A stretch of DNA of 37,607 bases, from the IMG/VR virus record IMGVR_UViG_3300035688_000028, positions 1 through 37,607 of that record; one strand, 5' to 3'. This stretch comes from a virus. A program made the position numbers and the translations under genes. The notes beneath the pieces are model-generated. The model was not told the DNA's origin and made no database searches. It was given only the letters and a program-made list of their open reading frames with translations. Numbering within the stretch: position 1 is the stretch's first letter; every line of letters begins with the position of its first letter. Of this stretch, positions 1-37,607 are shown in pieces.

Positions 1-112
1 GAGGAGATGCTTCAATTCGAGGCTGAGAAGGCCAAGATACCCGTCGCTAAATTTTGGTGCGAGTATGTCCAGAATGGTGAAGGCGAAGCCCACTACAATC
101 CCGAAAAAGGCG
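1..112. repeat. Terminal direct repeat (circular-genome overlap, left copy)
   Basis: Bases 1-112 match 37496-37607 except at positions 108 (A versus G) and 111 (C versus T). Such an overlap is what an assembler leaves on a circular or circularly permuted phage genome. Both differences are at third codon positions of the RecT-like gene and are synonymous (AAA/AAG Lys, GGC/GGT Gly), so they look like natural strain variation. The right copy is 37496-37607. Confidence 0.93.
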
Positions 113-708
113 ATATTGCAGTCAAGGCAATTCTACATGACGAAATCTCACGGACTAAGTGGGAGAAGCGTATCCTAAGCCACTTCATTGAGCTCATCAA
201 AAGCCAGGTTGAAAAGGATGAAGCCTGGAAGTTGGCTAATGAATTGGGCGGACCAGAACCCACCTGGTCAGCGGTAGCGGTCGTGCATGGTTCTGAGAAT
301 TTCGGCGCAACCGAGAAGTATGATCGTTATGAGCGTTGCTGCAAGAGGGCTGAAAAGTTAGCCATACGCAAGCGTTTTCCGCTCATCGATCTGCCTGAGC
401 CGGTCGGTTTTGACGAAAATTATATCGATGCTGAGGTAAAAGATGTTCCAGAACAATTGCCACCCGAGCAGCCACAGATTGAGCAACCGCAACCCGCGGG
501 CAATGGCAACGGCAAGGCGCCGATGAATTTGGAAGAGGCGAAGGCTATCACCAATCGCGATGGAACGAAATATGGCAACATCGGCCCCGAAGATTTAAAG
601 CATATGGCGCGGTCATTGAGCAACGTGGCAAACCGCACAATTGAGCAAGAGGATAAACTGCTAGCAATACAGTTAATCCAGGCTGACAGGTCGAAGGAGA
701 CGAAATGA
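1..708 (+). CDS. RecT-like single-strand annealing protein, C-terminal part (continues from 37253)
   Basis: When the ends are joined, codon 82 of the gene starting at 37253 falls on base 1, giving one 316-aa protein. The N-terminal part carries the core that marks RecT/Bet-type phage annealing proteins (see the 37253 entry). This part continues the core and ends in a Pro/Gln/Glu-rich linker around total residues 232-250 and a short helical tail. Family members anneal complementary single strands in phage recombination and replication. The next gene starts at 705 in an ATGA overlap, so the two are translationally coupled in the early operon. No partner exonuclease (RecE/YqaJ type) is recognisable nearby. 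The family is inferred from motifs only. Confidence 0.65.
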   Translation, partial: EEMLQFEAEKAKIPVAKFWCEYVQNGEGEAHYNPEKGDIAVKAILHDEISRTKWEKRILSHFIELIKSQVEKDEAWKLANELGGPEPTWSAVAVVHGSENFGATEKYDRYERCCKRAEKLAIRKRFPLIDLPEPVGFDENYIDAEVKDVPEQLPPEQPQIEQPQPAGNGNGKAPMNLEEAKAITNRDGTKYGNIGPEDLKHMARSLSNVANRTIEQEDKLLAIQLIQADRSKETK

Positions 709-998
709 TAGACATAAATCAGAACGACCCGACGGTTGCGAACGACCCTAAGGATATTGTGTTCGACTATTTGGTGGAGAATATCAGCGATAAACAGGCA
801 TATTTTTTATCTAGTCTTATAGCCGATTTCTTGAATAGTCATGATATTTATAGCGGCAAAGAGATTAAAATGCCATTTCATTTTATCCCCGCGATAGATA
901 AATTTCGGGCTCAACAACTTCTTGAAATCATCAAGGCATATGTTGAGAGCCACTACCTGCAAATGGCGGGAGGTTTCCATGTGCAAAAAAACCCTTGA
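705..998 (+). CDS. Hypothetical early protein, 97 aa
   Basis: I do not recognise the family. The ATG overlaps the stop of the RecT-like gene (ATGA), so it is probably translationally coupled. The protein is acidic at the N-terminus (runs of Asn/Asp) and then predicted mostly alpha-helical, with no transmembrane segment, cysteine pair or catalytic motif that I can see. Its end overlaps the start of the HicA-like gene at 979, a dense packing that argues for a real gene in the same polycistronic message. An accessory role in recombination or replication is only a guess from position. Confidence 0.7.
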   Translation: MIDINQNDPTVANDPKDIVFDYLVENISDKQAYFLSSLIADFLNSHDIYSGKEIKMPFHFIPAIDKFRAQQLLEIIKAYVESHYLQMAGGFHVQKNP

Positions 999-1233
999 CC
1001 AATGCCAATCAGGTGATGATTTCAGAAGATATGCTGAGAAGAAAGGCAAAAAGAATAAAGCATTGGGTGTCTGGACCCGAAACGGCAAAGGCGACCATTG
1101 CATTGTCGGAACAATCATGGGGCAAGTGGTTGTGCCTTTGCACCGTGAAATAGCCAAAGGATTGCGGTGCAAACTCATTAAGACACTCATCGCGATTGGG
1201 CTGGCCTGCCTGGTCATATTGATGGTGGTGTAA
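979..1233 (+). CDS. HicA-like small protein, 84 aa
   Basis: The start chosen is the ATG at 979, preceded by GGGAGG at a good distance. The sequence has the HicA/YcfA layout: a basic N-terminal half, GKGDH at residues 36-40 in the place of the family's G-S-H-H catalytic-histidine motif, a VVPLH strand at 51-55, then the closing helix GLRCKLIKTLIAIGL (61-75). HicA toxins are dsRBD-fold mRNA interferases; many phages carry single HicA-like proteins of unknown use. No HicB antitoxin lies beside it, so this is not an obvious toxin-antitoxin pair. The last nine residues are strongly hydrophobic, which is unusual. It is the last gene of the early operon before a non-coding stretch. Confidence 0.6.
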   Translation: MCKKTLDQCQSGDDFRRYAEKKGKKNKALGVWTRNGKGDHCIVGTIMGQVVVPLHREIAKGLRCKLIKTLIAIGLACLVILMVV

Positions 1234-1313
1234 ACAAGGGGCCATCCAATTGACACTTTTGCATGCAATTTGTTGAACATATTGAATGAAATACAAGCGA
1301 GGTCAATTATCCG

Positions 1314-1324
1314 TGTGGTATAAT
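1314..1324 (+). promoter_or_regulatory. Strong extended -10 promoter for the 1331-1670 transcript
   Basis: TGTGGTATAAT is a perfect -10 box (1319-1324) with the TRTG extension. No good -35 hexamer sits 17 bases upstream, as is usual for extended -10 promoters. Predicted transcription start is near 1331. The identical 11-mer occurs on the minus strand at 20837-20847. Confidence 0.75.
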
Positions 1325-1330
1325 TAATCT

Positions 1331-1670
1331 CAAGCCAGTCGCTAGAGGCAAAAGCTGGGTACTCCCAGGTGCTCGAAATGGGCCTCATCCTCCTCGGGGC
1401 TGGCTATCACGATGAGAGGGCACACCTAAGGTTCGTCCGAAGGTTACTCCCTCTAAAGTACCCTGGCCCGATGAAGTATCATAATCTTGAAGGAGATGGG
1501 CACGCGGTAGGGATTGCTGGGCGTGGAGATTATGAGAAATTAGCTACAGGGGTCACGCCAAAGAACACGGGACTAATTTGGCGTATCCCCGCCGGGCCTC
1601 CATCTACTATAAGATGCGCACAAATGGGCGGGCTCGGGCAAGGAGGTGACGACTTCCTTGCCCATTTCTA
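1331..1670 (+). ncRNA. Putative large structured phage non-coding RNA (about 340 nt)
   Basis: The stretch after the HicA-like gene holds a strong promoter and then a chain of perfect hairpins. AGCCAG 1333-1338 pairs with CTGGCT 1400-1405. Inside it GAGGC 1345-1349 pairs with GCCTC 1382-1386, and CTGGG 1355-1359 pairs with CCCAG 1364-1368. AGAGGG 1415-1420 pairs with CCCTCT 1449-1454. GGGG 1549-1552 plus ACGCCAAA 1555-1562 pair with TTTGGCGT 1577-1584 plus CCCC 1587-1590. A final 9-bp stem is GGGCAAGGA 1636-1644 with TCCTTGCCC 1655-1663. CACGCC 1554-1559 could alternatively pair with GGCGTG 1520-1525, a possible switch. An open frame at 1369-1734 spans it but has no Shine-Dalgarno site and no recognisable protein character. 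I do not recognise an Rfam family. A short hydrophobic frame (ATG 1670 to stop 1762, 30 aa) follows AAGGAGGTGA at 1640-1649 and might be translated. Confidence 0.6.
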
Positions 1671-1723
1671 TGTCTATCCTGGTTATTATAAGCTACTTAG
1701 ATTACATCGTCATGAGTTCGCGC

Positions 1724-1752
1724 TTTGTCACTAAAACGCAAAAGGTGACAAA
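1724..1752. terminator. Inverted repeat between convergent units
   Basis: TTTGTCAC (1724-1731) and GTGACAAA (1745-1752) form a perfect 8-bp stem with a 13-base A-rich loop. It lies between the plus-strand RNA unit and the end of the long minus-strand operon (stop at 1764). No clear T-run follows on either strand, so it may be a weak bidirectional terminator, an RNA-protecting hairpin, or a protein-binding site. Confidence 0.4.
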
Positions 1753-1763
1753 TTACCATTAGA

Positions 1764-1982
1764 TTATATCCGCCTGATTACCCGGATTCTGCCTGAGTTG
1801 CTCTTTACTAATATAAATCGGAATTTACCCGACTGCACCAAAGTATCCATTCGAATATGTGCTGTATTCTGACATATCCCATACCGCGCCATCATGTCCC
1901 TATAATCAATGTCACCGGGTTGGCGTTCCTCATAGGTAACGAATAGTTTATCGATCTCAGTGAAAATATCTTCGCTATTCAT
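1764..1982 (-). CDS. Small winged-helix-like DNA-binding protein, 72 aa
   Basis: The start ATG overlaps the stop of the phosphoesterase gene (TTATGA), so the two are coupled and this is the last gene of the late operon. The middle of the protein (DYRDMMARYGICQNTAHIR, residues 26-44) reads as a helix-turn-helix, and the C-terminal part (FRFILVKSNSGRIRVIRR) as a beta-wing with basic residues. The call is by pattern, not by a named family. A role in late transcription control or in DNA-end handling is equally possible. Confidence 0.55.
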   Translation of the reverse strand: MNSEDIFTEIDKLFVTYEERQPGDIDYRDMMARYGICQNTAHIRMDTLVQSGKFRFILVKSNSGRIRVIRRI

Positions 1983-2839
1983 AATTCCTCTTTCGTGCGG
2001 ATATCTAATGTCTTGGTGAGTCTCATGATGCGCCTCATCCCATCGACAATTTCAATAAGTACCAATCCATTAGTTATAGTATCCGGCGATTTCCCTGAAT
2101 AACGGGCATAATCTGTTATCATCATATAAGATGGGGTGACTATAAGTGTAGAAAAGTAGTCTTTATCTGCTACTGATATATGTACCGTTTCACAAACCCA
2201 TTCATGGTAATGCGCCCTTAATACCAAATCGGGGGGTTGCTTCCCTGCCATCAGGCTTTTTTCCATGATTGAACGAAGATAATACCGTGCCTCATTGCCA
2301 GTCAGCCAGGCTCTTTTCCCTGGTGGTGGTCCAACATGGGCATAATCTACCAATAACCCACCGATATGAGCCAATCCATGATATAGAAATTGGGTATCGA
2401 CATCTGGATAAAGTGATTTCAATCTATCGCATATAAGAATTTCAGTAGAGGCCTCACCATAATCATGTGCATTATTTCCGGCCACAATCCGCACCGTTTT
2501 AAGATTAGGTATTTCGTACCAGACTTGAAGATTTGCTAATCCTATTGATATCTGATCCGCCATGCGTGTTGACATGATTGAATAGGGATATTTACCGCCC
2601 CAGCATAACTCGCCGTTATGGATTAGAGTTAGCGGATCATCACCTATTTTTTGTATGATCGTTTGCTTGTGGGATTGCAAGAGTTCCCATAGATATTCTT
2701 GCGTTGTGGTGAGTTTTGGCTTTACTGGTATGAGTGTTCCATTTGGTGCTTCATCATGTAGAATTACATCCGGATTGCATAAGGCTAGTTTGTGGTTGGC
2801 GTGGGTGTCGCTTATGTCAACGATGTATTCTCTTTGCAT
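1979..2839 (-). CDS. Calcineurin-like metallophosphoesterase, 286 aa
   Basis: Metallophosphoesterase motifs appear in the right order: DISDTH at residues 8-13 (D-x-H), HNGE at 74-77 where the family has GD, GNNAHD at 121-126 for GNHD, an H in DYAHVG near 165-170, and AHYHEW at 209-214 for the GHxH motif. Family members hydrolyse phosphomono- or diesters using two metal ions. The second motif is divergent (NGE for GD), so activity or metal use may differ. AGGAG precedes the start. The gene sits downstream of the tail-fibre genes, an odd place for an enzyme; a role in DNA repair or host nucleotide metabolism is inference. Confidence 0.75.
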   Translation of the reverse strand: MQREYIVDISDTHANHKLALCNPDVILHDEAPNGTLIPVKPKLTTTQEYLWELLQSHKQTIIQKIGDDPLTLIHNGELCWGGKYPYSIMSTRMADQISIGLANLQVWYEIPNLKTVRIVAGNNAHDYGEASTEILICDRLKSLYPDVDTQFLYHGLAHIGGLLVDYAHVGPPPGKRAWLTGNEARYYLRSIMEKSLMAGKQPPDLVLRAHYHEWVCETVHISVADKDYFSTLIVTPSYMMITDYARYSGKSPDTITNGLVLIEIVDGMRRIMRLTKTLDIRTKEEL

Positions 2840-2993
2840 CAGTTTAACTCCTGATTGTTTTCATGGTTGGGTCAGCTCGGTTTGCCATTATCTTCTAGCT
2901 CCGTTTGTGATCGTCATATCAATAATTCCTTGTTTGCCATAAGTCACCTCAGCTCCTCCGCCGTCGCATAGTTCGTGATCGTCATAAGCCACC
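2840..2993 (-). repeat. Intergenic stretch of duplicated start-codon modules and minute reading frames
   Basis: Read on the minus strand, this gap has two interleaved repeats, each starting with ATG. ATGACGATCACRAAC occurs with its start at 2985 and again at 2917. ATGGCAAAC occurs with its start at 2940 and again at 2888. They open four tiny frames (13, 8, 9 and 14 codons; the last is MANRADPTMKTIRS). The last frame contains the AGGAG used by the phosphoesterase gene. This looks like recombination scars, the truncated 5' ends of genes lost or swapped behind the tail fibre. Confidence 0.55.
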
Positions 2994-4391
2994 TCATGCT
3001 GGGAATGTTACTTCCACAGTCTGAATACTGGCAACCCAACGAACAGTATTGCCTGCGCCATCAGCATCCTGAACCTCAATCACAAGAGCATCATTCGTAT
3101 CGTCACCTCTGGCACGTGCATCAAAACTCACATCATCGGCATCGTAAAGCATTATAACCATGGAGGCCAAAAGCGTGGTCGTTCCACCATCATTTTCTAT
3201 AATGCCCTCTATCTTGAAACCGAATGATTTTGTACATCCTTGAGTAGTACCAACAATTTTTGCAACAAATGTCCAGACTGTATCTACTGGAATAATCAAT
3301 CTTTCTAATGAGCCATCCAAAAACAATTCATACCAGTTATTATTGTTATGAACTACTGATTTATTTAGAACACTATCAGACATTTGACAGTCACCATACT
3401 GAGAAAATAAATCTGATCCGAAAGATTTTTGGTATTTATTCGATGGTTTTGTTCCTAAGCCTAATGATATTGAATGATCTTTATCAGCCCTACAGTCATC
3501 CCCTATAGCAATACTATATGGCGCCGTCGCCTGACATGATAAACCGATTGCAACTGTATCTTGGGCACTTGCCAAATTCCCATCACCCATTGCTACTGAA
3601 TTATTGCCACTGGCTGTATTATTTTGCCCAATGGCAATCGCAGATGGATTATCTTGACAAATATTCATTGTCCCAATAGCCACAGAGTTATTTGCACCTA
3701 CAAGAACCTGATTTGCATAACCAAAAGCCAAACTATAATCAGCTTCAACTAGATTGAGGTCTCCCCCGCCAAAGGAACAGTTTCCGGTAACTTTTATATT
3801 TGAGCCTATGCCGAATGATTTAGAACCAGACACAACAAAATCGTCTGATACTCTTTCCTGACAAAGATCAATTGCTTTTGCGCCACGGGCGTTACCCGCC
3901 AGGTCAGCTTGTAGCGCCGTACCATTCGGCTTGAATAATGGCAACCCCGCCGGTGTCACCGCCCGCGCGGTGTCTGTCCCCGCTTGGGCCTCAGTAGTAG
4001 TAGCCAATTCAACATGCGCCGAAATAGCCGTGGTCGCTGCTATGCCCGCATGCGCATCGATCAGCGTTTGCAATGTATTCTGGCTCGCGGTCGGATTCGC
4101 AATTATGGCGATAAGGTCTTCAAGCGTGATCGCCGCCCCCGCCGCCAGATTCACGTAGAAATTGAAGCCGTCCGGCAAGAGAACCTGATATTGCGCCGTA
4201 CCTGTATTTGGGACGGCAATGTTAACGGTGAACGCCCCTGTCGCGTTCGTGATAACGGTATGCGTTTCTTCGGGATAGGTGTATCCCGCTATGGCGAAAC
4301 AGCCGGTAAGACGGAATGAGACCTCGGCATTAGGCCAAGGCGTAACCCCACCCGGGTGATATATTACACCTATGATTGTTCTGGTAGCCAT
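2994..4391 (-). CDS. Tail fibre / receptor-binding protein with YadA-like head repeats, 465 aa
   Basis: Residues 1-100 form a beta-rich N-terminal domain with a carboxypeptidase-regulatory-like look (GAFTVNIAVPNTGTAQYQVLLPDGF). Near residues 125-150 is VELATTTEAQAGTDTARAVTP, a short motif common in phage tail fibres. Residues 190-315 hold repeated NSVAIG / SAIAIG / SVAMGDGN / TVAIGL / SIAIGDD units typical of trimeric adhesin (YadA/Hep_Hag) heads. The C-terminal 120 residues are a further beta domain. Such proteins form trimers that bind host surface. The start abuts the preceding stop. It is the last structural gene of the late operon, as expected for a host-range determinant. Confidence 0.8.
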   Translation of the reverse strand: MATRTIIGVIYHPGGVTPWPNAEVSFRLTGCFAIAGYTYPEETHTVITNATGAFTVNIAVPNTGTAQYQVLLPDGFNFYVNLAAGAAITLEDLIAIIANPTASQNTLQTLIDAHAGIAATTAISAHVELATTTEAQAGTDTARAVTPAGLPLFKPNGTALQADLAGNARGAKAIDLCQERVSDDFVVSGSKSFGIGSNIKVTGNCSFGGGDLNLVEADYSLAFGYANQVLVGANNSVAIGTMNICQDNPSAIAIGQNNTASGNNSVAMGDGNLASAQDTVAIGLSCQATAPYSIAIGDDCRADKDHSISLGLGTKPSNKYQKSFGSDLFSQYGDCQMSDSVLNKSVVHNNNNWYELFLDGSLERLIIPVDTVWTFVAKIVGTTQGCTKSFGFKIEGIIENDGGTTTLLASMVIMLYDADDVSFDARARGDDTNDALVIEVQDADGAGNTVRWVASIQTVEVTFPA

Positions 4392-4715
4392 TTATATTGC
4401 CTCATCTACTTTCCATTCCGCATGGTAGGTCTTATCGTTTTTGGTATCCACGTAACTGGCAATGAACTGTACCTGGTAAGTGCCAGCCGTTTCCACATCG
4501 ATTGCGCCGTAAGCCCAGGTGAAGACACCGGGATTTGTAACCTGGTCAGGGTCTACCGTGAATATCCCATCTACGGCGCGTCCTATTCCATTCCTGTCTT
4601 GCATACGCCCCGTGATAGTTGCGCCAGTCAGAACGTAAGCCGTACCATTCTCTTGTAGCCAGGTGATGCGCTGCGCTGTGTGCCGTGCTCCGACAACTCC
4701 AGTTGATAAGGTCAT
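4392..4715 (-). CDS. Baseplate/tail Ig-like protein (BppU-type fold suspected), 107 aa
   Basis: This short beta-sandwich protein has the look of phage baseplate upper-protein N-domains: QRITWLQENGTAYVLTGATI near residues 15-34, then GVFTWAYGAIDVETAGTYQVQFIASY and a C-terminal KTYHAEWKVDEA strand. Such domains usually attach receptor-binding proteins to the tail. The start overlaps the stop of the 4712-6400 gene (ATGA), and the stop abuts the start of the fibre gene, so the three are one translational block. The family assignment is by pattern only. Confidence 0.6.
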   Translation of the reverse strand: MTLSTGVVGARHTAQRITWLQENGTAYVLTGATITGRMQDRNGIGRAVDGIFTVDPDQVTNPGVFTWAYGAIDVETAGTYQVQFIASYVDTKNDKTYHAEWKVDEAI

Positions 4716-6400
4716 CTCAAAACTCCTTCATAATCTGAACCGACGATTGCACCCTCGTACTTCGGGCCTCTGATTCTGCCATTGGTAGATGGGCCGTAAA
4801 CGGTTCCGGTCGTATGATATATCAGCATAGCAAGGATACTGATGGTCTGTCCCAAAGATAACAGGGTGGCGATATCCAATCCAATGCTTACGGCTCCAGG
4901 CACTACCGCAAGCGACTGACCCTGTGCCAATAGAGCGGCAGAGGCAAGATTAATAAATAGGCCAGCTCCCGGCGCAGAGACCGCAATGGTTTGTCCAGTT
5001 GCCGAAAGTCCAGCCGCTGACATGGCGAGGCTGACCGCGCCCGGTATAATGGTTAATGCTTGCCCTTGAGCAGTGAGCGTGGCACAAGCCATAGTAATAC
5101 CCACTGCACCTGGAACGATTGTTGTAACCTGCCCTTGCGCGCTTACCGCTCCAGACGCCAGGGCAATCGAGACCGCACCGGCAGTAATGCTGGAAGCTTG
5201 CCCGGAAGCCGTAATGCTGGCCGCATCTAAATCTATTGAAGTGCCGGCAATGGCGCTGACCGTGATAGTCTGGCCTTGCGCGGTAAGACTGGCATTCGTC
5301 AGGGTAATCGCCACAACCCCCGGCGTTATGGTTATGGTTTGTCCGCTAGCCGAAAGCGCGGCATTCACTAAACTGATTGATACCGCGCCTGGTGTAACCG
5401 TGATAGTTTGTCCGGCCGCGGATAAAATAGCGTTTGATAATGCTATAGATACCGCGCCTGGTGTGATTGTGATCGCCTGCCCTTGAGAGGCAAGCACGGA
5501 AGCGGATAGAGTTATGCCAACAGCACCCGCTACAACGGTGGTTGTCTGGCCCGTGGCGGTTGTTGCGGCTACACCCAAATTTATAGATACCGCGCCCGGG
5601 GTAATGGCAATGACCTGCCCCGTGGCGCTAAGAGCCGCCGCAGCCATATTTGGAGCAACCGCTCCAGGCGTTACCGTGAAAGTCTGTCCACTCGTGGTAA
5701 CAGCAGCAGCAGCGAGATTGATACTTATGGGCGCGCCGCCCGCCGTTATATAAGGCAAAAGATAAGATTTCGCCCCCCACCCAACAGGCGGCGGGTCTTC
5801 ATCGGTAGTCGCAACTGATCCAGCTTCCCAATTATGTCTACCCCCAGAATAATCTATTAGTTTCTCTGCTGTGCCTGGGAAAAGAGGCCAGAAACCATAA
5901 AGATTGGCTGTTTCTTTAGGCAATATGGAGTGCATTTCTTGAGGGATTTGGGTGGCACTAAGAGCAGATGTCCACCACTTCATATAGGCGGCCCGTCCAT
6001 TGAAAGAATATTCTGACCCATTTTGATAAACACCCAAATTAATATAAGATAATGTTGCTAGAGCCGTTATAGTAAAGCCATCAACACGTATTACACCATC
6101 CACCCATAATTCATTGTCCGTGTTAGAACGATGCACCCAGACTAGATGATGCCAAGTTCCGACAGAAACTTCATAAGTGGCACTCTCTTCTGAATCGCTA
6201 CCTAACTCCCAACCTGTGCCAGTAGGCCCCGTTAATAGTTGTGGATGTTTACTGTTATCATATAAAGTTAAAAGGGAGCTATAATTGTCCGTGTCAACAG
6301 AAATATATGCCCACAATGCAATAGTGAATGTGGTCAAGTCGGGAAAATTTGCGCTGATACGAAGATATTTATCAGTAGTCGCAGTAAAACGGACAGCCAT
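4712..6400 (-). CDS. LamG/concanavalin-like adhesin with thirteen 23-aa repeats, 562 aa
   Basis: Residues 1-200 are a LamG/laminin-G-like (concanavalin A fold) domain: LRISANFPDLTTFTIALWAYIS, GTWHHLVWVHRSN and DNELWVDGVIRVDG are typical of that fold, which binds glycans. Residues about 221-525 are thirteen tandem copies of a 23-residue unit with consensus SI-L--A-LSA-GQTITVTPGAV, predicted to stack as beta strands. The C-terminus is short and basic. No known repeat family is recognised for the 23-aa unit. Together they suggest a carbohydrate-binding head on a stalk. It is translationally coupled to the next gene by an ATGA overlap. Confidence 0.75.
   Translation of the reverse strand: MAVRFTATTDKYLRISANFPDLTTFTIALWAYISVDTDNYSSLLTLYDNSKHPQLLTGPTGTGWELGSDSEESATYEVSVGTWHHLVWVHRSNTDNELWVDGVIRVDGFTITALATLSYINLGVYQNGSEYSFNGRAAYMKWWTSALSATQIPQEMHSILPKETANLYGFWPLFPGTAEKLIDYSGGRHNWEAGSVATTDEDPPPVGWGAKSYLLPYITAGGAPISINLAAAAVTTSGQTFTVTPGAVAPNMAAAALSATGQVIAITPGAVSINLGVAATTATGQTTTVVAGAVGITLSASVLASQGQAITITPGAVSIALSNAILSAAGQTITVTPGAVSISLVNAALSASGQTITITPGVVAITLTNASLTAQGQTITVSAIAGTSIDLDAASITASGQASSITAGAVSIALASGAVSAQGQVTTIVPGAVGITMACATLTAQGQALTIIPGAVSLAMSAAGLSATGQTIAVSAPGAGLFINLASAALLAQGQSLAVVPGAVSIGLDIATLLSLGQTISILAMLIYHTTGTVYGPSTNGRIRGPKYEGAIVGSDYEGVLR
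4826..5740 (-). repeat. Tandem 69-bp coding repeats (13 copies)
   Basis: The DNA encoding the 23-aa units of the LamG protein repeats with a period of 69 bp, twice interrupted by two or three extra codons. Copies have diverged mostly at third positions, while GQ and PGAV codons are kept, so the array is under protein selection. Copy-number change by recombination would alter stalk length. Confidence 0.75.
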
Positions 6401-6429
6401 TTATTTTCTACCTAAATAACCAAGTTTGT

Positions 6430-6909
6430 CTATGCCCCGTCACGTATCTCAACAGCAAGAACATGCATATCTCCCGTCGCAGTATCATCCGGGGCATCCC
6501 GATCCAGGCTGAAACGCACATAATCACCTGCTGCGCCACTATCGAAGTTGGTCAGGGTCACATCGATGACATCCATGTAACCGGCGGTTCCAGGCACAGT
6601 TGTATTATCTAATGCGTTTACCGTGTCGAAACTATCGCCTGCGTCCATATCGAACGCGTCAGCATCGGTCACTGCTTCTACGGCCACGTTTACATCCACA
6701 TCACCACTTGTGGCGCTTGCCATGATGTAATAGATGAAGGCGTGTACCGCACCAGTCCAACCTTGTGGGAGAATGACAGTCCAATAACAGGTCTCTTTAG
6801 TTGCCGCGTCGAAGGACAACACGGGGCGGCGGTTCACCAATTGCAGTTGCGGGAAGTTCGCCGCCGGAAACTCCGCACTATATGGGGTAAGTACAAACCT
6901 TGAAGCCAT
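6430..6909 (-). CDS. Beta-rich virion structural protein, 159 aa
   Basis: This all-beta, acidic protein has no enzyme motif. It begins MASRFVLTPYSAEFPAANF and has an aromatic, Gly/Asp-rich C-terminal half (DYVRFSLDRDAPDDTATGD), the character of phage decoration or baseplate beta-sandwich proteins. Its start codon overlaps the previous stop by one base (TAATG). I recognise the type from tail-fibre clusters of other siphophages but cannot name the family. Position between the 98-aa gene and the LamG adhesin suggests a tail-tip component. Confidence 0.65.
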   Translation of the reverse strand: MASRFVLTPYSAEFPAANFPQLQLVNRRPVLSFDAATKETCYWTVILPQGWTGAVHAFIYYIMASATSGDVDVNVAVEAVTDADAFDMDAGDSFDTVNALDNTTVPGTAGYMDVIDVTLTNFDSGAAGDYVRFSLDRDAPDDTATGDMHVLAVEIRDGA

Positions 6910-7205
6910 TAATCCACCTCCCCGAATAATCGGCGTAAGAATCCATCAGCATATCTCATCGCCGCACAGAAGCAGAATAGTAGTGTTTTCTGGCTTGGTG
7001 TGGCATTTGTTCTAAATAACGTAGGCAATGAGTTGTTATAGGATGAGACATTTGCCTCAATCCAATCGTCCGTGGAATTTATGGCATCTATCAAATCCTG
7101 TTTCACCATATTGGGTATATCCTCATGCGTTTCCCAATGTGATAAAAATCGCATGAACGCCCGATAACACTTCAACCTGTCTGCTGCCGGTAAAGGAGTC
7201 ATCAT
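6909..7205 (-). CDS. Hypothetical helical phage protein, 98 aa
   Basis: This mostly alpha-helical protein has several patches that look conserved: LPAADRLKCYRAFMRFLS near the N-terminus, DDWIEANVSSYNNSLP in the middle, and TPSQKTLLFCFCAAMRYADGFLRRLFGEV at the end. I believe similar proteins occur in tail-gene clusters of other siphophages, but no function is known to me. The start overlaps the stop of the 7202-7666 gene, and the stop overlaps the next start, so it is translated with the tail-tip proteins. Confidence 0.65.
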   Translation of the reverse strand: MMTPLPAADRLKCYRAFMRFLSHWETHEDIPNMVKQDLIDAINSTDDWIEANVSSYNNSLPTLFRTNATPSQKTLLFCFCAAMRYADGFLRRLFGEVD

Positions 7206-7666
7206 TTTACCTCCAAGTATAAGTTTCCAATAATAGGATCGGCGGCAGCATCGCCATTCAATCCCACAAATTTAATAAAAACATCGCCCTTCGCACCTAC
7301 AGGTACATTTTCCCAGGCTGTGACTTTCGTGCCAATTGTTCCCATTGCAATTTGATTGGCCGTCAGAGTTACATAGGCGCTATCATCCGTGCTATATTGA
7401 GCATAGATGACCGAAGTCGCCGTGCCTACCGTGGATACACGCGCCGATATCCTGATTTGGGTCGCATTAGTCAAATCAAACTTACCGCGTCTGTGAACTG
7501 CGCCAAATATCTCAGTCAAAGCCGCGGGTTGATTCGTCCACGTCACATTGCCAATATTGAATGGTATGACCAATGGCACAAATAAATGGTCGGCGTTCCA
7601 TTGATCGGGCGATGGGTAATCCAAATTGCCCGGCCTGATATAAGTCGAGTTATGTTTAATAGCCAT
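7202..7666 (-). CDS. Tail-associated beta protein, 154 aa
   Basis: This beta-rich protein follows a GAGG ribosome site. The middle part (RGKFDLTNATQIRISARVSTVGTATSVIYAQYSTDDSAYVTL, residues 60-101) reads as a jelly-roll or fibronectin-like beta-sandwich of the kind found in carbohydrate-binding and fibre proteins. There is no signal peptide and no catalytic motif. Its place in a run of short beta proteins between the tail tip and the large adhesins suggests a virion protein. No family name is justified. Confidence 0.65.
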   Translation of the reverse strand: MAIKHNSTYIRPGNLDYPSPDQWNADHLFVPLVIPFNIGNVTWTNQPAALTEIFGAVHRRGKFDLTNATQIRISARVSTVGTATSVIYAQYSTDDSAYVTLTANQIAMGTIGTKVTAWENVPVGAKGDVFIKFVGLNGDAAADPIIGNLYLEVK

Positions 7667-7682
7667 GTTTGAACCTCTTCAT

Positions 7683-8108
7683 TCAAGACAACAGTAGCAT
7701 CCCGTTTGCGTGGAATGTCAAGGTATAGTTTCCACCGTTTGAGTTTGTGGCTATCTCCCATAGAATGCATACCCATTTTGGAGTGGTCGTGTCATCATAC
7801 AGACGCGCCTCAAGGATGGTTGCCGCACCCAATGATGTCCAAACCACATTTGTGCCATCATCATCCCAGGAGGCGCGGTTATTCGCGTCATCCTGTGCCA
7901 CTACAGGCGTACCAATGGACTGGCCGCCCGCCACATAGTTAGCGGCCACGATTTCATTCGTTACAGAATAAGCCGTATCCGCACCGTCGGGACTTGCCAG
8001 AGCGGTATCATAGAGCGCCACTTTGAATGTGTCAGAGTTGCAGTCTATGGTTTTGAGCAAAAGTTGCTCCTTAAAGTTATTGAGCACCAAAGCATCTCCC
8101 TCAGCCAT
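7683..8108 (-). CDS. Phage structural protein, 141 aa
   Basis: The start at 8108 is fixed by AAGGAG seven bases upstream; an in-frame codon at 8201 has no such site and would run into the HNH promoter. The protein starts MAEGDALVLNNFKEQLL and contains FKVALYDTALASPDGADTAYSVTNEI, a signature I associate with small virion proteins in many siphophages. C-terminal beta strands (ATILEARLYDD, GGNYTLTFHANGMLLL) fit a tail-fibre accessory or capping protein. The function is not established. Confidence 0.7.
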   Translation of the reverse strand: MAEGDALVLNNFKEQLLLKTIDCNSDTFKVALYDTALASPDGADTAYSVTNEIVAANYVAGGQSIGTPVVAQDDANNRASWDDDGTNVVWTSLGAATILEARLYDDTTTPKWVCILWEIATNSNGGNYTLTFHANGMLLLS

Positions 8109-8124
8109 GTTATATCTCCTTATT

Positions 8125-8135
8125 TGTGGTAAAAT
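8125..8135 (+). promoter_or_regulatory. Extended -10 promoter of the HNH endonuclease gene
   Basis: TGTGGTAAAAT matches the TGTGGTATAAT motif seen at 1314 and 20847. The predicted transcription start (about 8142) falls on or next to the ATG at 8143, and no Shine-Dalgarno sequence is visible, so the message may be leaderless. Confidence 0.55.
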
Positions 8136-8142
8136 TATTTTT

Positions 8143-8706
8143 ATGGATAAAACAATTTCCGAAAAACAATGTTCCAAATGCAAACGCACTTTTCCGGCCA
8201 CACTTGAATATTTCCAGAGTCAGAAGCAAAGAAACCGCAAGGATGGCCTTCATAGTTGGTGTAAAGAATGTAAACACATCGATTCCAGAAAGCGCAGTAA
8301 AGATTACTACCAAGCCCATCGCGAGAAAATCATTGCGGATGTCAAAAAGCGAGATCAAGTTGATCCAGAAAAGCAGCGAGCACGTCACAAAAAATGGTAT
8401 CTTGACCATAAAGAACTTTCTAGTCAACGTGTGAAAAAGAATGCCAAAGATCTTCGACTTTTGGTAATAACTCATTATGGTGGGCATTGTCAATGTTGTG
8501 GAGAATCTCGTCTTGAATTCTTAGCAATAGACCATATTGCAGGTGGTGGCAATAAACATCTTGCCGTCATTGGCCGTGGAAATCTCTATCGCTGGTTGCG
8601 TGATAATGATTTCCCCGAAGGATTTCGTGTTTTGTGCCATAATTGCAATATGGCATTGGGTTTCTATGGTTATTGTCCACATACATTTTCACCTCTTTCT
8701 AATTAG
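8143..8706 (+). CDS. Free-standing HNH homing endonuclease, 188 aa
   Basis: Residues 6-45 carry a zinc-ribbon-like module (QCSKCKRTF ... WCKECKHIDSRK). The C-terminal half is an HNH nuclease: CQCCGE, then LAIDHIAGGGNKH, then LYRWLRDNDFPEGFRVLCHNCNMALGFYG, with the expected His-Asn-His and four Cys. It is the only gene on the plus strand inside the late minus-strand operon, it has its own promoter, and it overlaps the 3' end of its convergent neighbour by 8 bases. These are the marks of a mobile homing endonuclease inserted between structural genes. The start at 8143 is chosen over an upstream in-frame ATG that lies inside the opposing gene. Confidence 0.88.
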   Translation: MDKTISEKQCSKCKRTFPATLEYFQSQKQRNRKDGLHSWCKECKHIDSRKRSKDYYQAHREKIIADVKKRDQVDPEKQRARHKKWYLDHKELSSQRVKKNAKDLRLLVITHYGGHCQCCGESRLEFLAIDHIAGGGNKHLAVIGRGNLYRWLRDNDFPEGFRVLCHNCNMALGFYGYCPHTFSPLSN

Positions 8707-8950
8707 CTTTTCCAACTAATTGAGCCGATTTCAATCCTATATTGATTGGCTCCGGTTCTGATATTCCGAGGCGTTGCCTTTCGGTACGCTCAGCCTCGGT
8801 TAGTTCCTTATCCAACCCTATGAGTTGGGCTTTATAATGCACCAACACATCGTGCTGGCGTGGATCATCGTCGCCTATCTGAATCAATTCTCGAATAAGT
8901 CCATCACAGACAGTACGCCTTATCCGAAGTTCCTGTATAGTTCGTGTCAT
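8699..8950 (-). CDS. Small coiled-coil tail-region protein, 83 aa
   Basis: AAGGAG precedes the start. The protein is helical and charged (TIQELRIRRTVCDGLIRELIQIGDDDPRQHDVLVHYKAQL), predicted as a helical hairpin or coiled coil, with a short C-terminal tail ISEPEPINIGLKSAQLVGKAN. It resembles small proteins found downstream of Gp37-like tail genes in other phages and may be an assembly factor or tail-tip component. Its last 8 bases are shared with the end of the convergent HNH gene. Confidence 0.65.
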   Translation of the reverse strand: MTRTIQELRIRRTVCDGLIRELIQIGDDDPRQHDVLVHYKAQLIGLDKELTEAERTERQRLGISEPEPINIGLKSAQLVGKAN

Positions 8951-8973
8951 CCTGTCTCCTTCTGAATTTAGCC

Positions 8974-9411
8974 TTATCGTACAATCTCATAACTCAATGT
9001 GAATGATGCCATTTTCCCATTTACATTTGTCCAAGAACTCCAACTACCGTAATAGGGATAGCGAGCAACGTATAAGATATTATCCCCGGTCAGGATAAAT
9101 GCAGCTCCATGTGTGCTCACGTTGGTACCATTATCATAGATCATTGCAGCGTTTATCCAGATCATATTGGTAACGGTTGCTGCGATGAATGGCAGGGTCA
9201 TCGTAAAAAAGGTTTCATTACTTGTGCCTGGCGCAGTCATATAAACAAATAATGTACACATTCTTCCGACCAGGACATAGCGACAGATAGCGGTGGGATC
9301 AGCCGAGAAGCCGGTAAATGCGGGCATCCAAACACCACTGGAATAATCCGCACCGCCAAACGAGTGCATGTTGTCAATCTCTCGCTGAAGCCGATCAATC
9401 GCGTCAAACAT
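8974..9411 (-). CDS. Tail-tip / fibre-like protein, 145 aa
   Basis: A short N-terminal helix (MFDAIDRLQREIDNM) is followed by an aromatic-rich beta domain (SSGVWMPAFTGFSADPTAICRYVLVGRMCTLFVYM ... GKMASFTLSYEI). The helix-plus-globular-beta layout is typical of small trimeric fibre tips and of phage proteins downstream of the Gp37-like gene. GAGG lies just before the ATG. No catalytic motif is visible. The family is not recognised. Confidence 0.65.
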   Translation of the reverse strand: MFDAIDRLQREIDNMHSFGGADYSSGVWMPAFTGFSADPTAICRYVLVGRMCTLFVYMTAPGTSNETFFTMTLPFIAATVTNMIWINAAMIYDNGTNVSTHGAAFILTGDNILYVARYPYYGSWSSWTNVNGKMASFTLSYEIVR

Positions 9412-9417
9412 ATTGCC

Positions 9418-10590
9418 TCACAGCCACGCCTGGTACTCGCCGCGGAATAGGCAGGTCACATCTTCCTCGCCGTTCTGTATCTTTATGTCTAGAGCGTCTA
9501 AATGGCAGTCAAACTGCTGTCCCCATGCGCTGGCTGTAATATAATCGCCATAGCCGTAATGTTTCCCATATAAACATCCTTCAGTTTGGATCATATTCGC
9601 AGTAAACAGTTTCTTGGGCCGGTTATAACGGAGCTGCGAATTAGTGTACGCGGTTTGTTGCGCGGCAGTGCCAGAAGCCGCGGGCGGTATATTCCTCATG
9701 ATGCGCCCAAATAGACTGATGCCCTCACGTTCTGATGAAAAAGTTGGCACGCCTGCCCCGCTTACGAGATAAGTTGCTTCATTGTTATGGTCATCCTCAT
9801 AGTGGCAGGCCAGGACGTTACCGACTTCGGGGCCGATCAACAGCATGTTACTGGTCGATGCGCGCCGGTCTAGCCCGCGCTGGCCCGTGTACGTGCGGAA
9901 CTGCATTGATTGCCCATCGCTCACAATATCGAATGCCAGGTAAGTGCCCAATGTAGCCGAAGCCTGTGCAATCTCCTGCATGACCTGAAGCACATTGCGG
10001 TTCTGGAATTTCTTTGTAGTCTGTGGCGCAGAGGTCAGGTTTACTTGCTGGGTGATATAGGAATCCAATCTGAAGCCAACGCCAGTACCAGCTGGGGTAT
10101 TACCGTACGCGGCGGTAGCTACAGTATCGGCATTAGCGCCCAAATAGTTACAGAATATATCCTTAAGCACATCGTCTGCTTCTTTGGCTACGCTGACATT
10201 ATAGTAAGCAGCCAACGCAACCGTATCGGGAACAGCCGTGCGCCGGTTGAGTAAGCTAATGGTATCCTCGCCGGTGAAGGTCATGGTCTGACTTCCGTCC
10301 TCTGCCAAGTCCCGCTCCACCTTGCGGATGAAGTAAACGGTTTCGCCGTCCAGATATAGTGGGGAGCCGTTGACGGATCTCCAAAATTCGACACGCCCAT
10401 CAATGTGGAATTTGTCCCAACTATTGACGGTTTTGATGATATCACTATCTGACATCACCAACTTACATGCACCAACATTGTTTACTGAGCGCGTATATTC
10501 AGCGCTGACGAAGTTATCTATCGAGGGACACAATTGGACCCCGGCGGCGTCTTTCAGTACGATCTGGTAGGAATTCGGCGTTAACGTCAT
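9418..10590 (-). CDS. ReqiPepy6 Gp37-like siphovirus tail protein, 390 aa
   Basis: This resembles the siphovirus ReqiPepy6 Gp37-like family, a tail-hub (Tal-like) component. Family-like features are an N-terminal beta domain (YQIVLKDAAGVQLCPSIDNFVSAEYTRSVN), GETVYFIRKVERDL, TFTGEDTISLLNRR, FQNRNVLQVMQEIAQASATLGTYLAFDI and a C-terminal barrel. The start at 10590 was chosen because its ATG overlaps the preceding stop (ATGA); a start 15 codons upstream lies inside the preceding gene. It would sit at the tip of the tail tube below the distal tail protein, as gene order also suggests. Confidence 0.8.
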   Translation of the reverse strand: MTLTPNSYQIVLKDAAGVQLCPSIDNFVSAEYTRSVNNVGACKLVMSDSDIIKTVNSWDKFHIDGRVEFWRSVNGSPLYLDGETVYFIRKVERDLAEDGSQTMTFTGEDTISLLNRRTAVPDTVALAAYYNVSVAKEADDVLKDIFCNYLGANADTVATAAYGNTPAGTGVGFRLDSYITQQVNLTSAPQTTKKFQNRNVLQVMQEIAQASATLGTYLAFDIVSDGQSMQFRTYTGQRGLDRRASTSNMLLIGPEVGNVLACHYEDDHNNEATYLVSGAGVPTFSSEREGISLFGRIMRNIPPAASGTAAQQTAYTNSQLRYNRPKKLFTANMIQTEGCLYGKHYGYGDYITASAWGQQFDCHLDALDIKIQNGEEDVTCLFRGEYQAWL

Positions 10591-13040
10591 GCTACACCAT
10601 CCGCGCTCCAAAAGGTATTGTTCCAGCACATCCATACCGCGGTGGTGCCGGCCCCGCCCGTCAGGTAGCCGCTGACGTTGTTGTTACCCGGCTGTAGATA
10701 CCAGTCCATGTTAGAGCCTTGCAGGATGTAGTTATTCAACGATCCTCGCCAGCTCGAGATGAAGTTGACCTGGCCTGGCATGAGTTGAAGCAAGCAAATC
10801 TCACCCGCCTGCAAGGTCAGGTTGTTGAAGTAAATGGCCCTGCCTGTGGTGTAGTTCATGATCTGGTACAGCGTGCCGGGGCCGGTCATGTAGAATAGTG
10901 GGTAGGTCTTAGTCGATGCGTTGGCCGAGATTGTGACGGTGGCAGAATAGGCGGTTCCGGTTTGATCAAACCCTAAATATAGGTTTCCGCGTGGGTCAAA
11001 AGTAAGCACACGAGCTATCGAAGCCGCTGGCAGTGTAATATCGGGTGGCATAAAAGCCGATCCCGTCCAGGTTACGAGTCCAGCAGTCACTGGCAATCCA
11101 CCGGCTGTTGTGAAACTTCCACCTATATATAATTTGCCGTTTTGATCGAGACCAAGACAAAATACATCATTGTTAACTCCAATACCTAAAGAAGTAAAAG
11201 CGGCCCCATTCCAACAGGCAAGATCAGCTATAGTTACTCCTCCCGCAGAAGTAAAATCTCCACCAACATACAGTTTTCCGTCAAGACCAAATACCAATGC
11301 ATAAACTTGATTACCACTCCCGGCCACACCTTTCGTAGTCCCGCCAAGTCCAACAAATGTCGCACCCGTCCATTTCGCAAGTCTATTGACGGTAACGCCA
11401 TTGGCAGTTGCGAATTCCCCTCCAAAGTACATAAGATTATCTGGCCCGCAAGTTACACAAAAACCTTGCGCGCTAAGACCCGTGCCAAGTGGCAACCAAC
11501 CCGAAGCCACTGACCATTTCGCGACATAAACTGTATCTGCTATTCCACCCGCTAATGTAAAAAGGCCTGTAGCATACAAATAGCCATCTTTGCCAAAAGC
11601 GAGACCCCACACGACTCCATTGCAACCCGTACCTAGAGCGTGCCATGTACCATCCCAATAAGCGATATTTAGAGTATTGGCTACGCCGCCTGCTAGGGTA
11701 AAATTTCCACCAACATATACTTTTCCATCCGGCCCTATCGCTATAGCATAAGCATCAGCCGGACCAGATAGACCTGTTACCCCCATAGCACTCCATGCTC
11801 CAGTCCATTTAGCGATGCCATTGACGGTTGTACCACCTGCTGTTGTAAAATTCCCCCCAGCATAAAGGCTCCCGTCTGGAGCGTAAGCCAAAGCTCTAAC
11901 AGCGAAGTCCATCCCGGTACTCATTGACGACCATATCCCCGCGTTATTACCAAACCCCCCGCGCTGCAAGATACAATTCGCATTCACCACGGCTTGATAA
12001 AAGGTAGAAGCGCCCGTGCCTAATATCTGTACCATTTGCCTATCATCGTACCAGCATGGGTCATCGGCAATGAAGCGGAGGCCAACCGTCATAAACTTCC
12101 CGCTGGGCGGCCCACTGAATGGAGCGCCCTCCAACCCCGCATCATACACGGCGTGGATGGTTAACGTAGTTGCGCTCACCATATCGTTATACAATAACTT
12201 CAGCGATTGCTCCGGCGTAACCAGATCATGCTTGAGCAAATCCTGGAGCAGATGAAACTTGGTGTGCAGACTGTCGATGGTTGTACCTGTCAATAGCAAC
12301 GTAACGGTAAACCCACGCGCCTGCTTGACCGTGCGTTGGTGCATGGAGCCACCCACCAACCCAAATGGCATGGATACATTCTTGAACGGTGGCATAGATG
12401 CGCCGCTAATGCCCAATATCGTTTTAGCAATTGTATTGAAACCTACGATAGCGCCACCCTCGCGGGACTGGTCGCTGCGTGTGCTGGTCGATGCTTGCCA
12501 TGTACCATTGAACCAGCAACCCGGTTGATCCCCGTCAATGTAGGTGGTTGTCTGTATGCCATCTTCCATTTGGGCGCAATCGAAATAACATGCACAAGCG
12601 GTATTATTGGAACCAAAGGCAAATCTTACACCACCTGCTGCTGCCACTTTAGTTACACTCAATCTTTGCCAACCGGCGGTCGTTGATGTAATAACAACAG
12701 CATTGCCACCGCCAAAATCTTCGGCTGACAAGATTATTGATCCTGATACTAGGCATATATAAAGTGACAAGCGATAAGATTGCCCATTAGTTCCGGCAAT
12801 ATCCTGATATATTCCACGATTACTATCGGCGGCTGACAATGCGACAGATGATGTGCCACGCCAGGTATATACATGATTTGCCCCAATTGTGGGCACACCA
12901 AAAGCCGTCCAGTTATTAGGAATAGCTCCCGTCCACAACTCGAATGATGAGTTCAGCACATAGTTCGTGTTGACGTAATAACTCGCGCCCGCGGTGGTGT
13001 TATTGGGGATCGGCTTGATGACTGAAAGATAATCGGCCAC
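10587..13040 (-). CDS. Distal-tail-like protein with inserted CBM-like and beta-propeller domains, 817 aa
   Basis: The gene starts with GTG at 13040 after GGAG. The N-terminal residues 20-190 resemble a carbohydrate-binding module (NSSFELWTGAIPNNWTAFG, then SYRLSLYICLVSGSIIL and TAGWQRLSVTK). Residues 200-340 read as a phage distal tail (Dit/siphovirus tail) domain: RTVKQARGFTVTLLLTG and MTVGLRFIADDPCWYDD. Residues about 365-680 are six to seven copies of a propeller blade with the pattern AIGPDGKVYVGGNFTLAGG--N-IA-WDG-WHALG. The last 120 residues return to a Dit-like C-terminal barrel. It lies directly after the tape measure, the standard place for Dit. The insertions suggest a tail tip that binds host polysaccharide. 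Confidence 0.8.
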   Translation of the reverse strand: MADYLSVIKPIPNNTTAGASYYVNTNYVLNSSFELWTGAIPNNWTAFGVPTIGANHVYTWRGTSSVALSAADSNRGIYQDIAGTNGQSYRLSLYICLVSGSIILSAEDFGGGNAVVITSTTAGWQRLSVTKVAAAGGVRFAFGSNNTACACYFDCAQMEDGIQTTTYIDGDQPGCWFNGTWQASTSTRSDQSREGGAIVGFNTIAKTILGISGASMPPFKNVSMPFGLVGGSMHQRTVKQARGFTVTLLLTGTTIDSLHTKFHLLQDLLKHDLVTPEQSLKLLYNDMVSATTLTIHAVYDAGLEGAPFSGPPSGKFMTVGLRFIADDPCWYDDRQMVQILGTGASTFYQAVVNANCILQRGGFGNNAGIWSSMSTGMDFAVRALAYAPDGSLYAGGNFTTAGGTTVNGIAKWTGAWSAMGVTGLSGPADAYAIAIGPDGKVYVGGNFTLAGGVANTLNIAYWDGTWHALGTGCNGVVWGLAFGKDGYLYATGLFTLAGGIADTVYVAKWSVASGWLPLGTGLSAQGFCVTCGPDNLMYFGGEFATANGVTVNRLAKWTGATFVGLGGTTKGVAGSGNQVYALVFGLDGKLYVGGDFTSAGGVTIADLACWNGAAFTSLGIGVNNDVFCLGLDQNGKLYIGGSFTTAGGLPVTAGLVTWTGSAFMPPDITLPAASIARVLTFDPRGNLYLGFDQTGTAYSATVTISANASTKTYPLFYMTGPGTLYQIMNYTTGRAIYFNNLTLQAGEICLLQLMPGQVNFISSWRGSLNNYILQGSNMDWYLQPGNNNVSGYLTGGAGTTAVWMCWNNTFWSADGVA

Positions 13041-13043
13041 AGT

Positions 13044-14990
13044 TTATACTCCAGGCGAATACAAGGCTCTCATAAGAGCGTAATCCGCGGCGACCTGTTC
13101 GTGGCGGGCATTGGAATTAATAGTCATGTTGTAGTGGTAGTTGTTAGTGATATTACCGGCTGCGCTGGGCGTGAGTATTTCGGGCCCCCTCTCGCCTACA
13201 AGTATAGATTGGTCTGCACCAAATGAACCACCAGACTCATAACCTTGAATTATCACCCATGCTGTGCCATTCCAGTGCCAATGACCTGCTCCACCTACAG
13301 CCGGTTGACCCTCATAATGATCGGGGGTTGCGCCACCACCACCCACATTCCAAGGTCCTCCCGCTTCGCCACCGATCTGATTAACACGCACATTGATATC
13401 TATATCTTTGCCGTGCAAGGCATCTATAACAGCCTGAAGTTCTCCTACCTTCTTTTTGTCAGCCTCTATTTTTTCGTCTAATTCACTATATTTAGTCTTA
13501 ATCTCATCCAATCTACCTAGATATTTGGCTTTGTCGGCTTCTGTTTGCGGGCTGTTCATGAATGCCCGGGTTGCGTCATCTATCTCTTTTGAACGGGTCT
13601 TAGTGTCTGCCGTGTGGGTTCCAAAAGCCTCATCCTGTATCTTTAGAGCTGCTAATGTCCTGTCGAAGCTCTGCCGCATTCCCTCAGCCGCAGATTGGGC
13701 CTCGCTTCCCATTGCAGTATTGAGATTTTGCTGGTCGGTTTTTAGTTGATTTTTAGCAGTATCTAAATTTCCTGTTGCGATGGTCAACTCGCCCGCAATG
13801 CGTTTCTGATCTTCTATCGCTCGGTTGAATTCCAATTCTTGGGTGGTAAGAGCGCCGGTGTTTGTGGTCTGTTGTTGCAGATAGAGATTGTTATTCTCGA
13901 CCGCCTTATTGGTCTTTTGGTATGCTTCAAATGCTTTTTGTTCTTCGGCAGTAAGTTCACGGGTTCCGGGAATAACGTAACCATAAGAATCAGCTAATTT
14001 CTTGTAACCTTCCTCTAATTCCTTAAGATGTTCTCTTGATGTTTGCGGTATCTCAAGTTCCCTTTTCAATCGAGCAACTTGATCCGCGCTCATGCCCGCG
14101 GCCACGCCGATGCTACCCATTAGCTTGTCCGGCTCTTGTTTCGCAAACCAATCCGTAGCTTTGTTTAGATCATCGAGTGCACGGATCAAATCTGGTACAA
14201 CCGAATTAGAAAAGTTGTTTCTAAAAGCCGTCCATTGATCGTTTAGGACATCAACTTGTCTTCGTAAGTCTTCGGCAGCCTGTGCTTGGGCCTCGGTAAC
14301 AAGCATACCTTCTGCTTGACTTGCGGCGGTTTCCCTAATTGCATCCCCACCCTCACGCAACATCGGTGTTAGCGCCGTCCAATTCCTGCCCAATAACTCA
14401 GTCATCAAGGCCGCTTGTTTTATCGGGTCTTTGATGGCATTATACCGATCGGCAATCTCCGCCAATGCCTCGATAGACGGAGCAGTGCCGCGCTTGACCA
14501 TCATCTGAAGCGCAGACGTTACCTCGCCCTGAGATATGCCGAAATCATCAGCCGTTTGGATTGCGCGGCTGGTCTCTTCAGTTGAAATACCCAGGTTTTG
14601 GGCTAGTTTGCGGACTTCAAGATCATAGGCAAGTGTGGCGCCTATAGTCTCGTCATAAACTTTTTTGACAGCCTGAATTGCCTGCTTAGCAATAGATAGA
14701 GCGCTGTTGAATTCTGTCCAGGCCATTGCTAATTTACTGGGTGTATCTTTTTGGGCTTTAAGTTTTTCCTGTTGTTCTACAAGCGCCGCGGCAGACACAG
14801 CGGCTTGCTTTTCAGCCTCAGACATTGAGGCGAATTTTGCCTTCGCCTCCTCCATAATCTTATTGTTCTGTTCCTGAATAGCAAGTTTAGCCAGCGCCTT
14901 ATTTAGGTCGTTGGTTGCAGACGTGGCTTTATTAAATGCACCAGTAAGCCCGTCTACAGCAGACAGTTCAATTTCTACTTTATTGGGCAT
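13044..14990 (-). CDS. Tail tape measure protein, 648 aa
   Basis: This long helical protein has coiled-coil regions rich in Ala, Lys, Glu and Gln. It starts MPNKVEIELSAVDGLTGAFNKA and contains the TMP-type stretch QNLGISTEETSRAIQTADDFGISQGEVTSALQMMVKRG at residues 130-168. Its C-terminus GYESGGSFGADQSILVGERGPEILTPS is the classic tape-measure ending. The tape measure fixes tail length and passes into the cell at infection. At 648 residues it predicts a short-to-medium siphovirus tail of roughly 100 nm by the usual length rule. No frameshifted tail assembly chaperone pair is visible between it and the tail tube genes (only 34 bp separate them). Confidence 0.88.
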   Translation of the reverse strand: MPNKVEIELSAVDGLTGAFNKATSATNDLNKALAKLAIQEQNNKIMEEAKAKFASMSEAEKQAAVSAAALVEQQEKLKAQKDTPSKLAMAWTEFNSALSIAKQAIQAVKKVYDETIGATLAYDLEVRKLAQNLGISTEETSRAIQTADDFGISQGEVTSALQMMVKRGTAPSIEALAEIADRYNAIKDPIKQAALMTELLGRNWTALTPMLREGGDAIRETAASQAEGMLVTEAQAQAAEDLRRQVDVLNDQWTAFRNNFSNSVVPDLIRALDDLNKATDWFAKQEPDKLMGSIGVAAGMSADQVARLKRELEIPQTSREHLKELEEGYKKLADSYGYVIPGTRELTAEEQKAFEAYQKTNKAVENNNLYLQQQTTNTGALTTQELEFNRAIEDQKRIAGELTIATGNLDTAKNQLKTDQQNLNTAMGSEAQSAAEGMRQSFDRTLAALKIQDEAFGTHTADTKTRSKEIDDATRAFMNSPQTEADKAKYLGRLDEIKTKYSELDEKIEADKKKVGELQAVIDALHGKDIDINVRVNQIGGEAGGPWNVGGGGATPDHYEGQPAVGGAGHWHWNGTAWVIIQGYESGGSFGADQSILVGERGPEILTPSAAGNITNNYHYNMTINSNARHEQVAADYALMRALYSPGV

Positions 14991-15024
14991 GTCATCTGCC
15001 TATAGCCGGACAAATAATATCCAA

Positions 15025-15492
15025 TTAGGTGTGGGCGGCGATTGCCCAGTCCGGGAGTGCGCTGCCAGGGAACAGGATCAAGTCAAACGAGAATGTACCC
15101 GCTTCGGGGTTGACCATCAGGTTCGTTACCAGCACACCATTAGCCGTGGTCCCTGTAACACCGAAATTCGGTTCACCAGCTTCCCAGGTGTGCTGAATGC
15201 CCTGGCGATAATCAAATGCCAGTGGCACACTCTTGCCGACCACGCCGGTGATTACAGTGAATGCACCCGTGGTAGCGGTCGTATCGAACGGCGAGGTCAC
15301 AGTCATCTTGAAGTTGGGGGTATCCGGCAATCCACCGTGCCCGGGGTCCTGGGTAGCGGTCAAGTCAACCACCGGGTAATCAATCCCAGCTCCTGCTAAA
15401 CTTATGATTGGGATTTGTGTCAGAGAGGCGGCTGAATTGTCCAAGAAAAACGTCGCCCATCGATCCACAGTTCTACCGTAAATTGGTGCCAT
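15025..15492 (-). CDS. Tail tube protein paralogue, 155 aa
   Basis: AAAGGAG precedes the start. This beta-rich protein lies just upstream of the tape measure, the usual position of a major tail protein. Its start (MAPIYGRTVDRWATFFLDNS) and the stretch TQDPGHGGLPDTPNFKMTVTSPFDTTATTG match the next gene upstream (MPGRTIGRWIRTYIDG and SDEGNGGLPDMPTVSLGDM), so the two are paralogues. Tail tube subunits stack as hexameric rings around the tape measure. Which of the pair is the major subunit is unclear; the other may be a tube-terminal or decorated form. Confidence 0.7.
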   Translation of the reverse strand: MAPIYGRTVDRWATFFLDNSAASLTQIPIISLAGAGIDYPVVDLTATQDPGHGGLPDTPNFKMTVTSPFDTTATTGAFTVITGVVGKSVPLAFDYRQGIQHTWEAGEPNFGVTGTTANGVLVTNLMVNPEAGTFSFDLILFPGSALPDWAIAAHT

Positions 15493-15518
15493 ATCTTATC
15501 TCCTTTATCTGAATATAA

Positions 15519-16298
15519 TTATTCGCCATCTCGAAGGGCTCGAGTTAGACTGAGAGCGAAAGTCGCCGTGGTTGCGGTATTGAATACCAGTTGCCAACGC
15601 AAGAATTCGCGCACGGTTGCAGTCTTGCCGATCTGAATAAAGCCGAATTTAGGCGTGGCGGTAGCATCAATGTCGCCCGTAGTACAGCCAGCGAGATCGG
15701 CACCAGTACCCGCGCCCGCGGCGGCGCTATCCTGTACCTTGAGTGCTACCGTGCCGTTGCTTGTGAATAGTTGATAGCACATATAGCCACCGAAAGCCGT
15801 CGCAGCATAACTGCTATCCCAATAGGCGGCTGAGTTTACCGCCGTCTCCACGCCTTTGGGATGCAGCAGGTTGCCCCAAGGCCGGATATAGGTCATGCCG
15901 TAGGCAATAGCAGGCAGGGCAAAGTGCATATTGACCATACTCATGCCCTTGTCTACCGGCCTGATATAGTTACTCTGAATGAATGGGTAACTGAACACAT
16001 AATCACCCAGCACCGGCGCTTGCTGGATGCCCCAAGGTATCATCACCGTTCGCGTTTCGGGTATTGCGCTGGCTTGGTTATGGAAGCCCGAGGGTGTTGC
16101 GGTAAACAACACCGCTTGCATATCGCCAAGCGATACAGTGGGCATATCAGGCAAACCGCCGTTACCCTCATCTGACTGCGCATGAAATAGCGGAGTGTCA
16201 TAGGACCAGCCCATCTCACTCGCCCCGATAACATAGGGCGACCAGTCCACCCCGTCGATATAAGTTCTAATCCATCTTCCTATTGTTCGTCCTGGCAT
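15519..16298 (-). CDS. Tail tube protein paralogue, longer form, 259 aa
   Basis: AAAGGTG precedes the start. It is a larger relative of the 15025-15492 protein, sharing the GRT-RW start and the GGLPD-P signature but with an extra 100 residues that are aromatic and Gly-rich (YWDSSYAATAFGGYMCYQLF, residues 158-177). It may be the main tail tube subunit with an exposed extra domain, or a neck-proximal ring. The assignment rests on position between connector genes and tape measure, and on the paralogy. Confidence 0.65.
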   Translation of the reverse strand: MPGRTIGRWIRTYIDGVDWSPYVIGASEMGWSYDTPLFHAQSDEGNGGLPDMPTVSLGDMQAVLFTATPSGFHNQASAIPETRTVMIPWGIQQAPVLGDYVFSYPFIQSNYIRPVDKGMSMVNMHFALPAIAYGMTYIRPWGNLLHPKGVETAVNSAAYWDSSYAATAFGGYMCYQLFTSNGTVALKVQDSAAAGAGTGADLAGCTTGDIDATATPKFGFIQIGKTATVREFLRWQLVFNTATTATFALSLTRALRDGE

Positions 16299-16307
16299 AA
16301 TGCACCT

Positions 16308-16805
16308 TTAGTTGATAAACTCAGTAACCTTGAACAGGTATTCAAAACCATAGAAGCCAAATTTATTTGGACCTTCATTTCCAGCCGGGTCCATTACTAT
16401 TCCGGGACCACTCACACTATCCAAAAAGAAGTCAATGATGCCAACAGTTCCGCCTAGAACATCCTTGGTTAATGCGCCGTCTATAATACGTTTGGTCATG
16501 TCCATCAAGTCAGGAATGACGGTATATAGGCCGCGTCCCTCACCTACTGGCTTATAAGCCAATGAGTAACGCAATTCATATTCCAATCTACCCATACGTA
16601 ACCCCTCGAGGCCAGTCGCATTGTATCCAATGACAACATTGGATATAAAGCCGCCACGCATTTCAGGGTAAAGCAATGGGCATTCGCGCGGGTTAATTGC
16701 ATCTGGCAACTCAAATGTGTCTTTGACGGTCAGGTCCGCAACCGCGCTCATTAACTGCGTCTTGATGGCGGCTGTAACAGTGGCAAAGGCAAGCGTCGAG
16801 GTCAT
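16308..16805 (-). CDS. Putative tail terminator / neck protein, 165 aa
   Basis: The start at 16805 overlaps the upstream stop (ATGA). The protein begins MTSTLAFATVTAAIKTQLM, with beta strands in the middle (GRLEYELRYSLAYKP) and a C-terminal YGFEYLFKVTEF strand. Proteins of this length and composition, lying between the gp6-like connector and the tail tube, usually cap the tail or join it to the neck. The name is inferred from position and general fold pattern; no specific motif confirms it. Confidence 0.55.
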   Translation of the reverse strand: MTSTLAFATVTAAIKTQLMSAVADLTVKDTFELPDAINPRECPLLYPEMRGGFISNVVIGYNATGLEGLRMGRLEYELRYSLAYKPVGEGRGLYTVIPDLMDMTKRIIDGALTKDVLGGTVGIIDFFLDSVSGPGIVMDPAGNEGPNKFGFYGFEYLFKVTEFIN

Positions 16806-17398
16806 ACCAATCGCCTGTAGCTTGCCAGAATCTTCTCGCCCCATGCGGGTACGTCGCCCGGCGTGATGACCACACCCGCCGCGGTAACTCTTGCCGCACC
16901 CACCACGCTCTCGCCAAAGCGCGCCTTATATAGATTGTGGGCAAGCGCCAACGTCAATGTGGCAATATCTTTGGGCGGCGTAGCAGAGTAACCCCATGTA
17001 CCTTCTACGCTGATTACCGCCTCACTGTCACCGACCGCAGAATATTGCCAGTACACATTTTGCGACCATTTCAGCCGGATTTCATGCTTGGGGTATGTAT
17101 TAAGCGGATACAGGTTAAAACCAGCAGGGGGAATGACAATGCCATCACCGTTGGTCAGGGTTGTTACACCAAGCAGGTCGTCATCATCAATGTATAAACT
17201 AAGACCATTTGGCAGGTCATACAGATGTGTCTCTGTGCGCGGATAAAAAGTTCGATGAGTATCGCCATCGATATAGCGCGAGGCCGTCTCGATCATGCTT
17301 GTCAGCAAAGCATCATCGCTCGCGTCCGCAGGCAACGGCGCGCCGCCTGAAGTCATGTACTGCCTCATGCTATTCAGATCGCAATAGTTGCTACTCAT
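16802..17398 (-). CDS. Head-tail connector (HK97 gp6-like), 198 aa
   Basis: The N-terminal helical part (CDLNSMRQYMTSGGAPLPADASDDALLTSMIETASRYIDGDTHRTFYPRTETHLYD) has the layout of gp6-type adaptors, in which short helices including L--MIE-AS-YID- pack above the portal. A beta insertion (VISVEGTWGYSATPPKDIATLTLALAHNLYKAR) follows, with the W-GY--TPP pattern seen in this family. It forms a ring beneath the portal. The start follows AGGTG. The neighbours fit: capsid genes upstream and neck protein downstream with an ATGA overlap. Confidence 0.75.
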   Translation of the reverse strand: MSSNYCDLNSMRQYMTSGGAPLPADASDDALLTSMIETASRYIDGDTHRTFYPRTETHLYDLPNGLSLYIDDDDLLGVTTLTNGDGIVIPPAGFNLYPLNTYPKHEIRLKWSQNVYWQYSAVGDSEAVISVEGTWGYSATPPKDIATLTLALAHNLYKARFGESVVGAARVTAAGVVITPGDVPAWGEKILASYRRLV

Positions 17399-17410
17399 AA
17401 AAGCACCTGG

Positions 17411-17650
17411 TTACTTATCGCGCTTCACAAAGACATCCGACACTTTCCAGGAGTGGTTATATTTGGCCTGGATCCAGCCGGCATTTTCAATCTTCAACCA
17501 CACATCTTTATCGTCGATGAACTCGTCAATGGCATGAAGGGGGCCGTCGCCCTTGACCAACAAAATCGCGGTACGATCTTTGTCATTATGATCGGCAAAG
17601 ATAGGGAGGTTGGTCTTGACCCAAATCAATCTATCTATTGAGTAGTCCAT
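17411..17650 (-). CDS. Small head-tail region protein, 79 aa
   Basis: The family is not recognised. The sequence predicts a compact beta protein with charged surface (DVWLKIENAGWIQAKYNHSWKVSDVFVKR), compatible with an SH3-like barrel. TAGGAG lies upstream of the ATG. It sits between the putative head decoration protein and the connector, so a minor head or neck role is likely, but this is inference from position. Confidence 0.6.
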   Translation of the reverse strand: MDYSIDRLIWVKTNLPIFADHNDKDRTAILLVKGDGPLHAIDEFIDDKDVWLKIENAGWIQAKYNHSWKVSDVFVKRDK

Positions 17651-17681
17651 AACAGCTCCTATGGGAAATTATTTCCATTGG

Positions 17682-17734
17682 GGCTCAGCCAGGGGCCATT
17701 GCCCTTTTCGCGTGCGCCAACGCTAGGCTGAGCC
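17682..17734 (-). promoter_or_regulatory. Three-way-junction RNA element after the decoration gene
   Basis: GGCTCAGCC (17682-17690) pairs perfectly with GGCTGAGCC (17726-17734). The enclosed 35 bases hold two more hairpins: GGGC-CATT-GCCC (17693-17704) and GCGT-GCGCCA-ACGC (17710-17723). Together they form a compact three-way junction in the gap between two head genes. No T-run follows on the minus strand, so this is more likely an mRNA-stabilising or processing structure, or a partial terminator, than a full intrinsic terminator. Confidence 0.55.
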
Positions 17735-17772
17735 TTAGGAAAGGAGGAGGAAGTATTTTTAGGTAAACCCAC

Positions 17773-18198
17773 TTAGACGATAACCGCCTGAGTACCAGTA
17801 ACCAGAGTCGGCGGATTTTTATGGCTGCCCTTATACAAGGTGGCAACAACCGCGTTCGGGAAAGCGGCGGTAGTAGTAACTACAACCAGCTTTTGGAATG
17901 GGCGCGCTGCGATGACTTTGGTGTCGATAGTTTGAACTGTGGTATCGCCCAGTGCCTTGGTAACTTGCACCAAAACTGCACCGGTAATGTCGGCCGCGCC
18001 AGCGCCGCCGGTCAGGATATAGTCCTGAACCTTCATGTCAATCAAACCAGTCGCGGTTGCGACGCCTAAGACCAGCGAATACAACACACGGTCAAAACCG
18101 GCGCAGTTGACTTCGATGGTAGTCATAGTGCCTACAGTACCAATCGTCGGCTCGCACGCGACCATCGATTTTGATTCAGCAGCAATATTGTGAGACAT
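17773..18198 (-). CDS. Putative head decoration / capsid-stabilising protein, 141 aa
   Basis: The start at 18198 follows AAGGA; an upstream in-frame codon at 18243 lacks a site and would cross a hairpin. The protein is small, Ala/Thr/Val-rich and all-beta, with the stretch GLIDMKVQDYILTGGAGAADITGAVLVQVTKALGDTTVQTIDTKV. It lies directly after the major capsid protein, where many HK97-type phages encode decoration proteins. Hairpins flank the gene on both sides, as expected for a highly expressed, separately stabilised message. The role is inferred from position and composition. Confidence 0.6.
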   Translation of the reverse strand: MSHNIAAESKSMVACEPTIGTVGTMTTIEVNCAGFDRVLYSLVLGVATATGLIDMKVQDYILTGGAGAADITGAVLVQVTKALGDTTVQTIDTKVIAARPFQKLVVVTTTAAFPNAVVATLYKGSHKNPPTLVTGTQAVIV

Positions 18199-18213
18199 TT
18201 TGTTTTCCTTTTT

Positions 18214-18267
18214 GGTGGGGTTCCAGACCCACCTATGAAGCATTGCTGGGGGGCCGGTTAGCCCCCC
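18214..18267 (-). promoter_or_regulatory. Two hairpins in the leader of the decoration gene
   Basis: Between the capsid gene stop and the decoration gene start are two strong stems: GGGGGGC (18248-18254) with GCCCCCC (18261-18267), and GGTGGG (18214-18219) with CCCACC (18228-18233). The second ends just before the Shine-Dalgarno site. Neither is followed by a T-run on the minus strand. A 5'-stabilising or processing role is likely. Confidence 0.5.
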
Positions 18268-18291
18268 GTTTGATTGTTGTTTAGGCTAGAC

Positions 18292-19473
18292 TTATGCCTG
18301 TAGCATCCAGAGGATTGCTTCGCTCTGCAGAACGGCTCCGCCCTCGCGTACTTTAGCGAATAGGCCGATTTGACCATTCGCCTGATATAGCCAGGGGTTG
18401 CGTGCCACGGATAGGGACTGCCGTTCGGCAATCGCGTAGAAGTCCGGGTTGACTAGTAAAGCGGTCTTGGTCGCTGTAACAACTGGGATAGCGGTCGGCA
18501 TCGCAGAGGTACAATAGACTGGGATACCGGCACCTAGGTAGCCATTGGGGGAAACATCTTTTGGGCCACCTTTGCCCTGTGGCATATCGGTGAAGGCGAA
18601 GGCAACAGTGGTCAGAGCACGGATGAGACCCAAGACTGGCCGGGAACAAACGAATGCCAGGTTATCAACATATTGGTCGGGCATAGCATACAGCAAGCCC
18701 TGGATATCACCTACTGCGATGAGAGCGGCGGCGGCGGTGGTTTTACCAAGTGACCCACCTACTGCCATCGCCTGAGGCATTGCAGTGCCAGTGCCGGAAA
18801 CGATGAAGTAATAGTTCTCGGCGGCAGCCAGAGCACGGCCCCAAACACCAGCAAGATATGCGTCAGCGCCCGGCGCGTCAGCTTCCCATTCCTCGCTCAG
18901 TTTGATGAGTTTGGTCATCTTGTGGATTGTGACTGGCACCTGTCCGGCGGTTGGTTCGTTCTCATCATAAGCGCCAGTCTCGGCGGTCACAACGAACTTG
19001 GTAGCAGCCGTACCCTCAACAGGGAACAGAAGACGGTCACTTTGAGTTGGCACAGCCAGAACACCGATCTTGCGCGCAATAGAGAGCTCGTTGCGTTTCT
19101 CGATAATCCTTCCATAGAAGTCATCGGGCACATAGAAGCCACCAGCGGCGTCAACCTGCCCGGCCATAGCAACCTTCAATTCATCAGCATCCAGACCTTC
19201 ATAAAACTTATTATCCGGCAGCAATGCGCCATTAACCTTGCCGGTCTGGATGAAATTCAGGAAGCCCTTGACTGCATCATCAGCAAAGCCCAATTTGGTC
19301 TTTGTGTTGACGTTGGGTTTCGTGATAAGTGCCGCGCCCTGTTGCTTTGGTTCTTCAACCTGAGCGGGTGCGGGTTGTGCCGCTTTGACTGCTTCGGTCA
19401 CAACGGCAGGGATAGCCGTCTTGATTGCTTCGGCAACAATGGCGGCGACTTCTTTCTTGGTATCTGCGTCCAT
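18292..19473 (-). CDS. Major capsid protein from an internal in-frame start, 393 aa
   Basis: Inside the fused gene, ATG at 19473 (MDADTKKEVAAIVAEAI) is preceded six bases away by AAAGGAG (19480-19486), one of the best ribosome sites in the window. The product would begin with a helical delta-like scaffolding segment and continue into the complete HK97-fold capsid protein. This start lies exactly at the domain boundary, just after the Pro/Lys-rich linker that ends the protease part. The simplest reading is that most capsid subunits start here and that a minority of full-length fusion brings the protease into the prohead. It is also possible that a stop codon between two ancestral genes was lost. 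Confidence 0.75.
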   Translation of the reverse strand: MDADTKKEVAAIVAEAIKTAIPAVVTEAVKAAQPAPAQVEEPKQQGAALITKPNVNTKTKLGFADDAVKGFLNFIQTGKVNGALLPDNKFYEGLDADELKVAMAGQVDAAGGFYVPDDFYGRIIEKRNELSIARKIGVLAVPTQSDRLLFPVEGTAATKFVVTAETGAYDENEPTAGQVPVTIHKMTKLIKLSEEWEADAPGADAYLAGVWGRALAAAENYYFIVSGTGTAMPQAMAVGGSLGKTTAAAALIAVGDIQGLLYAMPDQYVDNLAFVCSRPVLGLIRALTTVAFAFTDMPQGKGGPKDVSPNGYLGAGIPVYCTSAMPTAIPVVTATKTALLVNPDFYAIAERQSLSVARNPWLYQANGQIGLFAKVREGGAVLQSEAILWMLQA

Positions 19474-20694
19474 AGTAAACTCCTTTTTGTTTGGTTTAGT
19501 TTCTTCTGCCGCCGTTGTTGCAACGGACACCGGTGTTTGTGAAACAACACCCAGCATTTCAGCAGGGATAAATGATTTCAGGGATGTAGCTACGTTCTTT
19601 GGTTCGGCTGGCCGATGAGTCAGCGATGCATCCAATTTCAAGGGCCAGCGTTTCAGATAGGTATGCCCTTCTTGTGATTCACGGATAACTAGGTGTTTGG
19701 CAGTGCCGGACGACCAACCTAACTTGCCTTTCCTGGCAAAGTCAGCAATGATCTTTTCGTACTCATCGCGTTCCTGGAGTAGCATCTCGGCAAAGATAGC
19801 CTCGGGCGTCATGGTCAATATTGCTTTGCCTAACTTGCGCGAGCCGAATATCTTATTCTTACCATGATCGAAATAGACAGTAGAGGTGGCTGGAAAGTCC
19901 GTGTCAAAGTCGGTCCTTTCGTCAAAGAATTCACCAGTCGCGTCAACAGAAATGCCGCGGGTAAAACGGATTAGAGGTCCCGACAGCCTTAATCCCTCAG
20001 TAGTCTGAATCGCCTTGATCGCGTCGCCGTCGAATACCTCAATATCATCTTCGCTTGCCTTGTCTAATGACTTAGGTAACTGTGTCCACTCTGGAGTCTG
20101 CGGGCAACTTGCGCCCAGCGAGTTGGCTGCGTCATGGATAGATTGCAATTTCTCCTGATCTTTCCAGGAATGACGCGCGCCGCGCTTGATTTCGTTTTCG
20201 GGGTCTTCCTTATCAGGAAGTATATCGAGTACTTTGCCAATGGACTTGTTGGCCTCTTCCCCTAAGGTTGCATAGCAGATAGCATGGGCCGATCCTTCAT
20301 CGAAACCCTTATCAAGTAGATGACCCAGGCAACGTTCCATTTTGGCAGTGTGATAATCGTGCTTAATATCGGCGACCGAATGAGATTTATGCAATTTGTC
20401 CCATTCGGTTTCAACATTGCCCATCAATTCATCAATAAATTCGGGCATATCCAATACGGCCACATTGAGTTTTGTCCATCCCTTTTGTTCCATCTTTGTG
20501 GCACAGTTTGGGCATATCTTGCGTACTTCTTCCAACTTAAGCCAAACCGATTTGCCTTCCAGATGTTTCTCCCACATGGAATGGCAAATTGCTGCGGCCT
20601 GGTTTGGGTCTTTGGCTGTGCCTTCGTGAATCACAATTGGAATACAACGACTGATATAGTCGTCTCTTGATTCACCGAGTAAGGGTTTTGGCAT
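18292..20694 (-). CDS. Fused prohead protease-major capsid protein, 800 aa
   Basis: The start at 20694 follows GGAGG. Residues 1-170 form a Cys-containing N-terminal region with two similar units, each ending in an AIC motif (QAAAICHSMW and SAHAICYATLG), and a CPNC knuckle. Residues about 230-380 resemble the HK97-type prohead protease (S78): GLRLSGPLIRFT, YFDHG with the likely catalytic His, LGWSSGT with the likely Ser, and LKLDASLTHRPAEP. A low-complexity linker follows, then from residue about 408 a delta-like Ala/Glu/Lys helix and the HK97-fold capsid protein (GGFYVPDDFYGRIIEKRNELSIARKIG, and C-terminal PDFYAIAERQSLSVARNPW). An in-frame internal start allows separate synthesis of the capsid part (see 18292-19473). 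Confidence 0.88.
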   Translation of the reverse strand: MPKPLLGESRDDYISRCIPIVIHEGTAKDPNQAAAICHSMWEKHLEGKSVWLKLEEVRKICPNCATKMEQKGWTKLNVAVLDMPEFIDELMGNVETEWDKLHKSHSVADIKHDYHTAKMERCLGHLLDKGFDEGSAHAICYATLGEEANKSIGKVLDILPDKEDPENEIKRGARHSWKDQEKLQSIHDAANSLGASCPQTPEWTQLPKSLDKASEDDIEVFDGDAIKAIQTTEGLRLSGPLIRFTRGISVDATGEFFDERTDFDTDFPATSTVYFDHGKNKIFGSRKLGKAILTMTPEAIFAEMLLQERDEYEKIIADFARKGKLGWSSGTAKHLVIRESQEGHTYLKRWPLKLDASLTHRPAEPKNVATSLKSFIPAEMLGVVSQTPVSVATTAAEETKPNKKEFTMDADTKKEVAAIVAEAIKTAIPAVVTEAVKAAQPAPAQVEEPKQQGAALITKPNVNTKTKLGFADDAVKGFLNFIQTGKVNGALLPDNKFYEGLDADELKVAMAGQVDAAGGFYVPDDFYGRIIEKRNELSIARKIGVLAVPTQSDRLLFPVEGTAATKFVVTAETGAYDENEPTAGQVPVTIHKMTKLIKLSEEWEADAPGADAYLAGVWGRALAAAENYYFIVSGTGTAMPQAMAVGGSLGKTTAAAALIAVGDIQGLLYAMPDQYVDNLAFVCSRPVLGLIRALTTVAFAFTDMPQGKGGPKDVSPNGYLGAGIPVYCTSAMPTAIPVVTATKTALLVNPDFYAIAERQSLSVARNPWLYQANGQIGLFAKVREGGAVLQSEAILWMLQA

Positions 20695-20711
20695 GGACAC
20701 CTCCACATAAC

Positions 20712-20746
20712 AAAAAAAAGAGCGACCGGAATATTCTTCCAGTCGC
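20712..20746 (-). terminator. Strong intrinsic terminator upstream of the capsid gene
   Basis: On the minus strand GCGACTGGAA (20746-20737) pairs with TTCCGGTCGC (20731-20722) over 10 bp with one G-T pair and a five-base loop. TC and eight T residues (20721-20712) follow. This is a textbook Rho-independent terminator, placed 18 bases before the capsid gene start. Confidence 0.85.
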
Positions 20747-20830
20747 CCAGTTAGGACACATCGTGGAGTTCAGGTCATGTCATATCAGTGCACGCATTTA
20801 GCGTATCCGCACCTGTATGGCTATTTAGTT
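20712..20830 (-). ncRNA. Short terminated leader RNA in front of the capsid gene (about 118 nt)
   Basis: A promoter at 20837-20847 and the terminator at 20712-20746 bracket a short minus-strand RNA. Inside it CAGGT and ACCTG, and GTGC-ACGC with GCGT-GCAC (a GGAT bulge between), form a hairpin. The stretch CTCCAC (within 20764-20769) is complementary to GTGGAG at the capsid Shine-Dalgarno region, so it could also mask the ribosome site. It is either an independent small RNA or an attenuation/antitermination leader for the capsid operon. Confidence 0.6.
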
Positions 20831-20836
20831 AGTAAT

Positions 20837-20847
20837 ATTATACCACA
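20837..20847 (-). promoter_or_regulatory. Extended -10 promoter before the capsid gene
   Basis: On the minus strand this reads TGTGGTATAAT, identical to the plus-strand promoter at 1314-1324. No good -35 box is present; instead a 26-bp palindrome lies immediately upstream. The expected start of transcription is near 20830. Confidence 0.7.
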
Positions 20848-20850
20848 ACT

Positions 20851-20876
20851 TGTAATGATGTTATAACATCATTACA
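20851..20876. promoter_or_regulatory. Perfect 26-bp palindrome (operator candidate)
   Basis: The half-site TGTAATGATGTTA is followed directly by its exact reverse complement TAACATCATTACA. Its edge is only 3 bases from the extended -10 motif, covering the place of a -35 box. It is most likely the binding site of a dimeric activator or repressor of the capsid-leader promoter. It could also form a cruciform or RNA hairpin. Confidence 0.7.
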
Positions 20877-20892
20877 GCCGCGATGCAAGATA

Positions 20893-21360
20893 TCATTTCA
20901 ACTTGCACGCTATCAGTAACTTGTCTACCCATGTCTCGAATATCTTGACGATCTCAGGCATCTTCTCCATCGCCACATCATATACCTTGCGCCAACCGCG
21001 GGCAGTCATGATGTGAGACTGCTTATCTCCACCAAGGTATGGCCCGTAACTGGTATCGTTGCCCAGGATGGTCGTGTATGCCTGCTGCTTCACTGTCCAA
21101 CTTGTGCCATAGCGTTCGGATTTTTGGTCATTCCCATATTTAAATTGTGTTCCTCTGCCACGTATGTAGTAAGGTGTAGGTGGTGCATTAGCGCTGTCAG
21201 CGGGAGGATACTTCTGGATGCCTTCAGTTTTCAGGATAATCTTAGCCGCTTCGTTACCAGCCTGCGCCAGATGGTGCTGCACCTGGCGCGGGAACTGTTG
21301 GAGCGCGGCCTGTAATTCTTCTATTCCCTTGATTTCAACTTTTATAAAATCGTTAGGCAT
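20893..21360 (-). CDS. HK97 gp10-like head-tail joining protein, 155 aa
   Basis: The start VEIKGIEELQAALQQFPRQVQHHLAQAGNEAAKIIL is the HK97 gp10 signature (I-G-eeL---L---p--v---l--a---aa). A C-terminal YGPYLGGDKQSHIMTARGWRKVYDVAMEK segment also fits. It joins the neck to the tail. Its ATG overlaps the stop of the MuF-like gene by 8 bases. Its position upstream of the capsid gene rather than downstream of the connector is unusual for HK97-type order. Confidence 0.75.
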   Translation of the reverse strand: MPNDFIKVEIKGIEELQAALQQFPRQVQHHLAQAGNEAAKIILKTEGIQKYPPADSANAPPTPYYIRGRGTQFKYGNDQKSERYGTSWTVKQQAYTTILGNDTSYGPYLGGDKQSHIMTARGWRKVYDVAMEKMPEIVKIFETWVDKLLIACKLK

Positions 21361-22213
21361 TGGCTAATATATCCGTGGTTACTTGATCCCAACAACGACA
21401 TCCAGGATGAGGGTCAGGGGGTGCATCATATTCCTCACCCGTTTCAGGATGCACAAACGGTTCATCAACTTCAACTTCTTGTCCATTAAGAGGAGCACAA
21501 CGATCACAAACAAAAGCATCCCGATTCGTGAACCAAGTCTTAATTACCCGCACATCCGGCCATTCATTCTTCAAGTCCTGCCCTACCAACTTATTGGCTT
21601 GAGCATAAGCTCTGGTAGTTTCTGTTGTTGCGATTAATAAAGCCCGGCTCTCGTCATACGGCAGCATGTTCACCACATCGCCTATAGTAAAGCCCGGGGT
21701 TTCAACGAACGTTGAAATGGCAGTCTGCAATGCATCCCGTGTCGTATCGTTGATCCCCTTCACCAAATCGAACGCATATTGCCGTGCCCACTCAACCGCC
21801 CGCGAATTGGTCAGCGTCCAATCCATGCCGATGGTGACAGACTGTCCAAACAATGCCACGCCATCTTTGGACGCGAGTATCAGTTCAGCCAATATCTCGG
21901 CGTCGAAATCCTCATCATCGAACAGGTCATCAGTGATAATACCAGGCGGCATGGCGATGGCTTTACGATCGGGATATTTCAACGCCAACCGCGCCAGCAA
22001 CTTATCCTGTTGCCTGGAGAAGTAACGGCGCATGACGCGATAGATGCGCTGTTCTGACTTCTCTTTCATGTCCTTGCCCGGCTCCTTCTTATCACGCGCT
22101 GGTATCTTAGCCTTGATGCAAGCCAAATCATAGCACAGGTCATCCGGCAGTGGTATGCCTTGCGACTGCGCCCAGGACACAGCGGACAGAATGGCGGAAA
22201 CGAGGTCAGGCAT
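21353..22213 (-). CDS. MuF / SPP1 gp7-like minor head protein, 286 aa
   Basis: The C-terminal half is a phage head-morphogenesis (MuF) domain: LLIATTETTRAYAQANKLVGQ, FTNRDAFVCDRCAPLNGQEVEVDEPF, and the closing DPHPGCRCWDQV. The Cys and His residues form the usual metal-binding knot. Such proteins sit inside the head near the portal and may pass into the host with DNA. The N-terminal half is helical. The start overlaps the portal stop by 8 bases, the standard portal-MuF coupling. No toxin extension is present on this copy. Confidence 0.85.
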   Translation of the reverse strand: MPDLVSAILSAVSWAQSQGIPLPDDLCYDLACIKAKIPARDKKEPGKDMKEKSEQRIYRVMRRYFSRQQDKLLARLALKYPDRKAIAMPPGIITDDLFDDEDFDAEILAELILASKDGVALFGQSVTIGMDWTLTNSRAVEWARQYAFDLVKGINDTTRDALQTAISTFVETPGFTIGDVVNMLPYDESRALLIATTETTRAYAQANKLVGQDLKNEWPDVRVIKTWFTNRDAFVCDRCAPLNGQEVEVDEPFVHPETGEEYDAPPDPHPGCRCWDQVTTDILANA

Positions 22214-24221
22214 TCACTCTCTCTCTTGCGGCCTTCGCCGCATCTCGCAGTCGTAATAATGTTTGCTTTCCAGTCAATCCGAGATTTGATGCGGTAATGT
22301 GTTCCCAATCACTTGTTCCACCCTCTTCGTCAATCTCGCTTATACTGACCTGTAACTTGATGTGAAAATCAACACTGGTAGAATTTCCATGCGTTTCAAA
22401 ACTGTTGACTTTTATTTCACTGACATTGCCTATCGCATAAATACCAGTTCGACTTCCAGATGCCTCAATGAATTTGTCTATATGGGTCTCGATATGATTC
22501 CGAACCTCTTCCTTGTTGTTGAATGTGCGGTTGATTACTGTCGAACCTCCTAAAGTATGATCGTCGATCTTATGGATGCTATTAGCGCCGGATTCTGTTT
22601 CAAAATCCCCACCGCCATTGCCTCCACCGCTATTTGATGATCCTCCGTTTCCACCGCCACCCCCATCAGAAGCAAATCTGCCGAGTTCGTCGTGACTTTC
22701 GTTATATTTTAGTGCCTCAATACCCAGCCTGATTCCTTCCAGCACAGATACAGCATCGGGTTGATCGTCGCCCTTCATGGCAAATGCCACTTTGATCTCA
22801 TTCGCCGTGGTTGCCTTTGCCAATTCGGACATAATATATTGTCTGTCCTCATCGTCAATATAGTTGTTTTTAAATTCACTCGCAGGGGAATTGCCCTCAT
22901 GCAACTGCCTTAGTGCAAACTTCCGCCATGCTGCCAATGCTAGAGACTTTGGCGATGGCACAGCATTTATACCGTCCTGCTGGGGCACCGGTTCTATGAC
23001 ATTTGGCTTTTGCGCTAGGTTTTCGGCCATGACCGCGGCATTTTCCTGCTTGGTCTGGAAGTATCCCCTAATCGCGGCTATCATCGTTTCTTCCAGATCA
23101 AAGCCGAATTCAGCCAGCATTGCCAGCGCCATTTCTTCGGTCTTACATTTTTCGATGGCGTCCATGAATAAAGACAAAGATTGAGCGCGGTCGGCCTCAT
23201 CCTCCTGGAATATTGACATCTCCTCTGGGTCTGCTTCAATGGTGTAACCAACGTCATCAAGGAACTGGTCGTTCAACACTTCACAAATATCGTCGGCACG
23301 GGGGATGACCGTATCGGTATAATAGCTTTGCATATTCTCAACCGCGGTTGCAAAGTTGGCCGCGTCAGTCAGCAGAGTTTCGGGAATCTCAAATGCAAAA
23401 GCTATATCCTTGACGGTAAGTTCATTCAGCCCGGGCATGTCCAGGGTATCCAAAGGTGGGTTGACATTGAATGGCTTGATCGTGCCGCGCAAGGCAATCA
23501 CATTGAAGGCATTGCGCAACATGCGAGAAGCGCGCTTAAAAAAGTCCTCAGTCCGTTTCATTTCCTCTGGGGATGGGTTGCCTTCCACGCCCAACACAGT
23601 CACCGGCATAGTGCCACCCTCGAAGAAGTAGGACGCAAATCGCCTGACATAATGGCGCAGTTGGGCAGACCCCAGCGCAACCTGCGCAGCAGCCAATCCT
23701 TTGCCTATATCATCAGCCGGGTTGAAGTCGCGGAAGAATACTACTTGATCGTCCGTCCACGGCCCATACTCCACGCTATTGACGCGCTGTTTGAAAGTGC
23801 GCGTGGTTTTAGGCAATCCGTTCTCGTCTTTCTCCTGCTTCACATCAATGGTAACGGAGACTGGATTAAGCCACTGTAAGCCGAAGCGCCTGCCCTCTAC
23901 CACATTGTCATTGATGAGGCATAGGCAGAAACCGGATAGCAGCTTGCTGGCTTCGATATGCCATAGCAGGCCTTTGAATGGTGTAGTAAATATATCATCC
24001 CATTCTATGACATCGGTACTTTTGCCTTTATGCAAATGAAACGGGATTGCGGTCAATGACTTGCAGCGGATGTTGACCGCTCTAAATACCAGTGGCACCT
24101 TTGAGTATGCCCCAGAAGTATCGATCAGCCTATCTGCATCGCTAAACTCGCCCGAGTTGAATACCTCAGCCCATGCCGGGATATTAGCGATGGTTTTTAC
24201 TGCGCTTCGTCTATTGTTCAT
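22206..24221 (-). CDS. Portal protein with a C-terminal extra domain, 671 aa
   Basis: Residues 1-420 are a phage portal of HK97/SPP1 type (AYSKVPLVFRAVNIRCKSLTAIPFHL, GLQWLNPVSVTID, DQVVFFRDFNPADD, LTVKDIAFAFEIPETLLTDAANFATAVENMQSYYTDTVIPRADDICEVLN). A helical part follows to about residue 520. Then comes YNESHDELGRFAS, a linker motif often seen where phage head proteins carry an added module, and a run of Gly/Asn/Ser. The last about 130 residues form a separate domain (INRTFNNKEEVRNHIETHIDKFIEAS ... FHIKLQVSISEIDEEGGTSDWEHI) that I do not recognise. Typical portals are 380-500 aa, so the extension is real and unusual. Confidence 0.87.
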   Translation of the reverse strand: MNNRRSAVKTIANIPAWAEVFNSGEFSDADRLIDTSGAYSKVPLVFRAVNIRCKSLTAIPFHLHKGKSTDVIEWDDIFTTPFKGLLWHIEASKLLSGFCLCLINDNVVEGRRFGLQWLNPVSVTIDVKQEKDENGLPKTTRTFKQRVNSVEYGPWTDDQVVFFRDFNPADDIGKGLAAAQVALGSAQLRHYVRRFASYFFEGGTMPVTVLGVEGNPSPEEMKRTEDFFKRASRMLRNAFNVIALRGTIKPFNVNPPLDTLDMPGLNELTVKDIAFAFEIPETLLTDAANFATAVENMQSYYTDTVIPRADDICEVLNDQFLDDVGYTIEADPEEMSIFQEDEADRAQSLSLFMDAIEKCKTEEMALAMLAEFGFDLEETMIAAIRGYFQTKQENAAVMAENLAQKPNVIEPVPQQDGINAVPSPKSLALAAWRKFALRQLHEGNSPASEFKNNYIDDEDRQYIMSELAKATTANEIKVAFAMKGDDQPDAVSVLEGIRLGIEALKYNESHDELGRFASDGGGGGNGGSSNSGGGNGGGDFETESGANSIHKIDDHTLGGSTVINRTFNNKEEVRNHIETHIDKFIEASGSRTGIYAIGNVSEIKVNSFETHGNSTSVDFHIKLQVSISEIDEEGGTSDWEHITASNLGLTGKQTLLRLRDAAKAARERVNA

Positions 24222-24224
24222 GTG

Positions 24225-25475
24225 TCATGCTCCAAATAAGATGAATGAACCCATATCCATATCGTCCTCGAACGCGTAGCGCAGCGCGTCTATCAAATGA
24301 TTGTTCTTATCGACTGGTATCTTCAGTGCATTTCCGCCCGCATCCTCTTTCCATTTATATTGCTGAAACTCATTGCGGGTGTTGATGCAGGAGGTATCTA
24401 TGATGATGGTTTGCTGTTTCAACCAGTCTATCCCAAAGTTCACACTGTCCTTGCCCTTCTTGACTGGATAAGCATCAACTCCAAAATTCTGCAACTCTGC
24501 GATGGATTTGGGTTCGGCACTGTCGCAGGCAACCCGATCCTTGCCTATCTTGTCCTTCGCCTGTTCTGCCAGCACGTCATTGGTCAACCCGGTTTCATAT
24601 AACTCATCATAGATATAAATCGTTTTTCTCATCCGATCATAATGACTCGTTGATAGAGCTGCTGGGTCTGAAGAAAAACCGAAATCCAGGCCATTGCGAC
24701 GGTTTGTGAAATTGTCTCGCTGAGAAGACAAATCCTCGACTCGCCAATTGGTAAAGACGACATTGCCCAATACCCCCCATTGACCTTCGGTATAAACTGC
24801 GTAATAGTATTTGTCTGTTTCATTCTCCAAGTCCTTAATATCGTTCGGCGTCAGGAAGCGGTTATCTTTATAAATCGTCTTTAGAATCGATAACTCATCA
24901 GTCTTGTATTCCGTTTGTTTGTCTGCCCATCCTATCTTGCTGAAATACTCCTCGTATACCCAATGGCTCTGCAATATTGGGTTGAAGCTCATGCTCAAGC
25001 GTTTTGGCGTATTGTCATCGCCGCCACGTTGCCGCTTGTAGAGCTGCTTGATCGAGTTCTTCTCAACCTCGGTCGATTCTTCAACCCAAATGTCAGTGAT
25101 GGCTCCCCTGGCGGGCGCCAGGCTTTTCATCTTCTCCACGTCATCCAGTCCGGCGAATATGATCTGATAGCCATTCGAGCAAGTTATCAGCATGTCGCTT
25201 TTGTTTATAGCGAACAACCCGCCTACATTCCAAGTCGATATTACACGGCATATCTCAGTAAAGACCGAGCCCCGTATGGTGCGCGCTACTTGACGCACAA
25301 CAAGATAGTTGCGCCCGCCGGACATCAGGTCATAGACGCAACGTTGCGCCAGGAATACAGACTTGCCAGAAGCACTCCCGCCATAATAGATTTGGGTGCG
25401 TGAGTAGTTTGTAAGGTGCGGGATAAAGACCTGATTGAATATCTTTTGGTCTATATCAACGGCATAATCAATCAT
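24225..25475 (-). CDS. terL: Terminase large subunit, 416 aa
   Basis: This is the ATP-driven packaging motor with nuclease. Walker A GGSASGKS lies at residues 32-39, the Walker B region ITDIWVEES at about 126-134, and the coupling region RLSMSFNPILQSHWVY at 159-174. The RNase H-like nuclease domain has DFGFSSD at 264-270, an acidic DSAEP further on, and C-terminal NHLIDALRYAFED. The family looks like PBSX/Terminase_3. Its start overlaps the TerS-like stop by 8 bases, and it is followed by the portal gene. Confidence 0.92.
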   Translation of the reverse strand: MIDYAVDIDQKIFNQVFIPHLTNYSRTQIYYGGSASGKSVFLAQRCVYDLMSGGRNYLVVRQVARTIRGSVFTEICRVISTWNVGGLFAINKSDMLITCSNGYQIIFAGLDDVEKMKSLAPARGAITDIWVEESTEVEKNSIKQLYKRQRGGDDNTPKRLSMSFNPILQSHWVYEEYFSKIGWADKQTEYKTDELSILKTIYKDNRFLTPNDIKDLENETDKYYYAVYTEGQWGVLGNVVFTNWRVEDLSSQRDNFTNRRNGLDFGFSSDPAALSTSHYDRMRKTIYIYDELYETGLTNDVLAEQAKDKIGKDRVACDSAEPKSIAELQNFGVDAYPVKKGKDSVNFGIDWLKQQTIIIDTSCINTRNEFQQYKWKEDAGGNALKIPVDKNNHLIDALRYAFEDDMDMGSFILFGA

Positions 25476-25755
25476 CGCCTTGTAATGTTACCTTGATTTT
25501 GATTGCGCCACTATCTGCGCCAGTATGCTCTAACTTCTGGATGGGCAATCCCAGAGCATGGTCAAATAACAATTTGCGTGCTTTATCATCACCACCCTCA
25601 GCATCAAGGAGCAACTTTTTGACAACCACTTTCCAACGTGCAGGCGTGAGAATACTCCAGAGGATTTTAAGATATTCTTCCTCACGTTCCTTCTTAGGAC
25701 GGCCTGGACCACCACCGTTTCCTTTCGCAAAATGCCCGTTTTTCTCTCTAATCAT
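25468..25755 (-). CDS. Terminase small subunit-like protein, 95 aa
   Basis: The N-terminus GHFAKGNGGGPGRPKKEREEEYL is typical of the short proteins directly upstream of phage TerL (DUF5681-like start, with a GRP AT-hook-like segment). A helical DNA-binding body follows (LTPARWKVVVKKLLLDAEGGDDKARKLLFDHALGLPIQKLEHTG). It probably recognises the packaging site. No Shine-Dalgarno sequence precedes the ATG; that space is occupied by four phased GGTTTAT repeats (25756-25795). Confidence 0.75.
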   Translation of the reverse strand: MIREKNGHFAKGNGGGPGRPKKEREEEYLKILWSILTPARWKVVVKKLLLDAEGGDDKARKLLFDHALGLPIQKLEHTGADSGAIKIKVTLQGDD

Positions 25756-25795
25756 GGTTTATTCGGGGTTTATCTACGGTTTATCTACGGTTTAT
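25756..25795. repeat. Four GGTTTAT repeats at exact 11-bp spacing (candidate pac/cos site)
   Basis: GGTTTAT starts at 25756, 25767, 25778 and 25789. The central two repeat as GGTTTATCTAC without a mismatch. The 11-bp period puts all copies on the same face of the helix. The array touches the start codon of the TerS-like gene. Phased direct repeats next to the small terminase gene are the expected form of a terminase recognition site; autoregulation of the operon is the main alternative. Confidence 0.65.
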
Positions 25796-25845
25796 ACCGC
25801 TTTCCCTTTCATTTACAAACGCCATCCGCTTATTGGATAGGGTCA

Positions 25846-26064
25846 TTACAAATCTTTCCAGTTTTCTTCTTTATAGCCCCAGAATATAATGAATCCCAAT
25901 TTTATTTCCCATCCAAGTGAGTGTTTATAATTGGAATATTTCAATCCTTGCCATCTATTGTAAATATCTATATGAAATAAACCAATTTGATAATGTTTTG
26001 ATTTCTGTCCATAATCATCTATGATGCTCACTTTCCCTCCATTGTCATAATTGTACTCGACCAT
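25846..26064 (-). CDS. Hypothetical aromatic-rich protein, 72 aa
   Basis: The family is not recognised. The protein is rich in Tyr, Trp, Phe and Ile (HIDIYNRWQGLKYSNYKHSLGWEIKLGFIIFWGYKEENW) and could be a small beta protein or peripheral membrane protein; no clear full-length transmembrane helix is seen. Its start lies inside the preceding gene (37-base overlap) with only a weak ribosome site, so the start is uncertain. It lies between the lysis genes and the packaging genes. Confidence 0.5.
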   Translation of the reverse strand: MVEYNYDNGGKVSIIDDYGQKSKHYQIGLFHIDIYNRWQGLKYSNYKHSLGWEIKLGFIIFWGYKEENWKDL

Positions 26065-26297
26065 AATGCGCCACTCAAAACATAAATAATTGCCTCAACC
26101 TCATCCCGCCTTAACATAAATGTGGTCGGTCTATCATTATCTCTATCAAAGCGCAGATAAATCGTATCGGGTTCTAATCCCATAATCAATCCCGCGCTTA
26201 TCTCACAATTTCGATAAGGCTGTTTTGCGACACGCCAGAAATAGCCTTTGCGCCCCTTATATTTTTTGGTAAATCTTATTTTATTGCGATTGCCCAT
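26028..26297 (-). CDS. Hypothetical basic small protein, 89 aa
   Basis: It is a basic, beta-rich protein beginning MGNRNKIRFTKKYKGRKGYFWRVAKQPYRN, then MGLEPDTIYLRFDRDNDRPTTFMLRRDEVEAIIYVLSGALW. The C-terminal helix after RRDEVEAI is typical of small phage regulators, but no family is recognised. The start overlaps the previous stop by one base (TAATG), so the two are coupled. DNA or RNA binding is possible from the charge; it is not shown. Confidence 0.55.
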   Translation of the reverse strand: MGNRNKIRFTKKYKGRKGYFWRVAKQPYRNCEISAGLIMGLEPDTIYLRFDRDNDRPTTFMLRRDEVEAIIYVLSGALWSSTIMTMEGK

Positions 26298-26479
26298 TAT
26301 TCATTTTCTCTCCATCCCAGCGCCTTTTCGTCGCCACTGAAAACATCACTGTCAATGTTTTCACTGGCAATGGAAACCAAACCGTCGCATTCGCCGTCCA
26401 ATCCCATTTGTATTACCTCTAATGCCAAAATTGCCTCATCATAATCAGGCGAATTGAAATGTGTCTTCAGAAAAAGCAA
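26297..26479 (-). CDS. Hypothetical acidic protein, about 60 aa (start uncertain)
   Basis: This short, acidic, Asp/Glu-rich protein (DYDEAILALEVIQMGLDGECDGLVSIASENIDSDVFSGDE) is coupled to the next gene by TAATG. The proposed start is a TTG at 26479 with AGGG ten bases upstream; no ATG exists in frame nearby, so the true start may be elsewhere. The family is not recognised. The C-terminal GWRENE is next to the following start codon. Confidence 0.45.
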   Translation of the reverse strand: MLFLKTHFNSPDYDEAILALEVIQMGLDGECDGLVSIASENIDSDVFSGDEKALGWRENE

Positions 26480-26514
26480 TCCATCTATACCCTGTTGAAG
26501 CGCTTTTCGTTGGT

Positions 26515-26778
26515 TTATGCTGTGGTTTTCTTTACGGTAAATTCTGTTTTATTATGGCAATTCTCGCATCTCGGAACCCACGGTGCATAAACATTTTTAC
26601 ATACAGGACATTGCCAGCCTTGAGGCTGAGCAATAGGATTGGTTGATTGAAATAGTGGTTGAATATAACAAATATGATAGGTATTATTAGGCACCCAACT
26701 ACCGCATCTGGCGCAGGTCCAGCCATAGAATGCATAATGCTGGTTATTATAGGTGGGAATACCGCTCGTATCATTCAT
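26515..26778 (-). CDS. Double zinc-ribbon protein, 87 aa
   Basis: There are three CxxC knuckles: CARC at residues 22-25, CPVC at 57-60 and CENC at 71-74, with an extra Cys at about 37. The last two form a typical rubredoxin-like zinc ribbon. Between them lies an aromatic, Pro-rich segment. AAGGA precedes the start at moderate distance. Such proteins are common in phage accessory regions as nucleic-acid or protein adaptors. It directly follows the endolysin gene. Confidence 0.65.
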   Translation of the reverse strand: MNDTSGIPTYNNQHYAFYGWTCARCGSWVPNNTYHICYIQPLFQSTNPIAQPQGWQCPVCKNVYAPWVPRCENCHNKTEFTVKKTTA

Positions 26779-26785
26779 ATTACTC

Positions 26786-27613
26786 TTATCCTTTCGGGCA
26801 TTCGGCTTCTAGTATCGCAACCCGCTGCTCGAGCATCGCCACTCGTTGCTCCACAGTCGGTGCCGGAGAAGGCGGCGATTGGTCAAGCCAGGCGCCGAAC
26901 TCGGCATAAGTGCCATTAAATAAATTCAGATCAGGATCGCCATCATATTGCCAAAGCGTCCATTTGGGCCACGGCTCGAAGTCGGGCAGCGGATTAAGCC
27001 GCCAATCGGCGACGTGAATTTCACAGGCCAATAGCCAGGATGGAATAGGTTTGAGATAATGAATAGCGGCGGGGTTCATATAGAACTTAGGATTCTTGCC
27101 CGATGAGCCGTTATAGATATCGCGTAACTGCTGCATCCCTATGAGAAGATTAGCACGCGGCGGGAATTTTACATGAACCGTCACTCCAAGTAAATTCTTA
27201 TAATCCCATTCCTCGACATCGTACATTAATGACGAATTGCCTTGTTCGTCCTTGATGATATTCCAAACCGCGTTGGCTTGCGGCACCGCGGGATAACGGA
27301 AATCATAGAACGAATATGGCCACCAGGGTTTACCGGCGTTCTTTGCCGCGTCGCGGTTTACAGTATATTTCGGATCGGGATGTGTGCCGTCATAGCAACG
27401 CGGGATCACAAAATCATAGGAAGAACAGTCTATGACATCCAGTCCAGATGCATAGGGTTTCAGATCATATTTGGACAGGTCGCGCCCGTATGGACGTACG
27501 ATTGAAGCACTTTGTGCCGCCAAATTCCACGTCACCTTCAAGGCATTCGGTGAAAGTTCCTCAGAAATCACATTATCAATTATGGGCAATACCACAGTGT
27601 CACTCATTTTCAT
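26786..27613 (-). CDS. GH25 lysozyme endolysin, 275 aa
   Basis: Glycoside hydrolase family 25 features appear in order: GRDLSKYD at residues 43-50, DFVIPRCYDGTHPD near 67-80, NRDAAKNAGKPWWPYSFYDFRYP near 86-108, the acidic DVE catalytic pair at 132-134, and WPKWTLWQYDGDPDLNLFNGTYAEFGAWL near the end of the domain. GH25 enzymes cut the MurNAc-GlcNAc bond of peptidoglycan. A short C-terminal coiled coil with two heptad-like units (VEQRVAMLEQRVAILEAE) may oligomerise the enzyme. No signal peptide is seen, so export needs the holin. The start overlaps the XhlA-like stop (ATGA). Confidence 0.85.
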   Translation of the reverse strand: MKMSDTVVLPIIDNVISEELSPNALKVTWNLAAQSASIVRPYGRDLSKYDLKPYASGLDVIDCSSYDFVIPRCYDGTHPDPKYTVNRDAAKNAGKPWWPYSFYDFRYPAVPQANAVWNIIKDEQGNSSLMYDVEEWDYKNLLGVTVHVKFPPRANLLIGMQQLRDIYNGSSGKNPKFYMNPAAIHYLKPIPSWLLACEIHVADWRLNPLPDFEPWPKWTLWQYDGDPDLNLFNGTYAEFGAWLDQSPPSPAPTVEQRVAMLEQRVAILEAECPKG

Positions 27614-27936
27614 TTAATCCTTATCCCGAGCAAATTCAATGCCGCCACGAAAGCGATTCCAAGTGTGTTCGCGCCGTTCCACCAGGAACTTTGCTGTTTC
27701 GCCGCGTCTGCCGTGGTTTGCGCCCGAATAACATCAACCTGCAAGACTGTTATTTTATTGTCAGCCAGGTTCTTCCAGTTCTCAATCTCGCGGATGCGCA
27801 ATTCGCTTTCTTTATGCCATTGATGCAATTCGTCTGAAATTACATCTAACTTATCGGAAAAGTTATTAAGTGCGGCATTGACGATTGCGTTAGTGACGTT
27901 CTGGCTGTTGACTACCGGATTTTCGGATGCTGGCAT
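27610..27936 (-). CDS. XhlA-like lysis protein (coiled coil plus C-terminal membrane segment), 108 aa
   Basis: Residues about 15-80 form a long amphipathic helix (LNNFSDKLDVISDELHQWHKESELRIREIENWKNL ... VLQVDVIRAQTTADAAKQQ). The C-terminal 22 residues (WWNGANTLGIAFVAALNLLGIRI) form one membrane segment. This is the layout of hemolysin XhlA / holin-accessory proteins. It sits between holin and endolysin with tight spacing, so it likely assists membrane disruption or endolysin release. Confidence 0.7.
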   Translation of the reverse strand: MPASENPVVNSQNVTNAIVNAALNNFSDKLDVISDELHQWHKESELRIREIENWKNLADNKITVLQVDVIRAQTTADAAKQQSSWWNGANTLGIAFVAALNLLGIRIK

Positions 27937-27941
27937 AGAAC

Positions 27942-28304
27942 CTACTCAACAGGCGGTGGTGCAATTTCGCCAGCCCAGCCAAACTTGGCATCTTTTACTT
28001 TAGCCAATTGCGGCGTTATCTTATAAACGCTTTGATTTGTCACGATTGCAGATAGGAAGATAACGACAAGTTGGATTACTCCCTGCTTATCACAGGATAG
28101 ACCAGACTCCAAAACGCCGGCGCATTGTAAGCCGAAAAGGCTGGCAGACAGGATAAGCAATAGCAGCGCCATGATAAGCTTTTTGATTTCCTCTTCTTTC
28201 AAGGCGTACCAGGTATTTAGGCCAGGGATATACGAGAATAGTAGGCTTAGAACTGCACCTGCGATTGCGGCTAAAACTGCTGGGGTAAGAGTAAATGCGG
28301 GCAT
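27942..28304 (-). CDS. Holin, 120 aa
   Basis: There are three hydrophobic segments, at residues about 8-28 (LAAIAGAVLSLLFSYIPG), 42-64 (LIMALLLLILSASLFGLQCAGV) and 75-95 (GVIQLVVIFLSAIVTNQSVY), separated by charged loops. The C-terminal tail is Pro-rich. Size, charge pattern and position just before XhlA-like and endolysin genes indicate the pore-forming holin that times lysis. AAGGAG lies eight bases upstream. It heads the lysis cassette behind its own promoter (28339-28346). Confidence 0.8.
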   Translation of the reverse strand: MPAFTLTPAVLAAIAGAVLSLLFSYIPGLNTWYALKEEEIKKLIMALLLLILSASLFGLQCAGVLESGLSCDKQGVIQLVVIFLSAIVTNQSVYKITPQLAKVKDAKFGWAGEIAPPPVE

Positions 28305-28338
28305 GGTATTCTCCTTATTTGTGTTTCAATTCGAGTTT

Positions 28339-28373
28339 ATTATAACATCTACTGATAATTCTAACTATAGTTA
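28339..28373 (-). promoter_or_regulatory. Promoter of the lysis cassette with upstream palindrome
   Basis: On the minus strand TATAAT (28344-28339) is preceded by TGT, making an extended -10 box; the start of transcription is expected near 28332. About 17 bases upstream lies a perfect 12-bp palindrome, TAACTATAGTTA (28362-28373), in place of a -35 box, so an activator site is possible. The arrangement resembles the palindrome-promoter pair at 20837-20876. Confidence 0.6.
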
Positions 28374-28416
28374 ATCTGTACAACAGCAAGAATATGCTTG
28401 CCATTGTTTCTCCAGA

Positions 28417-28483
28417 GCCGGTGGCGGGAGTTGAACCCGCATTGGTCATCATTACAGGTGATGCCATCGAACCGGTCACCGGC
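28417..28483 (-). tRNA. tRNA-Thr(UGU)-like gene with reduced D arm (67 nt)
   Basis: On the minus strand GCCGGTG and CACCGGC form a perfect 7-bp acceptor stem. The T arm is perfect (GCGGG-TTCAACT-CCCGC). The anticodon stem is CATCA/TGATG with loop CCTGTAA, giving anticodon UGU (Thr). Odd features are 13 bases instead of about 18 between acceptor and anticodon stems, leaving a D stem of only two pairs, and C instead of U at position 33. No CCA is encoded. It may be a decayed tRNA, an unusual phage tRNA, or a tRNA-like processing site. Confidence 0.6.
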
Positions 28484-28489
28484 AATAAA

Positions 28490-28780
28490 CTATAAGTCTA
28501 GGCGATTCAGAAGATTCGTCAGACGGCCGATAGCAGATCGAACAAATTGGTCAATCTCCGTTAAAGAGATTCTCACAGGTGATCCATTAAGAATCGCTTT
28601 TGGTTGGCATGCATCTTCGGCTGATTGAGATCTGAGAACTGGCAAAAGCGCCGATTCTAGGGCAGTGATTTCTTCGTGAAGGGTTTTGACATTATTCTCC
28701 AAATCTTTTGCCTCAGAAACCACGGTCACAGCCTTTGCGCACTCAATATCTTTTGTGCTTGATAAATTTGTAATTGACAT
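28490..28780 (-). CDS. Hypothetical helical protein, 96 aa
   Basis: A very strong ribosome site (AAAGGAGGAG) precedes the start. The protein is almost wholly helical, with a coiled coil in the middle (EAKDLENNVKTLHEEITALESALLPVL) and a C-terminal helix SLTEIDQFVRSAIGRLTNLLNRLDL. No motif or membrane segment is visible and the family is not recognised. It is the last gene of the replication block before the tRNA-Thr-like gene. Confidence 0.65.
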   Translation of the reverse strand: MSITNLSSTKDIECAKAVTVVSEAKDLENNVKTLHEEITALESALLPVLRSQSAEDACQPKAILNGSPVRISLTEIDQFVRSAIGRLTNLLNRLDL

Positions 28781-28832
28781 ATTCTCCTCCTTTCCTATAA
28801 AATTCGATTTTCACCGGCATCACACCCACATT

Positions 28833-28850
28833 CGATAATGCTTATTATCG
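28833..28850. repeat. Short perfect hairpin at a gene end
   Basis: CGATAAT (28833-28839) and ATTATCG (28844-28850) form a 7-bp stem with a four-base loop, overlapping the stop region of the 28845-29051 gene. No T-run follows on the minus strand. It may protect the mRNA 3' end or bind a protein. Confidence 0.45.
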
Positions 28851-29051
28851 GAAGCGTTGTTGATAATCTCGTTCACTTTGCAATAAATAATCACGCACTT
28901 CCAAGAGTTTCTTGTTCTTTATTGCCGCCTTTTTAAATAACCGGATAAGATGAGCTAAAGCGCTCGCTAATGGACTATTATTTTCTCTTAGACTATAATA
29001 ATGGTTTATTAATAGAGCCTCTTCTTTCTCTGATAGATTATCTTCTTTCAT
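28845..29051 (-). CDS. Hypothetical charged helical protein, 68 aa
   Basis: The start at 29051 is chosen because AGGAG lies upstream and it leaves the methylase gene intact; an upstream ATG at 29108 would overlap that gene by 43 bases. The protein is helical and charged (MKEDNLSEKEEALLINHYYSLRENNSPLASALAHLIRLFKKAAIKNKKLLEVRDYLL). No family is recognised. Similar short proteins sit in phage replication blocks as accessory factors; this is a guess from position. Confidence 0.55.
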   Translation of the reverse strand: MKEDNLSEKEEALLINHYYSLRENNSPLASALAHLIRLFKKAAIKNKKLLEVRDYLLQSERDYQQRFR

Positions 29052-29065
29052 ATAAATACTATCTC

Positions 29066-29542
29066 CTAAATCTTTTGAAATACCGTACAAATTCTTGGAT
29101 GATGCCAAATACGAGTGAGGATAACTATACGTTTATCATATTCAGTACCAATAGGTCGTGCTGTAATAAACCAATGATATGTCCCTATAAATCCTCCTGG
29201 TTTACATACCCTAACCGCTTCGGCAGTATATTTGTAATAATGCAAAGCACCTGTGTTATATAATTTCCCTGATAAATTCACTGAATAAGGTGGATCAAGT
29301 AAAACAAAGTCGTAGGTATTATCTGCAATCGGCAAATAATGGGCATCACCAACAAATAAGGGTTTTACTTCTGGATTAATATCCATCAAATCGCCATGCT
29401 CAGACATGCCTCCGAATGGCTGTAATATTCTTTTGGATGGATAAAGTTCAAACAATTTTTTCTCGAACCATTGTGGAAATCCGCCCACGTATTTATTAAT
29501 TCTACGGGAACGAGGCAATACCCAAACGATATTCTCAATCAA
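29066..29542 (-). CDS. DNA methyltransferase-like protein (DPPY motif), 158 aa
   Basis: DPPY at residues 83-86 (DFVLLDPPYS) is motif IV of N6-adenine/N4-cytosine DNA methylases. ILQPFGGMSEHG near 39-50 and GDAHYLPIADNTYD near 65-78 fit SAM-binding motifs. At 158 residues it lacks a separate target-recognition domain, so the target is unknown and it may be a minimal phage orphan methylase. The start is TTG at 29542 with AAAGGAG nine bases upstream. No restriction enzyme is adjacent, so host-restriction evasion is the likely use. Confidence 0.75.
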   Translation of the reverse strand: MIENIVWVLPRSRRINKYVGGFPQWFEKKLFELYPSKRILQPFGGMSEHGDLMDINPEVKPLFVGDAHYLPIADNTYDFVLLDPPYSVNLSGKLYNTGALHYYKYTAEAVRVCKPGGFIGTYHWFITARPIGTEYDKRIVILTRIWHHPRICTVFQKI

Positions 29543-29578
29543 TTTATTTTTCTCCTTTACTTCTGATAATACCCATTA

Positions 29579-29905
29579 TCATATCCACGCCTTCACCAGG
29601 TCGCCATGCTCGCGCGTGACCCGAATATCCTCAGCCCGCTTCGGCTGGCACGGCAGGCGCTTGCCAAGATAAACGGCAGTATTACAATAGTCCAACTTAT
29701 CACATGAATGACACCTGGCATAATAACTATCGCGATTAACAATATGATGCTTACAGTTATAGGCCTTACAGGCATGGCACAACCGGCTGTAATAAGGCTT
29801 ACCATTTGTTCTCTTGCCATTCGTGAAACTCTGGAGTGGCTTCTCAACGCCGCATTGCGCACATATACGGGTAATATTTCTTGTCAACGGAATCGTTTTA
29901 TTCAT
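29579..29905 (-). CDS. Cysteine-rich zinc-binding protein, 108 aa
   Basis: Its residues pair as CAQC at about 15-18, CHAC at 43-46, a single C and two H in NCKHHIV, and CHSC at 65-68, plus a CN pair further on. This looks like two or three zinc ribbons or treble clefs. The start at 29905 overlaps the HNH stop (ATGAATAA). Proteins of this type often accompany HNH nucleases in phage replication regions. No catalytic residues are evident, so it is probably a nucleic-acid-binding adaptor. Confidence 0.6.
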   Translation of the reverse strand: MNKTIPLTRNITRICAQCGVEKPLQSFTNGKRTNGKPYYSRLCHACKAYNCKHHIVNRDSYYARCHSCDKLDYCNTAVYLGKRLPCQPKRAEDIRVTREHGDLVKAWI

Positions 29906-30311
29906 GTATCTCACTGACAGTCGACTGCCTCAGGTCCAGGATATTATCCTTATATGTCTGAATGATTCTGTCCGCATTGTATTCAACGTATAACCGATCT
30001 TCAAACCAATCCATAAGATGAGCATAATATCCCGCCACATGAGGTTTGAACCATTCCGAATGTTCAAGCATCCAGAACCGCTCCATGATAACTTTCGCTT
30101 GGATATGCAAATGACATTGTTGGCACAAGACGGCCAAATTCCACCAAGCGCAATTAGATGGGTCCATGTCCAAGTGATGAACGGTCAGAATATGACCAGG
30201 TTCATTTGCTTGACCGCACCTTTCGCATTTCCAACCCGTCTCTTCTTTGGCTTTTTGGGCAATAGTAGGCCAATTATCGGGATAGTGGCTACCTGGCTTG
30301 GATTTTCTCAC
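29898..30311 (-). CDS. HNH endonuclease, 137 aa
   Basis: The start at 30311 is a GTG preceded six bases away by AAGGAG; an earlier ATG at 30368 would overlap the upstream gene by 80 bases. HNH features: CERCGQ at about 30-35, LTVHHLDMDPSNCAWWNLAVLCQQCH at 43-68 with the His-His, Asn and the second CxxC. The C-terminal half is helical and aromatic. It may be a homing endonuclease or a DNA-processing nuclease of the replication block. It lies between two zinc-ribbon genes with overlapping ends. Confidence 0.8.
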   Translation of the reverse strand: MRKSKPGSHYPDNWPTIAQKAKEETGWKCERCGQANEPGHILTVHHLDMDPSNCAWWNLAVLCQQCHLHIQAKVIMERFWMLEHSEWFKPHVAGYYAHLMDWFEDRLYVEYNADRIIQTYKDNILDLRQSTVSEIHE

Positions 30312-30495
30312 TCGTTTCTCCTTTGCTGGCCGGCTCCAGCAGTCCGCCGCACACATTCCATTGGACATTGCGTCGGTCGGACATGCTTAGATATTCAAGC
30401 AGCTTCTCCTCACATCTTGGCACGCATCCATCCGACTTTTCAGTGTCTACGGTGACGATGCGCCCACAACGGGTACAACGAAAGAGGGTGGTCAT
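30289..30495 (-). CDS. Small zinc-ribbon protein, 68 aa
   Basis: The ATG at 30495 overlaps the preceding stop (ATGA). Residues 7-10 (CTRC) and further Cys at about 23, 27 and 49 give a possible zinc site (TLFRCTRCGRIVTVDTEKSDGCVPRCEEK). The family is not recognised. It belongs to a run of three short overlapping genes downstream of the replication initiator. Confidence 0.55.
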   Translation of the reverse strand: MTTLFRCTRCGRIVTVDTEKSDGCVPRCEEKLLEYLSMSDRRNVQWNVCGGLLEPASKGETSEKIQAR

Positions 30496-30674
30496 AGCTG
30501 CACCATCATCGCCTTGAAGTAGGCCATTCGCGCACGGCACATGCTACAATGGTCACGGTGCATTTCTCTTAATCTTTTTACTTGTATCTCAACTGCTTCC
30601 ATGTGCATACGAACTGCCTCATACCATTGAAGCATCAGGCGGTTATCCACCAGACACTGGGGCGGGGCAATCAT
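30492..30674 (-). CDS. Hypothetical small helical protein, 60 aa
   Basis: The start at 30674 overlaps the stop of the replication gene (ATGA). The protein is Met- and Arg-rich and helical (MLQWYEAVRMHMEAVEIQVKRLREMHRDHCSMCRARMAYFKAMM), with one CxxC near the C-terminus. A longer in-frame start at 30716 lies within the previous gene and is less likely. No family is recognised. Confidence 0.55.
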   Translation of the reverse strand: MIAPPQCLVDNRLMLQWYEAVRMHMEAVEIQVKRLREMHRDHCSMCRARMAYFKAMMVQL

Positions 30675-31570
30675 GCGTCCTCCCATGCAGCATAAGCACG
30701 AAGACAGGTATCGCATTCGCAGCCATCGGGATGCTTCTTCTTCCCGCCTGTCTTGCGTTTGGACATCACCGAAATAGCGGCATTAACAATGCTACCTAAT
30801 GTCGTGATGCTGTAGTCCCGATCCCGCAATTCCTGGACAGCTTGAGTAACATCAATGGGCTCCACACCTGCTTTCTGCATGGTTTCAAGCGCGGCAATCC
30901 ACCGGGGCGGTCCTCCTGTCAATTCGGGTATCTGTGTCGCATTGACAAACGCGGTCGAGAGCGGCGAGAGACAAGGTTCGTCTTGGATTTGAGTTTGTGG
31001 CGTTGGTGTTGTTGCGACTGCATCAACCTTAACCTCATCATTAACATCATCTTTAACATCGTCATTAACATCGCGGCAAGTAAGTACAGTGTCTTGTTGG
31101 CTATCTTCCTTGTTATCTTCCTTGCTATCCTGCTTTGATATTTTGTCGTTCTTGGAAGCAATAAAGCCGCCTTTTAACTTCCAATTTGTCTCTAAAAGTA
31201 TATTCCCCTTTGCATGGTATCTTGCCCGATCTATCCAACCTTCGGGAGCTGGGAAATCAGATGGTGCAGCCCATTGACTATCCTGATAGTTCCACCAATT
31301 AATGATTTGGATATAATGACAATCCCCCAATTGATATCTATAAATATTTTTGGCCTGATCCAAAACAGATAAATCGGCCTCGACTTCGGAAAGCGAAATA
31401 TCATCGTAAGACCAAATAATAGAACGGATATAGGCTGGCTTACCAGGCAATCTTCCTTGGTCATCAGCAACCTCTATCAGACCTTGCCATAAATCGCGTT
31501 GACGATAGGTCAGAGCTGCAAATGTTTCAGATTTCCTGATCTTGCTATCTATGATTCTGCGATGACCCAT
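30671..31570 (-). CDS. Replication initiator / replisome organiser-like protein, 299 aa
   Basis: The N-terminal 110 residues look like the winged-helix start of phage replisome organisers (RIIDSKIRKSETFAALTYRQRDLWQGLIEVADDQGRLPGKPAYIRSIIW, then EVEADLSVLDQAKNIYRYQLGDCHYIQIINWWNYQ). Residues 145-181 are low complexity, encoded by 12-bp tandem repeats (31029-31136). The C-terminal part (TMQKAGVEPIDVTQAVQELRDRDYSITTLGSIVNAAISVM) is a helical domain, and a Cys pair (CECDTC) ends the protein. Such proteins bind the phage origin and load the host helicase. The repeats inside the gene recall the origin inside lambda O. Confidence 0.7.
   Translation of the reverse strand: MGHRRIIDSKIRKSETFAALTYRQRDLWQGLIEVADDQGRLPGKPAYIRSIIWSYDDISLSEVEADLSVLDQAKNIYRYQLGDCHYIQIINWWNYQDSQWAAPSDFPAPEGWIDRARYHAKGNILLETNWKLKGGFIASKNDKISKQDSKEDNKEDSQQDTVLTCRDVNDDVKDDVNDEVKVDAVATTPTPQTQIQDEPCLSPLSTAFVNATQIPELTGGPPRWIAALETMQKAGVEPIDVTQAVQELRDRDYSITTLGSIVNAAISVMSKRKTGGKKKHPDGCECDTCLRAYAAWEDA
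31029..31076. repeat. Four tandem 12-bp iterons (candidate replication origin)
   Basis: Copies start at 31029, 31041, 31053 and 31065, each TTAAC[AC]TC plus four variable bases. They lie inside the replication initiator gene. A second 12-bp tandem set follows at 31101-31136 (CTATCTTCCTTG, TTATCTTCCTTG, CTATCCTGCTTT). Iterons inside an initiator gene are the lambda-O type of origin. Low-complexity coding sequence is the alternative explanation. Confidence 0.55.
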
Positions 31571-31574
31571 ATAT

Positions 31575-32135
31575 TTAATCGTCTGAATTTTCTTTATTAG
31601 TTCCTGTCAATTTATGAAGTACGCCCGCCGTATATTGGAGACGACGATTAAAGGTAGATAATCGGTAAGATTTTGCTGAGGCAATTTTTATGGCCTCTTC
31701 TATTTCCTCTGGTGATGCCCAGGAAAACCACTGCATTAATACGAAATCTGCCGGTACATTTTCATCATTAAAATAAATTGCCCATGTTTCCTGTAATACC
31801 CTAACATTTTTCTGAGTTAATCTATCTCTTTCAGATTTCGCAATCTGATAATGTCTCAATTCGGCTATTTCTTGCTGCATTTCCAGCCATTCAAGATCTG
31901 CATCAGGTCTGGGCGAGATATTTTGCAATTGCTTATCCGCCTTACCTTGATTGCAAACCTCGCAAGCCGTAATAAGATTTAAAGGATCGTTGTCGCCTCC
32001 ACTTGCAACAGGATTGATATGGTCTATAACTAATACAACTTCAGGAGGTTGTTTTCCACAATATTGACATGTGAAACTATCCCGTTTGAATATTTCAAAA
32101 CGAAGGCGCTTACCCAATGATTTTCTTTCCGTCAT
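31575..32135 (-). CDS. HNH endonuclease with C-terminal helical domain, 186 aa
   Basis: Residues 1-75 form a compact HNH nuclease: RFEIFKRDSFTCQYCGKQPPEVVLVIDHINPVASGGDNDPLNLITACEVCNQGK, with two CxxC pairs, the DH pair and the Asn. The remaining 110 residues are helical (EMQQEIAELRHYQIAKSERDRL ... ASPEEIEEAIKIASAK), similar to C-terminal parts seen in HNH proteins that sit beside phage replication genes. The start at 32135 has AAGGTGGTG upstream and overlaps the zinc-ribbon gene by 26 bases. A replication-linked nuclease is more likely than a mobile one because of its strand and dense packing. Confidence 0.8.
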   Translation of the reverse strand: MTERKSLGKRLRFEIFKRDSFTCQYCGKQPPEVVLVIDHINPVASGGDNDPLNLITACEVCNQGKADKQLQNISPRPDADLEWLEMQQEIAELRHYQIAKSERDRLTQKNVRVLQETWAIYFNDENVPADFVLMQWFSWASPEEIEEAIKIASAKSYRLSTFNRRLQYTAGVLHKLTGTNKENSDD

Positions 32136-32289
32136 ATTTCACCACCTTCTCCATTTTCACATCGAAATTAAATAATTTGCCGCACTCATAGCAGGTGCAG
32201 CGCAGGATATTGTCATCAATCTTGCCCTCACGAACGTTGACGCTGCCGCACTCGGGGCAGCGGATGGTGACGCGCTTGGGGGCGGTCAT
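32110..32289 (-). CDS. Small zinc-ribbon protein, 59 aa
   Basis: CPECGS at residues 11-16 and CYECGK at about 33-38 give a classic four-Cys zinc ribbon (RCPECGSVNVREGKIDDNILRCTCYECGKLFNF). The ATG at 32289 overlaps the C5 methylase stop (ATGA). Its first 17 bases are identical to the first 17 bases of the methylase gene (see 32932-32948). It is probably a nucleic-acid-binding accessory of the replication block. Confidence 0.7.
   Translation of the reverse strand: MTAPKRVTIRCPECGSVNVREGKIDDNILRCTCYECGKLFNFDVKMEKVVKYDGKKIIG
32273..32289 (-). repeat. 17-bp duplicated gene start (copy 1)
   Basis: ATGACCGCCCCCAAGCG starts both this zinc-ribbon gene and, at 32948-32932, the C5 methylase gene, so both proteins begin MTAPKR. 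The two proteins are otherwise unrelated. The identity suggests recombination through a shared start module. Confidence 0.75.
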
Positions 32290-32948
32290 ATCAATTGCCC
32301 CATAAGTTGTTTGCCTATCCATTCGGTATAAGCTGGAGGTATAGATTGGGTAAGTTCTTTCCGCGTCATCCAATCAATATCCATTGCACTTTGCCATTGT
32401 TTAGCCGTACCTTTTGATACATTCCTTTTTATTGTTCCCCAGGTTTTCCATCGGCCAGATCCGCCCGCAATAGAAAAATAACCTTCGCCTATTCGTTTTC
32501 CTTTATGGGCAGGATGACCTTGTGCCAAAACAAAAAAAGAAGTTTCAAAACAGCGATGACGAAATACATGCAATCCAAACATTAGCCCACACAGGATAAA
32601 TGATTTATTGAGTGGTGCTTGTACAACATTTTCAATAATATATGGTCTTCCGTTAATGATAAGTTGTTCTCGAGTGATCTTGATAAGATCGGGATATTGT
32701 TTGCCATTATTTCTGTGAATGATCGATGCAACACTATATGCCTGGCACGGTGGACTGGCGTGTATTACGTCAAACTCTCGCCCATGTTCTGCCAGGTATT
32801 CCAGAGCATCACCCTGAATGAACTCGAATGGATACCGCGGCATTGGTTTTATGTCCACGCCCGTTAACTCGAAACCGGCTCGATAGTATCCGACTGCACT
32901 TCCTCCAGCTCCACAGAATAAATCCAGAAGTCGCTTGGGGGCGGTCAT
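32286..32948 (-). CDS. C5-cytosine DNA methyltransferase, 220 aa
   Basis: Motif I DLFCGAGGSAVG lies at residues 9-20, motif IV ASPPCQAYS at 64-72 with catalytic Cys68, motif VI ENV at 106-108, the arginine motif RHRCFET further on, and a motif X-like end (SIPPAYTEWIGKQL). The enzyme transfers a methyl group from SAM to cytosine C5. At 220 aa it is much shorter than bacterial Dcm-type enzymes, with a minimal target-recognition region, as in many phage orphan methylases. It likely protects phage DNA from restriction. No cognate endonuclease is nearby. Confidence 0.85.
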   Translation of the reverse strand: MTAPKRLLDLFCGAGGSAVGYYRAGFELTGVDIKPMPRYPFEFIQGDALEYLAEHGREFDVIHASPPCQAYSVASIIHRNNGKQYPDLIKITREQLIINGRPYIIENVVQAPLNKSFILCGLMFGLHVFRHRCFETSFFVLAQGHPAHKGKRIGEGYFSIAGGSGRWKTWGTIKRNVSKGTAKQWQSAMDIDWMTRKELTQSIPPAYTEWIGKQLMGQLI

Positions 32949-33148
32949 GGGAATATGCCATCTTCAACAGCTTCACATATTCGATCCCAAATCGTATCCG
33001 ATGCAATCTCCCAAAATTCACGCCCCAGCATTCCGCTTAAGCCGGTCCGGATATCGGGATCGGGTACAATTTCGGCGTATCGAGCTCTGGGCATTACGAA
33101 GATATCTGATGGATAAGGATTTTTGGGCCACCAATCGGGTTTTTTCAC
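32945..33148 (-). CDS. Hypothetical phage protein, 67 aa
   Basis: The start is a GTG at 33148 with GAGG just upstream, lying two bases after the preceding stop; an ATG at 33193 would overlap that gene. The protein contains PDWWPKNPYPSDIFVMP and RTGLSGMLGREFWEIASDTIWDRICEAVEDG, a combination I associate with short proteins near phage methylases and replication genes. No function is known to me. Its stop overlaps the start of the C5 methylase. Confidence 0.6.
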   Translation of the reverse strand: MKKPDWWPKNPYPSDIFVMPRARYAEIVPDPDIRTGLSGMLGREFWEIASDTIWDRICEAVEDGIFP

Positions 33149-33150
33149 AA

Positions 33151-33396
33151 TTACCTCAGCCTCTCGATATCGTTTAGTGTTTCCTGTTTGCAAATATCAG
33201 CCAATTTCTCCCATTGTCGCTGCCGATCCCATTGATCTTGCAGATTAATTTCTTCCTGCAATGTGAGTTCGTGTTCATTTTCCCCCATCATTTGGCTGAT
33301 CTGACTCGAGCGCATGCAGGCGGCGATCGCCATAATAGCGCTGATAACGAGACCTACCAGAACGATTACAATGAAGCCTATCAAGATTGTTTGCAT
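33151..33396 (-). CDS. Small membrane protein with cytoplasmic coiled tail, 81 aa
   Basis: The start at 33396 follows AAAGGAGA. Residues 3-26 (TILIGFIVIVLVGLVISAIMAIAA) form one transmembrane segment. The rest is a charged helix (ELTLQEEINLQDQWDRQRQWEKLADICKQETLNDIERL). The family is not recognised. Small membrane proteins of this layout in phage early blocks may act in superinfection exclusion; that is inference. Confidence 0.65.
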   Translation of the reverse strand: MQTILIGFIVIVLVGLVISAIMAIAACMRSSQISQMMGENEHELTLQEEINLQDQWDRQRQWEKLADICKQETLNDIERLR

Positions 33397-33702
33397 AACG
33401 TTCTCCTTTATCGCCTGCCCACAGCGTCCCGTCAGGGTCGGGAGCGTTTTCCCATGTGCATGGGTTTCGACTACCTCCGCCATGAAATCAGGCTGCACAA
33501 ATTAAGACGCATCGCAGGCTTGTCCCTGTCAATTGGGCGTCCCCGAGTTGAACGGGGTAACTACTCTGGAATTGGTTAGCCTATAGCTCAAGTCCCTCGC
33601 AGGGTAGTGCGTACACATCCACGCCGCCCATGTCTCAAATTAGCTATTCCAGGATACCGAGGTCATTTTGTCTCCATTTCATTACTGTAAGGTTTTACCG
33701 TC
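33397..33702 (-). other. Gene-free stretch containing a tRNA-like element and hairpins
   Basis: No convincing gene is seen here. It contains the cloverleaf-like element at 33534-33630 and a TCCCG/CGGGA stem-loop with a seven-base loop near 33450-33466. Further features are a CCCATG/CATGGG dyad near 33450-33463 and, at the right edge, the first copy of the 26-bp direct repeat (33684-33709). The Shine-Dalgarno site of the membrane protein is at its left edge. Confidence 0.6.
33534..33630 (-). ncRNA. Cloverleaf-like, tRNA-like RNA element with a 39-nt anticodon-arm insert (97 nt)
   Basis: On the minus strand TGGGCG (33630 end) and CGCCCA (33534 end) form the closing stem. A D-arm-like hairpin GCGT-(8)-ACGC follows at once. 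A 5-bp stem ACTAC/GTAGT then stands in the anticodon-stem position, and a perfect T arm CCCCG-TTCAACT-CGGGG completes the cloverleaf. The anticodon loop is replaced by 39 bases. It could be an intron-bearing or decayed tRNA, or a tRNA mimic. Its ends match those of the element at 35436-35570. Confidence 0.5.
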
Positions 33703-33709
33703 TCAAACG
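33684..33709 (-). repeat. 26-bp direct repeat flanking the Gam-like gene (copy 1)
   Basis: ACTGTAAG, seven variable bases, then CGTCTCAAACG occurs here and at 34105-34130 with identical spacing. Read on the minus strand, the conserved blocks form a short hairpin (CGTTTGAGACG). Copy 1 covers the stop codon of the 33703-34083 gene; copy 2 lies just upstream of its start. The pair may be a remnant of the event that inserted this gene, or a pair of regulatory sites. Confidence 0.6.
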
Positions 33710-34083
33710 GTACGAAGACTTACGTATGGTATGCCTTCTTTTCGGAAGGACAATAATTCGGGGTGTGCAGTTGCATATCCATCAAGAGATTTTGTATCCC
33801 AGGATATGCGACCTTTATTCCAGATAGCATGAAGAAATGTAGCCTTGACGGATGATCCATATTCAATAATATCTTTCTTGACCTCAGTTTCGAGATTATT
33901 GATATTATTGTTGACCGCTTCTGTTTTGCCCGCAAATTCTGCGTCAATTTCAGCCAACTTCGCCTTGACTTCAGCATTAAAAATTTCATCTATCAAGGAT
34001 TGCTTTTGGAGCATAAGAACATCACGTCCCACATAATAATCAGCCAATTGGTTCAACTTCTGCTTGATTTCTATTTCGTTCAT
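33703..34083 (-). CDS. Gam/Gp157-like coiled-coil protein, 126 aa
   Basis: AAAGGA precedes the start. Residues 1-75 form a coiled coil (IKQKLNQLADYYVGRDVLMLQKQSLIDEIF ... EVKAKLAEIDAEFAGKTEAVNNNINNLETEVK). The C-terminus TFLHAIWNKGRISWDTKSLDGYATAHPELLSFRKEGIPYVSLR is a block I have seen in small phage proteins near recombination and replication genes. The overall layout is like host-nuclease inhibitor Gam or siphovirus Gp157. A protective or recombination role is inferred, not shown. Confidence 0.6.
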   Translation of the reverse strand: MNEIEIKQKLNQLADYYVGRDVLMLQKQSLIDEIFNAEVKAKLAEIDAEFAGKTEAVNNNINNLETEVKKDIIEYGSSVKATFLHAIWNKGRISWDTKSLDGYATAHPELLSFRKEGIPYVSLRTV

Positions 34084-34104
34084 CGCAAATCCTTTCTATA
34101 CTAA

Positions 34105-34130
34105 ACTGTAAGTTATTTTCGTCTCAAACG
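34105..34130 (-). repeat. 26-bp direct repeat flanking the Gam-like gene (copy 2)
   Basis: This is the second copy of the repeat described at 33684-33709, 22 bases upstream of the Gam-like start codon. On the minus strand it begins with TTGAGA, which could serve as a -35 box for the gene. Confidence 0.6.
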
Positions 34131-34159
34131 ACGTATATTTGATATGAGGGGGTCAATCA

Positions 34160-34393
34160 TCACGGTCTCGTTTTTGCCCCAAAGAATTCCATAATCCGGC
34201 GTATCTTAGAAAACTTCTCAAATATCCAGAAATAATGTTTCACTTTTTCGACATCATTCAACTGTTTTTCGATCAATTCTTTCGCCAATTTCTCACCATT
34301 TTGCGCCAATTCTGCCGTTGTGTCTCTAGCATCGGCGGCAGAGGTAGGCCATTCTCTATGTCTTGTTTTTCTTTCGTTCATTATCAAATTCAT
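34160..34393 (-). CDS. Hypothetical first gene of the minus-strand operon, up to 77 aa
   Basis: This basic, helical protein (ERKTRHREWPTSAADARDTTAELAQNGEKLAKELIEKQLNDVEKVKHYFWIFEKFSKIRRIMEFFG) has no recognised family. No Shine-Dalgarno site precedes the ATG at 34393, but a TATAAT box lies six bases upstream, so translation may be leaderless or may begin at the next ATG (34381). It is divergent from the integrase gene and heads the long minus-strand operon. Confidence 0.5.
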   Translation of the reverse strand: MNLIMNERKTRHREWPTSAADARDTTAELAQNGEKLAKELIEKQLNDVEKVKHYFWIFEKFSKIRRIMEFFGAKTRP

Positions 34394-34398
34394 ACAAA

Positions 34399-34427
34399 AT
34401 TATAAATTTACGTTACTTATGCTATGA
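34399..34427. promoter_or_regulatory. Divergent promoter region between the minus operon and integrase
   Basis: A minus-strand TATAAT lies at 34404-34399, ending only six bases from the first ATG. On the plus strand, TATGCTATGAT (with TATGAT as a possible extended -10 box) overlaps the proposed integrase start at 34424. No good -35 boxes are visible. If the plus box is used, the integrase must start at the ATG at 34466. Confidence 0.45.
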
Positions 34428-35422
34428 TAGAAAAGGTCAAGATACTTGTTAGAGCATTTTTACCCATGACATTAGATGACGCTATCGACACTTTTCTATC
34501 ATCCATTATTGGCATCCGTTCTCCGAACACAGTTTCATGGTATGCCAATGTGCTGAACTATCTGCACGAATATTTCGACGGCAATACTAATATCAAATCC
34601 ATCCGCCTCACCGATCTGGAGAAGTGGCGCGCCTCTTTATATAACCGCAAAGTGAAGTACATCGGGCGCACCACACATCCAGAGGTCGAGGAGCATCTAT
34701 CGCCGTTTACCATTTATGGCGTTGTAAAATCTGCTAAAACTTTCTTCAAATGGCTCCAGGTTCGCCAATATATACTCGAAAGTCCTGCCGCGAATCTTGA
34801 AATACCAAAAAAACCTGGACATACGCGGTTTGGCATAAATCCAGACGACATGGAAAAGATGATTGACACGGCCAAACCAAATATACGCAATCTTGCGCTT
34901 GTGCTTTTTGTAAAAGATACTGGTTGCCGCCGTCAAGGTGTAGCCAGCCTCAAATTGTCCGAACTTCAACTTAATCATCCCAACTCCAAATTGCGCTATC
35001 GCGTGCCCGTGTGCGAAAAGGGCAACAAAGTACGTATCGTATTCATGCGTAACCGCTCACTCCATGCCTTATTGATGTGGCTGGAGATCCGTCCACAGTT
35101 CGCCATCCCGGGTGAAGATGCTGTGTTCGTCTCCATCGGCGGGCATACCCCAGGGCGCAAACTCACTCCCATCGGCGTGACCGAGATATTTCGTGAGATC
35201 GCCCGTAAAGCAGGCGTTGAATCTGCCTTCAGCCCTCACGAATGGCGGCACAGTTTCAGCCGACGTCTGATCGCCGCTGGGGCTAACCTCGGCCAGGTCA
35301 GCCAGCTCTTGGGTCATTCCGACATCCGCACAACGATGGATTTCTATGGCTCGCTCACCGTGGACCAACTCCAGCAGGCTGTCGATATGCAACCGGAGGA
35401 GACGATTGATTTTGATTATTAA
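34424..35422 (+). CDS. int: Tyrosine recombinase / integrase, 332 aa (or 318 aa from 34466)
   Basis: The core-binding SAM-like domain covers residues about 15-125 (MTLDDAIDTFLSSIIGIRSPNTVSWYANVLNYL). The catalytic domain has the full set: Arg in TGCRRQGVASL (about 169), Lys region CEKGNKVRIVFM, HEWRH at 272-276 (His, Arg), LGHSD with His298, and Tyr308 in MDFYGSL. It mediates site-specific integration and excision. The start at 34424 lacks a ribosome site; ATG 34466 (MTLDD) is a good alternative. attP is expected close by, and the structured element at 35436-35570 just downstream is the best candidate. Confidence 0.93.
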   Translation: MIEKVKILVRAFLPMTLDDAIDTFLSSIIGIRSPNTVSWYANVLNYLHEYFDGNTNIKSIRLTDLEKWRASLYNRKVKYIGRTTHPEVEEHLSPFTIYGVVKSAKTFFKWLQVRQYILESPAANLEIPKKPGHTRFGINPDDMEKMIDTAKPNIRNLALVLFVKDTGCRRQGVASLKLSELQLNHPNSKLRYRVPVCEKGNKVRIVFMRNRSLHALLMWLEIRPQFAIPGEDAVFVSIGGHTPGRKLTPIGVTEIFREIARKAGVESAFSPHEWRHSFSRRLIAAGANLGQVSQLLGHSDIRTTMDFYGSLTVDQLQQAVDMQPEETIDFDY

Positions 35423-35435
35423 GGTTCTGATTTAT

Positions 35436-35570
35436 ATTGGGCGGGAGAGGATATGAACCTCTCTTGGAGTGTGGTTCCTTTCAGATCAGTATGAACATTT
35501 ACGGGTGATTAATATATTAATCAACCCAACCACAACCGTGCCTTCCGTGGCCAACATACTGCCGCCCAAT
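35436..35570 (-). ncRNA. Structured tRNA-like element with crossing inverted repeats (135 nt), possible attP
   Basis: The ends are 9-bp inverted repeats, ATTGGGCGG (35436-35444) and CCGCCCAAT (35562-35570). Next to the left end is a T-arm-like hairpin, which on the minus strand is GAGAGG-TTCATAT-CCTCTC (35463-35445), stacked directly on the end stem as in a tRNA. Inside, TGTGGTT (35470-35476) pairs with AACCACA (35528-35534), and CAGTATG (35487-35493) pairs with CATACTG (35555-35561). These two pairings cross, giving a pseudoknot. A perfect 18-bp palindrome lies at 35506-35523, flanked by GGG and CCC. It begins 14 bp after the integrase stop. A tRNA-3'-end-like block beside int is also typical of attP. 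Confidence 0.55.
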
Positions 35571-35579
35571 CTAAAAAAA

Positions 35580-35858
35580 CTATCGTGTTATCATTGATTG
35601 TTCTGATACGACCTGTTCCATTCGGGCTTCACCAGGTACTTGAATTAGCTCTTGTGGTAGTGGCCGAGTTGGTTGTAGTCCGAGCTTGCCCACATTTACA
35701 GAATGCTCCAAGTAATAATCTTCCGTTCTATCTGGATCGATTAAGTAATGCAGCAATTCTGTCGCCAAAGCATCGGGGCTTTGAAATATCAGGGTTTGAC
35801 ATCCTACCTTGACGATAAAACCATTCAAAACTGCGGTAATTTCAATATTTCTAATCAT
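35580..35858 (-). CDS. Hypothetical small phage protein, 92 aa
   Basis: The start at 35858 follows GAAGGAG. The N-terminus MIRNIEITAVLNGFIVKVGCQTLIFQSPDALATELLHYLIDP is a beta-beta-alpha unit (strand IEITAVLNGFIVKVGCQTLIF, then a helix) found in many small phage proteins. The C-terminal half is Pro/Glu-rich. No function is known to me. It lies alone on the minus strand between the integrase region and the tRNA-His unit; a run of seven T follows its stop codon on the coding strand. Confidence 0.65.
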   Translation of the reverse strand: MIRNIEITAVLNGFIVKVGCQTLIFQSPDALATELLHYLIDPDRTEDYYLEHSVNVGKLGLQPTRPLPQELIQVPGEARMEQVVSEQSMITR

Positions 35859-35930
35859 TATTTTTCTCCTTCTCAATATTATTGTCCGTCATAGAGTGGC
35901 TAAAGTAGACTTAAGACTGTGGATACAAGA

Positions 35931-35941
35931 TGTGGTAAACT
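35931..35941 (+). promoter_or_regulatory. Extended -10 promoter of the tRNA-His / antisense-RNA unit
   Basis: TGTGGTAAACT is the recurrent phage motif with -10 box TAAACT (35936-35941). The transcript would start near 35948, six bases before the tRNA, and run to the terminator at 36292-36323. Confidence 0.65.
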
Positions 35942-35953
35942 GCTATTAATCTT

Positions 35954-36027
35954 GGTGGTTGTAGCTCAACTGGTAGAGCAATGGTCTGTGGCACCATTGG
36001 TTGCGGGTTCGAGCCCCGTCAGCCACC
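35954..36027 (+). tRNA. tRNA-His (anticodon GUG)
   Basis: Full cloverleaf: acceptor GTGGTTG/CAGCCAC, U8-A9, D arm GCTC-AACTGGTA-GAGC, anticodon arm ATGGT-CTGTGGC-ACCAT with anticodon GTG, and T arm GCGGG-TTCGAGC-CCCGT. It has the tRNA-His identity pair: an extra G at -1 (35954) opposite C73 (36027). CA follows C73, so CCA is at least partly encoded. A phage-borne tRNA beside the integrase could also mark the host integration target. Confidence 0.93.
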
Positions 36028-36057
36028 CAGGGAATGTGAGATTATTAAGGTGCAAAA

Positions 36058-36186
36058 ATGAACGATAAAAGCTTTGATGAATTGCAGTACAACTTGTTGA
36101 AAAGCCTCGATACTAATATACGATTCATGCTTGTGCTGATGATAGTAATAATAATATTGCAAGGTGTAACGATTTTTATTAGGTAA
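36058..36186 (+). CDS. Small membrane peptide, 42 aa
   Basis: AAGGTG lies six bases before the ATG. Residues 1-20 are polar (MNDKSFDELQYNLLKSLDTN) and 22-41 form one membrane helix (FMLVLMIVIIILQGVTIFI). It is the only protein of the tRNA-His transcription unit. No family is recognised. Expressed from a unit likely active in the lysogen, it could act in superinfection exclusion; this is inference. Confidence 0.6.
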   Translation: MNDKSFDELQYNLLKSLDTNIRFMLVLMIVIIILQGVTIFIR

Positions 36187-36324
36187 TTGGGGGATTGATT
36201 AATCAAATAAGCCACCCCAGACCTCCTTAGGTCTGTCGCTGGTCCTCACTCCTCTCAGACTTGCCGGTCGAAGGAATGGGGGAAGGAGAACGGTCTGGGC
36301 ATTAGCCCAGGCCGGTTCTTTTTA
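36187..36324 (+). ncRNA. Putative antisense immunity RNA (3' part of the tRNA-His transcript)
   Basis: This 138-nt segment has no gene but contains a perfect 12-bp palindrome (TTGATTAATCAA, 36196-36207), a CAGACC/GGTCTG hairpin, and the terminator. ACTCCTCT (36248-36255) and GACTTGCCGGTCGA (36258-36271) are exact complements of AGAGGAGT (36687-36694) and TCGACCGGCAAGTC (36669-36682) in the early-operon leader. The first covers the ribosome site. Both partners can form small hairpins with complementary six-base loops (TTGCCG and CGGCAA), fitting a kissing interaction. Confidence 0.65.
36292..36324 (+). terminator. Intrinsic terminator of the tRNA-His unit
   Basis: GGTCTGGGC (36292-36300), loop ATTA, GCCCAGGCC (36305-36313) form a 9-bp stem with one G-T pair, followed by GGTTCTTTTT. 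The T-run reaches the stop codon of the convergent repressor gene (36322-36324). Confidence 0.8.
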
Positions 36325-36543
36325 AGTCCCGGAATGCTCATTTTTCCTGTATTCAATTATATCATCAAGGCTATTCACCCCGAGGATATTACATAATTGA
36401 AGTGCGGTTTTGAGATTGAAATCCCAATAACCACGGGCGGCACGGTAGGCTGAGCTCATCGCCATTCCCTGACGTATTAAATCTATTGGTCTCAAACCGC
36501 GTTCTTTGAGCAGTTCAGGAACTTTGCTGACGAACGTTCCCAT
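36322..36543 (-). CDS. HTH (XRE/Cro-C1-like) repressor, 73 aa
   Basis: The start at 36543 follows GGAGG; an in-frame TTG at 36603 is part of a -35 box and cannot be the start. The whole protein is one helix-turn-helix domain (VPELLKERGLRPIDLIRQGMAMSSAYRAARGYWDFNLKTALQLCNILGVNSLDDIIEYR), as in small Cro/C1-type regulators, with no C-terminal oligomerisation or self-cleavage domain. It diverges from the early operon and has its own promoter, so it is probably the lysogeny repressor. Its 3' end converges on the antisense-RNA unit, sharing the terminator region. Confidence 0.8.
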   Translation of the reverse strand: MGTFVSKVPELLKERGLRPIDLIRQGMAMSSAYRAARGYWDFNLKTALQLCNILGVNSLDDIIEYRKNEHSGT

Positions 36544-36574
36544 CTGTGCCTCCAGTTCTAATTCCATACCTATA

Positions 36575-36603
36575 CTTATACCCTTAATATTCCAAACTGT
36601 CAA
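36575..36603 (-). promoter_or_regulatory. Promoter of the repressor gene
   Basis: A perfect -35 box TTGACA (36603-36598), a 17-base spacer, and -10 box TATAAG (36580-36575) on the minus strand. Transcription would start near 36568, leaving a leader of about 25 bases with GGAGG before the ATG at 36543. Confidence 0.7.
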
Positions 36604-36625
36604 TAGTAAATAACAATATTGGGGC

Positions 36626-36653
36626 TTGACAAATTTGCCAAATATGGTAAACT
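36626..36653 (+). promoter_or_regulatory. Early operon promoter with overlapping operator
   Basis: TTGACA (36626-36631), a 16-base spacer, and extended -10 TATGGTAAACT (-10 box TAAACT at 36648-36653). An imperfect inverted repeat, TTTGCCA (36634-36640) and TGGTAAA (36645-36651), fills the spacer and covers part of the -10 box, the expected place for the repressor. Start of transcription is near 36660. Confidence 0.7.
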
Positions 36654-36668
36654 GTAGGCAATAAGTAA

Positions 36669-36694
36669 TCGACCGGCAAGTCGAACAGAGGAGT
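36669..36694 (+). promoter_or_regulatory. Antisense target in the early-operon leader
   Basis: TCGACCGGCAAGTC (36669-36682) and AGAGGAGT (36687-36694, which includes the Shine-Dalgarno site) are exact complements of the RNA at 36248-36271. TCGAC-CGGCAA-GTCGA (36669-36684) is also a local stem-loop. Pairing would block translation of the operon that starts at ATG 36701. Confidence 0.65.
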
Positions 36695-36700
36695 CAATCC

Positions 36701-36988
36701 ATGACAACCTACAAAACCCATTGGAATAGCACCTATCTCGAACCTATCATCATCTGCCAGGAGGCCTGGCACGAGAAGGTGCTGGTAATCGCCAAGCAGC
36801 TCGTCCTGATAATGGGCCTGGATAACTACGATCGCTGGTGCACCGAGAACAAGGAATTCCCCGATGGGCCAGTAGATTGGCAAAAGCTCCACGCCATTCT
36901 CGAAGAGAAGTACAACCAAGAATTAGCCTGCAGACAGTTGGAGGAGCAGGATCATCGGGAGCAAATGAGAGAGGAAAGACCAGCATGA
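36701..36988 (+). CDS. First gene of the early operon, hypothetical, 95 aa
   Basis: AGAGGAG lies seven bases upstream. The protein is helical and acidic, with aromatic residues (MTTYKTHWNSTYLEPIIICQEAWHEKVLVIAKQLVLIMGLDNYDRWCTENKEFPDGPVDWQKLHAILEEKYNQE) and a charged C-terminal coil. I do not recognise a family. As first gene of a repressed operon containing the RecT-like gene, it may act early in replication or against the host. Its ribosome site is the presumed target of the antisense RNA. Confidence 0.7.
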   Translation: MTTYKTHWNSTYLEPIIICQEAWHEKVLVIAKQLVLIMGLDNYDRWCTENKEFPDGPVDWQKLHAILEEKYNQELACRQLEEQDHREQMREERPA

Positions 36989-37167
36989 GTACATTAGACG
37001 ATGCCAAGCACATACTAGATCGCTCGCAAGGCGATGTACGTTCCGAAGAATACAAGCACGATCTTTACATGCAAGCCCTGATTACCGCCATTATAGCACT
37101 GGTGGAGACGCAGCAAGCGATGGTAGAGAAATTAGAAAACCTGAATTGTATCTTAGAAGGCGAATAA
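36985..37167 (+). CDS. Hypothetical early protein, 60 aa
   Basis: The ATG at 36985 overlaps the preceding stop (ATGA), so translation is coupled; a longer frame reading back to 36838 has no site and lies within the first gene. The protein is helical (LDDAKHILDRSQGDVRSEEYKHDLYMQALITAIIALVETQQAMVEKLENLNCILEGE), with an amphipathic helix that could dimerise. No family is recognised. Confidence 0.6.
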   Translation: MSTLDDAKHILDRSQGDVRSEEYKHDLYMQALITAIIALVETQQAMVEKLENLNCILEGE

Positions 37168-37169
37168 TC

Positions 37170-37256
37170 ATGACCGCCTGGGCAATCGCAATCCTAATTG
37201 TTTCAATTATCGCCGTCTATTTTGACGGAGTTTGGAAAGAGAGGAAAACGGAATGA
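37170..37256 (+). CDS. Very small membrane peptide, 28 aa
   Basis: The ATG at 37170 starts two bases after the previous stop and its own stop overlaps the RecT-like start (ATGA). Residues 3-18 (AWAIAILIVSIIAVYF) form one membrane-spanning helix, followed by a basic tail DGVWKERKTE. The overlaps on both sides argue it is translated. It may be a host-membrane effector or only a coupling peptide. Confidence 0.55.
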   Translation: MTAWAIAILIVSIIAVYFDGVWKERKTE

Positions 37257-37607
37257 ACGCAAAAACTGAAATTGTAACCAAACAAAAAGCAGTGACATTC
37301 ATCGTTCAGGATCCTGCTCGTTTAGCATCAAGACTCAAAAACCTGATCGTCAATGGCAAGAAACTATCTGATGAGGAATGCCTGGCGTTGGCACAATACA
37401 GCGTCGCCACGGACCTCAACCCATTCGTCGGTGAGTGCTATTTTCTGCCCAGTATTGGTCCTGGTCCAGGCATTGCTGGCTGGCGCAAGAAAGCCGAGGA
37501 GATGCTTCAATTCGAGGCTGAGAAGGCCAAGATACCCGTCGCTAAATTTTGGTGCGAGTATGTCCAGAATGGTGAAGGCGAAGCCCACTACAATCCCGAA
37601 AAGGGTG
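37253..37607 (+). CDS. RecT-like single-strand annealing protein, N-terminal part (continues at base 1)
   Basis: The ATG at 37253 overlaps the preceding stop. The key block is residues 41-80: LSDEECLALAQYSVATDLNPFVGECYFLP, then GPGIAGWRKKAEE. This matches the core of RecT/Bet-type annealing proteins (L---A-YS-A--LNPF-GE-YFLP---G-GI-G-RK-A). The frame reaches the end of the window and continues without interruption at base 1 when the overlap is closed, giving 316 aa. It anneals single strands in phage recombination; no partner exonuclease is seen. Confidence 0.7.
   Translation, partial: MNAKTEIVTKQKAVTFIVQDPARLASRLKNLIVNGKKLSDEECLALAQYSVATDLNPFVGECYFLPSIGPGPGIAGWRKKAEEMLQFEAEKAKIPVAKFWCEYVQNGEGEAHYNPEKG
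37496..37607. repeat. Terminal direct repeat (circular-genome overlap, right copy)
   Basis: This is identical to bases 1-112 except at 37603 (G versus A) and 37606 (T versus C). Removing one copy gives a closed circle of 37,495 bp in which all genes are intact. Confidence 0.93.

Follow-up and report, generated by a model that had tools for sequence, protein, structure and literature searches.

Few phage immunity RNAs have been described so far, and mostly from enterobacterial systems: C4 of phages P1 and P7, the CI RNA of P4, and sar of P22. Transcription of sar runs antisense to the region that sar targets. C4 is about 77 nt long; RNase P releases it from a longer precursor (GGW site), and it silences the antirepressor gene ant. 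One element of C4 occludes the ribosome-binding site, and specificity comes from the other, which binds upstream (PMC5320573). In P4, the transcript under control is also the source of the CI RNA, which is released from it by processing and causes premature termination (PMC4825925). According to a review, there may be further C4-like RNAs (PMC12197685).

The DNA analyzed here (the window) is an IMG/VR virus record of 37.6 kb from a metagenome and belongs to a temperate phage. Its bases make it rather probable that the immunity region of this phage encodes a trans-acting, C4-like, two-block antisense RNA, which would block translation of the early operon.

Features of the Immunity Region

The features of the locus are listed in Table 1. 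The ends of the record repeat each other (positions 37496-37607 match 1-112 at 98% over about 112 nt), which makes a circular or circularly permuted genome probable. The gene for the RecT-family annealing protein spans this join; read across the end repeat, its product was recognized by phrog_252 and by PF03837 (24.9 bits versus a cut-off of 24.0). The first early gene belongs to no Pfam or PHROG family, and its stop codon is overlapped by the ATG of the second gene.

Table 1. Positions and supporting evidence of features in the tRNA-His to early operon region of the window.
Feature	Position	Strand	Evidence
Putative tRNA-His/small RNA promoter, extended -10 word ATGTGGTAAACTG	35930..35942	+	Likeness to early promoter word
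tRNA-His (GTG)	35955..36028	+	ARAGORN; Rfam tRNA, 64.6 bits
42-aa ORF	36058..36186	+	ORF list; AAGGTG upstream of ATG
Candidate antisense RNA, structured, terminator-ended	36187..36324	+	Fold stability, terminator
Predicted intrinsic terminator stem-loop, 10 pairs then GTTCTTTTT	36291..36314	+	Terminator scan
73-aa Cro/C1-like HTH protein (predicted)	36322..36543 (ORF readable from 36603)	-	HTH_26, phrog_3, AlphaFold2, Foldseek
Early promoter, TTGACA-16-TAAACT with TG extension	36626..36653	+	Promoter scan
Target in early leader, hairpin UCGAC-CGGCAA-GUCGA then SD block AGAGGAGU	36669..36694	+	Sequence, fold
First early gene, 95 aa	36701..36988	+	Sequence, ORF
RecT-family annealing protein, early operon	37253..37607, continuing at 1-708	+	PF03837, phrog_252

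The 73-aa protein encoded between the candidate RNA and its target is presumed to be a repressor. Its similarity to HTH_26 was weak and below the cut-off (E 0.008), and phrog_3, a transcriptional repressor family, was matched with an E-value of 0.0085. AlphaFold2 predicted five helices from the single sequence (pLDDT 78). The top Foldseek matches of this model were HTH controllers (C.BclI and HipB; probability about 1.0, best E 0.028), while no useful sequence match was obtained in PDB. The Cro/C1-like predicted fold agrees with the small HTH repressor that the earlier, sequence-only reading of this DNA had placed between the two sites.

The putative tRNA-His promoter word shares 12 of its 13 bases with the early promoter word at 36642-36654, and the word ATRTGGTAAACTG occurs in the window only at these two promoters. 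The putative tRNA-His promoter has a weak -35 element (TTAAGA) and a weak match to the consensus, and it was absent from the promoter scan list. The product of the ORF between tRNA-His and the candidate RNA is probably a hydrophobic single-span membrane peptide. No Pfam or PHROG match was found for this peptide, which could be of a superinfection-exclusion or toxin-like kind.

A separate structured element of 161 nt (35425-35585) is located directly downstream of the integrase gene. It has a branched fold on both strands (z -4.3 on the plus strand and -3.0 on the minus strand), which is closed by ATTGGGCGG/CCGCCCAAT. A perfect 18-bp palindrome (35506-35523) lies inside it, and its minus strand carries the tRNA T-arm-like GAGAGGTTCATATCCTCTC. 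This element is a candidate attP or tRNA-like element.

Complementarity Between the Candidate RNA and the Early Leader

Two blocks of the candidate RNA are exact complements of the early leader. On the RNA strand these are, from 5' to 3', ACTCCTCT (36248-36255, 8 nt) and GACTTGCCGGTCGA (36258-36271, 14 nt), with CA between them; on the leader strand, they are TCGACCGGCAAGTC (36669-36682) and AGAGGAGT (36687-36694), which are separated by GAAC and precede the ATG at 36701. The 8-nt block pairs with 36687-36694 and the 14-nt block with 36669-36682, in colinear antiparallel order, across an internal gap of 2 nt in the RNA versus 4 nt in the leader. All 22 block positions are intact, and the differences are confined to this gap. 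The leader block AGAGGAGT includes the SD of the gene starting at 36701. The blocks with their partners, order and unequal gap, as well as the coverage of the SD by the 8-base block, had been described in the sequence-only reading, and each of these points was recovered from the bases. Both segments are encoded on the plus strand, which corroborates, at the sequence level, the proposed arrangement in trans.

To score the complementarity, exact inverted blocks (minimum length, 6 nt) lying no more than 1 kb apart were chained, with internal loops of up to 5 nt allowed. The two-block chain scores 22 pairs, and the next best place within 1 kb in the whole window scores 14. None of 100 dinucleotide shuffles of the whole window reached 22 (largest, 19), and none of 5000 local shuffles reached 18 (largest, 15). 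The 14-nt block by itself is unremarkable: several further 14-nt inverted matches occur in the window, two of them self-palindromes, and a score of at least 14 within 1 kb was reached in 4 of 20 shuffles. The scan of inverted repeats throughout the genome also revealed a perfect 26-nt palindrome at 20851-20876.

Predicted Folds and Hybridization

The segment 36187-36327 has a predicted minimum free energy of -58.3 kcal/mol and is more stable than its shuffled versions (z -3.56; 0/200 shuffles), with the terminator contributing a part of this stability. The terminator predicted after the antisense stretch, at 36291-36314, is the only terminator-like site on the plus strand between 35400 and 37300. 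The antisense stretch is contained in one long predicted hairpin with an open apical loop, UGCC (36262-36265; p about 1.0). In the leader, a hairpin with a 5-bp stem is predicted, and its loop CGGCAA (36674-36679) is likewise open (p about 1.0). By itself, the leader is of ordinary stability (z -0.59). The two loops are complementary to each other. Contact between complementary loops is the step with which other antisense systems begin. Hairpins with complementary six-base loops had been proposed for both RNAs; the hairpins and their complementarity stand, and so does the loop size in the leader, whereas in the candidate RNA six bases (UUGCCG) are reached only with the closing U-G pair open, the loop in the minimum-energy fold having 4 nt. 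Elsewhere in the same RNA, 36217-36235 carries ACCTCCTTA, the same sequence as in the anti-SD end of 16S rRNA, within the hairpin AGACCT-CCTT-AGGTCT. The candidate RNA matched no Rfam family.

The predicted hybrid with the early leader has an energy of -41.5 kcal/mol, or -20.3 kcal/mol net of the costs of unfolding both partners. By this net value, the early leader ranks first among 56 translation starts of the phage, the runner-up being at -11.4 kcal/mol. The comparison with shuffled sequences, which the sequence-only reading had named as a check, was strongly positive: -20.3 kcal/mol was reached by 0 of 400 shuffled leaders and by 0 of 400 shuffled RNAs (means about -5, SD about 2). The runner-up is the next gene of the early operon (36986), which would be contacted through the overlapping RNA stretch 36238-36257. 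Since 9-10% of the shuffles equal this second site, we count it as a hint only. Opening of the antisense stretch, which is mostly paired within its own hairpin, costs about 12 kcal/mol.

Proposed Mechanism and Alternative Explanations

In the proposed mechanism, a plus-strand transcript would start at 35948, before tRNA-His, cross the 42-aa ORF, and stop at the terminator (36291-36320). Its 3' part, possibly released by processing (about 36187-36324), would fold into hairpins, one of them presenting the loop UGCC/UUGCCG. First contact would be made between this loop and the leader loop CGGCAA. Pairing would then spread across the 14-nt block and on to the 8-nt block, which, as judged from complementarity and accessibility, would mask the SD of the first early gene and block its translation. 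The rest of the operon, including RecT, would be silenced via the close or overlapping gene junctions, possibly with Rho polarity. The HTH protein would repress the early promoter, and the RNA would mop up leaky early mRNA or that of an incoming, superinfecting phage.

This antisense-RNA reading is based on the exact colinear match of 8 and 14 nt, which as a pair is far outside chance, and on the early leader being the best of all starts after accessibility costs. It is also favored by the open complementary loops in both RNAs, by the stability of the terminator-ended RNA segment, and by the presence of an HTH protein between the sites and of RecT in the target operon. The geometry of the blocks, one upstream and one on the ribosome-binding site, is as described for phage C4 RNA, and the second-best start belongs to the same operon, although many shuffles equal it. 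Against this reading speak the weak promoter match, the pairing of the antisense stretch within its own hairpin, and the operator-like character of the target block.

Since TCGAC-N6-GTCGA in the leader block forms a perfect dyad, a pair of DNA operators is the main rival explanation. The HTH protein or another regulator would bind this dyad, downstream of the early start, together with the copy at 36256-36271, with looping across the repressor's own gene as a possibility; the RNA complementarity would be a by-product of two inverted sites. The early copy adjoins the early promoter, the repressor gene lies between the two copies, and long inverted repeats, some near a start codon, are present in other fetched phage records. 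The second copy, however, has two dyad mismatches, as many as are tolerated at 17 places that match in the window, and at 15 other places there the dyad is at least as good. The conservation is asymmetric and takes in the 6-nt spacer, and the 8-nt SD block is left unexplained. Moreover, a separate perfect dyad, ATTTGCCAAAT (36633-36643), lies in the spacer of the early promoter and is a better operator candidate. On balance, we regard the operator pair as unlikely. It is distinctly improbable that the match is due to a recent neutral inverted duplication or to chance, that is, a functionless copy of the leader in the 3' UTR of the tRNA transcript. Such an origin would suit the 14-nt inverted match, which alone is expected at this sequence length, but not the combination of two fully intact blocks with changes restricted to the gap, a score beyond that of any shuffled window, and a copy which is located in a structured, terminator-ended RNA and covers an SD.

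Another role of the RNA would be that of a 3' UTR mainly controlling the 42-aa peptide, whose ORF is directly upstream, or of a perfect-overlap partner for the 3' end of the convergent repressor mRNA. The repressor gene (stop codon, 36322) does converge on the RNA. Between 36322 and 36045, the scan listed nothing terminator-like on the minus strand, and the repressor mRNA may therefore extend into sequence complementary to the antisense RNA. Run-through mRNA of this kind may act as a sponge for the antisense RNA or be cleaved with it. To either role as the main one we give very little credence: the two-block match to the early leader, the top-ranked start, is left unexplained, and the peptide's own start ranks only tenth of 56, near the shuffle level.

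Search for Related Phages

Relatives were sought in viral contigs with the repressor, the first early gene, the integrase, the terminase, RecT (in two parts), and a 98-aa ORF as queries. In addition, the integrase was searched against genome contigs, DNA and proteins against phage genomes, and DNA against 50 records of terminase relatives. In the collections searched, neither the repressor nor the first early gene nor the integrase-to-immunity region had a relative. Relatives of the terminase do exist (34-85% identity), but none of them has the integrase-to-early region in common with the window. An exact 16-mer scan with the target dyad returned 34 viral stretches, which were rejected as relatives; their surroundings look like chance and are mostly coding, and the two-block partner occurs in none.

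In a similar chain scan of the other fetched records, no chain of 22 pairs overlapped an SD-like site before a start codon (largest chain, 20). Some of these records contain long inverted repeats (up to 26 nt), which probably act at the DNA level; inverted complementarity is thus not in itself proof of RNA function. Two phages with related terminases illustrate this. One has a 26-nt inverted repeat with copies 420 bases apart (L098:1561-2006), and the other a 23-nt repeat near an SD and ATG (L060:1553-1657); both are probably DNA operators or recombination sites.

Comparison with Known Systems

Similar to the antisense RNA proposed here, P22 sar is a small RNA whose base pairing keeps translation of a phage gene from starting, and it operates alongside repressor proteins (PMC12197685). 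The segment and target in the window are both on the plus strand, about 400 bases apart, rather than on opposite strands as with sar. The CI RNA of P4, with seqA and seqC, is likewise a phage antisense RNA which pairs with a leader of the same strand and silences an early/replication operon. The candidate RNA differs in being a separate terminated unit with a predicted block at the SD; the terminator and the early promoter both lie between it and the target, which would place the two on separate transcripts.

The STnc6030 RNA of prophage BTP1 is a further parallel, since it is an antisense RNA with which a prophage excludes superinfecting phage (PMC7067206). It is, however, about 786 nt long and cis-antisense to the tailspike and injection gene, which are late genes, and is not a structured small RNA that masks an SD. 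How an induced prophage escapes its own RNA was left unexplained by the authors of that study (PMC7067206), and the same question would apply here.

The closest parallel is C4 of P1/P7 (RF01695), with which the candidate would share two-block pairing, occlusion of the ribosome-binding site, action in trans, and a part in phage immunity (PMC5320573, PMC12197685). The RF01695 covariance model, which covers sequence and a three-stem structure, gave no match at the gathering score over the window and none at E up to 10 in 36180-36330; a direct search for the family, also up to E 10, gave none either. The candidate, as read here, would work like C4 but falls outside the C4 family. It has a predicted terminator of its own behind tRNA-His and would be directed at the first gene of a RecT-containing operon. 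Its two blocks have the placement of the C4 elements, one over the ribosome-binding site and one upstream, but within one predicted hairpin instead of the two loops of C4. It is possible, though we propose this tentatively, that it represents a new family of phage immunity RNAs unrelated to C4 and CI RNA: the 3' part of a tRNA-His transcript, which would make loop-loop contact, then mask the SD of the first gene and so silence the early operon with RecT, perhaps reaching the second-gene start too (through 36238-36257), in a two-layer switch with a minimal repressor. A terminator-bearing, trans-acting two-block RNA in a phage unrelated to the described systems would suggest a repeated origin of RNA-based immunity, and swapping of its loops would be a simple way to learn whether pairing of bases is enough to determine the specificity of immunity.
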